In this document: positions 1-64,000 of the stretch, one piece after another
Layout: each line of letters starts with the position of its first letter
Position numbering within the stretch: the stretch's first letter is position 1
Assembly (NCBI RefSeq): GCF_024320785.1
Contig: NZ_JANDBC010000003.1
Coordinates: 496,001-560,000 of the forward strand
Length of the DNA: 64,000 bases
Direction of reading: 5' to 3'
Source of the DNA: Gracilimonas sediminicola
Lineage (GTDB): Bacteria; Bacteroidota; Rhodothermia; Balneolales; Balneolaceae
The notes under the pieces: model-generated
What the model was told of the DNA's origin: nothing
The model's database searches: none
What the model saw: the letters and a program-made list of their open reading frames with translations, nothing else
Translations under genes and position numbers: made by a program

Positions 1-418
1 CCTCCTCTTTGGCAAAGAAACAAAATGCCAGTGCGGTGCTAATTTCAAAGTAGCTGAGTTGAATTTCTTGAAGAAACTTCGCTGATTCCTGAAAGAATTC
101 AAGCAGCTGAGCGTCTGTAATTTCTTCCCTATTCACTCGCACCCTCTCGTTATAACGTAACAGATGAGGAGAGGTAAACAGCCCGATTCTATAGCCTGCA
201 TCCGCATAAATTTTCTCGAGTAAATAGCAGGTGGTCCCCTTACCGTTGGTCCCCGCTACATGAATAGATGGGTATTCATTCTGTGGATTTCCCAGACGCT
301 CACAAAATGTCCTGATCTTCTCAAGCGAGAAATTGGCGGCCGAAGTACCCGACTTTTGAAACATGGGAATGGAGTCAAGAAAACCCCAGACGTCTTCGAT
401 CGTATTGAACGGCTTCAT
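1..418 (-). CDS. folC: Folylpolyglutamate/dihydrofolate synthase, N-terminal part (runs off left edge)
   Basis: This is the amino-terminal 139 residues of a Mur-ligase-family enzyme that adds glutamate to dihydropteroate or folates using ATP, in the cytoplasm. The P-loop motif HVAGTNGKGTT and the following LFTSPHLLRYNERVRVN block are hallmarks of FolC. The ATG at 416-418 overlaps the TGA stop of the upstream pabC as ATGA, so the two are translationally coupled. Pairing with 4-amino-4-deoxychorismate lyase supports a folate role. The rest of the gene lies outside the window, so mono- versus bifunctionality (dihydrofolate synthase as well) cannot be judged. The identification is firm. Confidence 0.93.
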   Translation of the reverse strand, partial: MKPFNTIEDVWGFLDSIPMFQKSGTSAANFSLEKIRTFCERLGNPQNEYPSIHVAGTNGKGTTCYLLEKIYADAGYRIGLFTSPHLLRYNERVRVNREEITDAQLLEFFQESAKFLQEIQLSYFEISTALAFCFFAKEE

Positions 419-1269
419 TCCTGAAACTCCTTCACCTTCAGCTGTTCGAAGCCAATTTTGACCTTCATTACCAGCGGGTGGTTGACCTCAAACCGGGTTT
501 TGTCCAGGGAAATTATTTCCGCTATTTCCAATAGAGAATTCGTGCAGAAAACAGCTTCCGCCTGCCCGATATCTGAAAGAAGGTATTCTGACTCTTCGAA
601 CGGGAGTCCAAGTGAACGAATGACATCAAGAACCAACGACCGGGTTACACCCGGAAGTAAATCACATGCCGGGGATGGCGTGTACACCTTGCCCTCTTTT
701 ACCCAAAAAACGTTAGCTGAGGTTGTTTCACTGACTTTATCGCTGACAGTAAGCATCAACGCATCATCGCAGGAGTGCTTTACAGCCTCCTGAGCAGCCT
801 TCACATAGTTCAACCCGTTACTGAGCTTATATTTGCGTTCGAGGGCCTCAGAAGGAATACAGCGCGTTTCTGCCACCGACAGCTTTATCTCTTTTTCTTG
901 CGTTGGGAACTCCGATGCCTGTATCATCCAATGAGCATCTTTTGTTTTGGGAGCATAGCCTCTCCCTCCATCTCTCCAGCATTGAATGCGAATCATAGCT
1001 TCATCGTGTTCAAGCTGATTCTGTTTCAATAACTTATGAACCTGATTCCGTAAATCTGGGGAAGAAAACGGAGCATTCATATCAAGATAGTTGAGCCCTG
1101 ATTCCAAACGCCCGATGTGCTCTTCCCACCCTAAAAACTTTCCGGCATAGCTTCTAAGTGTTTCAAAGCAACCATCGCCATACATCATCCCCCGGTTTAA
1201 TGGAGAAATAACGGCGGCTGATTCTTGAATCAATTCGCCATTCAAAATCATGTACTTCGACCTACTCAT
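415..1269 (-). CDS. pabC: Class IV aminotransferase, probable 4-amino-4-deoxychorismate lyase
   Basis: A 284-aa PLP-dependent fold-type IV enzyme. The likely reaction is release of pyruvate from aminodeoxychorismate to give p-aminobenzoate for folate synthesis. Visible family marks are NRGMMYGDGCFETLR near residues 25-39, a lysine at about 148 that aligns with the PLP lysine of D-amino-acid transaminase and PabC, and the ETTSAN motif at 181-186. The gene overlaps folC by 4 bp downstream and the thioredoxin-fold gene by 8 bp upstream, which makes a compact operon. Branched-chain or D-amino-acid aminotransferases share this fold. The folC neighbour is the main reason for preferring PabC. Confidence 0.82.
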   Translation of the reverse strand: MSRSKYMILNGELIQESAAVISPLNRGMMYGDGCFETLRSYAGKFLGWEEHIGRLESGLNYLDMNAPFSSPDLRNQVHKLLKQNQLEHDEAMIRIQCWRDGGRGYAPKTKDAHWMIQASEFPTQEKEIKLSVAETRCIPSEALERKYKLSNGLNYVKAAQEAVKHSCDDALMLTVSDKVSETTSANVFWVKEGKVYTPSPACDLLPGVTRSLVLDVIRSLGLPFEESEYLLSDIGQAEAVFCTNSLLEIAEIISLDKTRFEVNHPLVMKVKIGFEQLKVKEFQE

Positions 1270-1789
1270 CCAAATGTACCTTTAGTGAATCGTATCCTAC
1301 TCCTTTTTCATAACCGATTTGGGAAGTTATGATTCGGCCATCTTTATCAAATAAGATATAACTCGGAAAACCAGGAACCTTAAGGTGATTGAACAAGTGC
1401 GTACCGTCCAGGTAGGTAAAACCGGGATATTCGGGGACTTCCGGGAGTGATTCTTCAGCATCTTTTACCAGACCGGCAAGCACAACCAGCGAATCATTTT
1501 CGAGGGTGTATTTCTGGATCTCATCCAGCATGGATATGGACTTATCCGACCAGCTGGCCCAAAATACCAGCAAGGCTGTATTCCCTTTTTGATTTGCTAC
1601 GGAAGTGGAATCGGCTGAATTCAGTACCCGAAGCGGCATGATTTGCAGCGAGTCGGAAGTGGCGATATTTTCGTTAAAACGTGTGCGTTGCTTTCGCTCA
1701 AAATTAAAGGAAGAAAATACAATGACCAGCATGGTAATGACGGCCACTGCAACCATAAAAGGAACAAATTGCTTTTGCTCTAAGCGCAT
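1262..1789 (-). CDS. Membrane-anchored TlpA-like thioredoxin-fold protein lacking cysteines
   Basis: A 175-aa protein with one N-terminal membrane segment at about residues 9-28 followed by a thioredoxin/TlpA-type domain facing the periplasm. The core LLVFWASWSDKS matches the TlpA active-site strand, but the usual CxxC is replaced by Ser-Asp-Lys-Ser and the whole protein has no cysteine, so it cannot do thiol-disulfide exchange. The cis-proline loop is kept as KVPGFPSYILFD, and DKDGRI follows as in TlpA/ResA. It is the first gene of the small pabC-folC operon and overlaps pabC by 8 bp. A structural or binding role is inferred and the partner is unknown. Confidence 0.75.
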   Translation of the reverse strand: MRLEQKQFVPFMVAVAVITMLVIVFSSFNFERKQRTRFNENIATSDSLQIMPLRVLNSADSTSVANQKGNTALLVFWASWSDKSISMLDEIQKYTLENDSLVVLAGLVKDAEESLPEVPEYPGFTYLDGTHLFNHLKVPGFPSYILFDKDGRIITSQIGYEKGVGYDSLKVHLDE

Positions 1790-1827
1790 ATTTTTTGAGG
1801 GAAGATAGAGAAGATTATACTTCTAAT

Positions 1828-2250
1828 TCACTGCTTATACGGAGAAATTAAATCAAGAGGATTTCCCTTTAAATCACGGTATATATGGAAGTCAAAGTCT
1901 AAGGTAAAAATCTGTGCATTATTTGAATCTTCTACTAAAGACAGAATACTAATATCACCCAAAGAGGCGTCATTGTCACTATATTTAAGCACCTGCTTAT
2001 GGATATAATCCATGTTCTTTGGATATGCTTCTTCAACATCGATGAATCCTTCTTCAATTGTTCGAAAAAGTCCCTTAATGCCATTCGGAACTTTTCTAAG
2101 GATGTGAAAAGCTTCTGAAATTATAATGGAGGTGGTGACAAGGTTTTCTTCTATTCCGCTGATTTTCTCAGAAGCCCATAAGTGATGCTGGTCTCGCCTA
2201 TTTAAAATTGCTACGATCGGACCCGCATCAATGAAGACTGTCTTTGCCAA
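1828..2250 (-). CDS. vapC: PIN-domain toxin, VapC-type ribonuclease
   Basis: A PIN-domain nuclease that probably cleaves RNA when released from its antitoxin. The conserved acidic residues are visible: Asp in TVFIDAGPIVAIL at the N-terminus, Glu in ISEAFHIL, Asp in LGDISILS and Asp in FTLDFDFH. No in-frame ATG precedes the domain. The TTG at 2248-2250 gives MAKTVFIDAG, a normal PIN start of 140 aa, with GGAAG four bases upstream. A further TTG at 2313 would add 21 non-domain residues. The gene overlaps the antitoxin gene by 23 bp. The family is clear, but the RNA target is unknown. Confidence 0.85.
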   Translation of the reverse strand: MAKTVFIDAGPIVAILNRRDQHHLWASEKISGIEENLVTTSIIISEAFHILRKVPNGIKGLFRTIEEGFIDVEEAYPKNMDYIHKQVLKYSDNDASLGDISILSLVEDSNNAQIFTLDFDFHIYRDLKGNPLDLISPYKQ

Positions 2251-2509
2251 AATCTTCCATGTACTTAGGATTAGTGGATAAATCTCTTGGCCCGTCTTTA
2301 ATAATTCCAACAAGGTGTTGCATTCTATCTAATAAAGAGCCCGGTTTGGCTTCAATTTCATACTCCATGACTTCTTCATTCACCAAATTCATTACTACTT
2401 CTTTTTGGGATTGCCCCTTCCTTTCTGCAAGTAGTTTAATCTTGGCTTTTTCTTCAGGCGTTAACTTCATCCCAAACCAGACAATATCTTTTTTGTCTTT
2501 TGCACTCAT
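2228..2509 (-). CDS. Ribbon-helix-helix-like antitoxin partner of the PIN toxin
   Basis: A 93-aa protein encoded just upstream of, and overlapping, the PIN toxin gene. The first half (FGMKLTPEEKAKIKLLAERK followed by GQSQKEVVMNLV) looks like a short strand plus two helices of the MetJ/Arc/CopG class. The C-terminal tail, containing KDGPRDLSTNPKYMEDFGK, matches the DLSTN...GFGK tail common in antitoxins of PIN toxins. It probably binds DNA as a dimer, represses its own operon, and wraps the toxin with its tail. Two GTTGCAAC sites immediately upstream fit autoregulation. Confidence 0.8.
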   Translation of the reverse strand: MSAKDKKDIVWFGMKLTPEEKAKIKLLAERKGQSQKEVVMNLVNEEVMEYEIEAKPGSLLDRMQHLVGIIKDGPRDLSTNPKYMEDFGKDSLH

Positions 2510-2527
2510 CTTTGACTTATTATTTCA

Positions 2528-2559
2528 TTGTTGCAACAAATTTATAACAAAGTTGCAAC
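2528..2559 (-). promoter_or_regulatory. Double palindromic operator and -7 element before the toxin-antitoxin genes
   Basis: TTGTTGCAACAA at 2528-2539 is a perfect 12-bp palindrome, and its 8-bp core GTTGCAAC recurs at 2552-2559. The two centres are 22 bp apart, about two helical turns, so bound dimers would sit on the same DNA face, as ribbon-helix-helix repressors do. On the minus strand TAAATTTG (2537-2544), a match to the Bacteroidota -7 element TAnnTTTG, lies between the sites, 28 bp before the antitoxin ATG. Assignment to the antitoxin is inferred. Confidence 0.62.
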
Positions 2560-2605
2560 AGAGTCCACTAAATTTTCAATATCTACTTATTGATATGTTA
2601 GCGAA

Positions 2606-4144
2606 CTAATTGGCTTCTGTTTTTTCATCCACATCATCCACAAAATACATAGTGGCTGCGGCAATAATCATCACGATGCCACCAAGAACCAAAGCATAAA
2701 CGGCCTCTCCCCCAAAGTATGTACGGGTTACAAATCCCAGAATGGTTGCAGCCAGCAGTTGTGGAAGCACAATAAAGAAGTTAAAAATCCCCATATACAG
2801 TCCCATTTTTTGTGCGGGAAGAGATCCGGCCAGGATTGCATAGGGCATCGCCAGTATGGAAGCCCAGGCCACCCCTACTCCAATCATCGAAATGATGAGC
2901 ATCATCGGATCAGAGATGAAGTAAATCAAGATCAAGCCGATACCGCCCAACACCAAAGATAAAGCATGTACCCATTTGCGGCTCAAGAGCTTAGCTAAAG
3001 GAGCTAAACCAAAGGCGACAATCGCAGCGACGCCGTTGTACACACCAAACATCACACCTACCCAGTCGGCCCCTTCATTGTAAGGCATAGAGGTTGTATC
3101 GCTGGTTCCGTAAATGTGAGCCGTTACTCCGGAGGTAGTATAAATCCACATGGCAAATAAGGCAAACCAGGAAAAGAACTGGACTACGGCCAGCTGCTTC
3201 ATGGTTTTTGGCATGTGGATGAAATCATGCATTACCACGACCAGTCCGTGTTGGGTTTTACCGCCTTTCTGAAGCAGTCCTGCTACCAAAGAAACCAGAC
3301 CCGCAGCAATCAAACCGCCCGTTGCCACATACACTTCTTTCTCAAGTTCGTATGCAAAAGTGAGATACGTAGTGATTGCCCCGACAACGGTAAAAATGAT
3401 TCCCAGATTGATTTTATTCTGCCCCTTTCCGGCTTCGATGGGAACTTCGCGGAGCACAGATTCATCTACTATTTCTTCTTTCTCTGCTTCTTCGAAACGT
3501 TCAAGTTCTTCCGGGCTGTATTCTTTTGTACGGAAGACCGTCCAGGCCACCGCACTGATGAAAGCTACCGCCCCCAGGTAGAACGACCATTTTACGGAGG
3601 GAGGAATAATTCCTTCAGGGGCTGTATTTGCCACTCCGAACCAGTTACTCAGCATCCATGGTAGAGCGGATGCCACCACAGCTCCGGTTCCGATAAAGAA
3701 ACTCTGCATGGCAAAACCTTTTGTCCGCTGCTCGGAAGGGAGCATATCCCCAACAAATGCCCTGAACGGCTCCATAGATACATTTATGGAAGCATCCATG
3801 ATCCAAAGCATGCCCGCTGCTACCCAGAGAACGGGCGAATTCGGCATTATCACCAAAGCAATAGAGGCTGCAATGGCACCAAATAAGAAATACGGGCGGC
3901 GACGGCCTAACCGCGTCCAGGTTCGGTCACTGAAATATCCAATGATTGGCTGAACCACAAGTCCCGTTAAAGGAGCTGCAATCCACAGTATGGGGATGTC
4001 ATCTACACTGGCACCAAGCGTTTCAAAAATACGGCTTACGTTTGCATTCTGAAGAGCAAAGCCAAATTGGATCCCCAAAAAGCCAAAGCTCATATTCCAA
4101 ATTTCCCAAAAGCTAAGGCGAGGGCGTGTGGTAGATTTTTCCAT
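2606..4144 (-). CDS. GPH/SLC45-type maltose or maltodextrin symporter (MFS)
   Basis: A 512-aa inner-membrane transporter with about 12 membrane segments. The N-terminus FLGIQFGFALQNANVSRIFETLGA, split here at LQ, and the loop IGYFSDRTWTRLGRRRPYFLFGA are typical of the glycoside-pentoside-hexuronide/sucrose-maltose symporters (SLC45-like). A charged cytoplasmic linker after segment 6 (KEEIVDESVLREVPIE) is normal for the family. It is the last gene of the maltodextrin operon, 17 bp after a GH13 lipoprotein gene, so it should carry maltose or short maltodextrins made by those amylases into the cytoplasm. The exact substrate is inferred from context. Confidence 0.85.
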   Translation of the reverse strand: MEKSTTRPRLSFWEIWNMSFGFLGIQFGFALQNANVSRIFETLGASVDDIPILWIAAPLTGLVVQPIIGYFSDRTWTRLGRRRPYFLFGAIAASIALVIMPNSPVLWVAAGMLWIMDASINVSMEPFRAFVGDMLPSEQRTKGFAMQSFFIGTGAVVASALPWMLSNWFGVANTAPEGIIPPSVKWSFYLGAVAFISAVAWTVFRTKEYSPEELERFEEAEKEEIVDESVLREVPIEAGKGQNKINLGIIFTVVGAITTYLTFAYELEKEVYVATGGLIAAGLVSLVAGLLQKGGKTQHGLVVVMHDFIHMPKTMKQLAVVQFFSWFALFAMWIYTTSGVTAHIYGTSDTTSMPYNEGADWVGVMFGVYNGVAAIVAFGLAPLAKLLSRKWVHALSLVLGGIGLILIYFISDPMMLIISMIGVGVAWASILAMPYAILAGSLPAQKMGLYMGIFNFFIVLPQLLAATILGFVTRTYFGGEAVYALVLGGIVMIIAAATMYFVDDVDEKTEAN

Positions 4145-4161
4145 GCTTCCTGTATGATTAA

Positions 4162-5532
4162 TTATTTAACAAAAATAACCCATTGGTTGGGGCCGAAACT
4201 GATCTCTTGCGAGGTAACCATTAAACTGGTGGAATTGTAGGTGGTGTACGATTCATCAACCCCTACTTCTGAAAGAGGTACACTTTTCCGATCGCTGCTG
4301 AAATTGAGAACCACAACAACTTCACTTTCATTTTTTTGGCGTTTGTAAGCTAATACTCCTTCTGAGCCTTCAGGAACCCGGATAAACTCCAGATCTCCCC
4401 CAAAATCTCCATTCCACAAAGCGGGAGTATCTCGTTTCAGGCCTACAAGTGTTGTGTAAAAATCCTGATACTTATACTCTTTCCATTCAATCGGGTCTTT
4501 CTCAAAGAATTCAAGCTGCTTGTCTAATCCTGATTCCTGCCCGTTATAAATCAACGGCATTCCATCGATGGTTGCCGAAAGTACCGCGAAGTTCTCGAAA
4601 TTATCCCCATACATTTGTGGATCAGTTCCATTCCATGAATTCTCATCGTGGTTGGAGGTGAAATACATGCGGTAGGAAGAGGAAGGAAAGTTGGCTTCGG
4701 AAGCCTGCATCAGGCTATCCAAATCCTGAAATGTTTGATGCCCTGCTGCAATTTCACGAATAGTATGCGCATACTGCCAGGCATAATTCATATGAAAAGC
4801 CTCTTTTACCAATTCAGGCTCGCCATCTTCAGCCAGCATAAACACCGGTTTAATCGTGTTCAGAGAATCAATAGCTTCTTTCCAGAAGTCGGTCGGAACC
4901 ATACCTGCCACATCACATCGGTATCCATCAATATCAAATTCACGCACCCAGTATTCGAGGGCGTCGGTCATAGCTGCCCGCATTTCTTCGTTCTCATAAT
5001 CGAGCTGAATTACATCAGACCAATCGGTACCTCTTGGAGGCATAAAGTTTCCTTCCTCATTCAATTCGTACCACTCCGGGTTTTCGGTCCAGGGGTTATC
5101 CCATGCGGTATGATTAGCCACCCAATCTATAATCACCTTAAAACCCAATTGATGGGCTTCATCCACAAAGCGGGCAAAGTCGGCTTTGGTGCCAAAGTTC
5201 GGGTTCACGTCTTTATAATCCTGAACTGAATAATAGCTACCGAGCGGCCCCTTTCTATTCTTCTCACCAATGGGGTGAATGGGCATCAGCCATAAAATAC
5301 GAACGCCCATTTCCCGAATTCTCGGCAGGTCTTTTCGAACGGCTTCAAAAGTACCTTCTTCCGAATACTGGCGGACATTAATTTCGTAAATGCTGGAATT
5401 CTTGCTCCATTCCAGCTGCTCTACCGAACTTACAGTAGCTTTGTCTGAATTTTGTTTGGGTTGATTGCAACCGCCAACAATCACACTTAGTGCCAGTAAA
5501 ACCGGAAGCAGGTTGTTTATAAATTTCTTCAT
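4162..5532 (-). CDS. GH13 alpha-amylase family lipoprotein
   Basis: A 456-aa alpha-amylase-family enzyme that hydrolyses alpha-1,4-glucans. A lipoprotein signal ends at Cys22 (IVGGC), so it is membrane-attached on the periplasmic or outer face. The (beta/alpha)8 domain begins near residue 42 and the catalytic triad is intact: Asp207 (GYRCDVAG), Glu235 (FMLAEDGE) and Asp296 (SNHDENS). The region I motif DWVANHT is at 136-142. A short C-terminal beta domain follows, and there is no sorting domain or CBM. It lies 13 bp after the GH13 at 5546-7912 and 17 bp before the symporter gene. Product size specificity cannot be told from sequence. Confidence 0.92.
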   Translation of the reverse strand: MKKFINNLLPVLLALSVIVGGCNQPKQNSDKATVSSVEQLEWSKNSSIYEINVRQYSEEGTFEAVRKDLPRIREMGVRILWLMPIHPIGEKNRKGPLGSYYSVQDYKDVNPNFGTKADFARFVDEAHQLGFKVIIDWVANHTAWDNPWTENPEWYELNEEGNFMPPRGTDWSDVIQLDYENEEMRAAMTDALEYWVREFDIDGYRCDVAGMVPTDFWKEAIDSLNTIKPVFMLAEDGEPELVKEAFHMNYAWQYAHTIREIAAGHQTFQDLDSLMQASEANFPSSSYRMYFTSNHDENSWNGTDPQMYGDNFENFAVLSATIDGMPLIYNGQESGLDKQLEFFEKDPIEWKEYKYQDFYTTLVGLKRDTPALWNGDFGGDLEFIRVPEGSEGVLAYKRQKNESEVVVVLNFSSDRKSVPLSEVGVDESYTTYNSTSLMVTSQEISFGPNQWVIFVK

Positions 5533-5545
5533 GAACTTAGTTTTC

Positions 5546-7912
5546 TTATAGAATTAGTATTTCAAAACTGTTTGATGGCAGGGTTACTTTGAGTACCCCG
5601 TCCTCTATCACAAAATCGTTTCCGAATTGGGCTTCCAGGTTTGAGTAATCAAATTCATTCCGCAAAAGCACCTCTACCACCTGCTGTTGATCTGATTTAT
5701 TGAAGGCAGCAATTACCTGCTCCTCGAAATATGCTCTGGAATACGCCAATGTATTTTCTGTAACGGTGTGGAATCGAAAGTCGCCATATGTCAGGGTCAT
5801 TTCAGTGTTGCGAAGGTCGGTTAACGTGCTGTACACGCTCCGGTTCCTGAGTTCCAGTGAGCTGAGCTCGTCTTCCTCAAATTCCATCCATCGGCGGTTA
5901 TCCGGGTCGTTGGCTCCGGGCTGTCCGTATTCATCGCCCTGGTACGTCACCGGAATTCCCGGAATGGTTTGGTTAAAGACATGAAACATGCTCAAACGGT
6001 CGTAGGCAAAAGCCTGAGGATCTTCAATTTCCCGGGTCCAGCCGGCCAGTTTACCGTCTTCGCTCCAGCTTACTTCCCCGCTTGTTAAGGTGATAAACCG
6101 GGTTTTGTCGTGATTTCCGGAGATATAGCCCATCAGGTTGTGGTAACCGTAATAGTTAAAACTTTCCTGTAGTTGCGTTTCCAGTCCTTCAAAAGAGTTA
6201 CCCTGCCCGAAGGTATTCAGTCCGGCATCATACAAACTGAAATCAAACTGGGCATCCAGCATCCCAGAATTGATGTAACTTGCAATCAGCTCACGGCTTC
6301 CATAAGTCTCTCCGATCTGGAAAATTTGTCTTCCGGTAGGTACGGTTACGGAGTCTTTGATCTTGCGGGTGAGCGTCCTCCAGAATTCCAGCTGAATATG
6401 TTTGGTGGCATCGTGGCGGAATCCATCCAGCTCAAAATCTTTCACCCAATAGAGTGCAGAATCCGTCATTGTTTCAATGACTTCCTCCCGGGAAAAATCC
6501 AGTGTAGGCATGAAGGTGTCGAACCAGGTGGTGAGTCGCTGCTCATCCCAAAGCTCTGTATTCAGCCGCCCGTCCGGCAAATAAAGCTCGGTTGCCCAAT
6601 CCGGGTTTCGCTGATATACAGGGTGAAGTTCATGCACGTGATTGGCTACGTAATCAAGAATCACATTCATCCCGTTTTGGTGGGCTACATCCAGCAGCTC
6701 CCTGAATTCCTCTTCCGTACCAAAACGGTCGTCCACTTTGGATGATGACACCGGCCAGTAGCCATGATACCCGGAGAAGGTCGTGGTCACCCCTCCTTTA
6801 TCCCACAAGCCATACGCATCTTCCGGATTCTGGGTGATGGGAGAAAGCCACAGCGTATTCACCCCGATATCCTTGAAATATCCGCTTTGGATGGTTTGGG
6901 TGATTCCCGCAAAATCGCCCCCGTAATAATTCGCTTTAGGGTGAATCTGAGGATCGTCCACTTTTCGGGTATTCGCAGGATTACCGTCTTTAAAGCGGTC
7001 AATTAGCACGAAATACATATTCCAGTTGTGATTATCGTGGCGGGTAAGTTCTTCGGTATCCCGTATTACCTTTCCGTAGCTCAGTGGAATTAATACATCA
7101 TTAGAAAGCCGGCCATTTTCGTAAGTCCAGGCCCGGATATGTGACCGCTCCATACTTTGAGCGTTAGCAGGTATCTCAAAACTGAGAATGTTGTCTTTAT
7201 AGCGTGTTTCCAGCTGGTAATTTTCCCAGAATACAATCGTGTTTTCTATGGCCGGGGTTTTCAGATAAACCACCGGCTCAGAGTGGTCGTAAGTTTCCAG
7301 CATGGGCTTTTCAGCCTCCACATCCCCGACAGTCAGAACGGAGTTCGTTCCTCCCATACCATTGCTTACGGTATTGGGATTTGCCGGATCCGGTGTTTCC
7401 TTTCCATCCAGCATCAGGATGTATTGATAGACTCCTTCATTCACCAGCATCGTGGTTTTCCAGACGCCTTCTTCTTTTGTAAAGGGAGCCGCTGCAGGAT
7501 TCCAGTTATTCATTTCACCTTTTAGCTGAACCGTTTCATACTGCTTACCTTCCGGGTCAAAAGTGATAGTGACTTCCTGTTGATTCGACTTTTTGAGGAG
7601 GATATCGTATCCATAGCCATCCACCCAAAAAGTCATAACGTCCAAAGGATTGTCTAACGAACCTGATAAAACCACCTCTTCTCTGTCCTGAGACAAAGCT
7701 GCGGACAGTGAAGCCGGCACAACAACGGAATCGATGAGTGAGGGAGAAATAAAGTAATCGGCTGTTATGATGGTGGTTTTATCAAATTCGAGACTAATGG
7801 GCGAAGCCTGCCCGATGATCTGTGAGTCTTTCGGTGCGTCTATGTAAGAAGAACACCCCATTGCCCATAAGGCTAATGCTGCTATTGTAAACTTTAAAAT
7901 CTTATTCATCAT
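5546..7912 (-). CDS. GH13 neopullulanase/cyclomaltodextrinase-like lipoprotein with starch-binding domain
   Basis: A multidomain alpha-glucan hydrolase resembling SusA or neopullulanase. The ATG at 7912 (or the adjacent one at 7909) follows AGGTG and gives a lipoprotein signal ending in AMGC about 20 residues in. An N-terminal beta region of about 100 residues is followed by an immunoglobulin-like CBM20/CBM48-type domain with LKGEMNNWNPAAAPF (about 130-145). Then comes a further linker domain and the GH13 barrel from about residue 295. The triad is intact: Asp about 501 (GFRHDATKH), Glu about 535 (QIGETYG) and Asp about 602 (SGNHDKT). It sits between the two other GH13 genes with gaps of 12-13 bp. 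It may act on cyclodextrins or branched maltodextrins. Confidence 0.9.
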   Translation of the reverse strand: MMNKILKFTIAALALWAMGCSSYIDAPKDSQIIGQASPISLEFDKTTIITADYFISPSLIDSVVVPASLSAALSQDREEVVLSGSLDNPLDVMTFWVDGYGYDILLKKSNQQEVTITFDPEGKQYETVQLKGEMNNWNPAAAPFTKEEGVWKTTMLVNEGVYQYILMLDGKETPDPANPNTVSNGMGGTNSVLTVGDVEAEKPMLETYDHSEPVVYLKTPAIENTIVFWENYQLETRYKDNILSFEIPANAQSMERSHIRAWTYENGRLSNDVLIPLSYGKVIRDTEELTRHDNHNWNMYFVLIDRFKDGNPANTRKVDDPQIHPKANYYGGDFAGITQTIQSGYFKDIGVNTLWLSPITQNPEDAYGLWDKGGVTTTFSGYHGYWPVSSSKVDDRFGTEEEFRELLDVAHQNGMNVILDYVANHVHELHPVYQRNPDWATELYLPDGRLNTELWDEQRLTTWFDTFMPTLDFSREEVIETMTDSALYWVKDFELDGFRHDATKHIQLEFWRTLTRKIKDSVTVPTGRQIFQIGETYGSRELIASYINSGMLDAQFDFSLYDAGLNTFGQGNSFEGLETQLQESFNYYGYHNLMGYISGNHDKTRFITLTSGEVSWSEDGKLAGWTREIEDPQAFAYDRLSMFHVFNQTIPGIPVTYQGDEYGQPGANDPDNRRWMEFEEDELSSLELRNRSVYSTLTDLRNTEMTLTYGDFRFHTVTENTLAYSRAYFEEQVIAAFNKSDQQQVVEVLLRNEFDYSNLEAQFGNDFVIEDGVLKVTLPSNSFEILIL

Positions 7913-7924
7913 GAACACCTGATA

Positions 7925-10816
7925 TTATTTGACCAGCATCATTTTTTGTGTGAAAACCTTTTCCCCTGCCTGCAAACGGTAGATATACATTCCGCTGCCT
8001 AAATTATCTGCATTAAAACTCACAGAATAAGAGCTGGCGGCTTTTCTTCCGTTCACAAGCTCCGTCACTTTTCGCCCCAATACATCAAATACTTCCAGCT
8101 TTACCACCCCCGCTTTGGCTACATCAAAGGCAATAGTGGTACTTGGGTTGAAGGGATTCGGGTAATTCTGTTTTAACCGAAAGGAATCCGGCAGATCATC
8201 GCCTGATGCGTTCTCGGCAGATGTCAGCAATCCTTCTTCGGGAGTTTCAAACTGACGGGTGGTATAAATCCTGAATTCTCCGGGAGCAAGCGTAAACGTC
8301 ATATTTGGATCACCTACGGTAATGGAAGTCCCCTCAAAGAAGTTATACCACTCACCGGATGCCGGAAAAGTCACCTCTGCATCGGCTTCAGTAACTCCAA
8401 AATTCCCGACTACCAATGCATCCGAATCATCATGCTGCAGAACATATATTTTAATGGCTTCACTAAGTTTATATGAAGAAGCATCAGGATTGGTAAACAC
8501 CGGACTGCTTTTTCTGAGGTTGATCAACGAACTCCATGTTTTATATACTTTCAACCGCTCGTTATCATCGTAGTAATTCCACCGGATGGGTTTCTCGCTT
8601 ACTCTTCCCGGATCACTGGCCAGGCAATCTCCATTAGAACTGCCGCCGGGCTTCAGGCACTCGTCTTCGCCCCATCCGTAGCCGAGTTCACCGAATTGCC
8701 ATATCATTTTTGGCCCGGGCATCGGGAAGAAAAATGCACCTACCAGCTTTTGGCGAGCCAGTGCGGTTCCTAAATCTTTGATGTCATAATTACCGGAAGA
8801 ATTCCCAAATTTCTTCTTTTTCAGCATCAGCCACTGTTCATCATGGCTTTCCATATACCCGACAAGATGCCGTTGCTGAAAACTGCTTCTTGATGCGGAA
8901 AGCACCCCAAACAAGTTGGACTTACCATTCTCGTTGTACCCCATGGAGGCTTCTCCGTAGGCAAAATTCATATTGCCCCAAAGCATTACTCCTTTGCCTT
9001 CATGAACCCGATAGTTGGCCCACTCTTTTTCTTCGTTTTCGGTTCCCAGATGCTCAAAAATCACAATAAAATCAGGATCAGCCGCCCATTGGTAGTCGGC
9101 GTATTTTTTCAACAGGTCAACCCGATCTTGTTGATACGCACTGGTACACGAACCATTACTTTCGGTACAATTTTGAGTAAAGCCTTTGGTCAAATCCCAG
9201 CGGAATCCGTCAATTTCATACTCATTGATCCAGTGCTCAATCATCCGTTTTGTGTAGTACTGAGTCGCGGAATACGAATGATCAAAATCGTTGAATACGT
9301 TAAACGCATGCCGAGGCTGTGAATTAAAATAATAGTCGTCATCATTTCCATAAAGCTGATAAAGCGGATTTGCACCGGTGGCATGATTCATTACCACATC
9401 CAAAATGACAGCCATGTCTCTTTTGTGGGCTTCATCCACAAACTTTTTAAAAGCAGTTGGTGTGCCGTAAAATTTATCGAGAGCCAGGTGATGATTCGGG
9501 TTATATCCCCAGCTAAGGTTACCGTCAAACTCACTGACGGGCATCAGCTCAATGGCGTTCACACCCAGGTTTTCGAGGTAATCAAGCGTATCAGTTAACG
9601 TCTGGAAGTTTTTTGTTGAAAGGAAATCGCGGATCAGTAATTCGTAAATCACCATCTCGGTTTTTTCCGGTCGCTGATAATCGGTTGCCTCCCATTGGTA
9701 TTCATCTTTCCCCGGCTGAAGAACAGTTACCCATCCCTGGGTTTTATCTGACGGGTAGGCTAAAAGGTTTGGAAAAGTAGATTCCGGAATATACTGGTCA
9801 TTAAACGGGTCGAGCACCAATTCTGAATAGGGATCCGAAATCCGCAGTTCGCCATCAACCAGGTACTGCATGCCATATTCCTCACCGGGGGTTAATCCGG
9901 TAATTTCAATCCAGTGCCATACGCTGTCGGGATTCAGTGAGTCCTTTTTCATGAGGTAATTCTCATCTACCTTCCACTCATTGAAATCCCCGAGCGCAAA
10001 CACGTAATCTTTGCCCGGGGCAAATAAGGAAAGCGTAGCTGTGGTACCGTCCTGACTGTAGGTTATCCCATCCTGCAGACCCTGAGGGCGATCGGCTTTT
10101 TCAGGGCTCACATCCGGGAGATAGGCAAAGGTAACCGAATCAGTTCGTGTAGCACCCGATTCGGTTACGGCTACCAGTTTGATGGTGTTTTCCCCTACCG
10201 TTAGTGAAGCAGAAGATAAATCCGTAATTGAAAATAACTGCCGTTCGGTATCATACTTTCCGGCAAATGAGCCTTCTGAGGTTCCATTCACTATAAATTC
10301 CGAAGCATTCAAGTCAATGGGGTCGCTATCGGTTGAGGCAACGGTTGCCCAGATTTCATCTTCCTCTCCCACAATTTGGTTATTGGAAGGCTGAAGCTGA
10401 AAAATGAGCGGAGTTGTTACTTCGATGAATGAGTCATTGTTATTTCCGATAGCAATATCGTTTAGCGGATCGGTGAACCACTGCCATTCCGAGCCGCTGG
10501 CATTGTACTGCTCATGAAATTTATAAGCATATCCTGATCGGCCCTCATAGGTTGAGTTACCGCCGCCAACTGTCAGGCTGATGGTTTTATACCAAAACCC
10601 GTTGGCCTGATCTTCCTCCATTAAAGAACCATCGGTTGTACTGATCCGGCCACTGCTGTTATTTCCCCAGTTATTAAACTCACCAGGAACAAAAGCCCTC
10701 ACGGCATCATCGTTTGGGTAGTAGCGAAAGGTGACGTCAATGGTGCTTTGGGCTACAGATATACTTTGGGTTAACAAAAAGACGAGCAGCAATAATATTG
10801 ACTTCAAGTACTTCAT
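7925..10816 (-). CDS. Large secreted GH13 alpha-amylase with CBM48 domains and type IX sorting domain
   Basis: A secreted amylase of 963 aa when started at the ATG at 10816, which gives a clean signal peptide (MKYLKSILLLLVF...SVAQ). An upstream TTG at 10837 would overlap lacI and adds seven non-signal residues. Order: a CBM-like domain with VPGEFNNWGN near 45, an Ig-like region, a CBM48 domain with ALGDFNEW near 280, then the GH13 barrel from about 390. The triad is Asp541 (GFRWDLTKG), Glu588 (VIFEHLG) and Asp659 (MESHDEQW). The last about 85 residues start with QNYPNPFNPSTTI and form a Por-secretion C-terminal sorting domain. This places the enzyme on the cell surface or outside, the first attack on polymer. 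Confidence 0.92.
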   Translation of the reverse strand: MKYLKSILLLLVFLLTQSISVAQSTIDVTFRYYPNDDAVRAFVPGEFNNWGNNSSGRISTTDGSLMEEDQANGFWYKTISLTVGGGNSTYEGRSGYAYKFHEQYNASGSEWQWFTDPLNDIAIGNNNDSFIEVTTPLIFQLQPSNNQIVGEEDEIWATVASTDSDPIDLNASEFIVNGTSEGSFAGKYDTERQLFSITDLSSASLTVGENTIKLVAVTESGATRTDSVTFAYLPDVSPEKADRPQGLQDGITYSQDGTTATLSLFAPGKDYVFALGDFNEWKVDENYLMKKDSLNPDSVWHWIEITGLTPGEEYGMQYLVDGELRISDPYSELVLDPFNDQYIPESTFPNLLAYPSDKTQGWVTVLQPGKDEYQWEATDYQRPEKTEMVIYELLIRDFLSTKNFQTLTDTLDYLENLGVNAIELMPVSEFDGNLSWGYNPNHHLALDKFYGTPTAFKKFVDEAHKRDMAVILDVVMNHATGANPLYQLYGNDDDYYFNSQPRHAFNVFNDFDHSYSATQYYTKRMIEHWINEYEIDGFRWDLTKGFTQNCTESNGSCTSAYQQDRVDLLKKYADYQWAADPDFIVIFEHLGTENEEKEWANYRVHEGKGVMLWGNMNFAYGEASMGYNENGKSNLFGVLSASRSSFQQRHLVGYMESHDEQWLMLKKKKFGNSSGNYDIKDLGTALARQKLVGAFFFPMPGPKMIWQFGELGYGWGEDECLKPGGSSNGDCLASDPGRVSEKPIRWNYYDDNERLKVYKTWSSLINLRKSSPVFTNPDASSYKLSEAIKIYVLQHDDSDALVVGNFGVTEADAEVTFPASGEWYNFFEGTSITVGDPNMTFTLAPGEFRIYTTRQFETPEEGLLTSAENASGDDLPDSFRLKQNYPNPFNPSTTIAFDVAKAGVVKLEVFDVLGRKVTELVNGRKAASSYSVSFNADNLGSGMYIYRLQAGEKVFTQKMMLVK

Positions 10817-10826
10817 GGAGCTTAGG

Positions 10827-11840
10827 TTAAGCGTCAATTTTCTTTCCGTTTACTTCGGTGGAAGTTCTGGTAATTAATTCCGGTGTATAAATGGTTTGGG
10901 AGATAGCCTTGTCCGGTTTGTTCATCCGCTCAATAAGGTTTTGAGTGGCAAAAAAGCCCATATCTCTCATAGGCTGACGAATGGTGGAAAGGCCCATATA
11001 TTCAGCCAGTTCAATATCATCGTAGCCGATTATGGGAATTTGTTTGCCGGTATCCTGCATGGCTTTGAGTGCTCCCACGGCCTGAATATCTGAGGCACAA
11101 AAACAGGCTTCCGGCATCGGATCCATAGTCAGAATTTTAATCATAGCCTCATAGCCGGCCCGTTCGGTAAACCCGTCCCGGTACATGGTATCACCGGTAA
11201 TTACCAGGTTTTTGTCAAAGGCTATTCCAAATTCGCTCAAGGCTTTTTTATAACCCAAAATTCGATCCTGGATGGGCTTGGACGTCTCCAGTGCAGAAAG
11301 CATGGCCACCCGTTGGTATCCATTTTTAAACAAGCTTTTTGCAGCCCTGTAAGCACCCTGGGCGTTATCAACACTCACAGAATCAAATCCTTCGTAGTGT
11401 TCATCCACAAGGGTTATGGGGACATTATACTTCTGGAGTTTGCTCCAGTCTTTATCGTTCAGGTGAATGGAAATGAAGAGATATCCTTCTGCCCACCTGC
11501 GTTTAAGAACGTGCTCTACCTGCTCCTGAATATCTTTATTCGGGGAAATATTGAAGATGCTAAGCTCGTAATTTTCTTCGCTCAGCTTATCCTGTATCCC
11601 TCCCAGTACTTCCATAAAGAAATAGTTCGAGATAACGGGTACTACAATCATCACCGTATTATTCTTACGGCTGGCGAGTCCCTGTGCAAATGCCTGCGGG
11701 TGATACCCCATTTCGTCTGCCACAGCCAGAACTTTCTTTTTGGCTTTGTCAGACACGTTGGCGCTGTTATTGAATACACGGGAAACCGTGGCAATACTTA
11801 CACCTGCTTTTTTGGCGATATCGTATATAGTTGCTGGCAA
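10827..11840 (-). CDS. LacI-family transcriptional regulator of the maltodextrin operon
   Basis: A sugar-responsive repressor or activator. The HTH head TIYDIAKKAGVSIATVSRVF and the hinge-side block SDKAKKKVLAVADEMGYHPQ are classic LacI, followed by a periplasmic-binding-protein-like sensor of about 270 residues. No in-frame ATG precedes the HTH. TTG at 11838-11840 gives MPATIYDIAKK (337 aa, family-typical), and another TTG at 11879 would add 13 residues. The gene lies inside the operon, 10 bp before the large amylase, so it would regulate its own expression along with the rest. Palindrome TGTAAGCGCTTACA before the first operon gene is its likely site. The ligand is presumably maltose or a derivative (inference). 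Confidence 0.9.
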   Translation of the reverse strand: MPATIYDIAKKAGVSIATVSRVFNNSANVSDKAKKKVLAVADEMGYHPQAFAQGLASRKNNTVMIVVPVISNYFFMEVLGGIQDKLSEENYELSIFNISPNKDIQEQVEHVLKRRWAEGYLFISIHLNDKDWSKLQKYNVPITLVDEHYEGFDSVSVDNAQGAYRAAKSLFKNGYQRVAMLSALETSKPIQDRILGYKKALSEFGIAFDKNLVITGDTMYRDGFTERAGYEAMIKILTMDPMPEACFCASDIQAVGALKAMQDTGKQIPIIGYDDIELAEYMGLSTIRQPMRDMGFFATQNLIERMNKPDKAISQTIYTPELITRTSTEVNGKKIDA

Positions 11841-11917
11841 ATCGAGTGTGTTATTGAGAAAAACGCAGGCACCGGTCAAAGTACCTGCGAATAAAGACTT
11901 ATTATCGAGTAATCAAT

Positions 11918-14053
11918 CTACTTGATTAACATCATTTTCTTGTTCTGGGTAAATGTACCTGCCTCAATTCGGTAGAGATACATTCCAGATGCAAGTTTAG
12001 ACGCATCGAACTGAACAGTATGCTGTCCGGCTGTCATGCGGCCATTTACTAATTGAGCTACTTGCTGTCCAAGAATATTGTAAACCGTCAACGTAACCTG
12101 AGTTGCAGATGGCAACGTGAAGTTAATGTTTGTTGTCGGGTTAAATGGATTTGGATAGTTCTGGCTCAGTGAGAATTCTTCCGGTGTAGTAGTGATATCT
12201 TCGTTTTCGTTAGAAACAACTACATCGTTATCACCTTTACCACCGTTACGTACTACAACTGGTCCTTCAGTAGTAGCAAGGATGTATTCGTCATACAGAT
12301 CATCATAAACAGAATCTCCGCGAACAAATCCACCAAATACTACTTCTACTTTAGAACCGCCGATACGAACATTGTGGTCAGCTCCGAAGCCGGCTTCGTT
12401 ATCATAACCGTTGATACCTAATTTGAAGGCACCTACACGGGCATCTCCGGCTACAAAAGACTTGGTTAACGTCCACAGAGAGTCTCCGGCAACTGCGTCG
12501 TTACCTTCTCCGCTGTCATTAAACTTCAGGTCTTCAGCTCCACCGAGAACTGGGCCCCAATCTTCCCATCCACCGGCCAACAATGGTCCGTTACCGGAAA
12601 GGAAATTAATGGTTGAATCCTGTCCACCACCGGCTTGAACATCAGCAGGAAGTGCTGAACTATCTGCAAGGTGGTAGTAAGCTGCACGAAGATCTACCTC
12701 AAATACAACATCGGTATCTTCAGAGAATACATCGTTAGGTGTAATTCCATCGAAGTAAGGGATGTTACCATCAGGTGCGTTCTGAGCCAGGTATCGGCCT
12801 TCAAACAGTCCCTCTTCAGTAACAGTGATCATTTTGTTATCACCACTTTCCCATGTTACAGATTCATCATCATTCACAATAGTGAATTTATATGCGTAGG
12901 TACTTGGGATTGGTTTATCGGTACTGAAAGTAACAGAACCTTCGTAGATACCTTCGGTTTGAGACTCAGTGAGGTTGTATTCTCCAGCACTCCAGTCAGC
13001 TTCAAATGCACCTGTAACAGAAACGGATTCTGTTTGTGGGTCGAAGTTTCCGTTCAGTTCCTGAATAGACATGTCTACCTGGAAGAATAACTCAACTTCA
13101 CCAAAAGTAGCGTTGTTTAAGTCATCGTAATCAAACTCAGGCATTTCCGCTCCGAGGGTAGAATCCATACTTACTGTAAAGGTTCGGTTATCATTTCGGC
13201 CTTCATATCCACCATTAATTCTACCTGAATTGGAATAGATGTGATATTTGAAAGCGTATTCGCCTGGCGACAGAACGAGAGCTTTGGTATAAATACCATC
13301 TTCATCGCTGTCTGTTAAAGTATCAGCAGCAGTATCCCAGCCGTTCATTGATCCGGGGATAGTAACAAAATCTTCTCCCGGCACGAATGCAGCGGAGTCA
13401 ATGATATCGTTCATATCAGCCTGGAATGTGATTTCATAGCCGAATGTGTGCATTCCAAGATCAGAAAAGTCGTTCTCATCTTTAACAATCCATTCTGAAG
13501 ATGCAGCATCGGTTCCAAAAGAGGCTAAAGCAGTAGTGTTACCACTAAATACGTTAGACTTTCGTACCAAGGTGTGATTTTGGGTACCGTTTGATACACC
13601 GGCAACATCCCAACCACTTCCGGGATCATTGTCAGGGTCACCAAACACATCTATAATTGTTGTGTCTGTTCCTGAAATATGGATGACAGCACGTGCATCA
13701 TCACCATTGTGATGAACAGCACTTGGGTAGCTTAGTACTTCATCAGCCATTGTAGTGTCATATAGTGCTGAATCGATTGAGCTGTTTGCAAGAACATATG
13801 TTTGGTATGGTGCAAGACTGGCTCCTGTTGGAAATGTATGATAATACTCCCAGCCACCACCATTTACCGACTGTGCAAGTTGGTAGTCATCTAAATTTAG
13901 TGTATCACCACTTGCATTAAATAGCTCTATCGCCTTGTTATTACTTGAGCCTTCTATGTACTCAGAAATAATAAGGGCTTCTTGTGCCTGTACATTTACA
14001 AACCCTAAAAGGGCGAAAAGTACAGCACTGAATAAGGTTGTAACCTTTTTCAT
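11918..14053 (-). CDS. Secreted lamin-tail/starch-binding-like protein with type IX sorting domain
   Basis: A 711-aa exported protein with a signal peptide to about residue 23 (NVQAQ). Residues about 25-175 form a lamin tail domain (ALIISEYIEGSSNNKAIELF and GDTLNLDDYQLAQ). Two beta-sandwich repeats follow, each starting with a QADMN or QVDMS phrase. The first has VTIPGSMNGWDTAADTL and YAFKYHIY, reminiscent of CBM20/CBM26-type starch binding. A third region near 440-610 contains WEDWGPVLGG. The C-terminus (SQNYPNPFNPTTNINFTLP) is a sorting domain. No catalytic site is recognised. Its place between the PorV-like gene and lacI suggests a surface starch-binding role like SusE/SusF, which is inferred. 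Confidence 0.75.
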   Translation of the reverse strand: MKKVTTLFSAVLFALLGFVNVQAQEALIISEYIEGSSNNKAIELFNASGDTLNLDDYQLAQSVNGGGWEYYHTFPTGASLAPYQTYVLANSSIDSALYDTTMADEVLSYPSAVHHNGDDARAVIHISGTDTTIIDVFGDPDNDPGSGWDVAGVSNGTQNHTLVRKSNVFSGNTTALASFGTDAASSEWIVKDENDFSDLGMHTFGYEITFQADMNDIIDSAAFVPGEDFVTIPGSMNGWDTAADTLTDSDEDGIYTKALVLSPGEYAFKYHIYSNSGRINGGYEGRNDNRTFTVSMDSTLGAEMPEFDYDDLNNATFGEVELFFQVDMSIQELNGNFDPQTESVSVTGAFEADWSAGEYNLTESQTEGIYEGSVTFSTDKPIPSTYAYKFTIVNDDESVTWESGDNKMITVTEEGLFEGRYLAQNAPDGNIPYFDGITPNDVFSEDTDVVFEVDLRAAYYHLADSSALPADVQAGGGQDSTINFLSGNGPLLAGGWEDWGPVLGGAEDLKFNDSGEGNDAVAGDSLWTLTKSFVAGDARVGAFKLGINGYDNEAGFGADHNVRIGGSKVEVVFGGFVRGDSVYDDLYDEYILATTEGPVVVRNGGKGDNDVVVSNENEDITTTPEEFSLSQNYPNPFNPTTNINFTLPSATQVTLTVYNILGQQVAQLVNGRMTAGQHTVQFDASKLASGMYLYRIEAGTFTQNKKMMLIK

Positions 14054-14101
14054 AGTTGCTCCTATGTTTATTGTTATTGTTTCTGCGTGTGCAGTTTCTT
14101 A

Positions 14102-15127
14102 TTAAAAATCTATTTGTAAGGTCCAAAGAATGGGATCTTCCAAATACTCATGGGTCATATAGGTCGCTCCAAAATTGGCGCCTATCCCGTTAAAATCATA
14201 CTTCAGGCCAAATCCTGCGGTCAGTCCCTGATCTTCTATCTGAGTGGAAAACAAACTTCGGTATCCTCCCCTCAAAAACAACAGATCATTGAACCCATAT
14301 TCAATTCCCAGATCTATACTTTCCGAGTTATCGCTTGGGTGTTTAGCATCAATGGCTAACTCAACTTTATGGCTTTCAATATCCAGGGCATCAATGGCAA
14401 CCCCTACTTTAAACAGCAGCGGCATTGGCCAGGAATCGGTACCGAGATACCCTTCCAGCCGGTCATTATTCCCATTTATACTTTCGTCAATATCGATGGC
14501 TTGCCTCAGATCATCACCCGACATTTTCATTTCGTTTCCGAAATTGGTCATCGACATCCCAATTCTCAGGTTTTTGAAATCCGTACGGTAAAATACGCCG
14601 AGATCAACCGCAAAACCGGTGGCCGACTCATTCCAGATCTTTTCCTGTACAAACTTGGTGTTGGCTCCGATAGAAAACTGGTCGGTGATAAATCTTGAAT
14701 AAGAAACAGCAACAGCCAGGTTAGTCGGGGTAAACACCTCTCCGGTTCCTTCCGGTATCTCAATGGTTCTCACCTCAATTTCACCGTGATCGATGGCGCG
14801 TACGGAAAGGGCAAAATTACCAAGATTACCCCCATTTATAACTACCGAAGCATCCTGAATCTGGGAGTCGAGGAACCAGTTCATGTTCGAGAATGTCACC
14901 GTGTTGTTTTCGAGCTGTGCCATGCCTGCCGGGTTCCAAAACATGGAGCTTCCGTCATCAGCAATAGCTACATATGCACCACCCATGGCCGTAGCCTTGG
15001 CGCCAGACGAAATACTTAAAAAAGCGGCGGCTGTAGTTCCAACTTTATCTTGTGCCTGCACATTCGCTGCTAAAACCACGCTGGTTGCTAACAACAAACA
15101 GTACTTGACTGCCTTAACTATGTTCAT
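14102..15127 (-). CDS. PorV/PorQ-family outer-membrane beta-barrel protein
   Basis: A 341-aa outer-membrane protein of the PorV/PorQ (UPF0164-like) group. After the signal peptide (MNIVKAVKYCLLL...NVQAQ) come TAAAFLSISSGAKATAMGGA and DDGSSMFWNPAGMAQLE, the family signature, and then alternating beta strands to a terminal ILWTLQIDF. The ATG at 15127 has AAAGG about 8 bases upstream and is preferred over an ATG at 15142, which shares a base with the previous stop. PorV acts as the acceptor in type IX secretion of sorting-domain proteins. An extra copy inside a sugar operon suggests service for the three sorting-domain proteins made here (inference). Confidence 0.85.
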   Translation of the reverse strand: MNIVKAVKYCLLLATSVVLAANVQAQDKVGTTAAAFLSISSGAKATAMGGAYVAIADDGSSMFWNPAGMAQLENNTVTFSNMNWFLDSQIQDASVVINGGNLGNFALSVRAIDHGEIEVRTIEIPEGTGEVFTPTNLAVAVSYSRFITDQFSIGANTKFVQEKIWNESATGFAVDLGVFYRTDFKNLRIGMSMTNFGNEMKMSGDDLRQAIDIDESINGNNDRLEGYLGTDSWPMPLLFKVGVAIDALDIESHKVELAIDAKHPSDNSESIDLGIEYGFNDLLFLRGGYRSLFSTQIEDQGLTAGFGLKYDFNGIGANFGATYMTHEYLEDPILWTLQIDF

Positions 15128-15141
15128 TGTTTGACCTTTCA

Positions 15142-18100
15142 TTATTTAATAAGTGCAATTTTTCCTGTTTTAGTACCAACGCCCGGAGCCTTCAGGTGAT
15201 AGTAGTAGACTCCATACGCCACATCAAGATTTTCTCTTGTGCGCAAGTCCCAGTCAACATATCCGCGATCGATGGAAGCATCGTGCTGAAGTTCACGTAC
15301 CAGTTCCCCCCTAACTGTGAAGATTCGTATCGTTGAACCCTCGGGTACATTCTGGAACTGAATTTTGCGTTCCCCTCGCCCACTTGTGATAGTTGGCGGT
15401 AATTTCCCTTCCCAGCTGGCTGCGCTTACATATGGATTCGGCACCACTCTTACCTGATCGAGCCTGTCTTTAGCTGACTCATTATCTACGTTAGATGATT
15501 TGGTGGTGTACGAATAGGTATCACTGGAACCAAAAGACTTATACGTCTTGATTTCATAAATATCGCCGGCTTCCGGCAGGTCTCCGGTTGGCACGCGCCC
15601 TTGTCCCAGCACTGTTTCATATACAATTCGGAATTCAAAAACCGGGCTTAGAGAATCACCAAAGCTGTCGTAGATATAGACGAATTCACGATCGCCCAGT
15701 CTTCCGTCCTGAGTGCCCTGGGTTTCATCAAAAGCGAATGGCACTTCTTCTCCGGTAACGGTATTGGTTACGGTGAAGTTGACATCCACAGCCGGTGTAT
15801 TTCTGGCACTTGGTCCGGTACCATTCACCGTATCAAGAGAGGTTGCAACATCCTGATCAAAAAATTCAATTTCATAATCATATGGAGCTTCGAGAGCGGT
15901 AAACTGCCAAAACGGACTGTTACTCAACGTTCCATCACGAACCAGAACATCAATTTTAAGGGAATCATCGTCTGCCCAGCCTGATTCGTCCTGATTTATA
16001 CGGGTTTCATCATTCTGGAAAGCCAGTCTCATTCCGTCAAAAATATTCGATTCTGAATCAGAAAGTGGCACATCGGAAAGTATGATGTCGCCATTGTTAA
16101 CCACAGAATAGGTTGTTGCCGGGTAGGTATTCCCCGGGAAGCGTACTTCATACTCTGCATTCTCCTTCAGGAATACCGGGTCCAGTACTTCCACAAATAC
16201 ATCACCGGTTGCATTACCCTGTGGGTGGCCTACATCTCCAACAACCGATCCGGCCTGAAAACCAAGAACAGGTGTGTTTGGCTCAACTTCAACAACATTA
16301 ATATCTGTTACCGTGGAACCATCATCCCGAATAGTTACCGAGAAGTTATTCTCAGCGGGATAAAAATCGATGCTTCCCCTGTCGTATGCAGCAAGTGCAT
16401 AATAGTAGGTTTGTCCGTTCACAACATTGGTATCAACAAAGGAGTGTTTAAGGCCGGTATCATCCCCTAAATAGAATGGAACGCCACGTACACGATCGGC
16501 AAGATCGGGATTGTACACATAAGTCGGGTCGTTCTGTCCGGTTGAGGTGTCTTCTGCTGCCTGCCATAATCCGTTGATTCCATTATCCAGATCAAACTGT
16601 GCGATCGGCTCCAAAAGAGCATCATTCCCAAAGGCATCTGTAATACGGCCCGGATCCAGGAAGTTGGGATCGGTACTTTTGAAGATTTTGTAGCCCTCAA
16701 AATCCTGTCCTAAAATCGGGTCAATACTTTCTTCGGCTATACTATTCCAGTACAGGGTAACCCGTTCATCTCCAACGGCTGCTTTAAGGGTTGGTTTTTC
16801 AGGCGGACGGGCAAAGTTATAATTCCGGTTATAGATTTCCTGAATAGTCTGCACGTTGTTGGTGATGTTGGCAAGGTCTTCACCAAATACCAGGGCAAGT
16901 GAGAATCGAATGGTTTCGCCCGGTTCAAGTCGGAAATATCCCGAGCTAAAGATAAAGTCACCATCTACACCACCAGCCTGCCTGTCTTCGTTAAGCTGAT
17001 TATTTGGGGTGAAGAAGCCCGGAGACATCGCATCCCAAACCTGGGAGTCTTCATTCAGGCGAACAGCACCCGGAGGTGTAAAATAATAGAAACTTGAAAG
17101 ACCAACCTGATCTGTCTCGTCCACATCAAGGTTTTCAAAATTGGGTTCACCAACGGTGGGTACGCCATCTCCTTCACCGGCATCACCGGTTCCGGATACA
17201 CCATCTGCACCCACATCATCGGTAAGCGGGTTCCAGTCAGAGTCGTTGTCAATTCCGTCCGAACCGGATTCATCAATCATAGGGTTTAACAGACCATGGG
17301 TGATAGAATCTTGGCGGGTTGGTGCACCATTACCCACATCTTCGGCAAAACCGAGGTAATTTTTGTAATACAATGCAGGAAGGAAGCGAATGCCACCGGT
17401 AATTTCCTGCTGGCGTCGCTCAAAGTGCAGCAGCTGATCTTCATCAATCAATCCATCCAGGTCATCGTCAATAAGATTCTTCTCGGTTACTGTAATCGTC
17501 TCGTTTCGGTTCTGAACCTCTTTAGTTACTTCTTCAAGAGTCATTCCGGGAGAAAGCTGATACTCTATACCCTGAGATGTTACCGTGGTAGTTCCGCTTC
17601 CCAGGAATACAAACGAGCGTTCGCCTGTCTCTTGATCAATCAAAATAATGGGATCGCCTTCACTTAAAGTGCGAGGCTGAAAATCCTGACTTTGAAACAC
17701 GTTACCTTGTCCGGCAAGGGATGGGTCAATATAAGGGAATCCGTCAATGTTTAACTCATTAGGATCGCCATCACCATCGTTATCAATACCATCTTCAGGG
17801 TCGCCGGGACTTTCCATAAAGGCGTACCCTACATATCCCACGTCGTTACCGTCGTTGTTGGTTCCATCGGCATCCCATGAGTACACAATTCGGTTAGCCT
17901 GATCAAAGAAAGCCAGGTCATCCTGCGTATCTCCTGAACCGGTAACGGCACTTTCTCCGGCAGCTGTACCTACAACCAAACCGACAGATACCCTCGGATA
18001 GGTCGTGGTACTGGTGTTTGTCAATTCGTAGATATAAAACATGGCGTCCTGAGCCAGGAACTGAGACCATTGAAGGCCACGCACGCTCATAGCCAGCCCC

Positions 18101-18780
18101 TGTCCATCCCTGGAAGGATCGGTACTGTCTGGCTGGAAGGGTGAAATTTCCCCCTGGTTGGCCAGATCGTTCATATACTTGTCATTGTGATCGTCGGTCC
18201 AGAAATACGTCTCGAAGTCAGCATTTTGAATACCGCGGCCAAAGAAACCATTCCACTCCGGGCTTCCATCGGGAGCTATCCAGGTAGGCTGATCGGGCCA
18301 GCGATTCGGCCAGGTCGATTCATCCACACTGATTGCCGGTCGGTCGTTTTCGCCATCATCATTTGCAAAACCTCCCATAGGCTCAAAACCCCAGAAACGG
18401 GTTTGGCCGGGACGAATACCCTGCCCTGCCCGTGGACCAAAGTTTGTAACAGAGTGCTGAACCAATGAGTCTGCTTCTCCATCACCATTGGTATCAACCG
18501 GAATTTCCAAAGAGATTACCGGAGATACATCACCGATGTAATTCACATCCGAACCGCGCGGCCACTGTCCTCGAATTTCACCTACGCCACCTAACAGACC
18601 GGTATTGTGGAAGGTAATCCACACGCGATTTCCATCCGATTCAGCACTTTTTCGGTACTCCCGGCTGGAGCGGTATTGTGGATCTTTAAGGAAGTCGGGC
18701 ACATTTTGAGCGGTTGCATAATCCTGCGCAAAAAACAGGACCGCAAATAAAAAAACTAAGCTGGATGTAAATTTTTTCAT
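15142..18780 (-). CDS. Very large secreted protein with calcium-motif repeats and sorting-like C-terminus
   Basis: About 1212 aa from the ATG at 18780, which starts a proper signal peptide (MKKFTSSLVFLFAVLFF...TAQ). Upstream starts at 18807 and a TTG at 18819 would precede the signal. Several aspartate-rich loops resemble thrombospondin-type calcium sites (DGIDNDGDGDPNE, DDDLDGLIDED, DGIDNDSD). A fibronectin III-like domain lies around residues 675-815 (PEKPTLKAAV, YYYALAAYD). The C-terminus (VRVVPNPYVSAASWEG ... VYYYHLKAPG) is a variant sorting domain. It directly follows the TonB receptor gene, the place where SusD is encoded in Bacteroides. No enzyme site is recognised. A glycan-capture or lid role is a guess from position. 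Confidence 0.7.
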   Translation of the reverse strand: MKKFTSSLVFLFAVLFFAQDYATAQNVPDFLKDPQYRSSREYRKSAESDGNRVWITFHNTGLLGGVGEIRGQWPRGSDVNYIGDVSPVISLEIPVDTNGDGEADSLVQHSVTNFGPRAGQGIRPGQTRFWGFEPMGGFANDDGENDRPAISVDESTWPNRWPDQPTWIAPDGSPEWNGFFGRGIQNADFETYFWTDDHNDKYMNDLANQGEISPFQPDSTDPSRDGQGLAMSVRGLQWSQFLAQDAMFYIYELTNTSTTTYPRVSVGLVVGTAAGESAVTGSGDTQDDLAFFDQANRIVYSWDADGTNNDGNDVGYVGYAFMESPGDPEDGIDNDGDGDPNELNIDGFPYIDPSLAGQGNVFQSQDFQPRTLSEGDPIILIDQETGERSFVFLGSGTTTVTSQGIEYQLSPGMTLEEVTKEVQNRNETITVTEKNLIDDDLDGLIDEDQLLHFERRQQEITGGIRFLPALYYKNYLGFAEDVGNGAPTRQDSITHGLLNPMIDESGSDGIDNDSDWNPLTDDVGADGVSGTGDAGEGDGVPTVGEPNFENLDVDETDQVGLSSFYYFTPPGAVRLNEDSQVWDAMSPGFFTPNNQLNEDRQAGGVDGDFIFSSGYFRLEPGETIRFSLALVFGEDLANITNNVQTIQEIYNRNYNFARPPEKPTLKAAVGDERVTLYWNSIAEESIDPILGQDFEGYKIFKSTDPNFLDPGRITDAFGNDALLEPIAQFDLDNGINGLWQAAEDTSTGQNDPTYVYNPDLADRVRGVPFYLGDDTGLKHSFVDTNVVNGQTYYYALAAYDRGSIDFYPAENNFSVTIRDDGSTVTDINVVEVEPNTPVLGFQAGSVVGDVGHPQGNATGDVFVEVLDPVFLKENAEYEVRFPGNTYPATTYSVVNNGDIILSDVPLSDSESNIFDGMRLAFQNDETRINQDESGWADDDSLKIDVLVRDGTLSNSPFWQFTALEAPYDYEIEFFDQDVATSLDTVNGTGPSARNTPAVDVNFTVTNTVTGEEVPFAFDETQGTQDGRLGDREFVYIYDSFGDSLSPVFEFRIVYETVLGQGRVPTGDLPEAGDIYEIKTYKSFGSSDTYSYTTKSSNVDNESAKDRLDQVRVVPNPYVSAASWEGKLPPTITSGRGERKIQFQNVPEGSTIRIFTVRGELVRELQHDASIDRGYVDWDLRTRENLDVAYGVYYYHLKAPGVGTKTGKIALIK

Positions 18781-18819
18781 GCTTTTTTGAGTATCAAACG
18801 AATGCATATTGGTATTCAA

Positions 18820-21486
18820 TTAAAAATTATATCGGACTCCGAAAACCACACGTCGCGGTTCATTATAAAAATCAGGTCGGTCGTAATTCTCATTCAGATA
18901 TCGGATATCTCCCCTGAACGTTTTCAGGTCTTCATTTCTGTAGAGCGAATATTCTGCAGTTCCTGTATCAGAAAACACTCCCTGCTCGTTACCGGTGTCG
19001 AGCACGTTGTCAATCTTGGCATAAACCTGAAGCCTTTGATTGCCGGCCATTTCAAAGTTCTTGGTAAGGTTTAAATCCAGGTTGTACTTAGGCGGGCGTC
19101 GCTGGCTGTTTAATGGATTTACGGATGGAGGTGTTGTTCCACTGCGCAGGGTGTAATCCGGGGTGTATGGGAAACCGGAACCCGCATTAAAAATAGCACC
19201 AAATCCCCAACCATTTCTGGAAGTATAATTAGCTGTCAGATTAACCGTGTGCAGCTGATCCCAGTCCAGAGGTACAATCCTCTTTTCAAGTTCTGTTTTG
19301 GCAGCCGCTGCGTTGTATGCCTGAGATGGATCGGAGGCATTTCCTTTGGCGATCTGAAAGGTATAATCTGCGGTAAAAAAGAGTCCGCTTGAAAGCGCCT
19401 GTTCGAAGCTTAACACTACCCCTTTGATAAAACCAAAGTCAGAGTTCTTTACAATACCATATCGCACAGAGGTACCATCAACAACGGTAGGATCGGTGGC
19501 CGTACCCGCGAGGTTTCTGATGTCCCGGAAAAAAGCGGTTACCTCTACAGCTGAACTGCTGGTTAATTCCTGCTTATATCCCAATTCACCGTTAATGGTT
19601 TTCTGAGGCTTCAGGTTTGCGTTACCAAGCAGTCCAATAAGTCCCGACCCGCTTCCCAGTCGGAAGAATGGGTTTTGGTACAGCAGGTTGAAGTTTGGAA
19701 TCTGGAAAAAGTGACCATAAGAAAAGTGCAGAGCTCCGGTCTGCGAAATCGGGAAAGCAATTCCTAAACGGGGACTGAATTGCCAGGTTGGCTCTGAAGA
19801 TTCAAATACCTGACTTTCATCCTCAGGACGCTGCTCTTCAAATACAACATTAGGATCGGTTGGGTCTGTAAATACCTTGAAATTTGAATCGAAGTAGTCG
19901 AAACGCACTCCGGCATTAATAATCAGGTTCCCGATCTCCACCTTATCCTGTATGTAACCGGAAATCTCAATAGGGTTTACATCATATTTCGAGTTCACAA
20001 AAACGGTTGCCACCCCGCCATTAGGATTGTTAACGATAGAGGTTTTATCGCTGTACTTAAGGGTGTGATACCTGTACTCAACACCGGATTTAATTTGGTT
20101 GGCGCTGTTTACCTGGCTGGTAATATCAAACTTACCGATCAACGTGCTGGTTTCCCGGCTGGTGCGTCCGTTATCGGTTCCCCCAACTATAAAGTTGGAT
20201 GTAATGTTGCTTGCCCGGAATCCCGCATAATCATTCGGCAGATATCTTGAGTCATTGGGGTCTTCAAATAAGTACGACTCATACATTTTATACGTATTCG
20301 ATACGCTTACATCATAATAAGTATTGCTTGAAAGCGTGTGGGTGCCTTTCAGGTAGGCGCTGTAATTCCTGGTAAACTCCTGCCGCGAAAACTGTGGCAT
20401 GAACTGAGCGGAATGATTGTAATTTTGGAACTCTTCTCCACCAAAAATAGCATTAGCTGCAATCTTCACCCCTGAAACAGGACGCCAGGTTAACTTCATC
20501 TGGGCATTCAGTTTTTCATAGGGATTCATATTCACTAATGAAGAATCACCGGAGCCTAAAGTATCAACCAGCCCAAGCTGACCGAGTGAATTAATCCCGA
20601 CATCATTATAGTCGAACACTTCCCGGCCGTAGAACCAGCCGTCGTTACCAAAGTACCGGCCACTCACAAAAAAGAACAATTTATCTTTAATGATAGGACC
20701 ATCAAGGCTTGCTTCAAGATTTCGTACAGCAATGGGGTTAATCTGACCTATACCTCTGTATAAATCTGTACGGGTTGAAGCATAATCACCCAAAAAAGTA
20801 TTTACCGATCCTGTAAAATTATTGCTTCCATCTTTGGTCACAATATTCACGATTCCACTCATGGCTTGCCCGTATTCAGCATTAAAAGCACCGGTAACCA
20901 CCTGTACTTCCTTAACTGAGCTATTCTCAACACCGGCGGAAAGACTGCCATCAAAAACATCTGTTACGGGAACTCCATCCACCCAATATCCTACCTCACC
21001 GGTACGGCCTCCTCTAAAGTGACCGTCAACGACACCGGCTTGCAGCTCAACAACTTCTGAGAAATTTTCTACGGGAATAGCTTCAATCTGATCGCTTGTT
21101 ACTGAAGAAAGGCTTGCTGTTACATCTTTTCTGATTAATTCCCGCCCTGCGGTAACCGTAACCTCTTCCCCTTCCAATACCTGAGCCCGAAGTTCAACAT
21201 TAATTTCTGTAGTCAGATCAATGGAAACACGCACATCTTGTACGGTAGTCTGGCTGTACCCAATGTATGAAACCAACAAGTTGTAGCTGCCCGGCTCAAC
21301 ACCTGTGATAATGTACTCTCCGTTAACATCGGTTGCATCACCCTTGGTTGTCCCTTCAATTATTACACTGGCACCGATAATTGTTTCCCCTGTTTCAAAA
21401 TCGGTAACTACTCCACGAATTTTCCCATATTGAGCAAAGGCAGTCGCGGTGGTAAGGCTAAAAAAGAGTATGAAGAGATAGCGCAT
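18820..21486 (-). CDS. TonB-dependent receptor (SusC-like), first gene of maltodextrin operon
   Basis: An 888-aa outer-membrane importer. Signal peptide 1-18; carboxypeptidase-regulatory-like domain about 22-105 (GKIRGVVTDFETGETIIGAS); plug domain about 115-225 (DGVPVTDVFDG, VKEVQVVTGAFNAEYGQAMS, GIVNIVTKDGSNNFTG); then a 22-strand-type barrel ending in RRVVFGVRYNF with the terminal Phe expected by the BAM machinery. It should take up maltodextrins across the outer membrane with TonB energy. It is led by a candidate promoter with an overlapping LacI-type operator and is followed by nine genes on the same strand. Substrate is inferred from the three GH13 genes downstream. Confidence 0.9.
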   Translation of the reverse strand: MRYLFILFFSLTTATAFAQYGKIRGVVTDFETGETIIGASVIIEGTTKGDATDVNGEYIITGVEPGSYNLLVSYIGYSQTTVQDVRVSIDLTTEINVELRAQVLEGEEVTVTAGRELIRKDVTASLSSVTSDQIEAIPVENFSEVVELQAGVVDGHFRGGRTGEVGYWVDGVPVTDVFDGSLSAGVENSSVKEVQVVTGAFNAEYGQAMSGIVNIVTKDGSNNFTGSVNTFLGDYASTRTDLYRGIGQINPIAVRNLEASLDGPIIKDKLFFFVSGRYFGNDGWFYGREVFDYNDVGINSLGQLGLVDTLGSGDSSLVNMNPYEKLNAQMKLTWRPVSGVKIAANAIFGGEEFQNYNHSAQFMPQFSRQEFTRNYSAYLKGTHTLSSNTYYDVSVSNTYKMYESYLFEDPNDSRYLPNDYAGFRASNITSNFIVGGTDNGRTSRETSTLIGKFDITSQVNSANQIKSGVEYRYHTLKYSDKTSIVNNPNGGVATVFVNSKYDVNPIEISGYIQDKVEIGNLIINAGVRFDYFDSNFKVFTDPTDPNVVFEEQRPEDESQVFESSEPTWQFSPRLGIAFPISQTGALHFSYGHFFQIPNFNLLYQNPFFRLGSGSGLIGLLGNANLKPQKTINGELGYKQELTSSSAVEVTAFFRDIRNLAGTATDPTVVDGTSVRYGIVKNSDFGFIKGVVLSFEQALSSGLFFTADYTFQIAKGNASDPSQAYNAAAAKTELEKRIVPLDWDQLHTVNLTANYTSRNGWGFGAIFNAGSGFPYTPDYTLRSGTTPPSVNPLNSQRRPPKYNLDLNLTKNFEMAGNQRLQVYAKIDNVLDTGNEQGVFSDTGTAEYSLYRNEDLKTFRGDIRYLNENYDRPDFYNEPRRVVFGVRYNF

Positions 21487-21514
21487 TAATCCAACATTAT
21501 TTATTCCGGTTCTT

Positions 21515-21544
21515 GAAATATAATGTAATGTAAGCGCTTACAAA
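21515..21544 (-). promoter_or_regulatory. Candidate Bacteroidota-type promoter of the maltodextrin operon
   Basis: On the minus strand TTTG (21544-21541) is followed after 18 bases by TATATTTC (21522-21515), close to the -33 TTTG and -7 TAnnTTTG boxes of Bacteroidota housekeeping promoters. A start near 21508 would leave a leader of about 20 bases before the ATG at 21486. The palindromic operator overlaps the -33 box and the spacer, which suits repression. Confidence 0.5.
21529..21542. promoter_or_regulatory. LacI-type operator, perfect palindrome
   Basis: TGTAAGCGCTTACA is a perfect 14-bp palindrome with the central CG step typical of LacI/GalR-family operators. It lies 43 bp before the TonB receptor ATG and overlaps the candidate promoter. 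The operon contains a LacI-family gene, so this is the likely binding site. Binding by that protein is inferred. Confidence 0.72.
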
Positions 21545-21745
21545 TTTTCAAGGATTATTTTCAAAAAACCGCTTTTCTAATGTTGACTAACCGGCAATTT
21601 TATTGGTGTGATTTAGCTGAGTATTAGTAATTAATTAACAGCTCTTTAACCTAAAGATAATCTCGAAATTTTAACCACTTCTTTCGATGGATGAAATCAA
21701 AATGTAAGTTTTTTTCATTTCCGAGATCAAAATCCTGAGAATGTA

Positions 21746-21759
21746 TGAAAGTGCTTACA
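21746..21759. promoter_or_regulatory. Second, imperfect LacI-type operator
   Basis: TGAAAGTGCTTACA matches the palindrome at 21529-21542 at 12 of 14 positions. It lies 217 bp upstream of that site (centre to centre), just beyond the end of ispG, so a DNA loop between two bound dimers is possible. The rest of 21543-21745 is AT-rich and no gene is seen in it. Confidence 0.45.
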
Positions 21760-21769
21760 AGTTTTTTAT

Positions 21770-23005
21770 CTATTCAAACTCTACCGCTTTCTTCTTCCCG
21801 TAATTTTTCTGAATGTAGTTATCCAGAATATCCTGGAATTCCTGACCGATATTATCCCCTCTCAGCGTAGTGAAATGTTCTCCATCTACATAAACAGGGG
21901 CTTTGGGCTCTTCGAAGGTTCCGGGCAGAGAAATCCCGATATTTGCATTCCTGGATTCACCCGGTCCGTTTACCACACATCCCATCACGGCTACATCCAT
22001 TTCTTCCACACCGGGATAAGCTTTCCTCCACACCGGCATAGATTCAACAATATAATCCTGTATTTCTTCAGCCAGTTCCTGGAAATAGGTGCTTTTGGTT
22101 CTTCCGCAGCCCGGGCATGAGGTTACTTGCGGAATAAAGCTTCTTATTTTAAGTGATTGGAGAATCTGCTGGGCTACCTGAACTTCCAATGCTCGATCTG
22201 CTCCGGGTTGTGGAGTCAGTGAAACCCGGATGGTGTCTCCAATCCCTTGTTGTAAAATAACAGATAACGCTGCAGAACTGGCTACAATACCTTTCATCCC
22301 CATTCCGGCTTCCGTCAACCCAACATGAAGCGGGTAATCCACTTCTTTAGCTATACGCTCGTACACAGTAATAACATCCTGCACGCCGGACATTTTACAA
22401 CTTATTATGATCTTATTGGAAGCAAGTCCTACTTCTTCGGCCAGTTTAGATGAGCGTTTGGCGCTTTCCACCATGGTATCCAACATAACTTCCTTAGCCG
22501 ATTTTGGTTTAGGCAATTCGTTGTTGGCATCCATTTTGTCTGCAAGCAGCTGCTGATCCAGTGAACCCCAGTTTACCCCGATACGAACTGATTTGTCATA
22601 TCTGATGGCTTGTTCTACAATGGTTGTAAAGTTTTCGTCCCGGGTTTTGGTGCCAGTGTTTCCCGGATTAATGCGGAAGTTGGCCAACGCCTCGGCCATA
22701 TCAGGATATTGAGTCAGTAGCTTGTGCCCGTTATAGTGGAAGTCACCGATAATGGGAACGGTAACTCCCCGGTTCATCAGTTTCTCTTTTATATGTGGGA
22801 CAGCTTTAGCAGCTTCATCGTTATTTACGGTGATACGAACCAGCTCGGAACCGGCCCGGTGTAAATGTTCAATCTGATCTGCCGTCTCATCGATATCTGC
22901 TGTATCGGTGTTTGTCATGGATTGAACCACAATCGGAGCATCTCCCCCAACGGGTACGTGCCCAACCATTACCTGTATTGATTTGCGTCTCTTAATTGCC
23001 GACAT
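21770..23005 (-). CDS. ispG: 4-hydroxy-3-methylbut-2-en-1-yl diphosphate synthase
   Basis: A 411-aa cytoplasmic iron-sulfur enzyme of the MEP isoprenoid pathway, converting MEcPP to HMBPP. The N-terminal TIM-barrel start [18 protein letters not shown] and the 4Fe-4S ligands Cys297 and Cys300 (TSCPGCGR) and Cys343 ([12 protein letters not shown]), with Glu350 after them, all match IspG. No large insert domain of the plant/Chlamydia type is seen, so it is the short bacterial form. It is the last gene of a cluster with two rhomboids and a carotenoid desaturase-like protein, 6 bp after the second rhomboid. The link between isoprenoid supply and carotenoid chemistry is plausible. Confidence 0.97.
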
Positions 23006-23011
23006 AATGCC

Positions 23012-23920
23012 CTAATCTTTCTTACTTAATTCAAATAGTTTTCGTTTTTCTTCCTGAGAAAGTGAATCATATCCTTTCTTTGATATTTTCTCCAAAATGG
23101 CATCCAGTTCTGACTGATCCATTTCTTCCACAATTTCAGCATCCTGAACAATATGCATATTCTTATTGCGCGGACGTTTAGAACCGGAACCGGATGTACC
23201 GGCCGGTTTCACTTTCCCAAACATATATTCTACGTAACGGATAACCATACTCAGGTCCGTTCCGTTTTGATGCGCCTTCACTAATAAAAATCCTCCCAGA
23301 GCTCCACCCAAATGAACAAGCCTGGCTACCCCATCCGCACTTCCAAGAAACAAGATGTCGATGGCAATCCATCCGGCCACAAAGAAACGGGCCTGAATGG
23401 GCGGAAATAAAAACAGCATGATGGGAGCTGTAGGAAACAGCATCGCAAAAGCAACCAGAATACCTGTAACCGCCCCCGAGGCACCAATTACCAGCGCAGT
23501 CCCGAATATCTGGGCAATACCCGCATCAAGCAGAGCTCCCAATATTCCGGCTCCAAAATAAATCACGGTAAATGATCTCGGCCCCAATGTTTCTTCCACC
23601 GCTCTTCCCATCCACCAAAGCCATAGCATATTGAATAAAAAATGAAAGAACCCTCCATGGAGAAACATGTAGGTAACCAATCGCCAGGGTTGGGTTAAGA
23701 AGGTCGGAAAAGATGGATCAAAGCCGAGGGTTGGCACCACCCAGTTATTCAATGTCTGCCCTCCCAGCATTTGGATCACAAACACCACGGCATTAATGGC
23801 AATAATGGTCCGGATAGCCACCGGCATCCGCATAAAGCCTCGTTTGAAAGCATTCCCAAACGAATCGTAGTTGCCGCTATTCATATTTCCACCGGTAAAA
23901 AAAGAAGGTCCGTTAGCCAT
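23012..23920 (-). CDS. Rhomboid-family intramembrane serine protease (second of tandem pair)
   Basis: A 302-aa inner-membrane protease with six or so membrane segments. The catalytic pair is intact: Ser148 in IGASGAVTG and His203 in LVHLGGALGG. The WR motif (QPWRLVTYMFLHGGFFHFLFN) is present in loop 1. After the last segment a basic and acidic cytoplasmic tail of about 85 residues follows, ending LSQEEKRKLFELSKKD. It overlaps the first rhomboid gene by 8 bp and is probably a duplicate with an added N-terminal and C-terminal extension. Substrates are unknown. The tail resembles those of other Bacteroidota rhomboids. Confidence 0.93.
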   Translation of the reverse strand: MANGPSFFTGGNMNSGNYDSFGNAFKRGFMRMPVAIRTIIAINAVVFVIQMLGGQTLNNWVVPTLGFDPSFPTFLTQPWRLVTYMFLHGGFFHFLFNMLWLWWMGRAVEETLGPRSFTVIYFGAGILGALLDAGIAQIFGTALVIGASGAVTGILVAFAMLFPTAPIMLFLFPPIQARFFVAGWIAIDILFLGSADGVARLVHLGGALGGFLLVKAHQNGTDLSMVIRYVEYMFGKVKPAGTSGSGSKRPRNKNMHIVQDAEIVEEMDQSELDAILEKISKKGYDSLSQEEKRKLFELSKKD

Positions 23921-24545
23921 AGTATTCCGGTTTTTTAAGTCCCCAGTATTTAATCAGGATAAAGCCTACCACCAAGCCCCCTAAGTGAGCAAAGTGTGCA
24001 ACTCCGCTGTTAGGCATCGCCAAGCCATTGAACAATTCAAACAACCCATAAAATCCCACAAAGTATTTTGCCTTTATCGGTATAGGCGGAATCAAAAGCA
24101 TGATATATCGGTCGGGGAACATCATCCCAAAGGCCAGCAAAATACCAAAAACTGCGCCGGATGCCCCTAAGGTATAGGCGAAATATCCGCCAATAAACAT
24201 ATGAATGATAGCTGCTCCAATTCCGGTCAATAAATAATAAATGAGAAACCGTTTCGAGCCCCAGAGGTTTTCAATAGCCTGTCCGAATATCCACAAAGCA
24301 AACAAATTCAGGAAGATGTGGCTGAGATCGGCATGCAAAAACATATAGGTTACCAGCTGCCACGGCATAAAGCCTTCTCCCAACGGGTTCAGGACTAAGT
24401 ACGGAGCAATTGCGGCACCGATTGGAGTCCAGCCGGAACCAAACAACTGCTTGGTGAGCAGGAACGCCAGTGCGTTAATAATCAAAAGGTTTTTAATTAC
24501 CGGCGGAAATACTGAAAACTGGGTATTGGGTGAAAAATTATCCAA
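23913..24545 (-). CDS. Rhomboid-family intramembrane serine protease (first of tandem pair)
   Basis: A 210-aa compact rhomboid. The catalytic Ser129 lies in LGASGAVFG and His187 in HFAHLGGLVVGF. HADLSHIFLNLFALWIFG is the loop-1/segment-2 signature. The start is a TTG 12 bases after the stop of the desaturase-like gene, with no nearby ATG, and gives MDNFSPNTQF before the first membrane segment. It lacks the long tail of its neighbour. The overlap of 8 bp with the next gene suggests the two are made together, perhaps as partners. Confidence 0.92.
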   Translation of the reverse strand: MDNFSPNTQFSVFPPVIKNLLIINALAFLLTKQLFGSGWTPIGAAIAPYLVLNPLGEGFMPWQLVTYMFLHADLSHIFLNLFALWIFGQAIENLWGSKRFLIYYLLTGIGAAIIHMFIGGYFAYTLGASGAVFGILLAFGMMFPDRYIMLLIPPIPIKAKYFVGFYGLFELFNGLAMPNSGVAHFAHLGGLVVGFILIKYWGLKKPEYYG

Positions 24546-24556
24546 AAAATTCTGCT

Positions 24557-26059
24557 TTATTGATGATTCTTGATGACACGTGAATATACGTTGATTCCAC
24601 TCAAAGTTACGCCCGGAATTCCTTGTCCCGGGTACGTGGTATCTCCAACAAGATACAAACCTTTAAACGGAGTTTCGTGGGGAGTCCAATTGAGCAAGCT
24701 TCGTGCCATACTTTGGGGAATTCCACCTACCCTGCCTTTTTTACGGTACACCCAGTTTTCCCACGTTACCGGTGTTGCGGTATGTATAACATCTATTTCT
24801 GAGTCAGCAAATCCGGGCAACTTTTCAGCGAGTTTCTTAACGACAAACTCTTCCACCTGTTGCTTTGCCGATTCATATTCCCCGTTCAGTGAGTACCAAA
24901 ATTCCGGAGAAGCATGGGTAGAAATATTCAACGTGCGACTCCCCTCCTTCGCCCGATCCGTATCCTCTCGTTTAGACATGGATACAAAGATGGAGTCCGA
25001 GTTGGTAAACGGAACCGTTTTACCTTCTTCCAAATGGATTTGATGATGCAAGGGTAAATCATCCGGGTAGGTATCGGTGGTTGCGATCCCGAGCGTGATC
25101 GCACCCCAGGCATCGTTGAAATCTTTGGATTCCGATTTAAAATACTCCTTCACATCACCGGAGGTAATTCCACTCATATTCCAAACCGGGATATTTGAGA
25201 TTACAATGGGTGACCGATAACTAAACTTTTCCTTTCTTTTATTTTGAGTATGAACCGTGAACTGCTCTCCATCCCGATCAATCATTTCCACTCCTTCTTT
25301 GGTATGAAGGGCTCCCCTCTTTTCATGAATAAAGGCACGGATGGTATTCACCATCTCCAGCAAACCGCCCGGCACATAATAATTGGAATAATTGGTGTAG
25401 GTCAGTCCGGCCGCCCCAAACAAGAATGGTGTTTGATGTGCTTTAGCTTGTGCGGTTATCATCAGTTGCTCATCCACGAATCGGCGAAATTTGGGGGTAT
25501 CCACGCCGTACTTTTGCATGACATCTTCCACTGATTGAAACGCATATTTAAGCACCCAAACGTCCAAAGGATTATTATTGATAGCCAGCTGTGCCCATTC
25601 CGATATTTTTTGGGGAGGAAAGAATGGGTTCTTCAGCGAAACCTTCCACACTAAATCAGAAACGGCCAGTGCCTCTTCCCAAAAAGCACGCTGCCCGTTT
25701 GCATTGCCAAAAACACGGATGCATTCCTGAATCCACTGCTCGCGGTCTTTGTATCGCGTCAGTTGTTCCCCACCCAGCCACACCGACATGCTTGGCGTAA
25801 TTTCTTCTCGTGGAATGTGAATACCGGTTTCTTTTTCCAGCTTCCAGAGCGGCTGATTTTCATCGAAACCGATGAGCGTGGTTGCACCGGATTCAAACAC
25901 ATACCCTTTCCTAAAATAAGAAGAAGAACAACCGCCCGGGGCATGCGCCTTCTCCAGGATAAGTACTTTATATCCGGCATTGGCCAGCATGGCGCCGGCA
26001 CTCATTCCACCCATCCCGGAGCCGGCAATAATTACATCGTAGTCTGTATTGATATTCAT
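24557..26059 (-). CDS. CrtI-family FAD-dependent carotenoid desaturase/isomerase-like oxidoreductase
   Basis: A 500-aa flavoprotein. An N-terminal dinucleotide fold with VIIAGSGMGGMSAGAMLANAG and the following EKAHAPGGCSSS binds FAD, and the C-terminal block GLYLVGDTTYPGQGIPGV is the phytoene-desaturase family closing motif. Such enzymes desaturate or isomerise carotenoids or act on related lipids at the membrane. The likely relatives are CrtI, CrtD or the CrtISO-type isomerases, and sequence reading alone does not separate them. It is the first gene of a cluster leading into two rhomboids and ispG, which supplies isoprenoid units. No phytoene synthase is in the window. Confidence 0.82.
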   Translation of the reverse strand: MNINTDYDVIIAGSGMGGMSAGAMLANAGYKVLILEKAHAPGGCSSSYFRKGYVFESGATTLIGFDENQPLWKLEKETGIHIPREEITPSMSVWLGGEQLTRYKDREQWIQECIRVFGNANGQRAFWEEALAVSDLVWKVSLKNPFFPPQKISEWAQLAINNNPLDVWVLKYAFQSVEDVMQKYGVDTPKFRRFVDEQLMITAQAKAHQTPFLFGAAGLTYTNYSNYYVPGGLLEMVNTIRAFIHEKRGALHTKEGVEMIDRDGEQFTVHTQNKRKEKFSYRSPIVISNIPVWNMSGITSGDVKEYFKSESKDFNDAWGAITLGIATTDTYPDDLPLHHQIHLEEGKTVPFTNSDSIFVSMSKREDTDRAKEGSRTLNISTHASPEFWYSLNGEYESAKQQVEEFVVKKLAEKLPGFADSEIDVIHTATPVTWENWVYRKKGRVGGIPQSMARSLLNWTPHETPFKGLYLVGDTTYPGQGIPGVTLSGINVYSRVIKNHQ

Positions 26060-26126
26060 GCCGACCTAACATGATTTATCAGCCAAAATGTTCCGCCTTT
26101 TTTCGGTATTAAGATGTGGGCATTTG

Positions 26127-26193
26127 TAACCTTTCCAGAGTTAAACCGGGAAGGTTAATCTAAACTGAAGCCTTAATAACTCTGGAAAGGTTA
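26127..26193. repeat. 17-bp perfect inverted repeat in a 303-bp gene-free stretch
   Basis: TAACCTTTCCAGAGTTA at 26127-26143 is the exact reverse complement of 26177-26193, with 33 bases between, inside which GGGAAGGTTAA partly repeats the arm. The gap between polA and the desaturase gene (26060-26362) also holds a small hairpin GACGC-AGA-GCGTC near 26238 and, from 26329, repeated AACTGA/CAACTG words. No ORF with coding character is seen. A dispersed intergenic repeat or a structured polA 3' end is possible. A typical T-tract does not follow the arms. Confidence 0.6.
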
Positions 26194-26362
26194 GCTAAAG
26201 GAAGAATGATGATTAGCCATCCAATAACCATCCGCCCCGACGCAGAGCGTCCGGAGCGAGGTCGAAGCTCCTGTTCCACTTATTCTCACCTTTGCAAATC
26301 AGCAGATCGTTAATAGAAAGGTTCACCTCCACTGTCAACTGATCACTGTAAACTGACAACTG

Positions 26363-29116
26363 TTAATGCGCTTCCAACCAATTACCAGCTACTCCTGAAT
26401 CAACATCCAGCGGCACTTCCAGCTCAAATGCAGTTTCCATCAGTTCGTTGATTTTTGCAGGCACTTCATCCAGTTCGCTTTCGTGAATTTCGAAGATCAG
26501 CTCATCATGCACCTGTAGTAGCATACGGCTTTTCTTGTTGTTGTCCTTCAGCCAGTGATGAATGTTAATCATGGCCAGCTTAATGATGTCGGCAGCCGTT
26601 CCCTGTATCGGCATATTGATAGCCGTTCGTTCGGCAAAGCCCCGCACGTTCCAGTTCCCAGATTTGATGTCAGGAATATACCGGCGGCGACCCAGCAGGG
26701 TTTTCACATAACCGTGCTCCCGTGCAAACTCCTTTGTATCGTTGATATAATTCAGAATGTTCGGGAATCGCTCGAAATACTGGTCTATCATCTCTTTGCC
26801 TTCGTTATTCTCAATTCCCAAACGTGAAGCCAGCCCATAGGCACTCACCCCGTAAGGAATTCCGAAGTTTACTTCCTTGGCTTTACGCCGGTGGTCGGCC
26901 GTCACTTCATCCAGAGAATCCAGGTCAAATATTTCCTTTGCTGTTCTGGAGTGAATGTCTTCTTTGTTTTTAAAAGCTTCCATCATTGCCTCGTCCTGGG
27001 CAATATGTGCAATAACCCGGAGTTCAACTTGTGAGTAATCGGCAGACATGATTTTATATCCATCCTCCGCAATAAATGCCTTTCGAATCTCTCGTCCTCT
27101 TTTGGTTCGGATGGGGATGTTCTGAAGGTTTGGATTGGAAGAACTCAACCGTCCTGTCGCAGCCACGCTTTGATTGAACTCGGTATGAATACGACCGGTA
27201 TCTTCATTGATCAACTCCGGCAGTGCATCCACATAGGTTGATTTTAGTTTAGTTAGCTGCCGGTAATCGAGGATCAGGCTGGGCATTTCATATTTGGCAG
27301 CCAGCTTTGTGAGTACAGATTCTGCCGTAGAATACTGTCCCGTTTTGGTTTTCTTGCCGGCCGGCAGGTCCATTTTCTCGAACAAAATGGTGCCCAGCTG
27401 CTGTGGAGAATTGATGTTAAACTCCTCTCCCGCCTTGTCATAAATCTGTTTTTCCAGTTCCTTCAGGTCTTTGTCCAGTTCCCTGGAAAAGGCCGCCAGC
27501 ATATCGGTATCCAGCTTTACGCCTTTATACTCCATATCAGCCAGCACTTCCATCAGCGGATAATCTACGGTGTAGGCTATCTCTTCCAGCTCGTCTTCCT
27601 TCAGCTTGTCGCTTAGAATTTCATACAAGCGCAGGGTGATATCGGAATCTTCACAGGCATACAAATATACGTCTTCCGGCTTCAGCTCTGCCATTGAAAT
27701 CTGCTTCTTCCCTTTTCCAATCAATTCTTCGATGGGAACGGGTTTATAGTTCAACAAACTCTTTGCAAGCTCATCCATTTTCAGGCGCTGATTGGCATCA
27801 ATCAGGTAAGCAGCAACCATAGTATCAAAAGCTTTCCCCTTAATTTCGATTCCGGCTCGCTTCAGCATCAGGTAATCGAATTTATAATTATGTGCCACCT
27901 TGGTTGACTCTTCATTTTCGAACAACGGACGAAGAATTTCTATGACTTCCTTTTCATCCAGTCCTCCTTCTACGTTCACCGGAATGTAATAGCCGGTTCC
28001 GGGAGTGGCTGTGAGTGAAATCCCTACCAGTCCGGCTGAAACAGGATCGGGGCTGTCGGTTTCCGTGTCAAAGCAGAATTCCTTTTTTTCTTTGAACTGT
28101 TCGGCAAGCTTCTTCACCTCATCCAGAGAGTTCACCAACTCATAGTTTACCTTATCCTCATCCAGCTCCTGCTTGGGAGCTTCCTCTTTAAATGAACCAA
28201 AAAGGTCAACCTGATCTCCATCCTTTGAGGCAACCGGACCTTCCTCTCCCAAATACTTCTTGGTAAGGGTTCGAAATTCCATTCGCTTGAAGAACAAACC
28301 CAGTTCTTTCTTGTCGGCCCCTTTCCACTCCAGTTCTTCCCAATCCTCAGTTTCGGGTACATCGGTTTTTATGGTGACCATAAACTTGGCATGAAGGGCT
28401 TGCTCACCATATTCCATCAAGCCTTCGCGGGCTCGTTTTCCACTGATATTAGGAGCATCTTCAATGGCTTTCTCCAAAGACCCATACTTCTTAATCAGCT
28501 TAGGTGCTCCCTTCTTTCCAATTCCCGGCACGCCCGGAATATTATCCGAGGTATCGCCGATCATAGCCAGCACATCAATTACCTGCTCCGGATACACTCC
28601 GAAATAATCTTTCACACCTTCACGATCGATAATATTGAAGCCACCGTTATTGTTGTCCGGCTTCATCATGCGAATGTGATCGTGCACCAACTGCATAAAA
28701 TCTTTGTCGGGTGTCACCAGCATCACATCCACATCATCAGCGTTTGCGCCGCTGGCGATGGTTCCAATAATGTCATCCGCTTCGTAGCCATCCTGTTCTA
28801 TATTCGTGATTCCCCACGCCTTCACCATTTCTTTGATAAGCGGAATTCCAATGGTTAATTCCTCTGGCTGGGGCGGGCGATTGGCTTTATAGTCCTCATC
28901 TTCTTCATGCCTGAACGTGGGTTCGTGCGTATCCCAAGCTACGGCAATATGAGTCGGCTTCTCTTCATCAAGCATTTTCTCCAGGGTATTTGCAAAACCG
29001 AGTACGGGTCCGGTTGGAATGCCCTCCGAGTTTTTCAGCCTGCTGTTTATAAATGCAAAGTGAGCACGGTAGGCCAGCGCCATTCCGTCCAGTAAAAAGA
29101 GAAGTTTTTTAGACAT
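26363..29116 (-). CDS. polA: DNA polymerase I
   Basis: A 917-aa repair and replication polymerase with three domains. The 5'-nuclease domain spans about 1-290 (DGYEADDIIGTIA, IGDTSDNIPGVPGIG). The 3'-5' exonuclease spans about 325-510 and looks intact, with Asp350 and Glu352 in CFDTETDS and the EDSDITLRLYE motif near its end. The polymerase domain follows with motif A SADYSQVELRVIAH and motif C QVHDELIFE. Length is normal for the family. It is transcribed divergently from adenosine deaminase, with 148 bp between. No coupling to the downstream gene is seen. Confidence 0.98.
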   Translation of the reverse strand: MSKKLLFLLDGMALAYRAHFAFINSRLKNSEGIPTGPVLGFANTLEKMLDEEKPTHIAVAWDTHEPTFRHEEDEDYKANRPPQPEELTIGIPLIKEMVKAWGITNIEQDGYEADDIIGTIASGANADDVDVMLVTPDKDFMQLVHDHIRMMKPDNNNGGFNIIDREGVKDYFGVYPEQVIDVLAMIGDTSDNIPGVPGIGKKGAPKLIKKYGSLEKAIEDAPNISGKRAREGLMEYGEQALHAKFMVTIKTDVPETEDWEELEWKGADKKELGLFFKRMEFRTLTKKYLGEEGPVASKDGDQVDLFGSFKEEAPKQELDEDKVNYELVNSLDEVKKLAEQFKEKKEFCFDTETDSPDPVSAGLVGISLTATPGTGYYIPVNVEGGLDEKEVIEILRPLFENEESTKVAHNYKFDYLMLKRAGIEIKGKAFDTMVAAYLIDANQRLKMDELAKSLLNYKPVPIEELIGKGKKQISMAELKPEDVYLYACEDSDITLRLYEILSDKLKEDELEEIAYTVDYPLMEVLADMEYKGVKLDTDMLAAFSRELDKDLKELEKQIYDKAGEEFNINSPQQLGTILFEKMDLPAGKKTKTGQYSTAESVLTKLAAKYEMPSLILDYRQLTKLKSTYVDALPELINEDTGRIHTEFNQSVAATGRLSSSNPNLQNIPIRTKRGREIRKAFIAEDGYKIMSADYSQVELRVIAHIAQDEAMMEAFKNKEDIHSRTAKEIFDLDSLDEVTADHRRKAKEVNFGIPYGVSAYGLASRLGIENNEGKEMIDQYFERFPNILNYINDTKEFAREHGYVKTLLGRRRYIPDIKSGNWNVRGFAERTAINMPIQGTAADIIKLAMINIHHWLKDNNKKSRMLLQVHDELIFEIHESELDEVPAKINELMETAFELEVPLDVDSGVAGNWLEAH

Positions 29117-29264
29117 TGAATCTGTTTATTTTGAACGTGTACAATGAACATGGAAACTAATTTTTTTTGATTCTAATTACGAATATAGATTACATATCAT
29201 CCACCCCGGTAAAATGCCATTTCCATGCAATTTCTTTTTGATACTTAGAATATCATCCCATTAA

Positions 29265-30248
29265 ATGAATTTGAAGTCGCTGCCAAAAATTGAATTACAT
29301 CTGCACCTGGATTGCTCTTTAAGCTTTGATGTTGTTAAACAATTACGTCCCGGAATAACCCAGGAGCAATATAAATCAGATTTTATTGCTCCGACCAACT
29401 GCTCCAGTTTGGATGAATACCTGAAGTGTGCGCAGGAACCCATAGCCCTCATGCAATCCAAAGAGCAGTTGGAAATGGTAACTCTCGATCTGTTCCAACA
29501 GCTGAAAAAGGATCATGTGATTTACGCTGAAATCCGTTTCGCCCCGCTTCAGCATTGTAAAAAGGGTTTGACCGCAGAAGAGGTTGTGCAAGCTGTAGAT
29601 GAAGCCACTGCCAAAGGCATAAATGAAACGGGTATTGAAGCGAGAATTATATTGTGCACACTTCGGCATTTTACAGAAGAACAAAGCATGCAAACCGTGC
29701 GGCTCGTGGAACAATTTAAAGGCAGCCGTGTTACCGGTTTTGATATTGCCGCCGATGAAACCCTGCCGATTGATAACCACATCAAAGCTTTTGAATACGC
29801 CGATCGAAACAACATTCCCTGCACAGCCCATGCCGGGGAAGCCTGCGGAGCGGAAAGCGTAAGGGACGTTTTGCAGAATTTCTATCCTTCCCGAATTGGT
29901 CATGGCGTGCGAAGCCTGGAAGACGACACACTCATGGATCACCTCAAACAGCAAGATATACACCTGGAGGTGTGCCCCACCAGTAACGTGCAAACCGGGA
30001 TTTATGATTCAGTGGCCAATCACCGGGTCAATGAAATCTACGAACGGGGAAATTCTCTAAGTATCAATACAGACGGACGTACAATTTCCAATGTTTCTCT
30101 GAATGAAGAGTATTCTTCTTTGAATAAGCACTTTAACTGGGAACCCGAACACTTTCTTCGTGTTAACCACCACGCTATAGATGCTGCTTTTTGTGATGAG
30201 GAGACGAAAGAGACATTGCGCAAGAAGATAGATAGCGTTTACCATTGA
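29265..30248 (+). CDS. add: Adenosine deaminase family protein
   Basis: A 327-aa zinc hydrolase that should convert adenosine or deoxyadenosine to inosine forms. Metal ligands His12 and His14 lie in KIELHLHLD, the HAGE motif with the catalytic Glu is in CTAHAGEACGAE, and the next conserved histidine lies in SRIGHGVRS. The metal-binding Asp is in SINTDGRTISN. In the animal enzyme this motif is NTDDP. Here the second Asp is replaced by Gly, as in a bacterial subgroup, so related amino-purine substrates are possible. The gene stands alone on the plus strand between polA and a secreted VIT-domain protein. Confidence 0.85.
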   Translation: MNLKSLPKIELHLHLDCSLSFDVVKQLRPGITQEQYKSDFIAPTNCSSLDEYLKCAQEPIALMQSKEQLEMVTLDLFQQLKKDHVIYAEIRFAPLQHCKKGLTAEEVVQAVDEATAKGINETGIEARIILCTLRHFTEEQSMQTVRLVEQFKGSRVTGFDIAADETLPIDNHIKAFEYADRNNIPCTAHAGEACGAESVRDVLQNFYPSRIGHGVRSLEDDTLMDHLKQQDIHLEVCPTSNVQTGIYDSVANHRVNEIYERGNSLSINTDGRTISNVSLNEEYSSLNKHFNWEPEHFLRVNHHAIDAAFCDEETKETLRKKIDSVYH

Positions 30249-30417
30249 AAGTTTTAAATCGCAGATGCTCATCTTCTATCTTTATGATGTTTTTGGCGGC
30301 AGTTTCAATACTCTTCTTTATTTAAAAACCTCTATAAAACATTTACATAAGAGGTGAATAATTTAATTCTTTTCATTACAATAAGTGAACAAGAGAACTT
30401 TAAACTTATTCATCCAT

Positions 30418-32541
30418 ATGCGATCACTTATCTTTCTACTCGCCCTCATCCCTTCTCTGACTTTCGCTCAATACCAGGAAATGCGAATGGCAAATCCCGA
30501 CCGTTTGTGGGACAATGTTCCGGTTGATGTACATGAAACTGTATTCGAGATTCACCCAAAAGGAAACTTCTCGGAAATTGAACTCTTTGTCTCATTTGCA
30601 GCCACCGACTCCAACTATTTCTCTCAGAATGAACTACTCGAAATGTTCGCTTTTTTTGAATTAAGTGATCAGATTACCATATCTGATTTATGGCTTTGGT
30701 TTGAGGATCAGATACTGGTAGCTCATATAATAGATCGCTGGACAGCAAATCGTGTTTATGAGGGAATTGTAAATCGACAGCAAGATCCTGCTATTCTATT
30801 TAAAAACAGTCCCACTTCATACGAACTGAGGGTTTATCCATTTACAAGATCGCAGATACGGAAACTCAAAATCAGCTTTCTGGTCCCAAATACTCAGCTG
30901 AGAACTCAAACTTCTATCCCGCTTCCAACAAAATTCCATCAGCTTGCTCAAAATACGGTAGAAGACCCGGTGATCCGGTATTTTACCGAAGCTGAAAGCC
31001 CGGCGTTAGAAGTATCTGATTCTCAGGATGCCACTTTTACATCAGGAACGGACACCTTGGGGAGAACTTATTGGGAAGCTCAAGTAGATGCTGAGTCTGC
31101 TTCCTCCTCCCTAAGCCTTAACGTGGAGCAAGAAAGCAACTCCAATATTTTCCTATCCAATTATGAAGATGAAACAGGTAAATATTATAGCCTTTCTTTT
31201 ATCCCTAAACAGGTGCTGGACGTAACAGCATCCAAAAACATAGTCGTGATGCTCGACTATGCCCAAGCAAACACTTCTGTTACCAAGACCGAACTGCTTG
31301 ATAAAATCAAGGTTCAGCTGAAACAAAATTTCGAGGAAACAGACTACTTCAACTTTTTGTACTCAAGCGTTTCAGACCAGGTCCTTTCTCAGGATTGGAT
31401 TCAGGCAACCGATGCCAAGATCGACAGTGTATTTGACGAAATAGATACCTCTGATATTTTATCGGTCAGCAATCTGGATGATATACTGGTAGGTGGAATC
31501 GATTTTGTAAGCGAAAAAGAAACCGGCGAGCTTATGCTGATTTCAAGCTCTGACACCTATATTGATTTCCAGGATGCAAACGCCTTTTCCGAATCAATAC
31601 TGGAGTATGCGGAAAATGATTTACCAAAAACGACTATCCTTGATGTTCAGGATAAGGATTTCCAATACCGATACCGCAACGGAGTTAATTATGTTGGAAA
31701 CGGATACCTTTACGGAATATTTGTAAGAGAGAGTGGCGGTGAGTTATTTAACACTCAGGATTATTGGGATGTTAACGCCCGTTTTAGCCCGGCTTTCGCA
31801 AATCTGCAGGGCAGCATAACCAATTACACGGTGTATCCTACTTTCGCTAATGGGTTCACCTATGCAAATTTCATGAATGAAGACAGTGGGAAACTTCCCA
31901 TCAATTCAACCTTTGTACAAACAGGGCAATATTATGGGGATTTACCGCTGACTATTCAGTTCACAGGTTCAATCCGAGATACTGTTTTTAATGAACAAAT
32001 AGTTATCAATGAGAGCACTGAAGTTGACAGCAGCTTAAAGAGATACTGGATGGGAAGAAATATCGATAAACTGGAGAAAGCCTCTCCCAATAATGAGGAG
32101 ATTGCAACCATCATAGATTACAGTATCGAGAATAGGTTAATGTCTCAGTACACCTCTTTCTTATCTATACTCCCTGAAGATACCGTGCTCATCAACGATG
32201 AAGATGATGGAGGAGAAATCGTAAGTATTGAAGATGGAGACAATCCTGATACATATGAAATCACTGCCCTTAAAGCTTACCCGAATCCATTTAACCCCAA
32301 TGTGAATATAGAAGTCAGCCTTTCACAGCCATGGGACGCCTCAAACAGCAGAATCGTGGTCTACAACTTACTTGGACAAGTAGTAGCAACACTCAATACA
32401 GCCCAATTTAATGGAATGAAATCCTTTACCGTTAATTGGGACCTCAGCCTGAGCAATGCAAATATTGCGACCGGTGTATATTTGGTGAGCGTTCAAACTC
32501 CTGAAGCATCCAAAAAAATTAAAGTGACCTACCTGAAATAA
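30418..32541 (+). CDS. Secreted VIT-domain protein with type IX sorting domain
   Basis: The ATG at 30418 starts a good signal peptide (MRSLIFLLALIPSLTFAQ), giving 707 aa. An in-frame GTG at 30385 adds non-signal residues. Residues about 25-170 resemble a vault/inter-alpha-trypsin (VIT) domain, including DRWTANRVYEGIVNRQQDPA. A region near 275-400 resembles a von Willebrand A fold (NIVVMLDYAQANTSVTK), but the metal site DxSxS is not present. The last 90 residues begin AYPNPFNPNVNIEV and form a C-terminal sorting domain. VIT-vWA proteins often sit at the cell surface, and the function here is unknown. It has no operon partner. Confidence 0.72.
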   Translation: MRSLIFLLALIPSLTFAQYQEMRMANPDRLWDNVPVDVHETVFEIHPKGNFSEIELFVSFAATDSNYFSQNELLEMFAFFELSDQITISDLWLWFEDQILVAHIIDRWTANRVYEGIVNRQQDPAILFKNSPTSYELRVYPFTRSQIRKLKISFLVPNTQLRTQTSIPLPTKFHQLAQNTVEDPVIRYFTEAESPALEVSDSQDATFTSGTDTLGRTYWEAQVDAESASSSLSLNVEQESNSNIFLSNYEDETGKYYSLSFIPKQVLDVTASKNIVVMLDYAQANTSVTKTELLDKIKVQLKQNFEETDYFNFLYSSVSDQVLSQDWIQATDAKIDSVFDEIDTSDILSVSNLDDILVGGIDFVSEKETGELMLISSSDTYIDFQDANAFSESILEYAENDLPKTTILDVQDKDFQYRYRNGVNYVGNGYLYGIFVRESGGELFNTQDYWDVNARFSPAFANLQGSITNYTVYPTFANGFTYANFMNEDSGKLPINSTFVQTGQYYGDLPLTIQFTGSIRDTVFNEQIVINESTEVDSSLKRYWMGRNIDKLEKASPNNEEIATIIDYSIENRLMSQYTSFLSILPEDTVLINDEDDGGEIVSIEDGDNPDTYEITALKAYPNPFNPNVNIEVSLSQPWDASNSRIVVYNLLGQVVATLNTAQFNGMKSFTVNWDLSLSNANIATGVYLVSVQTPEASKKIKVTYLK

Positions 32542-32607
32542 TAAAAACTGAGAAATGATTTATTGGAAGGGTGATGTATCAAAATGGTACTGATCACTCT
32601 GCCTTTT

Positions 32608-34140
32608 TCATTTATCATCCCTCAAAACCACTCCGGCTCTGTGTTCACTAAATTCGCTTCCTGATTTTGCTACCTGTCCGTTAATAATCACCCACTCAAA
32701 TCCGGTGGCCGGCTTGTGAGGTGATGAGAAAGTGGCTTTATCCTGAACCTGTTCCGGATCAAAAATCACGATATCCGCTTTATTGCCGGTTTGAAGTACA
32801 CCCCGATCAGTTATTCCAAGTGTTTGTGCTGACAGCCCCGACATCTTATAAACGGCCTCTTCTATGGAAAGGGATTGATCTTCGACCACATATTTTCGGA
32901 TGATCTTGGCAAAGCTGCCGTAACCTCTTGGGTGACGCATACCCGGACTCCCATCCGAACTAATCATCACTCCATCCGTTATGGCAATACGACCTTGCAG
33001 CTCTTCATTCATTACAAAATGAGCGGCTGATCCTGCATTTGGACCCATTTGAAGCAGAAAATCAATGGGAGTTACACCCTCGGCTTTTGCTGCTTCAGCC
33101 AGTGTTTGGCCGGCATATGTACCTGACCCGAACAGAATTGCATCCGGGCCGTTTCGCTGTTCCACTTTCGATTCCAGAAACTCCCGCAGCAGCGCAGGAT
33201 TCTCCTTCATGATGGCCTTCCACTCTTTCTCTGTTTTGGCCCAGGTTGGGAACACAATCCCAATTCCGGTGTAACTGGCTGCGTACGGATAGGTATCTGC
33301 AGTGAAAGTTATTCCTTCCCGATTGTACGACTCTATCTGATTCAGTACTTCTTCAGCCCGCTCTTCTCCTTTTCCATAAACGACTTTAAAGTGAGATGCA
33401 TGAACGCGGGCATATTGCCCCAACTCAGCCAATTCTTCTAAAGATTCAGCTATCCGAGAGTCGTCTTCGCTTCGCATATGACTCATTACGATCCCGTCAA
33501 ATTCTCCTACAACTTTGGATAGAGCAGTTAGTTCATCGGGCTTAGCATAAAGCCCCGGCACGTATTCAAGTCCAAGGCTCATCCCAAAGGCACCGGCTGT
33601 CAGGTCAGCTCGTAGCTTCGTTTGCATTCGCTCGATATCACGGTCAAATACTTCTTTGTCTTCGTTCAAACCTACCGATCTTCTAAGAGTGGCATGCCCC
33701 ACTAATGCAGCTACATTAACCGCCGGTTTTGCAGCTTCCACCTCTTCAAACCAATCAGCAAGAGAACCACTTGCAGGTGAGGAACCATCCTGACCAAGCA
33801 GAATAGTAGTAACACCCATCGACAGGAAGTTCTCAAATTCCGGTGTTCTAATTGGATTTCCGTGAGCATGCATATCAATAAATCCGGGAGCTACCACTTT
33901 CCCTGATGCATCTATCATTCGTATTCCCTGAAGGGTAGCCGGACTGATCTTACCAATGGTATGGATGGAATCACCCCGAACTAATACATCTGCCTGATAA
34001 GCATCTTCCCCGGTTCCATCTACGACGGTTCCGTTCAGAATCAATAGATCTTCATTGTTTTGAGCCTGAAGTTCTCCTGCGCCCGCAAAAAAGTTAATTA
34101 AGCTAAAAGCAAGGATGAGTGTGGAAATAGTTTTTTTCAT
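32608..34140 (-). CDS. Exported N-acyl-D-amino-acid deacylase family amidohydrolase
   Basis: A 510-aa metal-dependent amidohydrolase with an N-terminal signal peptide ending near Ala26 (GELQAQ). Family marks are GTVVDGTGEDAY, the metal-binding GFIDMHAHG, the lysine/histidine region HASHFKVVYG and the D-aminoacylase motif SSDGSPGMRHPRGYGSF. It closes with RGVLQTGNKADIVIFDP. The typical reaction is release of D-amino acids from N-acyl forms, in the periplasm given the signal peptide. Imide-hydrolysing dihydropyrimidinase-type enzymes share the fold but not this motif. It is a single gene between the VIT-domain protein and ychF. Confidence 0.85.
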   Translation of the reverse strand: MKKTISTLILAFSLINFFAGAGELQAQNNEDLLILNGTVVDGTGEDAYQADVLVRGDSIHTIGKISPATLQGIRMIDASGKVVAPGFIDMHAHGNPIRTPEFENFLSMGVTTILLGQDGSSPASGSLADWFEEVEAAKPAVNVAALVGHATLRRSVGLNEDKEVFDRDIERMQTKLRADLTAGAFGMSLGLEYVPGLYAKPDELTALSKVVGEFDGIVMSHMRSEDDSRIAESLEELAELGQYARVHASHFKVVYGKGEERAEEVLNQIESYNREGITFTADTYPYAASYTGIGIVFPTWAKTEKEWKAIMKENPALLREFLESKVEQRNGPDAILFGSGTYAGQTLAEAAKAEGVTPIDFLLQMGPNAGSAAHFVMNEELQGRIAITDGVMISSDGSPGMRHPRGYGSFAKIIRKYVVEDQSLSIEEAVYKMSGLSAQTLGITDRGVLQTGNKADIVIFDPEQVQDKATFSSPHKPATGFEWVIINGQVAKSGSEFSEHRAGVVLRDDK

Positions 34141-34241
34141 TGGATGCCTTCTCTGTGGTATGAAATAAAATTCATCACAAAGAAAGCCAAACCCGGCCAG
34201 ACTTAAAAGGATGTCTATGAAATTATGTAGAGCTTAAATCA

Positions 34242-35336
34242 TTAAACATTAAAACGGAAAAGCAGTACATCACCGTCTTGCACCACATACTCCTTTCCTT
34301 CCTGACGCATTTTTCCGGCTTCGCGAGCGGCTTTTTCTGATCCGAGTTCTTCATAGTCCTTGAAAGCAATAGTCTCGGCACGGATAAATCCTTTTTCGAA
34401 ATCGGTGTGTATGACCCCGGCTGCCTGTGGGGCTTTAGTCCCTTTTTTGATGGTCCAGGCACGCGCTTCTTTAGGTCCTGCTGTGAAGTACGTAATCAAC
34501 CCAAGCTCTTTGAAGGCTCCTTTAATTAATCGGTCTAAACCTGCACTTGGTACGCCTAATTCTTCCAGGAACATTTCCTTTTCGTCTTCATCCAGCTCGG
34601 CGATTTCAGCTTCAATCTTAGCACAAAACATTACAGTTTCATCGTCGTGCTCAGAAGCAATCTCCTTGACGGTATCTACATATTCATTCCCGTCTTCCAG
34701 GTCAGATTCTCCAACGTTACAGGCATAAAGCACCTGCTTGTCGGATAGCAGGAACAGGTCTTTGTAGGCTTCCCGCTCTTCTTTGTAGACTTCGAAAGTC
34801 CGGGCTGAATTGCCTTCTCCCAAATGATCCGCCAGCCTTTGAACGATCTCTAACTGGGCTACTTTGGCTTTATCGCCGCCTTTAGCTTCTTTCTTCAGCT
34901 TTTCAACCCGCTTTTCAACCGATTCCAGGTCTTTCAGAATCAATTCTTCCTCAATGATGCGAATATCCCGCTCTGGATCAACGCTTCCTTCCACGTGAAT
35001 GATATCATTATCATCAAAGCAACGAACTACATGCAGGATCAGGTCAACTTCACGGATATGAGATAAAAAGGCATTCCCCTTCCCTTTTCCTTCCGAAGCT
35101 CCTTTCACCAAACCTGCAATATCCACAAACTCGATGGTTGCCGGCAGCACGTTTTTGGATTCAGCCAGCTCTGCAAGTATATGTAGTCTGTCGTCGGGGA
35201 CTGGAACCATGCCCACATTCGGGTCGATGGTACAAAAAGGGAAGTTAGCTGATTCGGCTCCGGCGTTACTCAGGGCATTAAATAAGGTTGATTTACCTAC
35301 GTTGGGTAGCCCAACAATTCCACATCTTAAGCTCAT
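34242..35336 (-). CDS. ychF: Redox-regulated ATPase/GTPase YchF (OLA1 family)
   Basis: A 364-aa P-loop NTPase found in nearly all bacteria, ribosome-associated and preferring ATP. G1 is GLPNVGKST near residue 8, G3 is DIAGLVKGASEGKGKGN, and a coiled-coil hairpin follows near 130-180. The C-terminal TGS domain ends in YVVQDGDVLLFRFNV, the usual YchF ending. Length is typical. It is 18 bp after a phosphatase gene and probably in one transcript with it and nusB. Confidence 0.96.
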   Translation of the reverse strand: MSLRCGIVGLPNVGKSTLFNALSNAGAESANFPFCTIDPNVGMVPVPDDRLHILAELAESKNVLPATIEFVDIAGLVKGASEGKGKGNAFLSHIREVDLILHVVRCFDDNDIIHVEGSVDPERDIRIIEEELILKDLESVEKRVEKLKKEAKGGDKAKVAQLEIVQRLADHLGEGNSARTFEVYKEEREAYKDLFLLSDKQVLYACNVGESDLEDGNEYVDTVKEIASEHDDETVMFCAKIEAEIAELDEDEKEMFLEELGVPSAGLDRLIKGAFKELGLITYFTAGPKEARAWTIKKGTKAPQAAGVIHTDFEKGFIRAETIAFKDYEELGSEKAAREAGKMRQEGKEYVVQDGDVLLFRFNV

Positions 35337-35354
35337 GTACGGATTATTTGAATT

Positions 35355-36032
35355 TTAAAAGTCTAAACTTTCTTGTTGAATAAATTTGGTTTCGGGGAGA
35401 GCCACAGCCGTTAAAACGCCATAGCCTCTTTCTTTATACACACAGCCGGTGTCTATGCCCAGCATGTTTGGTTCTACAATGGGTTCCTTTACCGGAGTAT
35501 GACCAAAAACCACCGTTTTCTCCCACACATTCTTGCGCGCATACACATGATCGCGCTGCCAGATAAACTGATCACGCTCGTATTTACTTTCCAGGTTTTC
35601 CTGAATCGTCAAATCGGGAGATATGCCACCGTGCACAAAAAAATAATCTTCGGTCTCCCAGTACAGCACGGTGTTTTTGAAAAACTCGTAATGCTCCTCC
35701 GGCAGGTCAAAGTCGCCCGGGGATGAATCGTAGTTACTCAAAGTGGTATTTCCACCATTGCTCAGCCATAAATTCCATTCCCCTTTTTCGTAGGCGTCCA
35801 GCAGCATTTGGTCATGATTGCCGGTCAGAAAAACACACTCATGATTCTGGTCAAATTCAATAAGCTGTTCTACCACCCGCCGGGAGTCGGGACCGCGATC
35901 CGTATAATCTCCCAGGAATACGTAAGTCGGTTTATTGTTGTAAGTATCATCAAGTGTGTTAAGCAGTGCTTCATTAGATTCTGCACACCCGTGAATGTCG
36001 CCAATTGCTATAATTTCAGGATGTGATGCCAT
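35355..36032 (-). CDS. PPP-family serine/threonine or ApaH-like metallophosphatase
   Basis: A 225-aa calcineurin-like phosphoesterase. The three motif set of the PPP family is intact: GDIHG at 12-16, GDYTDRG at about 41-47 and GNHDQ at about 72-76, with later metal-binding HGG and GHTPV. Substrates could be phosphoproteins or diadenosine tetraphosphate. The short length, without a long C-terminus, resembles prokaryotic PrpA/PrpB-like phosphatases. The gene lies 6 bp after nusB and 18 bp before ychF on the same strand. Confidence 0.88.
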   Translation of the reverse strand: MASHPEIIAIGDIHGCAESNEALLNTLDDTYNNKPTYVFLGDYTDRGPDSRRVVEQLIEFDQNHECVFLTGNHDQMLLDAYEKGEWNLWLSNGGNTTLSNYDSSPGDFDLPEEHYEFFKNTVLYWETEDYFFVHGGISPDLTIQENLESKYERDQFIWQRDHVYARKNVWEKTVVFGHTPVKEPIVEPNMLGIDTGCVYKERGYGVLTAVALPETKFIQQESLDF

Positions 36033-36037
36033 GTTCT

Positions 36038-36508
36038 TTAATTATTTCCCAACGTTTTTTGAATGAGTCCTCGCCCTTTTTTATTAATGCGTCCTTTTTC
36101 ATTCAAATCGCTCAAAGCAGCATCTAAAATTCCGTTTATGAACCGTCCCGACTTAGCTGTTGAGTATCGTTTAGCCAGTTCGATGGCCTCGTTAATGCTT
36201 ACTTTGGTGGGAATTTCTTCGAAATAGATAAACTCGCAAATGGCCATTTTCAGGATCATGCGGTCAATTAAGGCCAGCCGGTTTATATCCCAGTTCTTGA
36301 TGTGATCGACAATTACTTCGTCCAGTTCTTCTTCATGATCGATAGTTTCGAAAAATAATTTCTCAGCGAAACGGCGAAGGTCTTTCTCTTTGGTGAAGTC
36401 TGCTTTCTTGATAATGGTGTCGGCGACGTGCTGGGTAGAATCTTTGCCGAGTTGGAGTGCGTAAATTGCTTTGAGAACCGTTTCTCGTACTTGTCTTCGA
36501 TTGATCAT
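36038..36508 (-). CDS. nusB: Transcription antitermination factor NusB
   Basis: A 156-aa all-helical protein that with NusE/S10 binds boxA RNA to support rRNA antitermination. The arginine-rich N-terminus [16 protein letters not shown] and the C-terminal block [20 protein letters not shown] followed by FINGILDA are diagnostic. Length is in the usual range. It begins a three-gene run nusB, phosphatase, ychF. Confidence 0.95.
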
Positions 36509-36959
36509 GCCAAATAACTATTGTAGTGAACGCCAAAGATACGGGTTTGTTCATACAATTGTACACCCCGATGATGTGATTTTTGACTCCTTATCCGGCA
36601 TAGGCACAGCTGGTAGTTCGGCTTGTTGTCTTCAGGTGTACAAGCGAGTCGTTCACGGCAACGCTTAGGGAGCGAAGGGCTGAACCCCATCGCTTGCATA
36701 CCGGAATAATTTGGCTGCTTTACCTCAATGCAGAAACATGTTTTAGCTTATTTCCTAATCCACAGGGGGAGAAATTTCATGTCCTATCCAACTACATATC
36801 TTATTCAAATCCTGAATTAAATTCAGGATGACGACTTTTGCTGAATTTAAAAAGGAAACTAAAATCACAGTTCATCCCAAACATCAAACTAATCACAGTT
36901 CCCCGTTGTGTTACTCCCCGAAAGCTCCCTATATTTGGAGCTGTTTATTTACTGATCTT
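36509..36959. other. 451-bp gene-free region between nusB and tRNA-Val
   Basis: No ORF here has recognisable coding character. The part at 36559-36643 is bounded by the 9-bp inverted repeat TTGTACACC and GGTGTACAA with 67 bases between. The following 36640-36705 stretch is GC-richer than its flanks, with scattered short self-complementary words. From 36720 the sequence is AT-rich and includes an odd palindrome listed separately. The left part may be a relic of a mobile or repeat element. The promoter of nusB should lie near its left end and that of the tRNA near its right end. Confidence 0.4.
36809..36829. repeat. Short dispersed-repeat-like palindrome
   Basis: ATCCTGAATT and its exact complement flank a single A, and GACG follows. 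Palindromes of the form TCCTGAAT..ATTCAGGATGAC recur in intergenic regions of many Bacteroidota genomes. This copy is judged by resemblance only, because a genome-wide count is not possible here. It can also form a hairpin in RNA. Confidence 0.5.
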
Positions 36960-37033
36960 GCGACCTTAGCTCAGTTGGTTAGAGCGTTGCATTGACATTG
37001 CAGAGGTCACTGGTTCGAATCCAGTAGGTCGCA
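36960..37033 (+). tRNA. tRNA-Val (anticodon GAC)
   Basis: 74 bases fold into a standard cloverleaf. The acceptor GCGACCT pairs with AGGTCGC at 37026-37032 and the discriminator is A37033. The D-arm carries AGTTGGTTAGA. The anticodon stem TTGCA/TGCAG holds the loop TTGACAT with anticodon GAC, reading GUC and GUU valine codons. The T-arm is ACTGG-TTCGAAT-CCAGT. CCA is not encoded and must be added. The gene is convergent with the sensor kinase gene. Confidence 0.96.
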
Positions 37034-37066
37034 CATTTACTTTTGGGAAATCACTTCCTTCCTTTT

Positions 37067-39184
37067 CTACTCCTCTTCTTCGCTGCTCTTCTCGAACTTG
37101 AATTCAAAAATGGCTCCATCCTCGCTGCGATAATCAAATGAAGCATTTAGCTGCTTGGAAAGTGTTTTGATGAGTGTCATTCCCAAAGAAGTATGGATAC
37201 TGGCCTGGGGTTGCTCAGGCAGACCAACTCCATCGTCTTGAATTTGAAGCAGCAGCTTGTCGCACGGCCGGGAAAGGCTCACCGTTATATTACCGCTCTT
37301 TCTGCCGGAAAAAGCATGTTTGTAGCTGTTGGTGATGATTTCGTTTAGCAGTAAACCACAGGGAATAGCCTGAATAATGGGGAGTTTAACCGGAATAATA
37401 TCCAGCTCAATGTTTACGCTCACATCCGACCGTTTCATGGTTTTATGGATTACATCGGTCAGTTCTTCAAAATACTGGTTGATGTCCACCTCCGAAAAGT
37501 CATCACTCTGGTAGAGCTTCTCATGCACCATCGCGATGGAATTAACCCGCATCTGGCTGTCTTTGAGAATTCGCTTGGCGTTTTCATCTTTGGCAGAATA
37601 GGATTGTAACTCCAGCAAGCCGGTGATTACGGCAAGGTTGTTCTTCACGCGGTGGTGGACTTCCGCCAGCAGCATTTCTTTTTCCCGCAGTGATTTTCGA
37701 ACCTGCTCCTCAGCCTTCTTCCGGTCGGTGATGTCCACATAAATACCATAAATACCTACCACGCTTTTTTCTACTACTACCGGAACGGCGTAAATGATCA
37801 CATCCAGGATGGTGCCGTCTTTACGGATTCGCTTCTCTGTTACTTCGGTTACCTTTGCACTCTCAGTGAGCCGAACGGCATCATCGTGTCGTTTTTCAGG
37901 GACGATTAACTTATCCAGCTCCAGCCCCTGCAGTTCATTCTCGCGATACCCGAACAGTTGCTCAAAGCCATCATTAACCATTTCAACTTCACGATGCTCG
38001 TTTAACAGGGCAATACCGATAGGTGATGAGTTAAAGAGCTTGCTGAATAACCCTTCACGCTGCTTAAGTGCTTCTTCCGATTCTTTCCGGTCAGAAATAT
38101 CCCGCTCAATCACTATAATGACTTTTTCACCAAAATAATTACCGGTATTTACCAACACTTCGGTGGGGAATATTTCGCCGTTCTTCCGTTTGCCCCATCC
38201 TTCATATTTGCCGGGATGTCCGTCATAAGCCCGCTCACGGATTTCCTTAATTTGATCTTCATCATACTTACCCGGAGCTGAAAGCATTCGGTTGTGTTTA
38301 CCTACTACCTCGGTTCTTTTGTAGCCGAAGGTGCTTTCGAGTCCCTCGTTGGCCTCAATAATCACTCCATCTTTGTCCAGCAGGTAGATGGCATCACTTA
38401 TGGAGTTGAACAAATCCTGGTAGCTCATCATGCTGCGTTTGGCATCATCTAAGGCTTCTTCGCGGTCGGTAACATCGTGCACAAGAGAATACATGGCCAC
38501 CACATCCCCATCTGAATTGTACAGCAGCGAGTTATACCATTCGCAGTAAATTACATCTCCGTTTTTGGTAATGTTTCTGTTGATTACCGAAACGTCTTTT
38601 TGGCCATTCTTATATGTTTCCTTGATGGTGTCTCGCACATAATCCAGGTCATCCTCATGGATGAACTTTTCCAGCAGCCTCTTCTCGTTGATGGCTTCTT
38701 CCTCGGTATATCCAAAAAGATCTTCGGCTTTTTCTGACCAGCGAATGATATTCAGGGATGCATCCCATTCAATTTCAGCCAACGGAAAGTTGTTCAGGTC
38801 GAGCTGACTGGACAGTAATTTCTTTTCATCTCTCTTCCCTTCCACAATTTCAGAGAAGTTATGAGCTATTACCAGTTTAGCGGGCCGCCCTTTATAGTTG
38901 ATGAGGTGAGCAGAAAGCTGAAAGTACAGATCCTTTCCGTCTTTTGTTTTAAACACCCAAATCTTATCTGCAGACTTTTTAGCAGGTATAGGGATTTCAT
39001 CCTTTATCTTTTTACCTGATTTCTGCTCCCCGAAGTCAATTACTCTTTTCTTTAAGAACTTCTTTTTTTTATATCCTAAAATCTCAGTGGCCGCACTGTT
39101 TACATCTAAAATCTTGAGGGTAGCCTGCTCGCAAACGAACATAGGCTGAGCATCGAAGAAGCTTTCTCCGGGATTAAAATTCAT
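37067..39184 (-). CDS. Soluble multi-PAS sensor histidine kinase (HisKA_2 type)
   Basis: A 705-aa protein without signal peptide or membrane segments, so cytoplasmic sensing is likely. Four PAS domains in a row are seen at about 1-120, 130-245, 255-370 and 375-495. Each of the last three is followed by a PAC-like DITDRK or DVTDRE segment. The kinase core has the HisKA_2 phospho-acceptor block AEVHHRVKNNLAVITGLLEL and an ATPase domain with LLLNEIITNSYKHAF and DDGVGLPE. This class often phosphorylates stand-alone receivers and is frequent in general stress or light signalling. No response regulator is adjacent. The signal is unknown. Confidence 0.88.
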   Translation of the reverse strand: MNFNPGESFFDAQPMFVCEQATLKILDVNSAATEILGYKKKKFLKKRVIDFGEQKSGKKIKDEIPIPAKKSADKIWVFKTKDGKDLYFQLSAHLINYKGRPAKLVIAHNFSEIVEGKRDEKKLLSSQLDLNNFPLAEIEWDASLNIIRWSEKAEDLFGYTEEEAINEKRLLEKFIHEDDLDYVRDTIKETYKNGQKDVSVINRNITKNGDVIYCEWYNSLLYNSDGDVVAMYSLVHDVTDREEALDDAKRSMMSYQDLFNSISDAIYLLDKDGVIIEANEGLESTFGYKRTEVVGKHNRMLSAPGKYDEDQIKEIRERAYDGHPGKYEGWGKRKNGEIFPTEVLVNTGNYFGEKVIIVIERDISDRKESEEALKQREGLFSKLFNSSPIGIALLNEHREVEMVNDGFEQLFGYRENELQGLELDKLIVPEKRHDDAVRLTESAKVTEVTEKRIRKDGTILDVIIYAVPVVVEKSVVGIYGIYVDITDRKKAEEQVRKSLREKEMLLAEVHHRVKNNLAVITGLLELQSYSAKDENAKRILKDSQMRVNSIAMVHEKLYQSDDFSEVDINQYFEELTDVIHKTMKRSDVSVNIELDIIPVKLPIIQAIPCGLLLNEIITNSYKHAFSGRKSGNITVSLSRPCDKLLLQIQDDGVGLPEQPQASIHTSLGMTLIKTLSKQLNASFDYRSEDGAIFEFKFEKSSEEEE

Positions 39185-39344
39185 GTACTGCTATAGATTT
39201 AAATTCATTGCCGAACGAATATCACATTTCTGAGCCATCAAATCCAATCCTTTTAATGTAAATTAATCAGCAGAATAAGCCTGTGTGTACATACTATTTT
39301 TTTTATCTTCCACTGTTAAAGAAATTCTGAGAATAAAACACTGA

Positions 39345-41288
39345 ATGGCAGACCAAAAAATTACGCTTACATTACCCGACGGAAGTCAACGAGAATATTC
39401 ATCAGGAACCACAGGATTAGAAGTAGCGAAGTCTATAGCATCCGGCTTAGCCCGTGCCGCTCTTAGTATTACCGTGGATGGTGAAATTATTGACCTGGAT
39501 CGTCCCATTACCAAAGATGCGGAGATAGCTATCAATACCTGGGACAGTGAAGACGGCAAGTACACCTTCTGGCATTCCTCTGCTCACCTGCTCGCGGAAG
39601 CCGTACAGGAACTGTACCCCGAAGCCAAATTCGGAATTGGCCCGCCCATCGAAAGTGGATTCTATTACGACATCGATTTTGGTGATAAGCAGATTTCCCA
39701 GGAAGACTTGTCAAAGATTGAAGACAAGTTCATCGAGATGGCCCGTAAAAAAAATGAGTTTGACCGAAAGGAAGTAACGAAGCAGGAAGCCCTCGATTTC
39801 TACAAAGAAAAAGGTAATGAATATAAAGTGGACCTGATTGAAGATCTGGAAGACGGCACCATTACTTTTTACACACAGGGTGATTTCACCGATCTTTGTC
39901 GTGGCCCGCACATCCCCAATACCGGAGATGTGAAAGCGGTTAAGCTCACCAGCCTGGCCGGAGCGTATTGGAGAGGAGATAATGAAAGTAAACAGCTGAC
40001 TCGTATTTATGGTATCAGCTTTCCCAAGCAGAAAATGCTGGAAGAGCATCTCACCCGTTTGGAAGAAGCCAAAAAAAGGGATCACCGAAAGCTCGGTAAA
40101 GAGCTCGGCATTTATATGATCGACAATATGGTAGGCAGTGGCTTACCGATGTGGCTCCCCAATGGAACGGTACTTCGCCGAACGCTGGAGGCATTTCTCC
40201 GTGATGAGCAAAAAAAGCGCGGCTATAAAGAGGTCATCACCCCGCATATTGCAAATATTGAGTTGTATAAGACATCCGGGCACTATCCGTATTATCAGGA
40301 TTCGCAGTACAACCCTATGCAGGTAGATGATGAAGAGTACATGTTGAAGCCGATGAACTGCCCGCACCATCACCGGATTTATTCCAATGATTTGCGCAGT
40401 TACCGCGACCTGCCCCTCAGATTGGCTGAGTTCGGCTCGGTGTATCGCTACGAACAATCAGGTGAGTTAAGCGGACTTTCAAGAGTTCGGGGATTTACCC
40501 AGGATGATGCTCATATTTATTGCACGCACGACCAGCTGAAACAGGAAATTAAGCATACCATTGAACTCACTCAGTTTGTATTTAACACATTTGGGATGCC
40601 GGTCGATATCCGTCTCTCCTATCGTGATGACAACGAGAAAAAATATGGAGGCAACACCGAATACTGGGATCGCGCACAAAAAGAGATTCGGGAAGTAGCC
40701 GACGAAATGGAGCTCGACTATCATGTAGCTCCCGGCGAGGCCAGCTTTTACGGACCAAAAATCGATTTTATAATCCGTGATGCAATTGGACGCAAGTGGC
40801 AGCTTGGTACTGTTCAGGTCGATTATGTAATGCCTGAACGATTTGACCTGACCTATGTCGGTTCAGACAATGAGAAGCACCGGCCGGTTATCATTCACCG
40901 TGCGCCTTTTGGATCGATGGAAAGGTTCACCAGTATTCTGATTGAACATTTTGCCGGAAACTTCCCGCTGTGGCTGGCTCCGGAACAAGTACGCATTCTT
41001 CCCATATCTGATGAACAAAATGCGTATGCTGAATATTGCTATGAGAAATTGAATGAACTTGGGGTTCGGGTTGAACTGGATTCCCGAAGTGAGCAGATCG
41101 GAGGAAAAATCCGGGATGCTGAAACGAGTAAGATCCCATATATGTTAATAGTGGGAAGTAAGGAAGTAGAAGATGAAACTGTTTCCGTTCGCCGCCATAA
41201 AAAAGGCGATATTGGAACTTTCAATTTTTCTGATTTTCTTTCAGACATAAACGAAGAAATTCAAACAAAAGCTTTACCTAAAGACTAA
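39345..41288 (+). CDS. thrS: Threonine-tRNA ligase
   Basis: A 647-aa class II aminoacyl-tRNA synthetase. It has an N-terminal TGS domain (1-65), an editing domain with HSSAHLLAEAVQELYP, and the catalytic domain containing MNCPHHHRIY, EFGSVYRYEQSGELSGL, the zinc-ligand region and the motif 3 HRAPFGSMERF. The anticodon-binding domain runs from about 545 to the end. Length and order are complete. It is the first gene of a translation operon, and the infC start lies 18 bp after its stop. Upstream, 39185-39344 separates it from the divergent kinase gene. No T-box-like leader is seen. Confidence 0.98.
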   Translation: MADQKITLTLPDGSQREYSSGTTGLEVAKSIASGLARAALSITVDGEIIDLDRPITKDAEIAINTWDSEDGKYTFWHSSAHLLAEAVQELYPEAKFGIGPPIESGFYYDIDFGDKQISQEDLSKIEDKFIEMARKKNEFDRKEVTKQEALDFYKEKGNEYKVDLIEDLEDGTITFYTQGDFTDLCRGPHIPNTGDVKAVKLTSLAGAYWRGDNESKQLTRIYGISFPKQKMLEEHLTRLEEAKKRDHRKLGKELGIYMIDNMVGSGLPMWLPNGTVLRRTLEAFLRDEQKKRGYKEVITPHIANIELYKTSGHYPYYQDSQYNPMQVDDEEYMLKPMNCPHHHRIYSNDLRSYRDLPLRLAEFGSVYRYEQSGELSGLSRVRGFTQDDAHIYCTHDQLKQEIKHTIELTQFVFNTFGMPVDIRLSYRDDNEKKYGGNTEYWDRAQKEIREVADEMELDYHVAPGEASFYGPKIDFIIRDAIGRKWQLGTVQVDYVMPERFDLTYVGSDNEKHRPVIIHRAPFGSMERFTSILIEHFAGNFPLWLAPEQVRILPISDEQNAYAEYCYEKLNELGVRVELDSRSEQIGGKIRDAETSKIPYMLIVGSKEVEDETVSVRRHKKGDIGTFNFSDFLSDINEEIQTKALPKD

Positions 41289-41306
41289 CTAAACAACGAG
41301 GTTACT

Positions 41307-41849
41307 ATCGCAAGAAGAAGTTATCAGAGACGACCACAAAACGAGGATCGTCCTCGAATTAATGAAGAAATCAATGCTGCTAAGGTTCGGGTTATCAAAC
41401 CTGACGAAGAGCATGAAATTACGACAGCTGAACGCGCCCTGCAGATAGCTGCATCGTATGATTTGGATCTCGTAGAGGTCGCCCCAAAAGCCAAGCCCCC
41501 GGTTTGCAAGGTGATTGACTATGGGAAATTTATGTACGAGAAAAAGAAAAAAGAGAAAGAAGCGAAGAAAAAACAGCATACCATATCTGTTAAAGAATTG
41601 CGCTTCCGTCCGAACACGGACGATCATGATCTTGAATTCAAAACCCGCCACGCACGAGAATTTTTGGAAGGTGGCGACAAGGTGAAAGCAACTGTACAGT
41701 TCCGTGGACGAGATATGCTTTACACTGAAAAAGGCGAATTATTGCTTCTGCAGCTTGCTAAAGACCTTTCTGATGTAGGCAAGATTGAAAGTAAGCCTAA
41801 CATGGAAGGCCGCAGAATGATCATGATGCTCGCCCCATCTAAAAGTTAA
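41307..41849 (+). CDS. infC: Translation initiation factor IF-3, with apparent AUC start codon
   Basis: A 180-aa factor that binds the 30S subunit and checks initiator tRNA and start codon. The reading frame is open to the thrS stop and has no ATG, GTG or TTG before conserved N-terminal sequence RINEEI and VRVIKPDEE. The only fitting start is ATC at 41307-41309, preceded by GAGG five bases earlier, giving MARRSYQRRPQNEDRPRINE, like other IF-3 N-termini. Later family blocks are VAPKAKPPVCKVIDYGKF and KELRFRP. E. coli infC starts with AUU and is autoregulated because IF-3 rejects non-AUG starts, so the same control is likely here. A TTG at 41463 would delete the N-terminal domain. Confidence 0.93.
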   Translation: MARRSYQRRPQNEDRPRINEEINAAKVRVIKPDEEHEITTAERALQIAASYDLDLVEVAPKAKPPVCKVIDYGKFMYEKKKKEKEAKKKQHTISVKELRFRPNTDDHDLEFKTRHAREFLEGGDKVKATVQFRGRDMLYTEKGELLLLQLAKDLSDVGKIESKPNMEGRRMIMMLAPSKS

Positions 41850-41924
41850 TTCCTTCGTTGCACAGGGATACAAATCTCCCTATTTTATAAGTCTTTAAAT
41901 TTTCACAAAAGTTGGTGGATTTCC

Positions 41925-42125
41925 ATGCCAAAAATGAAAAGTAATAGTGGTGCTAAAAAGCGGTTTAAAGTTACCGGTTCCGGTAAAATTAAGCGTAAGA
42001 AAGCTTACAAGCGTCACATTCTGACAAAGAAAAGTAGTAAAACAAAAAGACAGCTTGGAAAAGACACATTGGTTGACAAAGCCGATGAAAAGTCTATCAA
42101 AAGACAGCTGCCTTATCAATCTTAA
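41925..42125 (+). CDS. rpmI: 50S ribosomal protein L35
   Basis: A 66-aa basic ribosomal protein. [20 protein letters not shown] and the central RHILTKKS are L35 signatures. It lies 75 bp after infC and 19 bp before rplT in the conserved infC-rpmI-rplT order. GGTGGA about five bases before the ATG acts as ribosome binding site. Co-control of L35 and L20 by L20 binding to the mRNA is known in other bacteria. The RNA site was not traced here. Confidence 0.98.
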
Positions 42126-42144
42126 TTTTTAAACTAACGACAAA

Positions 42145-42492
42145 ATGCCACGTTCATTAAATTTGGTGGCTTCCCGTCGCCGTCGCAAAAAGATCATTGA
42201 TCAAGCGAAAGGTTACTGGGGCAAGCGTAAGAACGTTTACACCATTGCGAAGAATGCCGTAGAGAAAGGACTTCTCTACCAATACAGAGATCGCAAGAAT
42301 CGTAAACGTAATTTCCGTCGATTATGGATCACCCGCATCAATGCGGCAGCAAGACTCAACGGTACAACCTATTCTAAACTCATCCACGGGATGAAGACCA
42401 AGAATATGGAGATCAACCGTAAGGTACTTGCAGATCTTGCCGTACGCGATGCAGATACGTTTGCTGCTATTGTTAAGGAAGCCACTGCTTAA
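42145..42492 (+). CDS. rplT: 50S ribosomal protein L20
   Basis: A 115-aa protein that binds 23S rRNA early in 50S assembly. [39 protein letters not shown] and [13 protein letters not shown] are diagnostic. It is followed by a strong hairpin with a T-run, so part of the transcripts probably stop before pheS. Confidence 0.98.
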
Positions 42493-42512
42493 TTGCATAT
42501 ATTAAACGGTAT

Positions 42513-42557
42513 AAACCGGCAGATCTTTTTTATAAGGTTTGCCGGTTTTTTTATTTT
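42513..42557 (+). terminator. Rho-independent terminator after rplT
   Basis: AAACCGGCA (42513-42521) pairs with TGCCGGTTT (42540-42548), followed by a run of T and TTATTTTT. It separates the ribosomal protein genes from pheS, which would then need readthrough or its own promoter. Confidence 0.8.
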
Positions 42558-42577
42558 TGGGAACTAATTTTACCATC

Positions 42578-42621
42578 CTATCATCGTAGGGGCAATTCAT
42601 GAATTGCCCCTACGATGATAG
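42578..42621. repeat. 44-bp perfect palindrome before pheS
   Basis: The 44 bases are identical to their reverse complement without a mismatch or spacer. The arm reads CTATCATCGTAGGGGCAATT and meets its complement at a central CATG. It has no T-run and lies between the rplT terminator and the pheS start. Palindromes carrying GTAGGGGCAATT occur as dispersed intergenic repeats in many Bacteroidota and cyanobacteria, so a repeat-family copy is likely. The RNA would form a very stable hairpin. Confidence 0.85.
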
Positions 42622-42683
42622 ATATTAAGCCTTCGCTTATGGCGGTTGGCGTCAAAGCGATTTCATTTAAAAAATCACATTTC

Positions 42684-43691
42684 ATGCTTAATGATATAAA
42701 AGCATTACAGGAAGAAATTAACAGCTTTTCCATAACTGATGAGGAGCAGCTTGAAGCATTCCGTCTTGAATTCTTATCCCGAAACGGGAAAGTACAGTCT
42801 ATGTTCAAGAATATGGGGAAAGTTCCCAAGGAAGAGCGGGCTGAAGTTGGAAAGGCCATGAACCAAGTGAAAGTGCTGGCTGAATCGAAATTTGAAGAAG
42901 CCAAAGCCGCACTCGAGCAAGATGAAAGCAAAGACCTGAGTGCCAAAGACGACATTACCCTCACTCCTCCTTCCTATCCATTAGGTTCACTGCACCCGCT
43001 TACTCAGACTTTGGAGGAAATGAAATCTATTTTCTACCGCCTTGGATTTACTATTGCAGACGGACCGGAAATTGAGGACGACTTTCACAATTTTACCGCC
43101 CTGAATTTCCCCCCGAATCACCCTGCACGGGATGAACAGGACACCTTTTTTATAAAGAAGAGTGATGATCCCGATGTTCAGGATTTGGTTCTTCGAACGC
43201 ATACTTCGCCGGTTCAAATTCGGCTGATGGAAAATACGGAACCTCCTATCCGGGCTATTATGCCTGGACGTGTGTACCGGAATGAAGCCGTTTCACCAAA
43301 GTCTTATTTCTTATTTCACCAGGTAGAGGCTTTATATATAGATGAAAACGTAAGCGTCGCTGACCTGAAGGAAACCCTTATCACCTTTGCCAAGCTGATG
43401 TTTGGCACCGATGTGAAGTACCGACTTCGTCCGGGATTCTTCCCCTTCACCGAACCCAGCCTTGAGATGGATATCTGGTGGGGATCGGAACAAGATGGCA
43501 AGTGGCTGGAAATTTTAGGTTCCGGCATGGTCGATCCCAATGTACTCAAGCATTCGGGTGTAGATCCTGAGAAGTACACCGGCTTTGCCTGGGGCATGGG
43601 TGTTGAACGTATCGCCATCCTCAGACACGGGATTGACGACATCCGTACCTTCTATGAAAATGACATTCGCTTCCTCGAACAGTTTAACTAA
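42684..43691 (+). CDS. pheS: Phenylalanine-tRNA ligase alpha subunit
   Basis: A class II synthetase subunit, 335 aa from the ATG at 42684 (MLNDIKALQEEINSF). In-frame starts further upstream at 42615 lie inside the 44-bp palindrome and give sequence unlike PheS, so they are rejected. The N-terminal helical hairpin that binds tRNA spans about 1-90, and catalytic motifs appear as AIMPGRVYRNE, FHQVEALYIDE, PFTEPSLEMDIWW and GFAWGMGVERIAILRHGIDD. It works as an alpha2-beta2 enzyme with PheT, encoded 17 bp downstream. Confidence 0.97.
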   Translation: MLNDIKALQEEINSFSITDEEQLEAFRLEFLSRNGKVQSMFKNMGKVPKEERAEVGKAMNQVKVLAESKFEEAKAALEQDESKDLSAKDDITLTPPSYPLGSLHPLTQTLEEMKSIFYRLGFTIADGPEIEDDFHNFTALNFPPNHPARDEQDTFFIKKSDDPDVQDLVLRTHTSPVQIRLMENTEPPIRAIMPGRVYRNEAVSPKSYFLFHQVEALYIDENVSVADLKETLITFAKLMFGTDVKYRLRPGFFPFTEPSLEMDIWWGSEQDGKWLEILGSGMVDPNVLKHSGVDPEKYTGFAWGMGVERIAILRHGIDDIRTFYENDIRFLEQFN

Positions 43692-43708
43692 ATACCTCCC
43701 CCGCTTTA

Positions 43709-46117
43709 ATGAAAGTATCGTACAACTGGCTTAAAGAATTTATTGATCTTCCACTCTCACCGGAAGAAACCGCAGAAAAACTAACGCTCATCGGACTGGA
43801 AGTCGAAGAAGTTGAGTCTTTTGGCAGTTCTCTGGAAGGAGTAATTGTCGGAGAAGTGCTTGAGGTAAGAGCACATCCCAATGCCGACCGGCTTCAGATT
43901 TGTGATGTATACCTGGGCAACTCCCAAACCCAGATCGTTTGCGGAGCCAAGAATGTGGCTGCCGGACAAAAAGTACCCGTTGCTACCGTCGGCTCTACCC
44001 TACCCATTAAACTGGATGACGGTTCATTCCTGAAAATCAAAAAGGCGAAGCTTCGGGGTGAAGTTTCTGAAGGGATGATTTGTGCCGAAGACGAACTTGG
44101 GCTTGGAACCGATCATGAAGGCATAATGGTGCTGGATGAAGACCTGAAAGTGGGAATGCCCATTTCTGAGATCTTTGATCTTTATGAAGATACCATTATA
44201 GACATTGCTATTACCCCGAACCGGCCGGATGCCACCTGCCATTTGGGAGTTGCACGCGATTTGGCTGCTGCTCTTAATATTGATCTTAAGAAACCGGAAA
44301 TATCATCCGGTAAAACTGTTCAGAATTCCGAAGACATCACCATTAAAATTGAGAATGCCGAAAAGTGCCATCGGTATGTTGGAAAGATGGTTAAAGGTGT
44401 TGAGATCAAAGAATCGCCAAGCTGGCTGCGAAATAAGCTGAAAGCCATTGGTGTGCGCCCGGTTAATAATGTGGTGGATGTAACCAATTATGTGATGTAT
44501 GAATTGGGGCAGCCTTTACATGCGTTTGATTACAAAACTATTCGCGGGAAAGAGATTGTTGTTAAAGATTTCAGCAAAGAAATTGAGTTTGAAACGCTTG
44601 ATCACGTAAAACGTAAATGCACACCCGGAACTTTGTTTATTTGTGACGGTGAAGGTCCGGTAGCCATAGCTGGCGTAATGGGCGGTGTGGATTCTGAAGT
44701 TGGAGATGACACTACCGACATCCTCATTGAAAGTGCTTATTTCGATCCCGGCTCTATCCGCAGAACGGCCAAAGAACAAACTTTGCAAACCGATGCCTCT
44801 TATCGATTTGAGCGGGGTATTGACCCTAATCTTCAAGCCATTGCGGCAGAACGCGCTGCTCAACTCATTGCTGAGGTTGCAGGCGGGGAGATTTCTGAGG
44901 AAACAGTAGATATACACCCAAATAAAACAGAAACGCACCAGCTTACTCTCAGAAAAAGCTACACCAACCGTCTGTTGGGAACCGACTTCGACATTTCAAC
45001 CATTGCGACAATTCTGGAAGGTCTTGAACTGAAGGAAGTCAATTGGGATGATGATACCATTACATTGGAGATTCCAACCTTCCGCCCGGATTTAGAACGC
45101 GAAGTGGATCTGATTGAAGAAGTTGGACGTCTCTTTGATTACAATAAAATTCCCGCTCCGAAGCACGGTATTTATGTTTCTTCAGAGCCGATTAACGAAT
45201 GGGAAAATCTTAATCAAAAAATCAGAAACACCTGCCTGCAATTGGGCTTGCGTGAAATCTATTCCAATTCATTGATCTCTGAGAAAGAAGCTTCACACTT
45301 TGGTGAGCTCGATGATATGATTTCTGCACTGAATCCTTTAAACAAGGATATGAACACCCTGCGCCCTTCCCTGCTGCACGGATTTCTGAAATCAGCCTCT
45401 TACAACTTCAACCGCAAAAGAGCCGGTGTTCGGTTCTTTGAGCTGGGCCATGTGTTCAATGCGGATAAAGAAGGAACGTATTACGAAGGGATTAAGGAGG
45501 AAGTACATGTACTGCTTGGGCTTGCAGGACTCAAGAATCAGGACAGCTGGTCGGAAGAGGCAGAATCCTATTCCATTTTTGATCTGAAGGCTTTGGTTCA
45601 TGCCTTTTTAAGTAAGCTGAATTTGATGGAGCATCTTTCATCCAAGGCAAAAGATGAAACCACACTTGAATACTTTTGGGGAGAAAAGAAAATCGGAACC
45701 CTGTTCCTGCCTTCCGATGACTTAAAAGAAGCATATGATTTTGAGCAGGAAGCTTTTGTAGCAGAGATCTCGGTGTCCGCAATTTCCGAAGCCCTTGCTG
45801 TTATTCCTGAAAATACCTTTAAAGCCGTACCGAAATTCCCCGCTTTTGAATTCGACTTTGCGGTCATTGTTTCTCAGTCGGTTACAGCCGGAGAACTGAT
45901 GGAAGTGATCGAAGATAAAGCAGGCGATCAGCTGGAAAGCATTGATATATTTGACGTTTTTGAGGGGGAGTCTATTGGAAAAGGAAACAAAAGTCTGGCC
46001 TTCCGGTTAAACTTCCTGGATCCGAACAAGACCTTGAATATCAAAGAAGTAGAACCTATTATTCAGCGAATTGTTAAATCATTGGAAAAAGATTTTTCAG
46101 CTAAACTGAGAGGGTAA
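43709..46117 (+). CDS. pheT: Phenylalanine-tRNA ligase beta subunit
   Basis: An 802-aa long-form bacterial PheT. It begins MKVSYNWLKEFIDLPLSPEE, has the tRNA-binding OB domain at about 40-155 (VRAHPNADRLQICDV), B3/B4 editing region (VMGGVDSEVGDDTTDILIES), B5 domain, the inactive synthetase-like core and the C-terminal ferredoxin-fold anticodon domain (KFPAFEFDFAVIV and TLNIKEVEPIIQ). All expected domains are present. A small coiled-coil gene and zapA follow in the same direction with short gaps. Confidence 0.97.
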   Translation: MKVSYNWLKEFIDLPLSPEETAEKLTLIGLEVEEVESFGSSLEGVIVGEVLEVRAHPNADRLQICDVYLGNSQTQIVCGAKNVAAGQKVPVATVGSTLPIKLDDGSFLKIKKAKLRGEVSEGMICAEDELGLGTDHEGIMVLDEDLKVGMPISEIFDLYEDTIIDIAITPNRPDATCHLGVARDLAAALNIDLKKPEISSGKTVQNSEDITIKIENAEKCHRYVGKMVKGVEIKESPSWLRNKLKAIGVRPVNNVVDVTNYVMYELGQPLHAFDYKTIRGKEIVVKDFSKEIEFETLDHVKRKCTPGTLFICDGEGPVAIAGVMGGVDSEVGDDTTDILIESAYFDPGSIRRTAKEQTLQTDASYRFERGIDPNLQAIAAERAAQLIAEVAGGEISEETVDIHPNKTETHQLTLRKSYTNRLLGTDFDISTIATILEGLELKEVNWDDDTITLEIPTFRPDLEREVDLIEEVGRLFDYNKIPAPKHGIYVSSEPINEWENLNQKIRNTCLQLGLREIYSNSLISEKEASHFGELDDMISALNPLNKDMNTLRPSLLHGFLKSASYNFNRKRAGVRFFELGHVFNADKEGTYYEGIKEEVHVLLGLAGLKNQDSWSEEAESYSIFDLKALVHAFLSKLNLMEHLSSKAKDETTLEYFWGEKKIGTLFLPSDDLKEAYDFEQEAFVAEISVSAISEALAVIPENTFKAVPKFPAFEFDFAVIVSQSVTAGELMEVIEDKAGDQLESIDIFDVFEGESIGKGNKSLAFRLNFLDPNKTLNIKEVEPIIQRIVKSLEKDFSAKLRG

Positions 46118-46129
46118 TCAAACCTGCAT

Positions 46130-46384
46130 ATGAATAAACTTTCACAACAAAGCGATAAATTCAGACAGCTGCTGGATGAAGTGGGTTCCGAGGTGGAAGG
46201 TCTGAAACAGGAAATACGTGAGCTCAAAAAAGATAACGCAAAGCTAAAAGCCAAGCTCGAGGAAGAGCACGAGAAACAAACCGATATCTTTTCTGCCATT
46301 ACTGAATCAGAGCGGCTGGCACTACGGCAACATGTGCAGGGACTTATCTCAAAAATTGACCATCACCTTGGAGTTGATTCATGA
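46130..46384 (+). CDS. Small coiled-coil protein encoded ahead of zapA
   Basis: An 84-aa soluble protein, almost all predicted heptad coiled coil (VEGLKQEIRELKKDNAKLKA and following). It is not recognised as a named family. The stop overlaps the zapA start as ATGA, so the two are made together. ZapB in gammaproteobacteria is a coiled-coil partner of ZapA of similar size, and many Bacteroidota carry an unnamed coiled-coil gene here, so a divisome role with ZapA is a reasonable guess. It may bind Z-ring bundles through ZapA. Confidence 0.7.
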   Translation: MNKLSQQSDKFRQLLDEVGSEVEGLKQEIRELKKDNAKLKAKLEEEHEKQTDIFSAITESERLALRQHVQGLISKIDHHLGVDS

Positions 46385-46674
46385 AATCGATAAAAGTTAC
46401 CATCCTCGGCAAGCAGTACCCTCTTAAAGTTGAGGATCATGAAGAAGAATCCATGATCCGGATTTGCAAATTCGTGGATGAACGTTTCAAAACCTACCGG
46501 CAGCAATTGGTAAAACAGCCGGAATCTACCGTTATGGTACTGGCTGCCCTCAGCATAGCCGAAGAGCTTTTTGAGGCCCGTAATGCCACTACGGAATTAG
46601 AGAATAACGAAGAAGTTCTTATGGAACGTGTGAATCACAGCCTTGAGCGCTTACTTACCGAAATCAGAGAATAA
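46381..46674 (+). CDS. zapA: Cell division protein ZapA
   Basis: A 97-aa FtsZ-associated protein that bundles protofilaments at the division site. The N-terminal IKVTILGKQYPLKVEDHEEE and the helix with FVDERFKTYRQQ and VLAALSIAEELFEARN fit ZapA, with a C-terminal coiled coil. Start overlaps the preceding coiled-coil gene by 4 bp. In several Bacteroidota zapA sits next to rny. Here it is followed directly by a YmdB-type phosphodiesterase gene. Confidence 0.88.
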   Translation: MKSIKVTILGKQYPLKVEDHEEESMIRICKFVDERFKTYRQQLVKQPESTVMVLAALSIAEELFEARNATTELENNEEVLMERVNHSLERLLTEIRE

Positions 46675-46702
46675 TAATCCCCATAAATAGCAGGAGTTCA
46701 TT

Positions 46703-47518
46703 TTGGCTGATACAATCAGCATTTTTTTTGTTGGCGATATTGTTGGAGACCCCGGCATTGAAATGACCAACACCTTCCTCCCGAGTCTCATTAAAAAGTA
46801 CGACGCCGATTTTGTGATTGCCAATGCCGAAAATTCGCATGAAGGATTCGGCACAAATCGAAAAATCATCAAAAACCTGCTGAACCTTGGGGTGAATGTG
46901 GTTACCGGCGGAGATCATTCCTTCGACAAGTGGAAAGTGTTTGATTACATGCGCGAACATGATCATATCCTCCGCCCTCTTAACTACCCTAAGGGTAATG
47001 CAGGGCTTGGTTTCAGTATTCACGAAGTGCCTAAAAAGAATGTTAAAGTAGGTGTACTGAATTTGCAGGGTCGTACTTTTATGAAAGCCATTGACGATCC
47101 TTTTTCCACAGCCGAATGGGCCCTGGAGAAAATGCGGGAAGAAACCCATATCATTTTTGTGGATTTCCACGCCGAAGCCACCGCCGAAAAAATATCCATG
47201 GGATGGCATCTTGATGGGAAAGCCTCGGTGATGGTAGGCACCCATACTCATGTTCAAACCAATGATGCCCGAATTTACCCGCAGGGACTTGGTTACCTGA
47301 CCGATGCCGGCATGACCGGATCCACCAATGGAGTAATTGGTATGGATAAGAAAGTAGCTATCAAGCGATTTATGACGGGTGTCCATCAAAAATATCAGCC
47401 CGCATCAGGCGATAATCAGCTTTGCGGGGCTTTTGCAAAAGTAGATATCGAAACCGGAAAATGTGTACACATCGAACCCGTTACCTATCCCGGACTTAAC
47501 AACTCAGCTACTGATTGA
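46703..47518 (+). CDS. YmdB-type metallophosphoesterase (TIGR00282 family)
   Basis: A 271-aa calcineurin-like enzyme of the family named after B. subtilis YmdB, which cleaves cyclic nucleotides and affects RNase Y. Metal-binding motifs are FVGDIVGDPG, NAENSHEGFG, VTGGDHSFDK, FVDFHAEATAEK and GTHTHVQTND. The start is TTG at 46703, with AGGAG six bases before it and no ATG nearby, and it gives MADTISIFFVGD. The TGA stop overlaps the ATG of lolD. In Firmicutes and many others the gene is next to rny, which is absent here. Confidence 0.9.
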   Translation: MADTISIFFVGDIVGDPGIEMTNTFLPSLIKKYDADFVIANAENSHEGFGTNRKIIKNLLNLGVNVVTGGDHSFDKWKVFDYMREHDHILRPLNYPKGNAGLGFSIHEVPKKNVKVGVLNLQGRTFMKAIDDPFSTAEWALEKMREETHIIFVDFHAEATAEKISMGWHLDGKASVMVGTHTHVQTNDARIYPQGLGYLTDAGMTGSTNGVIGMDKKVAIKRFMTGVHQKYQPASGDNQLCGAFAKVDIETGKCVHIEPVTYPGLNNSATD

Positions 47519-48210
47519 TGGATACAAAGAAAACCGTGCTTGAGGCACAAAACCTGTATAAAAGTTTTCCGGGCGGACCTGATAAAGGTGAGCTTAAAGT
47601 GTTACAGGGAATGAACCTGAAGATTGAAGAAGCCAGCATCACCTCCATCGTGGGTTCCAGTGGAAGTGGTAAAAGTACACTCCTGCATATACTTGGTGGT
47701 TTAGACCGTGCCGACTCCGGCGATGTATTCTGGAATGGGAAAAACATATCCACCTACAAAGCGGATGACCTGGCTGATTTCCGAAATAAGTATATAGGGT
47801 TTGTGTTTCAGTTCCATCACTTGCTCCCTGAATTTACAGCACTTGAGAATGTTGCTATGCCCGCACTGATTGCCGGCACTCAATCGGGAGAAGCCTATGA
47901 ACGGGCTCATGAATTGCTCGGGTTATTTGGTATTGATGAACGATCGGAGCACCGTCCTACCCAACTTTCGGGTGGTGAGCAGCAACGTGTTTCTATGGCA
48001 CGGGCGCTCATGAATAACCCTCGTGTTGTGCTTGCGGACGAGCCCACGGGAAATCTCGATCAGGAGAATACAGACATCATATTGGACCTGCTTTTCGAAC
48101 TCCGGGAAGCCATGGGAGTATCTGTATTATTGATTACCCATGAAAAAGAAATTGCCAGCCGATCTGATACCATCCTTGAATTAAAAAATGGTGTTTTAGA
48201 ATCACTTTAG
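47518..48210 (+). CDS. lolD: LolD-type ABC transporter ATPase
   Basis: A 230-aa ATPase of the LolD/MacB group, which drives release of lipoproteins from the inner membrane or related efflux. Walker [10 protein letters not shown], signature [15 protein letters not shown] and Walker [13 protein letters not shown] are intact. The [21 protein letters not shown] stretch, split at LLPEF, is the LolD Q-loop region. ATG at 47518 shares its A with the upstream TGA, and an alternative TTG three bases earlier is less likely. The permease gene is not adjacent, as is common in Bacteroidota. Confidence 0.87.
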
Positions 48211-48280
48211 GGTTTTGGGAAGTCCAAAAACAGTCCTATTTTTACATCCTTCAAATCACAGCTATTTTAAATAAATAAAC

Positions 48281-48967
48281 ATGTCGAAAAGACTTTCAAA
48301 AGAAGAATTAGAATCCGATCCGCTAATCGAGAATTATAATCGTGCGGCGGCTTATGTAACCGAAAACAAAAGCTTTATCACCACTGTAGCCATTGCAGTA
48401 GTGCTGGTTATAGGCGGTATTATAGGGTATAATTATTATTCCTCAGCGCAGGAACAGGAAGCGCAGCAATTGCTTTCAGTAGCCGAGAACTACTATAACC
48501 AAGCTGACTATGAGAATGCCCTTTATGGAGACGAATTCGAGCTGACCTATGGATTCGATCAAATTGCTGAGGAATTCCCGCGAACCAACGCCGGCAACAT
48601 TGCCAATTTCTATGCCGCTGTTTCCAGTTATGAACTCGGTGATATTGAAAATGCCCTGATGTTCATGGAAGAGTTTGATGTGCCCAAAGGCATTCTTGGT
48701 GTAGGCCCGCTTAGTTTCCACGGCAAACTGCTGATGGCTAACGAAAGCTTTGATGCAGCAGCCGAGAAATTCGTTCAGGCAGCCAACTGGAACGAGAACA
48801 GTGTTACCACTCCCTCCAACCTTCTTGAAGCCGCACAAGCCTATTATCAGGCCGGTAACTACGACAAAGCGGATGAAGTAGCTACCCAGATTATTGAAGA
48901 GTATCCACAAAGCGGTCAAATTGCAGAATCGGAAAGACTGAAAGGAATGATTGCTGCAACCAGCTAA
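48281..48967 (+). CDS. Membrane-anchored TPR protein (YfgM-like)
   Basis: A 228-aa protein with one membrane segment at about 31-51 (SFITTVAIAVVLVIGGIIGY), short N-terminus inside and the rest outside, carrying tetratricopeptide repeats near 58-215 (ENYYNQADYENAL, AAQAYYQAGNYDKADEVATQ). It looks like YfgM, a periplasmic helper at the Sec translocon. That name rests on architecture only. It is 70 bp after lolD and ends the plus-strand operon, with a terminator 27 bp further. Confidence 0.72.
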   Translation: MSKRLSKEELESDPLIENYNRAAAYVTENKSFITTVAIAVVLVIGGIIGYNYYSSAQEQEAQQLLSVAENYYNQADYENALYGDEFELTYGFDQIAEEFPRTNAGNIANFYAAVSSYELGDIENALMFMEEFDVPKGILGVGPLSFHGKLLMANESFDAAAEKFVQAANWNENSVTTPSNLLEAAQAYYQAGNYDKADEVATQIIEEYPQSGQIAESERLKGMIAATS

Positions 48968-48994
48968 TATTTCTTTTCATTAGATAAAGTTTTT

Positions 48995-49022
48995 AAAGGC
49001 TGCCTTCGGGGTAGCCTTTTTT
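48995..49022. terminator. Terminator hairpin between convergent operons
   Basis: AAAGGCTGCC and GGGTAGCCTTTT form a stem around TTCGG, followed by T-rich sequence on the plus strand and an AAA lead on the minus side. It sits between the TPR gene and the convergent regulator gene and can serve the plus-strand operon and perhaps both. Confidence 0.75.
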
Positions 49023-49036
49023 ATGCGCTGTACTTT

Positions 49037-51730
49037 CTATATGGAATTCAGATAGCTGTGCAGATCTTCATCCGTTTCAATGTTCAGCTTCTTCCGCAGC
49101 CTCGACCTGCTTATATAAACACTGGAGGGTTTGATGTTCAGCATATTAGAAATTTCCTTGGAGTTAAATCCAATCTTGATGTAGGCGCAAAGTCGAAGGT
49201 CGTAGCGGGTAAGGTCGGGGAATTCATCCCTCAGGGTATCAAAAAATTCCTGGTGAAGCTCATCAATCTGTATTTCAAAGGTATTGTCTTCCGGCTCAAT
49301 GTGAGAGTCAATAATCTGAAGGATCTCTGCACTTCTTACTTTTATGGATTCCGGATGTTCTCCGATCTGTTCTAATTTGCTTTTCAGCTTTTGAAGAATC
49401 CTGTTCTTCTCATCGTTCTCTTTAGCTTTGGTCGCAAGCTCAATGGTTTTGGTTTTCAGTTGAGCCTTCAGCTGTTCAAACTCAGCCTGAGACTTCTGCT
49501 GTTCGGCAATTTTAAGCGTCTTTTTATGCTTCTCCTGCTGTTGCTGTAGCGATTTACGCTGATTAATGAGCAGATCCTTTTTCTGTTTACCGAGCGACGC
49601 TTCCTGCCAACGGTACAGCATATAGATAACCATCATCGTGGACAACCCATAAAAAAGGTATGCATACCAGCTCAGGTACCAGGGGGTAGAAATGCTAAAT
49701 CTTATCGTTTCGGCCGGAGTCATGTTACCATTTACCTTTGCTCTTGCCGTAAAAGAGTGTTCGCCATAAGGCAAAGCTAATAAATCAAAGGTGGACTCTT
49801 TAGACCAGCTGCTCCATCTTCCGGTTTCTTCATCCCGGAACTGATAATAGACGCCTTCTTCATTCGGCACAATTCCTCTGATCCTGACGTTGTTAAAGCG
49901 ATGTGATAATTGAGCTCCATCATGTGCTTTAATTTCATTTTCACTGTTGTAGGCTACAACCTCACGGAAAATCAAAGTATGGTTTACACTATCTGCATCT
50001 GCATTATCGTTCAGATTTTTGAATGCAAAGCCATTATAGACCGGGTAAAACTCATAGTTTTCGGTCAGTTGTTCCGGCCGCGAATTTCTTAATAACAGAT
50101 CATCGATTTCTTCAACCTTGGTATCCGGGTTTTGCTCAGTAAAACTCTTCTGATTCGAGTTGTATTCATACCTATGTGATTCGGTAAGTACAACAATTCT
50201 ATCTCCTGTTTTCTTCAGGATATGATCTTCTCCCTTAAATTCTTCAGACAAGAAAATTTCCCTTTCAGCCGGGTATAAATCTTCATTCAGGGTAGCGTTA
50301 ATCACCCCATAGTTGGGAATGTTGATCCAAATGGATTGATCTCTGCCGGTTATGATTTGGTTACAGGATCCAAGAATAAGTTCCATCTTCTGTTGAAACT
50401 GCCATTCTCCATCTTCCATTTCAAAAATTGAAATCCCGTTATAGGTTCCGGCAAGCAGACGATCTTTGTAAGGCTCAAATGTCCATATCCCATTTTGGTC
50501 GCCAAGTTTTCGGGCTGAATTCCCTTCTATGGCAAACATGCCCTGATCGTGTCCCATCAGCAATTGGTTATCAATGGTTTGAAGGGACCATACTTGTCCT
50601 TCGGTGCCATCAACCAGCTCAAATTGATTAAATGCGGAGTTGTTATTTAACGACTGCCAATCTGAAGTATAAAGCCCCTGATTCGTTCCCAGGTAGAATC
50701 TGTCTCCTTTTACTTCTGCGGTATAGCCGGTTCCAAAATCCCCAATGTAGTCGTAGAAGAACGTAAATTCGTTGCTTAAATCAAGAAAAGAAACCCCATA
50801 ATCCATCGACAGCCAGAGCTTCCCTCTTGGTTGATAATGGAGGCTCAACACCGTGTTATTTTGCAACCCTTTGTTCTTATTGATGTGGTGTATCAGGTTG
50901 CCATTGCGGTCGCTGATGTAGAGGCCTTTTAAAATACTTCCGAAAGCAAGATTTGAATCTCCAACCTGCTCAAAACTAAATACACTCGCTGATTTCAGCT
51001 CAGATGACAGACTGTTGTTGATGGGATTAAATTCTCCGGAAGTAAATTGCCACAGTCCTGAGTTTTGAGTCACAAAAACCAATCCCCTTTCATCTTCAAA
51101 CACCCCGATTATATCAGATGGATGCTGTTCCTCGAATGAAACAAGCTGATTGGGAGCTAAATCCCGTAGTTCAAAAACCCCTTCCTGTTCATCTATAAAT
51201 AAGAACCTATCCCCTGCTATAGAACTTTCTCTGATTGAACCCGCGGACGATATTTTTGTGAGATTTTGATCTTTATACACATAAATATTACTTGCCGATA
51301 CAAAGAATACTTTTTCATTCAGATAATGAACGTTCCAGAATTCTTCATTTATTTCGTTCAAGTCTTCTTTAAACGGGTATAAAGAAGTGTATTCAAACTC
51401 ACCATATTTGTTCTTCTTCCACATCCCAAAATCAAGGTCAGAACCCGTGTAGATAAGCGAATCATTTTGCACTAAAATGGACCTGATGATTCCCTGGCTT
51501 CCTTTGTAATCTTTCCAGATTTGTCCGTCATACTCTAACAGCCCCCGGTCTGCAGCCATATATACCAAACCACTGGGTGCACTATCAATATCCCATACCT
51601 TACCAAAGTGATGATACTCGGACGGGCTGAAACTTTTCAGTAATGGAACCCCCTTTTCAGGTAAATCCTGTGCATAACCTGACATCAATCCGGATAACAA
51701 GAACAAAATACAGGTAATGACGGCTTTCAA
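49037..51730 (-). CDS. Transmembrane propeller/Y_Y_Y regulator with LuxR-type HTH, likely glucan sensor
   Basis: An 897-aa membrane regulator. The TTG at 51730 starts a signal peptide (MKAVITCILFLLSGLMSGYAQ), and no better start is upstream. A two-component-type propeller of Reg_prop repeats (GLVYMAADRGLLEYDGQIWKDY, split at GL) fills about 30-600. A Y_Y_Y domain follows at about 620-685, then one membrane segment (about 684-708), a long coiled coil (about 715-800), and a C-terminal helix-turn-helix (GFNSKEISNMLNIKPSSVYI, then SRSRLRKKL). No histidine kinase or receiver is present, so signal passes straight to DNA, as in SusR-type regulators. It sits just downstream of the beta-glucan genes on the same strand, and so probably senses their oligosaccharides. 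Confidence 0.85.
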   Translation of the reverse strand: MKAVITCILFLLSGLMSGYAQDLPEKGVPLLKSFSPSEYHHFGKVWDIDSAPSGLVYMAADRGLLEYDGQIWKDYKGSQGIIRSILVQNDSLIYTGSDLDFGMWKKNKYGEFEYTSLYPFKEDLNEINEEFWNVHYLNEKVFFVSASNIYVYKDQNLTKISSAGSIRESSIAGDRFLFIDEQEGVFELRDLAPNQLVSFEEQHPSDIIGVFEDERGLVFVTQNSGLWQFTSGEFNPINNSLSSELKSASVFSFEQVGDSNLAFGSILKGLYISDRNGNLIHHINKNKGLQNNTVLSLHYQPRGKLWLSMDYGVSFLDLSNEFTFFYDYIGDFGTGYTAEVKGDRFYLGTNQGLYTSDWQSLNNNSAFNQFELVDGTEGQVWSLQTIDNQLLMGHDQGMFAIEGNSARKLGDQNGIWTFEPYKDRLLAGTYNGISIFEMEDGEWQFQQKMELILGSCNQIITGRDQSIWINIPNYGVINATLNEDLYPAEREIFLSEEFKGEDHILKKTGDRIVVLTESHRYEYNSNQKSFTEQNPDTKVEEIDDLLLRNSRPEQLTENYEFYPVYNGFAFKNLNDNADADSVNHTLIFREVVAYNSENEIKAHDGAQLSHRFNNVRIRGIVPNEEGVYYQFRDEETGRWSSWSKESTFDLLALPYGEHSFTARAKVNGNMTPAETIRFSISTPWYLSWYAYLFYGLSTMMVIYMLYRWQEASLGKQKKDLLINQRKSLQQQQEKHKKTLKIAEQQKSQAEFEQLKAQLKTKTIELATKAKENDEKNRILQKLKSKLEQIGEHPESIKVRSAEILQIIDSHIEPEDNTFEIQIDELHQEFFDTLRDEFPDLTRYDLRLCAYIKIGFNSKEISNMLNIKPSSVYISRSRLRKKLNIETDEDLHSYLNSI

Positions 51731-51864
51731 GATCAGCTGGTATTTTTGTGAATGATTTTAGCTTTGATGAATAGCTTATGAACTGAGTTTAAATTAAATA
51801 ATCACATTTTGAAAGTTTAAATTCCAATCGGGATTTTATCTGATGAGTTAGAATTCCCTGACAT

Positions 51865-51896
51865 AAAAAAACCGATTCGTGAAGAACCGGTTTTTT
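51865..51896. terminator. Terminator hairpin closing the GH17 gene run
   Basis: AAAAAACCG and CGGTTTTTT flank an inner TTC/GAA pair around the loop GTGAA. The hairpin has A- and T-runs on both sides and can act in either direction. It lies 37 bp past the last GH17 gene (minus strand) and 135 bp before the regulator start, so it separates the glucan operon from the regulator. Confidence 0.8.
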
Positions 51897-51932
51897 GCAA
51901 AGACGTTAAAATAGCTTTTCAGCAACCTTTGT

Positions 51933-52856
51933 TTACATTTCTTGGAGAGCCAGTTTTGGAGTTCTGTCGATTTTAAATATTCCCCAGTGTTTTTCAGGCT
52001 CTGAAGGATCGTCTGACCCTTTCCAGTCTTCATCAAAAGCTTCAAAAAAGAATGTGGGAATACCTTCCTTGATTGTCCATTCCGTTAACTCTTCAAAGTA
52101 TCGCTTTTGGTTTTCTTCATTCACTTGTAGCGGATCGATACCCTGCCCATTGGAGCGAGTTGTCCACCCTGCTTCTGATATTACAACCGGCTTATCAGGA
52201 TACTTTTCAGCTACTGCATAATAATTTTCTTTTGTGTAATCGAGCCCGGCTTGTATTGATTTGTATTCCCACACCGGATACGTATGTATGGAAATAAAGT
52301 CTAACTCGGTAGCCAATTCTTCAAGTTTATTTAACCACGGCACATAATTCTCGCAAAATGTTACGGGTATGTTTGTCCGTTCTTTCACCCTCTTAACATA
52401 GTACAGTACTTTTTGTTCAGGAACCATATGATCCGTCCAATCCACACAAGCTTCATTTCCAACAGATAGTGCGAAAACAATATCAGAATATTGGATTCCC
52501 ATCTCTATAAGCCGATCTATCTTTTTCAAATTGCGTTCGGCATTCTCTTCTAAATCAGGTTTTGAATAGATCCCTCCACCCCAGGGACAATTAAAATTAT
52601 TGGTCTCAGCTTCTATAAAGGCACCAAGCATAACCTGAAGGTCAAATGCCTCATTTCTGATAACCTCCAACACCGTCTTTGAATGATCATCGCAATCGTA
52701 AAGACGAATATATTTCCAATACTTTGTGATCAGGGTCAAGTCTTCCTTTACCTGCTCGTAAGTAGGAATCGTATTCCCCGGTTTTTGTCCCTTTCTATAG
52801 CCTGAGTAGCAAATCGCCAAGCCGGGTCCAATCCCGATTTTCTGAAAATTATTCAT
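51933..52856 (-). CDS. Cytoplasmic GH17 beta-1,3-glucanase/glucanosyltransferase-like enzyme
   Basis: A 307-aa GH17 barrel with no signal peptide, so probably cytoplasmic. Acid/base Glu135 is in LSVGNEACVDW and nucleophile Glu228 in VVISEAGWTT. Aromatic subsite residues appear as HTYPVWEY and FFFEAFDEDWKG. GH17 enzymes cut beta-1,3-glucans or transfer glucanosyl units. It is the last gene of the cluster, 2 bp after another GH17 gene. The EACVDW form differs from the two neighbours, so this copy is a diverged paralogue, closer to the lipoprotein copy at 57658-58929. Confidence 0.88.
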   Translation of the reverse strand: MNNFQKIGIGPGLAICYSGYRKGQKPGNTIPTYEQVKEDLTLITKYWKYIRLYDCDDHSKTVLEVIRNEAFDLQVMLGAFIEAETNNFNCPWGGGIYSKPDLEENAERNLKKIDRLIEMGIQYSDIVFALSVGNEACVDWTDHMVPEQKVLYYVKRVKERTNIPVTFCENYVPWLNKLEELATELDFISIHTYPVWEYKSIQAGLDYTKENYYAVAEKYPDKPVVISEAGWTTRSNGQGIDPLQVNEENQKRYFEELTEWTIKEGIPTFFFEAFDEDWKGSDDPSEPEKHWGIFKIDRTPKLALQEM

Positions 52857-52858
52857 GG

Positions 52859-53767
52859 TCAGTATTTAAGCTTCCCATTTTTATCCCATATACCCCAGTA
52901 AGCTCCTACATCACCTTCACTACCGACTTTCCAGGACTCATCGAATGAGGAAAAGTAGAATACCTCGATTTCTTCATCCTGAGTCCACAGGCAAGCGTTG
53001 ATGAAATACTTTTTCGCATTTTCTTCGGATGGTTTGGCTTCCCCCAAAGATGACCCTTCGCTCGGCCAGCCGGTTTCGGTTATTATGACCTTCTTCCCAT
53101 TTCCTGCTTCTTTGGCCTGATGGTACATTTGCCGCATGTGCTGCAATGAATTTTCAAAGCTTGTTCCTTCCCAAAAAGGATAACAGTTACAGAGAATCAC
53201 ATCACAAACCTCTGTGAGATCAGGCCGGCGAACGAACTCATAATAGGCATCAACATATCCAACCGGAATGTCTGCCGGAATGGCTTTTCGGACTTTTTGG
53301 ATGTACTCAATTAAGGTTTTTTCGTCCATCTCTTTTCGATAGAGTACCTCATTCCCTACAGCAGCAATATCAACTACCCCTTCATTGGCTAACTTAATCA
53401 GGTTATCTATCTCTTTGCTGTTTTTTTCTTCATCTTCACCAAGCCATGCTCCTGTAAGCGTTGTCATCCCAAATTCTTTGGCTACCTTTGGAACGTGTTC
53501 GTTACCCTCAGTCGTTGAAAATGAGCGTATAGCCTCTGTATGTGGTTTTAGAATTTCTATTCTTTTCTTTATTTGAGCTTCAGATACAATAGTCCCCGGA
53601 CCTTGCCCTTCTTCGTACATACTGTAGCAAAACCCATAGATACCATTATCCAACACTTCCCGAAAGAGGTTGTCAATGTCCGATGCGGACATCTCATCCA
53701 GGTACTCCAGCTTTGGGATAAGGTCAGACCGCTTATAGGTTAAAAATTTCTCTTTTCTATACGACAT
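52859..53767 (-). CDS. Cytoplasmic GH17 beta-1,3-glucanase-like enzyme
   Basis: A 302-aa GH17 enzyme without signal peptide. Acid/base Glu140 (AAVGNEVLY) and nucleophile Glu231 (VIITETGWPSEGSS) are both present. It is clearly homologous along its length to the C-terminal domain of the neighbouring transporter fusion: both share VGYVDAYY, NCYPFWEG, ETGWP and VEAFYFSSFDESWK-like blocks. The two are probably products of a tandem duplication. Its ATG is 1 bp after the fusion gene's stop, so the genes are tightly coupled. It likely trims imported laminari-oligosaccharides. Confidence 0.88.
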   Translation of the reverse strand: MSYRKEKFLTYKRSDLIPKLEYLDEMSASDIDNLFREVLDNGIYGFCYSMYEEGQGPGTIVSEAQIKKRIEILKPHTEAIRSFSTTEGNEHVPKVAKEFGMTTLTGAWLGEDEEKNSKEIDNLIKLANEGVVDIAAVGNEVLYRKEMDEKTLIEYIQKVRKAIPADIPVGYVDAYYEFVRRPDLTEVCDVILCNCYPFWEGTSFENSLQHMRQMYHQAKEAGNGKKVIITETGWPSEGSSLGEAKPSEENAKKYFINACLWTQDEEIEVFYFSSFDESWKVGSEGDVGAYWGIWDKNGKLKY

Positions 53768-53768
53768 T

Positions 53769-56138
53769 TCAGTTTACCTTTAATTTTTCGTTCTTATCCC
53801 ACAGCCCCCAGCGCGCTCCAACGTCACCTTCATGTCGGGCTTTCCAGGATTCATCAAATGATGAGAAATAAAAGGCTTCAACCTGTTCAAGCCTGGACCA
53901 TTTATTCAGGTTGATAAAATATTTCATCATGTTTTCCATTGATGGTTCCGCTACACCCACACTGCTTCCATCGGTAGGCCATCCAGTTTCTGATATGATC
54001 ACTTTCTTGTTTCCGGATATGCTTTTTACCACTTCATGCATTTTCTGAAGATATGTGAGCGAATGTTTAGCATTATAGCCCTCCCAAAATGGATAGCAAT
54101 TGATCATAACTACATCACAGGCTTCAACAATTTTAGGGCTTGTGTACATTTGGTAGTATGCATCCACATAGCCCACTTTAATACCTGGCACTGCTTGCTT
54201 AACACGGTTTATGTATTCCAGAATCTCATCCTCACTGAGTTCTTCCCGAAGCAGGCATTCGTTTCCGATGGCTGCAATATCCACCGATCCTTTATTTGCT
54301 AAATCAATAAGATTCATGATTTCTTCTTCATTCGAATCCTTATCATCGTCAATCCATGCTCCTACCAACGTACTTAAGCCGTTTTCCTTCGCTACTTCGG
54401 GAATCCATTGATTACCCTCTGTACAGGAGAATGAGCGAACCCATTTAGTATAGGGTGCAATCACTTTCATCCTTTTTTCAATCTGATCTCTGGATAGCTG
54501 ATCCCCTATGTTTTGACCGTCAAGGTATGGGCTGAAACAAAGTCCGTGCATGCCTTTATTCAGAACGGCCTTAAATTCATTTTCCAGTTCCTTTCCGCTC
54601 TTTTCATTCACCCCAAATGGATCTTCATCCATTGACACATCAACCTTGGTAAGCGCTAATAACTTGTCTTTTTTATAAAAATATGGCGCCGGAGCTGCCT
54701 CTTTTTTACTTTTTCGAGCCTCTAATATGTCACTGATCTCATTAGCTTTCTCTTCAGTAAGGTCATAGGTATACATTACAGCCATTGCTATCAGGGTTCC
54801 GGTAATGGGAAGACCTGAGAAAAATAATCTTAGCCCGGTCATAGGTGCACCAAAAGTGCTGCCTGATTCCACGTCAAATCCTACCAGGGTCATAATTGCT
54901 CCGGTTGCGAGGCCTGCAATAGCAAAACCGAATTTTACCATCCACCAGTAGATAGCGCCGAAAATCCCTTCCCTTCGTTTACCGGTCTTTAGCTCATCCA
55001 AATCGCAAACATCGGCTGTCATTGACATCATGAGGGTAAATAAACTTCCGATGCCAAAGGAGAAAAAAGGTAAGGCAAACAAGAAAAGCCAGGGTTTTCC
55101 GGGTACAAATAAAAACCATAAGAGAATGTAACCGATAAGAGAAATACCCTGACACACCAGAAAGGCTTTTCTTTTTCCAATCTTCCTGGAAATCCACGCA
55201 GTGGCCGGGATCACAAAGAACGTTGTACCTAAAGCACCCACACTGCCAAATAAAGTGGGCCAAACACCTGCCGCTGCTGCATCTCCTCTAAACAGATAAT
55301 AGACCACTATAAAAAAGGTGAAGGAAGCTACTGTATTAAAGGAATTAAATATCAAAAAAGTAGAGATACACAGCTTTCGAAATGCTTTGATCTGAAAAGA
55401 TTCTTTAAATCCTTCAAGTATAGATTTCAGGCTCCCCCCGATATTTGATACGGTAAGAGGTTCAAAATCATCCCGGTCTTTAGTCGATTTTGTTTTTATA
55501 AACACAGCCGGTGCCATAGCCAGTAAGGCACAGATAACTCCTACCCAAATAGCCAGTGTACGGGTTGCTGTATCTGCATTTGGAAACCAATCCGGGTCGT
55601 ACATAACCACCCAAAACCAGGGAGCAATTACCCAGGCCCATTGCCCAATCCATTGTGCGATTGCCATGATATTGGTTCTTTCATGGAAATTATCGCTCAT
55701 TTCATAGCCCATGGCTACGTAAGGTACGCTGAAAATTGTGAGGCCCAGGTAGAACACGATTGACCAAGCCAAAAAATAAACGAAGTTGTAATCTACCCCG
55801 TTTTCCCGATATAGCTGCCACATTATCCAGAATGAAATTCCCATAATAATAGCCCCGATAAACACATAAATCCGTCGCCGCCCGAATCTGGACCGGGTAT
55901 TGTCGGAGATAAAACCCATTATCGGGTCTGTTACAGAGTCAAAAACGCGAGGCAGAAAAAATAAAATACCCCACATCCAGCCAGGAAACCCCAGATCCTG
56001 AACCAATACGACCATAAATATCCCCATGGCTGCCGGAAACATCTGGTTACTCAACATCCCCAACCCAAAGGCCACCTTTTGCCCAAATGGTACTTTATGC
56101 TTTTCCGGTATTACTTTTTCTGCAGTTTCAGCTTTCAT
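53769..56138 (-). CDS. MFS (GPH-type) sugar transporter fused to a GH17 catalytic domain
   Basis: A 789-aa two-part protein in one continuous reading frame. Residues about 15-460 are a glycoside-pentoside-hexuronide symporter with 12 membrane segments (FLPRVFDSVTDPIMGFISDN, TRSRFGRRRIYVFIGA, SMTADVCDLDELKTGKRREG). A linker of about 25 residues (ILEARKSKKEAAPAPYFYKK) leads to a complete GH17 domain, about 490-789, with acid/base Glu627 (AAIGNECLL) and nucleophile Glu717 (VIISETGWPT). In this symporter fold both ends lie in the cytoplasm, so the glucanase would meet substrate as it emerges. Flanked by GH17 and GH30 genes. Import of beta-1,3-gluco-oligosaccharides is inferred. Confidence 0.9.
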   Translation of the reverse strand: MKAETAEKVIPEKHKVPFGQKVAFGLGMLSNQMFPAAMGIFMVVLVQDLGFPGWMWGILFFLPRVFDSVTDPIMGFISDNTRSRFGRRRIYVFIGAIIMGISFWIMWQLYRENGVDYNFVYFLAWSIVFYLGLTIFSVPYVAMGYEMSDNFHERTNIMAIAQWIGQWAWVIAPWFWVVMYDPDWFPNADTATRTLAIWVGVICALLAMAPAVFIKTKSTKDRDDFEPLTVSNIGGSLKSILEGFKESFQIKAFRKLCISTFLIFNSFNTVASFTFFIVVYYLFRGDAAAAGVWPTLFGSVGALGTTFFVIPATAWISRKIGKRKAFLVCQGISLIGYILLWFLFVPGKPWLFLFALPFFSFGIGSLFTLMMSMTADVCDLDELKTGKRREGIFGAIYWWMVKFGFAIAGLATGAIMTLVGFDVESGSTFGAPMTGLRLFFSGLPITGTLIAMAVMYTYDLTEEKANEISDILEARKSKKEAAPAPYFYKKDKLLALTKVDVSMDEDPFGVNEKSGKELENEFKAVLNKGMHGLCFSPYLDGQNIGDQLSRDQIEKRMKVIAPYTKWVRSFSCTEGNQWIPEVAKENGLSTLVGAWIDDDKDSNEEEIMNLIDLANKGSVDIAAIGNECLLREELSEDEILEYINRVKQAVPGIKVGYVDAYYQMYTSPKIVEACDVVMINCYPFWEGYNAKHSLTYLQKMHEVVKSISGNKKVIISETGWPTDGSSVGVAEPSMENMMKYFINLNKWSRLEQVEAFYFSSFDESWKARHEGDVGARWGLWDKNEKLKVN

Positions 56139-56156
56139 ATGCCGTATCCTTCCTGA

Positions 56157-57644
56157 TCAATTATTGGGTGGTATGATAACCGTTTGTAAAGCTTTACCCT
56201 GAATGGCAAATGCGGTACTTCTTCCATCTAAATCCAGCTCAACGCCTTTGGCTTCTTCACTTTGATTTAGAATAACAACCGCTATAGATCCATCAGGATT
56301 TTTTGCGGCCGTAAGCAATAAGTCCGTTTCATCGGTCTCAAACCCGATTCGTTTAGCGCCGGGTCGTATATATCGACTGAAATGAGACATCGTGTAGTAC
56401 AGAGGGGTGAAATAAACTTCATCAGCTTCCTCATCAACAATCACAGGTGCCAGGCACCAATTGTTTGCCCAATTTGGACCGCCCTGTCTGTTTAAGACCA
56501 TATTCCAATCCACCCAACCATCAACCCAATTGTTAAGCGTGCCTATTATATCCCTTGCATACCTGAACACCGGCACATATTTGGGATGTAAATATTTTTG
56601 TTCATCCGGAGCCCAGTCCCATCCCCAGTCGGTAGCTTCTTTTGACCAATACCATTCATCATCTTGCCAAACAGGCACATCGGCATCAGCAGTAGCTTCC
56701 GTTTGTATCAAGTACTTATTAGGAGCTGCTTTGTGTGCATATTGTAATGCTTCGGGGAATACTTCATATGTACTGGCATACCAGTGGATGGCAATGCCAT
56801 CGAAATAGGAAGCAGCTTTTTCATCCCCATACATTACATCGACCCACTCTTTAAGGTGATCACGATTTTGATCATATCCCAACAGCACCACATCATGTCC
56901 TTGGTTTTCCAGCGTTGGACCGAGATGGTTAGCCACAAAATCATTCATTTCCTCCGGGGTGTAGTGCATACTTTCCCAGTTTTCTCCATTCCCCAGCGGC
57001 TCATTTTCCACCGTTATTCCCCAGATATCTATACCCTCGGCCTTGTAGGCTTTTAAATACCGGGAAAAGAACAGGGCCCAGGCATCGTAATATTCCGGTA
57101 ACAATTTTCCACCTTTCCAGGCTTTATTGTCTTTCATCCATGGCGGAGCTGTCCAGGGAGAGGATATGATCTTAAACCCATCTTCTGAGACAGCCATCGC
57201 ATCTTTGATCATTGGAATGATGTCATCCCGGTCTTCATCAATGGAAAAGTGCTCTAAGGCTGTGTCGCCTTCCACCGGTGCATAAGAGTAATTGCCCAGA
57301 GAGAAATCGCTGGAATTCATATGGGTGCGGGTGAGCGAGTACCGGGCTCCTGATTCCCCAAAATAGGCTTCTATAATACGTTCCCTGTTTTCATTGCTTA
57401 ACTCGTTCAGTAAATAAGCTGAAGATTCTGTAAAAGACCCACCAAAACCGGTGATTTCCTGGAAACTGCTATCAGGCCTAAGCGCAATTCTCACCGTGTC
57501 TTTAGCTGACGGGAATTCCTTTAATTGCGTCAGCTTGTTTCCGCTTTCTGAAGTCTCGTAAACTTGAATGTTAAGAGGTTGTGAGGTACAACTTGCCATG
57601 AGTAATGCCAGTATTGAAAGGATCAGGGTTTTATAATGTGACAT
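56157..57644 (-). CDS. GH30 beta-glucan hydrolase lipoprotein
   Basis: A 495-aa enzyme with lipoprotein signal ending at Cys19 (LLMASC). The GH30 opening FQEITGFGGSFTESSAYLL, acid/base Glu215 (GITVENEPLG) and nucleophile Glu316 (IQTEATAD) are visible, with the extra beta domain at the C-terminus (LLLTAAKNPDGSIAVVILNQ). GH30 enzymes include glucosylceramidases and beta-1,6-glucanases. In laminarin loci of marine Bacteroidota they remove beta-1,6 branches, which is the best guess here. The gene lies 18 bp before the transporter fusion and 13 bp after a GH17 gene. Confidence 0.9.
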   Translation of the reverse strand: MSHYKTLILSILALLMASCTSQPLNIQVYETSESGNKLTQLKEFPSAKDTVRIALRPDSSFQEITGFGGSFTESSAYLLNELSNENRERIIEAYFGESGARYSLTRTHMNSSDFSLGNYSYAPVEGDTALEHFSIDEDRDDIIPMIKDAMAVSEDGFKIISSPWTAPPWMKDNKAWKGGKLLPEYYDAWALFFSRYLKAYKAEGIDIWGITVENEPLGNGENWESMHYTPEEMNDFVANHLGPTLENQGHDVVLLGYDQNRDHLKEWVDVMYGDEKAASYFDGIAIHWYASTYEVFPEALQYAHKAAPNKYLIQTEATADADVPVWQDDEWYWSKEATDWGWDWAPDEQKYLHPKYVPVFRYARDIIGTLNNWVDGWVDWNMVLNRQGGPNWANNWCLAPVIVDEEADEVYFTPLYYTMSHFSRYIRPGAKRIGFETDETDLLLTAAKNPDGSIAVVILNQSEEAKGVELDLDGRSTAFAIQGKALQTVIIPPNN

Positions 57645-57657
57645 AGATTTAGATTTT

Positions 57658-58929
57658 TTATTCAGCCGATTTAATTTCGCTATTCACTGGTGGTACTTTT
57701 ACGGTGTTTAAGAGAGAGTCCATATTGCCATTAAACGTTTTTGTGATTGGCTTTCCGTCACGGGTTAATCCTTCGAATACCCCGGCATCCACTTCATCCC
57801 ATAACACGTATTTTGCTTCCGACTGCAGATTGATGAGACCAAAGTGATTTTCAGATCCCAATGGATTGGCCGCGTCTTTCCATTTTTCGTCAAAAGCTTC
57901 GAAATAGAATACCGAAACACCGTTTTCTTCCGACCACTCCCTTATCATATCATGATAGAGAGCCATTTTATACTCATCGGTTGCCCTGGATCCTTCATCC
58001 CCGTATAAAGTGTTGGATACGGTAGCCCAACCAGTTTCACCAATATGAACCTGCTTATTAATCCCTAAACTCCGCATGTATTCAACCACGCTTTCATATT
58101 GATCAATTGCATAATCCAGAGAACGCTGCATAGCTGCATCAATCTTTTCCATATCACTCAGGTCCGTCTCGCTTTCCGCTACTCCCCAAAAGACCGGATG
58201 GTAATGTGTATCGTGCATGGGATAGGTATGCATCGAAATATAGTCGACTGCTTCAATTAGCTTATTCAGATCTTCTTTATGATAATCTTCACTACCGCCG
58301 CCCCAGGAGGCAAAATTATCAGAACTCGTAATCCATAAGTCTTTGGGAAGGTCTCCCTTGGATTTTAGCTGTTGTAAATGATTTACCCAGTGAAGTATGA
58401 TCCCGGGTTCCACATAATACTCTGTTTGCCAGTGTACCATTGCTTCATTTCCTACAGCAAGTACCTTTACAATATCAGGGTATTTGTTTGCAAGCCTGAC
58501 TGCCCGTTCTATCTCTTTGGCATTATCCGGGTTGTCTTCATCCCGAATACGTTCCGGCTCATCGGTCCAGGCATTTATCGCATCAATCCAGGCTCCCATC
58601 ATTACATACATCTCAAAAGAAGGATCATTTTCTTTCATTTCGTGTATAGCTTGCAGCAAGCGTGGTACGGCTTGAAGAGTAACATTATAGGTTCTCACCA
58701 TTTTTATACCCATTGCTGAAAGAAGTCTCATGTCTTCTTTCAAGTCTGCAATTGAGGGAACGCTGTCGCGTGATATATCCCGATACCCACTGTAGGATAT
58801 AGCCGGATAATTTATGGGATCCGCTAATATTTCTTCAGCCGTTTTCTTCATATCTGATTCTGATTCACTGCTGCAACTTATTCCAAAACACAGAGCTATA
58901 ATTGCAGCCAATAAAAATAATTTGTTCAT
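57658..58929 (-). CDS. GH17 beta-1,3-glucanase lipoprotein
   Basis: A 423-aa enzyme with a lipoprotein signal ending at Cys19 (CFGISC). The barrel begins YPAISYSGYRDISRDSVPS and has acid/base Glu162 (LAVGNEAMVHW) and nucleophile Glu298 (VHIGETGWAT). HTYPMHDTHYHP and FYFEAFDEKWKDA build the glucan cleft. About 60 extra C-terminal residues have no recognised domain. Unlike the three other GH17 modules in the locus, it is exported, so it should act on oligosaccharides outside the inner membrane. It is followed by the GH30 gene. Confidence 0.88.
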   Translation of the reverse strand: MNKLFLLAAIIALCFGISCSSESESDMKKTAEEILADPINYPAISYSGYRDISRDSVPSIADLKEDMRLLSAMGIKMVRTYNVTLQAVPRLLQAIHEMKENDPSFEMYVMMGAWIDAINAWTDEPERIRDEDNPDNAKEIERAVRLANKYPDIVKVLAVGNEAMVHWQTEYYVEPGIILHWVNHLQQLKSKGDLPKDLWITSSDNFASWGGGSEDYHKEDLNKLIEAVDYISMHTYPMHDTHYHPVFWGVAESETDLSDMEKIDAAMQRSLDYAIDQYESVVEYMRSLGINKQVHIGETGWATVSNTLYGDEGSRATDEYKMALYHDMIREWSEENGVSVFYFEAFDEKWKDAANPLGSENHFGLINLQSEAKYVLWDEVDAGVFEGLTRDGKPITKTFNGNMDSLLNTVKVPPVNSEIKSAE

Positions 58930-58959
58930 ATTAATTGGGTTTCGTGGTTCATCATTGAT

Positions 58960-61900
58960 TCACCTAAGCTGTTTTTTACTGAGCTGCACGTTGATTTGCT
59001 CTACCTTTCCGGTCCGCATAAATATGTTCTGCGATAAGTCTTCATCAAGTGTTGTGCCCTCGGTATTCTTCGTAGAGCCATCTGAAAATACAACCTGTAT
59101 ATGTTGGCCAGATCCGATCTGGTAAATCACAGGAACCTGACAGCAACTGAACAATAAGGCCTCTTCAGGTACCTGTATTTGATCCTTTTGCTGATCCAAC
59201 GAAATCATTCCAACTGATTTTTTTGCAGAGGTGAACTCACTGTGTTTCAGAAGAAATGGATCAAATTGAAGTTTGCCATCCCGGGCTGTTACACCGAGTT
59301 CTCCGATTCGGACTAATATGTCTTCCTTAACTTGTCCGGTCATACCGGGTTGCTGTGCCCCCCGGTGCTCCGGTGTATGTGAATAAGGATCGGTCGGAAA
59401 TGCACCATATAGTTCTGGTGATTTATGAACACCGATGCCTTCTCCTATTTCATCAAAATGTTGGTACAGTCGCTGTTGTACCGCATCATTAGCTGCATTT
59501 TGATAAGCCGAAGCACAGACTTCGTACACGGCAAGATAGAGCTTGGATACCATATGCCAGTAAATGGAACCAAGGCCTTCATAGGCAAAGAAAGTTCCGG
59601 ATCTTCCCGTGAACGCTTTGTGGTTGAACACTTCTTCAAATATATCCAGGATCAGTTGTTTATCCTGTTTTACCAGTTTGCTGTACGTAGAATCTTTTAA
59701 CTTCTCCAGGGCATTTTTCAGATCTGCAGCATTGGTGAAGTTGCCATTGAAATGGTACCCGCCTTCAACATCTTTATTTATTATACCCGTGTGATCATCT
59801 TCAACTAATTTTTGAAGGAGATTTGAACGCTGCACCAGTTCTTCCGGGATATTATTTCTTTCCAGGAACTTTGGTAATTCCTTATTCGGATACAGGATAT
59901 AACTCATTTGGTCTTCACGATAGAGCGAACTCTCACGTAAAGCATCCAGTAGTTGCAGAGCTTCTTCTTCCGATAAGTAACCTGAACTAAGCGCAGCGAC
60001 CTGCCCTTCAAGCATCTCGTCGAGGTAAGAAATAGAAATCTCATCTCCATCTATGCTCATTATATTGTACGCATGATACAGATTATCATCGCGTTTATTG
60101 GCATCAATGGAATGCTCCAGGTATTGAAGGGTTAGCTGAATGAACTCGGAGATTTGGTCGTAGCTAAGGGCTTTTCTGCTTCCTTCAAATTGGCGGGCAT
60201 AAACCTGATCCCTGAACTCACTTCCTGCTTTACCTAAACCTTCTGTAATAGATGCTCTGGTCTTGTCATCAATAGCTCCATTTAAGGCCTCAGAGTAATC
60301 GGTTAGAACGTTAAGGATACTTTCGAATAAACCATGAAGTTCGGTGGATATGTTTATTTCATTGCCTTCATTTTCGGCTACAATTGGCTCAAAGAACTTC
60401 AGAAACCTCCTCAGGTAATAGAGGGTCACCATGGATACTCCATTACCTACCAGCGCATTATTTGCGTCATTCCACTCAGGGCGCTGCGTATTCATCCAGA
60501 TGCCCCCTTCAGGAATAAAATTAGATACTTTGGATAATACGGTGGCCAGAATTTTCTCTAAAAAGTTTATATGATGGATTTCCCCGCTCTGTGTATTTCT
60601 TAAAGCTCCGTCTGCTCCTAATGCAGCAATTTTCTCATTTATGGCTTCGTGGGCAGTAACATCAAATTCAATGGTGTCTTTTGGATCTTTGGCGATCTCC
60701 TCGAACGGTTTGATTTGATAAGGTACATTTGCATAAACAAACGCCTCTTTCGTCATTAACTGCTGCAGCGCATTGGGTTCATATTCTTGATAGAACTCCA
60801 GGAATTTCAATAAATAGATAATCTGATGGTCGCCCCAATAACCGATGTACGACCATGGGTCATCGGGATCAGAAATTTCCCAGTCTATTCCACCTTTAGT
60901 AACCCGGTAAGGATTGTACCCATCAAAGGTGGAGGCATTCAGAAACTTGTAAATCATCCCTTCAATAAACTTGGGATAGGAATGTGCCAGCGCTTCCCAG
61001 TTTTGAAAGATATCCCGCCAGTTGCCCTCGTAATCCAGGATCTTTGATCCATCCTCTTTATGAGTGTTAATGGAGAACTTATTCCATGGCCGACTTGGAT
61101 CTCCATGCCTTCTGCTGAATTTAAGGGGCAAATATTCTTTTCCAAGTCTTAACAGGTCAACATCATCAGTAGCATTTAGTTTTGTATCCAGCTCTGCTTT
61201 GTCAAACATTTCAGGTAAATCAGAGATAAAATCCTGGTTGTCAGTAAATACCTCACGGTTAGCCATCTCCAGGTAATTCAGGAAATCCTGTTTCTCAATC
61301 CTGTAATTGTGATCGAAAGTGCCTCCCCTCATTATGTTGAAAAGCGTATTAGAGTAATGGCGGGCATTGCCCAGTGTATCTGCTGAATGTTGAATCCCGT
61401 CTGCCCCGGCTACTAATTGCTTCAGCTTCCGGGTTCCCCGTTCAATGTCCTCTTTAACCAGCTCTTCTAAACCGTTATTTTCTTTTAAGGTTCGGTTCAA
61501 TTCTATAACGCCGGCGTGGTTCTGATTTACGTTCGCAACTATACTCCATTCTTTGGTGGAACCTTCTTCCAGTTCAAGATCCTTTAAAACAAAATAAGCT
61601 CCCTTTTCGGCCTTCACATCCTCTTCCTGTTCCACAGCTTCCAGTTTTCTGAATGTATCTAACTGGAGAGATGAAACCAGGTACCTTGGGTTATCCAATC
61701 CCATTGACCAAGCTACATTAGCCTTCAGCGCTTCACTGGGTTCAGCTTTATCAACGGGAATGGCACTTAATGCATAGATGCCCAGTCCTGTTTCTGAAAT
61801 GAGCTCATTTCTTTTGTAGGCATCCAAAAGGTTACTGGATCTCACCTGAAGTTCCGGATTAACACCATAGGGTAATATGTTTTGAATGCCATCTAATAGC

Positions 61901-62370
61901 TTAATCCTCTTTTTCTCTCCCGAATGGTTCTGAATGGAAGTATGTCGGACAAACCCATAAATGTTACTTGAATTCCACTGATAGCGAAAGGTTAAACCCA
62001 GGGTATGATTCACCTCTTCAAATAAGATTTTATTGCCATACCAATTCTTGTACAAGTTGCGGCTGATTTTATACTGATTAGCATCTCTTTCGGAAAAGGG
62101 TTCCCATACATGAATACCTCCATCAAAACTAACCTGAAAGATGGTTTTACTTCCTGTGGTGTGTGCAAGCTCGGTTAGTTTGTCATCCGTATAGTATGGA
62201 AATAGGGCAAAATTTGAATTCTTACGACCTGCTGTTAATCCTCCGTTGCTTGATATAAACATCCAGTGATTTGAATCACTTACGATACTCATAAAGAACG
62301 GACGCTGAGAAGCCAGATTTGAAATTTTGAACCAGTTTTCGCCTTGTAATTTTTGAACGGTGATTGACAC
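58960..62370 (-). CDS. Large cytoplasmic protein, putative GH94/149/161-like beta-1,3-glucan phosphorylase
   Basis: A 1136-aa protein from a GTG start (MSITVQKLQGENWFKI) with no signal peptide, so cytoplasmic. Residues about 20-290 look like a beta-sandwich with SSNGGLTAGRKNSNFALFPY. A central helical region includes EGNWRDIFQNWEALAHSYP (about 448-466) and GGIDWEISDPDDPWSYIGYW, a layout like the (alpha/alpha)6 barrels of clan GH-Q phosphorylases, where RD..QN-type motifs surround the general acid. Families GH149 and GH161 contain beta-1,3-glucan phosphorylases of about this size, and this gene lies between a laminarinase and GH17/GH30 genes. The family is not proven by eye. It could be another (alpha/alpha)6 glycosidase. 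Confidence 0.5.
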   Translation of the reverse strand: MSITVQKLQGENWFKISNLASQRPFFMSIVSDSNHWMFISSNGGLTAGRKNSNFALFPYYTDDKLTELAHTTGSKTIFQVSFDGGIHVWEPFSERDANQYKISRNLYKNWYGNKILFEEVNHTLGLTFRYQWNSSNIYGFVRHTSIQNHSGEKKRIKLLDGIQNILPYGVNPELQVRSSNLLDAYKRNELISETGLGIYALSAIPVDKAEPSEALKANVAWSMGLDNPRYLVSSLQLDTFRKLEAVEQEEDVKAEKGAYFVLKDLELEEGSTKEWSIVANVNQNHAGVIELNRTLKENNGLEELVKEDIERGTRKLKQLVAGADGIQHSADTLGNARHYSNTLFNIMRGGTFDHNYRIEKQDFLNYLEMANREVFTDNQDFISDLPEMFDKAELDTKLNATDDVDLLRLGKEYLPLKFSRRHGDPSRPWNKFSINTHKEDGSKILDYEGNWRDIFQNWEALAHSYPKFIEGMIYKFLNASTFDGYNPYRVTKGGIDWEISDPDDPWSYIGYWGDHQIIYLLKFLEFYQEYEPNALQQLMTKEAFVYANVPYQIKPFEEIAKDPKDTIEFDVTAHEAINEKIAALGADGALRNTQSGEIHHINFLEKILATVLSKVSNFIPEGGIWMNTQRPEWNDANNALVGNGVSMVTLYYLRRFLKFFEPIVAENEGNEINISTELHGLFESILNVLTDYSEALNGAIDDKTRASITEGLGKAGSEFRDQVYARQFEGSRKALSYDQISEFIQLTLQYLEHSIDANKRDDNLYHAYNIMSIDGDEISISYLDEMLEGQVAALSSGYLSEEEALQLLDALRESSLYREDQMSYILYPNKELPKFLERNNIPEELVQRSNLLQKLVEDDHTGIINKDVEGGYHFNGNFTNAADLKNALEKLKDSTYSKLVKQDKQLILDIFEEVFNHKAFTGRSGTFFAYEGLGSIYWHMVSKLYLAVYEVCASAYQNAANDAVQQRLYQHFDEIGEGIGVHKSPELYGAFPTDPYSHTPEHRGAQQPGMTGQVKEDILVRIGELGVTARDGKLQFDPFLLKHSEFTSAKKSVGMISLDQQKDQIQVPEEALLFSCCQVPVIYQIGSGQHIQVVFSDGSTKNTEGTTLDEDLSQNIFMRTGKVEQINVQLSKKQLR

Positions 62371-62418
62371 GGTTAGTTCTGTTATTGATGTTTAAGTTCT
62401 TAGTTAAAGAGGAGAGAT

Positions 62419-63243
62419 TTACTCTGCATAAACCCTCACGTAATCTACAACCATTGTTTGGGGAAATGGTGTACGGCTATTGGGTGATCCAACAAATGAA
62501 CCTCCAACGGCCACATTCAAAATGATGTAGAATGTGTTGTCATTAAAAACCCATTCTCCGTTTACATCCCCGGGATTGATCTCATTATATAATTCATCAT
62601 CCACGTAATACTTAATAAAATCAGGGCCCCATTCTATCGCGAAAAAGTGAAAATCGGTATCAAACCGACTATTAGATAGAACATAGCTATCTGTAACGGC
62701 TTCACCGGCAGAATAGCCCGGCCCGTGCACACTACCGTGTACAATGGTGGGTTCTTGTCCACGATACTCCATGATGTCTATCTCCCCGATTTGAGGCCAG
62801 TTCACCGTTCCATTGCTATCATCTCCAAGCAGCCAAAAAGCCGGCCATATGCCCTGACCGAATGGTAATTTTATGCGGGCTTCAAACCGGCCAAAAGTTT
62901 TTTCGAATTTACCCCTGGTAAGGATGCGGGCTGAAGTATAATCGGAGCCTTCAAATGATTCTTCCCTGGCTGTGATCTCCAAAAAACCATCGTTTATCCG
63001 AACATTCTCGGGACGGTCGGTATAGTACTGCAGCTCATTGTTACCCCAACCCGGACGGCCAAAAATTTCAACTCCGGTTCCTATATCATATGACCAATAA
63101 TCCGAATTTAAACTACCGGAGCCATCAAACTCGTCTTGCCACACAATTTCCTTCTCTTTTTTGTTGGCATCATCATTTATACAACCTGAGGCAAGTCCAA
63201 ATACGATAAACAACAGGGCACATCCTCTCAAAAAGTTACTCAT
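62419..63243 (-). CDS. GH16 laminarinase lipoprotein
   Basis: A 274-aa endo-beta-1,3-glucanase. Lipoprotein signal with Cys21 (GLASGC). The jelly-roll begins WQDEFDGSGSLNSDYW, and the catalytic loop GEIDIMEYRGQ holds nucleophile Glu154, Asp156 and acid/base Glu159. NNELQYYTDRPENVRI and WPAFWLLG are typical of laminarinases in subfamily GH16_3. It lacks CBMs and a sorting domain, so it is tethered by lipid. It should make the first cuts in laminarin. Its gene lies 25 bp after the CBM-type protein gene at the right edge. Confidence 0.95.
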   Translation of the reverse strand: MSNFLRGCALLFIVFGLASGCINDDANKKEKEIVWQDEFDGSGSLNSDYWSYDIGTGVEIFGRPGWGNNELQYYTDRPENVRINDGFLEITAREESFEGSDYTSARILTRGKFEKTFGRFEARIKLPFGQGIWPAFWLLGDDSNGTVNWPQIGEIDIMEYRGQEPTIVHGSVHGPGYSAGEAVTDSYVLSNSRFDTDFHFFAIEWGPDFIKYYVDDELYNEINPGDVNGEWVFNDNTFYIILNVAVGGSFVGSPNSRTPFPQTMVVDYVRVYAE

Positions 63244-63268
63244 TGATTGTCTGTAGTTTTAATGATGA

Positions 63269-64000
63269 TTAATTCTGTGTGAAATTATCGATGTAGAAAG
63301 TGCCTGAAGTTGTACCCGGTGCATCCATAAATAATACAACCCTGCTGTACTCAGCGCTGGATGAAAAATCAAATGAGAGTTCTTCCCAGCCACTACCCGA
63401 ATGGTTGGCCGTAATTTCGATATCCTGTGCACCATTGGCCCCGCCTTCAAACTTCAACAACACCGGAATAGTGGTTGTGGAATACACGTCCATTGTGATG
63501 GTAGATCCGCTGGAAAGATCCACATTGTTTTCGAGATCTACATAGGCTCCTTCAAAAGCAGCTCCGATATTTGTAATACTTCCAACTTTCGAAGCCGAAG
63601 CATTCGATCCAGATAATATCGGGTTATCAATTACCTGAAATGAAGCCCCATTGAATACTTCAAAAGTGTAATCAATAGCAGGATCGTCAAACGTTATAGG
63701 AAATGATGGGGGATTTCTGTCCGGTACTATTATGCCACTATCATAGTAGTAAATATTATCTACAAAGATATTAGAAATGGTCGCATCTGAAACGAAGAAG
63801 AGTAGCCCTATTTCAGAGCGTTCTGTTAGCCCGCTGAAGTTATTCAATGGAATATCCAGGCTAACCCATTCGTTTTGTTGCAGGGTGTTTGAGTCGATAG
63901 TAAATGACCCGGATGTTTCATTGTTGCCCACTGAGTTAATCAACTGAAGGCGTATAAAATCACCTGCATCAATAGCTTCTCTTACATTGATATCTACATG
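63269..64000 (-). CDS. Secreted carbohydrate-binding protein, C-terminal part (runs off right edge)
   Basis: The reading frame is open from the right edge to the stop at 63269, giving 243 visible residues with no start. Two beta-sandwich modules are seen. The first ends NISNIFVDNIYYYD (HVDINVREAIDAGD at the very edge), the second runs from FPITFDDPAIDYTFE to GTFYIDNFTQN. Both have the look of CBM4/CBM9-like galactose-binding folds, where VDNI is the common last strand. No catalytic site is visible. A surface glucan-binding lipoprotein or the CBM tail of a larger GH16 enzyme are both possible. The gene leads directly into the GH16 gene. Confidence 0.7.
   Translation of the reverse strand, partial: HVDINVREAIDAGDFIRLQLINSVGNNETSGSFTIDSNTLQQNEWVSLDIPLNNFSGLTERSEIGLLFFVSDATISNIFVDNIYYYDSGIIVPDRNPPSFPITFDDPAIDYTFEVFNGASFQVIDNPILSGSNASASKVGSITNIGAAFEGAYVDLENNVDLSSGSTITMDVYSTTTIPVLLKFEGGANGAQDIEITANHSGSGWEELSFDFSSSAEYSRVVLFMDAPGTTSGTFYIDNFTQN

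Follow-up and report, generated by a model that had tools for sequence, protein, structure and literature searches.

The window, i.e. the whole stretch of 64,000 nucleotides of the Gracilimonas sediminicola (Balneolaceae) genome analysed here, carries a single uninterrupted reading frame that encodes an MFS transporter followed by a GH17 domain. In the direction of transcription, this fusion is preceded by genes for a GH16 protein, a GH149 protein, a GH17 lipoprotein and a GH30 lipoprotein, and followed by a pair of free GH17 genes at intervals of 1 and 2 bases:

62419..63243, minus strand: GH16 lipoprotein, probable beta-glucanase (profile match)
58960..62370, minus strand: GH149 beta-1,3-glucan phosphorylase without leader (NCBIfam NF058639, 1739 bits, cut-off 1150)
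57658..58929, minus strand: GH17 lipoprotein (P0004; Pfam; leader LCFGISC/S read by eye)
56157..57644, minus strand: GH30 protein whose leader is of the lipoprotein type; a beta-1,6 debranching role is probable, by analogy with FbGH30
53769..56138, minus strand: MFS-GH17 fusion of 789 aa (P0001), a GPH/MelB-like MFS symporter plus GH17 (open frame; Pfam; AlphaFold)
54753..56069, minus strand: MFS_2 (GPH symporter) domain of the fusion, residues 24-462 (Pfam; MelB comparison)
54570..54752, minus strand: junction, residues 463-523, a cytoplasmic helix after TM12, then the linker (alignment; AlphaFold)
53772..54569, minus strand: GH17 domain, residues ~524-789, with acid/base E627, nucleophile E717 and Leu at E+3 (alignment; structure)
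52859..53767, minus strand: free tandem GH17 (P0002, 302 aa) without leader peptide, with Tyr at E+3 (transglycosylase-like signature)
51933..52856, minus strand: P0003 (307 aa), the other free GH17, which belongs to a different subfamily and lacks a leader peptide
49037..51730, minus strand: probable membrane sensor/regulator with a LuxR-type HTH (GerE) and a beta-propeller-like N-terminus recognized by eye

Both halves of the fusion were identified by profile and by fold. The Pfam MFS_2 model matched residues 24-462 (E 7.5e-62), far exceeding its cut-off, while the score against NCBIfam TIGR00792 (169.7) fell below the cut-off of 231.35; structurally, this half has the features of the GPH group (TC 2.A.2), namely twelve helices, cation-site aspartates and a fold resembling that of MelB. 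For the other half, the Pfam Glyco_hydro_17 match was restricted to residues 708-787 (E 5.2e-11) and to the C-terminal part of the model. Comparison with solved structures aligned residues 549-775 with the Rhizomucor GH17 transferase 4wtp and paired E717 with the position that is altered in 4wtr, an active-site mutant. The motif glutamates of the domain are exactly E627 and E717, neither of which varies among the 60 fused proteins aligned. An AlphaFold model of the whole protein (mean pLDDT 85.6) shows a transporter that resembles MelB and MFSD2A together with a GH17 barrel, the C-terminal part superposing on 4wtr with a target TM-score of 0.88 and an rmsd of 1.9, and its pTM of 0.62 makes the mutual placement of the two halves uncertain. 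The domain thus combines the clan GH-A TIM-barrel fold with the acid/base and nucleophile glutamates of GH17, and the sequence-only reading of this DNA, which had described an in-frame fusion of a GPH symporter with a complete GH17 carrying Glu627 and Glu717, was borne out on both counts.

That reading had also called for a search for other MFS-GH17 architectures with a conserved junction. Such architectures were found as 80 distinct fused frames from independent assemblies, in which the linker is near-constant in length: it spans 58-69 residues (residue 462 to 524 here) in 59 of 60 fused proteins, with a mean column identity of 0.37 versus 0.81 for the MFS part and 0.69 for GH17. In the AlphaFold model, a helix lies directly after TM12 and no extra membrane helix intervenes between TM12 and GH17. 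A sequencing or assembly error joining two separate genes was rejected on the strength of these homologous frames and of their linker length; nothing was found to support such an artefact, whose probability we consider practically nil.

The charge distribution of the transporter half is strongly asymmetric, with a mean K+R count of 29.1 in the loops on the side of both termini versus 3.0 on the opposite side, the helix limits being set by hand from hydropathy. Because of this positive-inside bias and of the homology to MelB, a cytoplasmic position of the GH17 domain, as first proposed from the sequence, is well supported. A periplasmic GH17 domain might be favoured by the coupling of hydrolysis with product uptake that the authors of the 2018 Formosa study considered (PMC6246565). 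Such an orientation was rejected on the charge bias and appears highly improbable, since the twelve helices and this bias place both ends on the cytoplasmic side, the fold is of the MelB type, the junction holds no added membrane helix and the free GH17 paralogues have no leader. All 109 transporters examined (80 fused and 29 unfused homologues) retain D67 and D71, the equivalents of the cation-site Asp pair of MelB, and K402, the equivalent of its Lys377 (helix XI). The segments that align with the sugar-site residues Asp19 and Asp124 of MelB differ, holding residues 31-32 (Asn-Gln) and Ser137, respectively.

The gene neighbourhood is that of a laminarin/beta-1,3-glucan utilization locus, with laminarin as its predicted substrate. 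As in loci of the FbGH17B type, named after a fused protein of Formosa, GH30, GH16/GH17A and GH149 genes adjoin the fusion, and P0004 occupies the gene position of the endo-laminarinase GH17A in published loci. Past the window edge lie a further GH16, a GH5-like protein, a GH3 and a second MFS transporter, and the long frames of the ~16-17 kb past this edge showed no SusC/SusD-like protein or TonB receptor (by eye, with six proteins profile-scanned). A genome search agreed with the earlier count of four GH17 modules and revealed no GH17 elsewhere in the genome searched. Three of these modules had been placed inside the cell, a view upheld for the fused domain by its predicted topology and for P0002 and P0003 by their lack of a hydrophobic leader, their open frames permitting at most 2-3 extra residues. 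P0003 (51933-52856, minus strand) represents a distinct GH17 subfamily, without the Trp-Glu pair that the other two GH17 copies have, and is conserved beside them.

Just past the right edge, the same region also encodes a 1045-residue secreted protein (L115:2173-5310, minus strand; ~65173-68310 in window numbering) in which a GH2/GH72-like barrel at the N-terminus (Pfam GH2_C match, E 3e-8) is followed by ~600 cysteine-free, aromatic-rich residues without family match. This C-terminal part may form an outer-membrane barrel, its strand alternation giving 12 peaks versus 7.7 +/- 2.5 in shuffled sequences, which is a weak test; about 10 relatives share the long form and about 8 the enzyme part only. 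If this barrel is real, the locus would hold a second enzyme-membrane protein fusion.

The fusion is widely conserved. When one genome per species was searched, the best 80 of at least 588 related stretches were loci that nearly all consist of a single open frame; pooling them with the relatives left 80 distinct fused proteins. They occur in Bacteroidota (Flavobacteriaceae, Cyclobacteriaceae, Saprospiraceae, Lewinellaceae, Microscillaceae and others), in Balneolota and in Burkholderiales, the latter including isolates such as Rubrivivax rivuli. Being ranked by similarity to a fused query, this list over-represents fusions. In a less biased set of 58 relatives, the fusion was present in six genomes, the window's own included, a close but unfused transporter in two (G013, G031) and a more distant unfused transporter type in about 20. 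The Burkholderiales fusions form one clade (support 100), suggesting that this order obtained the fusion from Bacteroidota. Several Burkholderiales loci (L066, L069, L085, L095 and others) hold a free GH17, a P0003-type gene and then the fusion, in an order that differs from that of the window. This co-occurrence of the fusion with both free GH17 types suggests that the whole set was transferred from Bacteroidota.

Trees of the transporter and GH17 parts were built by a quick method, the root of the GH17 tree being distant and unsure. On the transporter tree, the fused label requires five changes, four of them forced by strong branches, and unfused transporters nest within the fused clade, both beside the window's protein (G013, G031) and in Flavobacteriaceae; repeated loss of the fusion is the simplest reading. 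The free tandem copies group, on the GH17 tree, in a single clade (support 99) separate from the fused domains, with one exception. This exception (L015:472-2937, minus strand, genome G015) has a longer linker, of 95 residues, between a fused-clade transporter and a free-type GH17, and probably arose by re-fusion or by an in-frame deletion between neighbours, as an apparently independent MFS-GH17 fusion. A stop codon lost between adjacent, co-expressed genes could be kept without functional gain, as might be expected where neighbouring genes lie 1-2 bases apart, where many relatives encode transporter and GH17 in two separate genes side by side and where some lineages lost the fusion. We nevertheless regard neutrality as rather unlikely, since long conservation across three phyla, a fixed linker length and the apparent re-fusion with a different GH17 lineage suggest that the joined state is selected.

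What the tethered domain does with its substrate can be approached through its +1/+2 subsites. In MlGH17B and RmBgt17A, a Tyr at E+3 together with a Trp-Glu pair has been tied to transglycosylation, FbGH17B having Met in place of that Tyr (PMC11005184). This Tyr-Trp-Glu signature of glucanosyltransferases is complete in P0002 and incomplete in the fused Gracilimonas domain, where Trp685 and Glu686 are present and the Tyr is replaced by Leu630. Among the matches listed, Tyr occupies E+3 in 4 of 80 fused versus 53 of 93 free domains, and the Trp-Glu pair occurs in all 80 fused domains and in nearly all free ones. The clean split between Tyr in free and other residues in fused domains that we expected was not found; E+3 is mostly Leu in free copies of Burkholderiales and Pro in many of those of Flavobacteriia, making the signature an association among related sequences and no rule. 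The scarcity of Tyr in fused domains and its frequency in free ones suggest, in line with the published FbGH17B assay, that fused copies are mainly hydrolases. The fused domain could instead act chiefly by glucanosyl transfer, remodelling or storing the glucan that is imported, in the manner of MlGH17B in vitro: the Trp-Glu pair is universal among the fused domains listed, and MlGH17B, a transglycosylase, is 53% identical to FbGH17B (PMC11005184). This alternative seems quite unlikely given Leu630, the rarity of Tyr in the listed fused domains and the release of glucose by the Formosa fused domain with its Met at E+3. More tentatively, and with less than an even chance in our view, work may be divided within one locus, a tethered GH17 hydrolase pulling import forward while the free tandem copy acts as a transglycosylase. 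If so, the repeated losses and the single free-type re-fusion would show selection on tethering itself.

We propose that P0001, as part of its locus, very probably serves the utilization of laminarin (beta-1,3-glucan) as a fusion of transporter and hydrolase, combining import with cytoplasmic trimming. The lipoproteins of families GH16, GH30 and GH17 would produce short laminari-oligosaccharides outside the inner membrane, and the GPH symporter half would import them on a cation gradient. Tethered by a short linker to the cytoplasmic mouth of the transporter, the GH17 half would trim the arriving oligosaccharides, whose products would be handled in the cytoplasm by the GH149 phosphorylase and the two free GH17 proteins. 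The sequence-only reading further proposed that tethering might steepen the inward gradient, a plausible benefit, and might protect against leakage. Cytoplasmic hydrolysis itself would occur tethered or not, because separate adjacent genes are found in many relatives, for which the fusion is thus not required, and because some lineages lost it. Laminarin ranks among the chief carbon currencies of the sea, and a transporter with its own intracellular hydrolase offers a natural setting for testing whether sugar is taken up faster when the enzyme is tethered, with fused, split, lost and re-made forms, together with fused and free paralogues, as natural controls.

The sequence-only reading thus stood for the fusion, its conserved junction, the cytoplasmic C-terminus and the two soluble intracellular GH17 proteins, but the fusion cannot be counted as new. 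The same architecture was reported in 2018 by Unfried et al. for FbGH17B (FORMB_24740) of Formosa sp. Hel1_33_131 and described as "common among marine Flavobacteriia" (PMC6246565), making the finding known in kind; its GH17 domain, assayed in that study, yielded glucose in vitro by hydrolysing laminari-oligosaccharides, and its locus is induced by laminarin (PMC6246565, PMC13188888). FORMB_24740 likewise joins an N-terminal 12-helix MFS transporter and a C-terminal GH17 in one gene, within a laminarin locus holding GH30 and a GH17A-type enzyme, GH16 and GH149 occurring in the laminarin loci of that genome. By contrast, the Gracilimonas fusion belongs to Balneolaceae, has two free GH17 genes directly downstream and, over the ~16-17 kb of long frames inspected past the window edge, is accompanied by no visible TonB receptor or SusD-like gene. 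The Muricauda papers of 2024 and 2026 describe a split arrangement with the transglycosylase MlGH17B, the former stating that whether an attached transporter affects activity was not known. MlGH17B of Muricauda lutaonensis (PMC11005184) shares the position beside an MFS transporter and the catalytic and Trp-Glu residues, but is a separate protein, a transglycosylase with Tyr at E+3 where the fused Gracilimonas domain has Leu. RmBgt17A of Rhizomucor miehei (PDB 4wtp, 4wtr) shares the GH17 fold (TM 0.88) and the catalytic Glu pair, but is a stand-alone fungal transferase with 28% identity to the Gracilimonas GH17. MelB (PDB 4m64, 7l16, 9oli) shares the GPH/MFS fold, the cation-site aspartate pair and the helix XI Lys, and has no enzyme domain, whereas the Gracilimonas transporter carries GH17. 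To these systems our analysis adds the spread of the fusion beyond Flavobacteriia, its evolutionary history and the contrast between fused and free GH17 copies; what was published as a trait of Flavobacteriia should be extended to Balneolota, several other Bacteroidota families and Burkholderiales.
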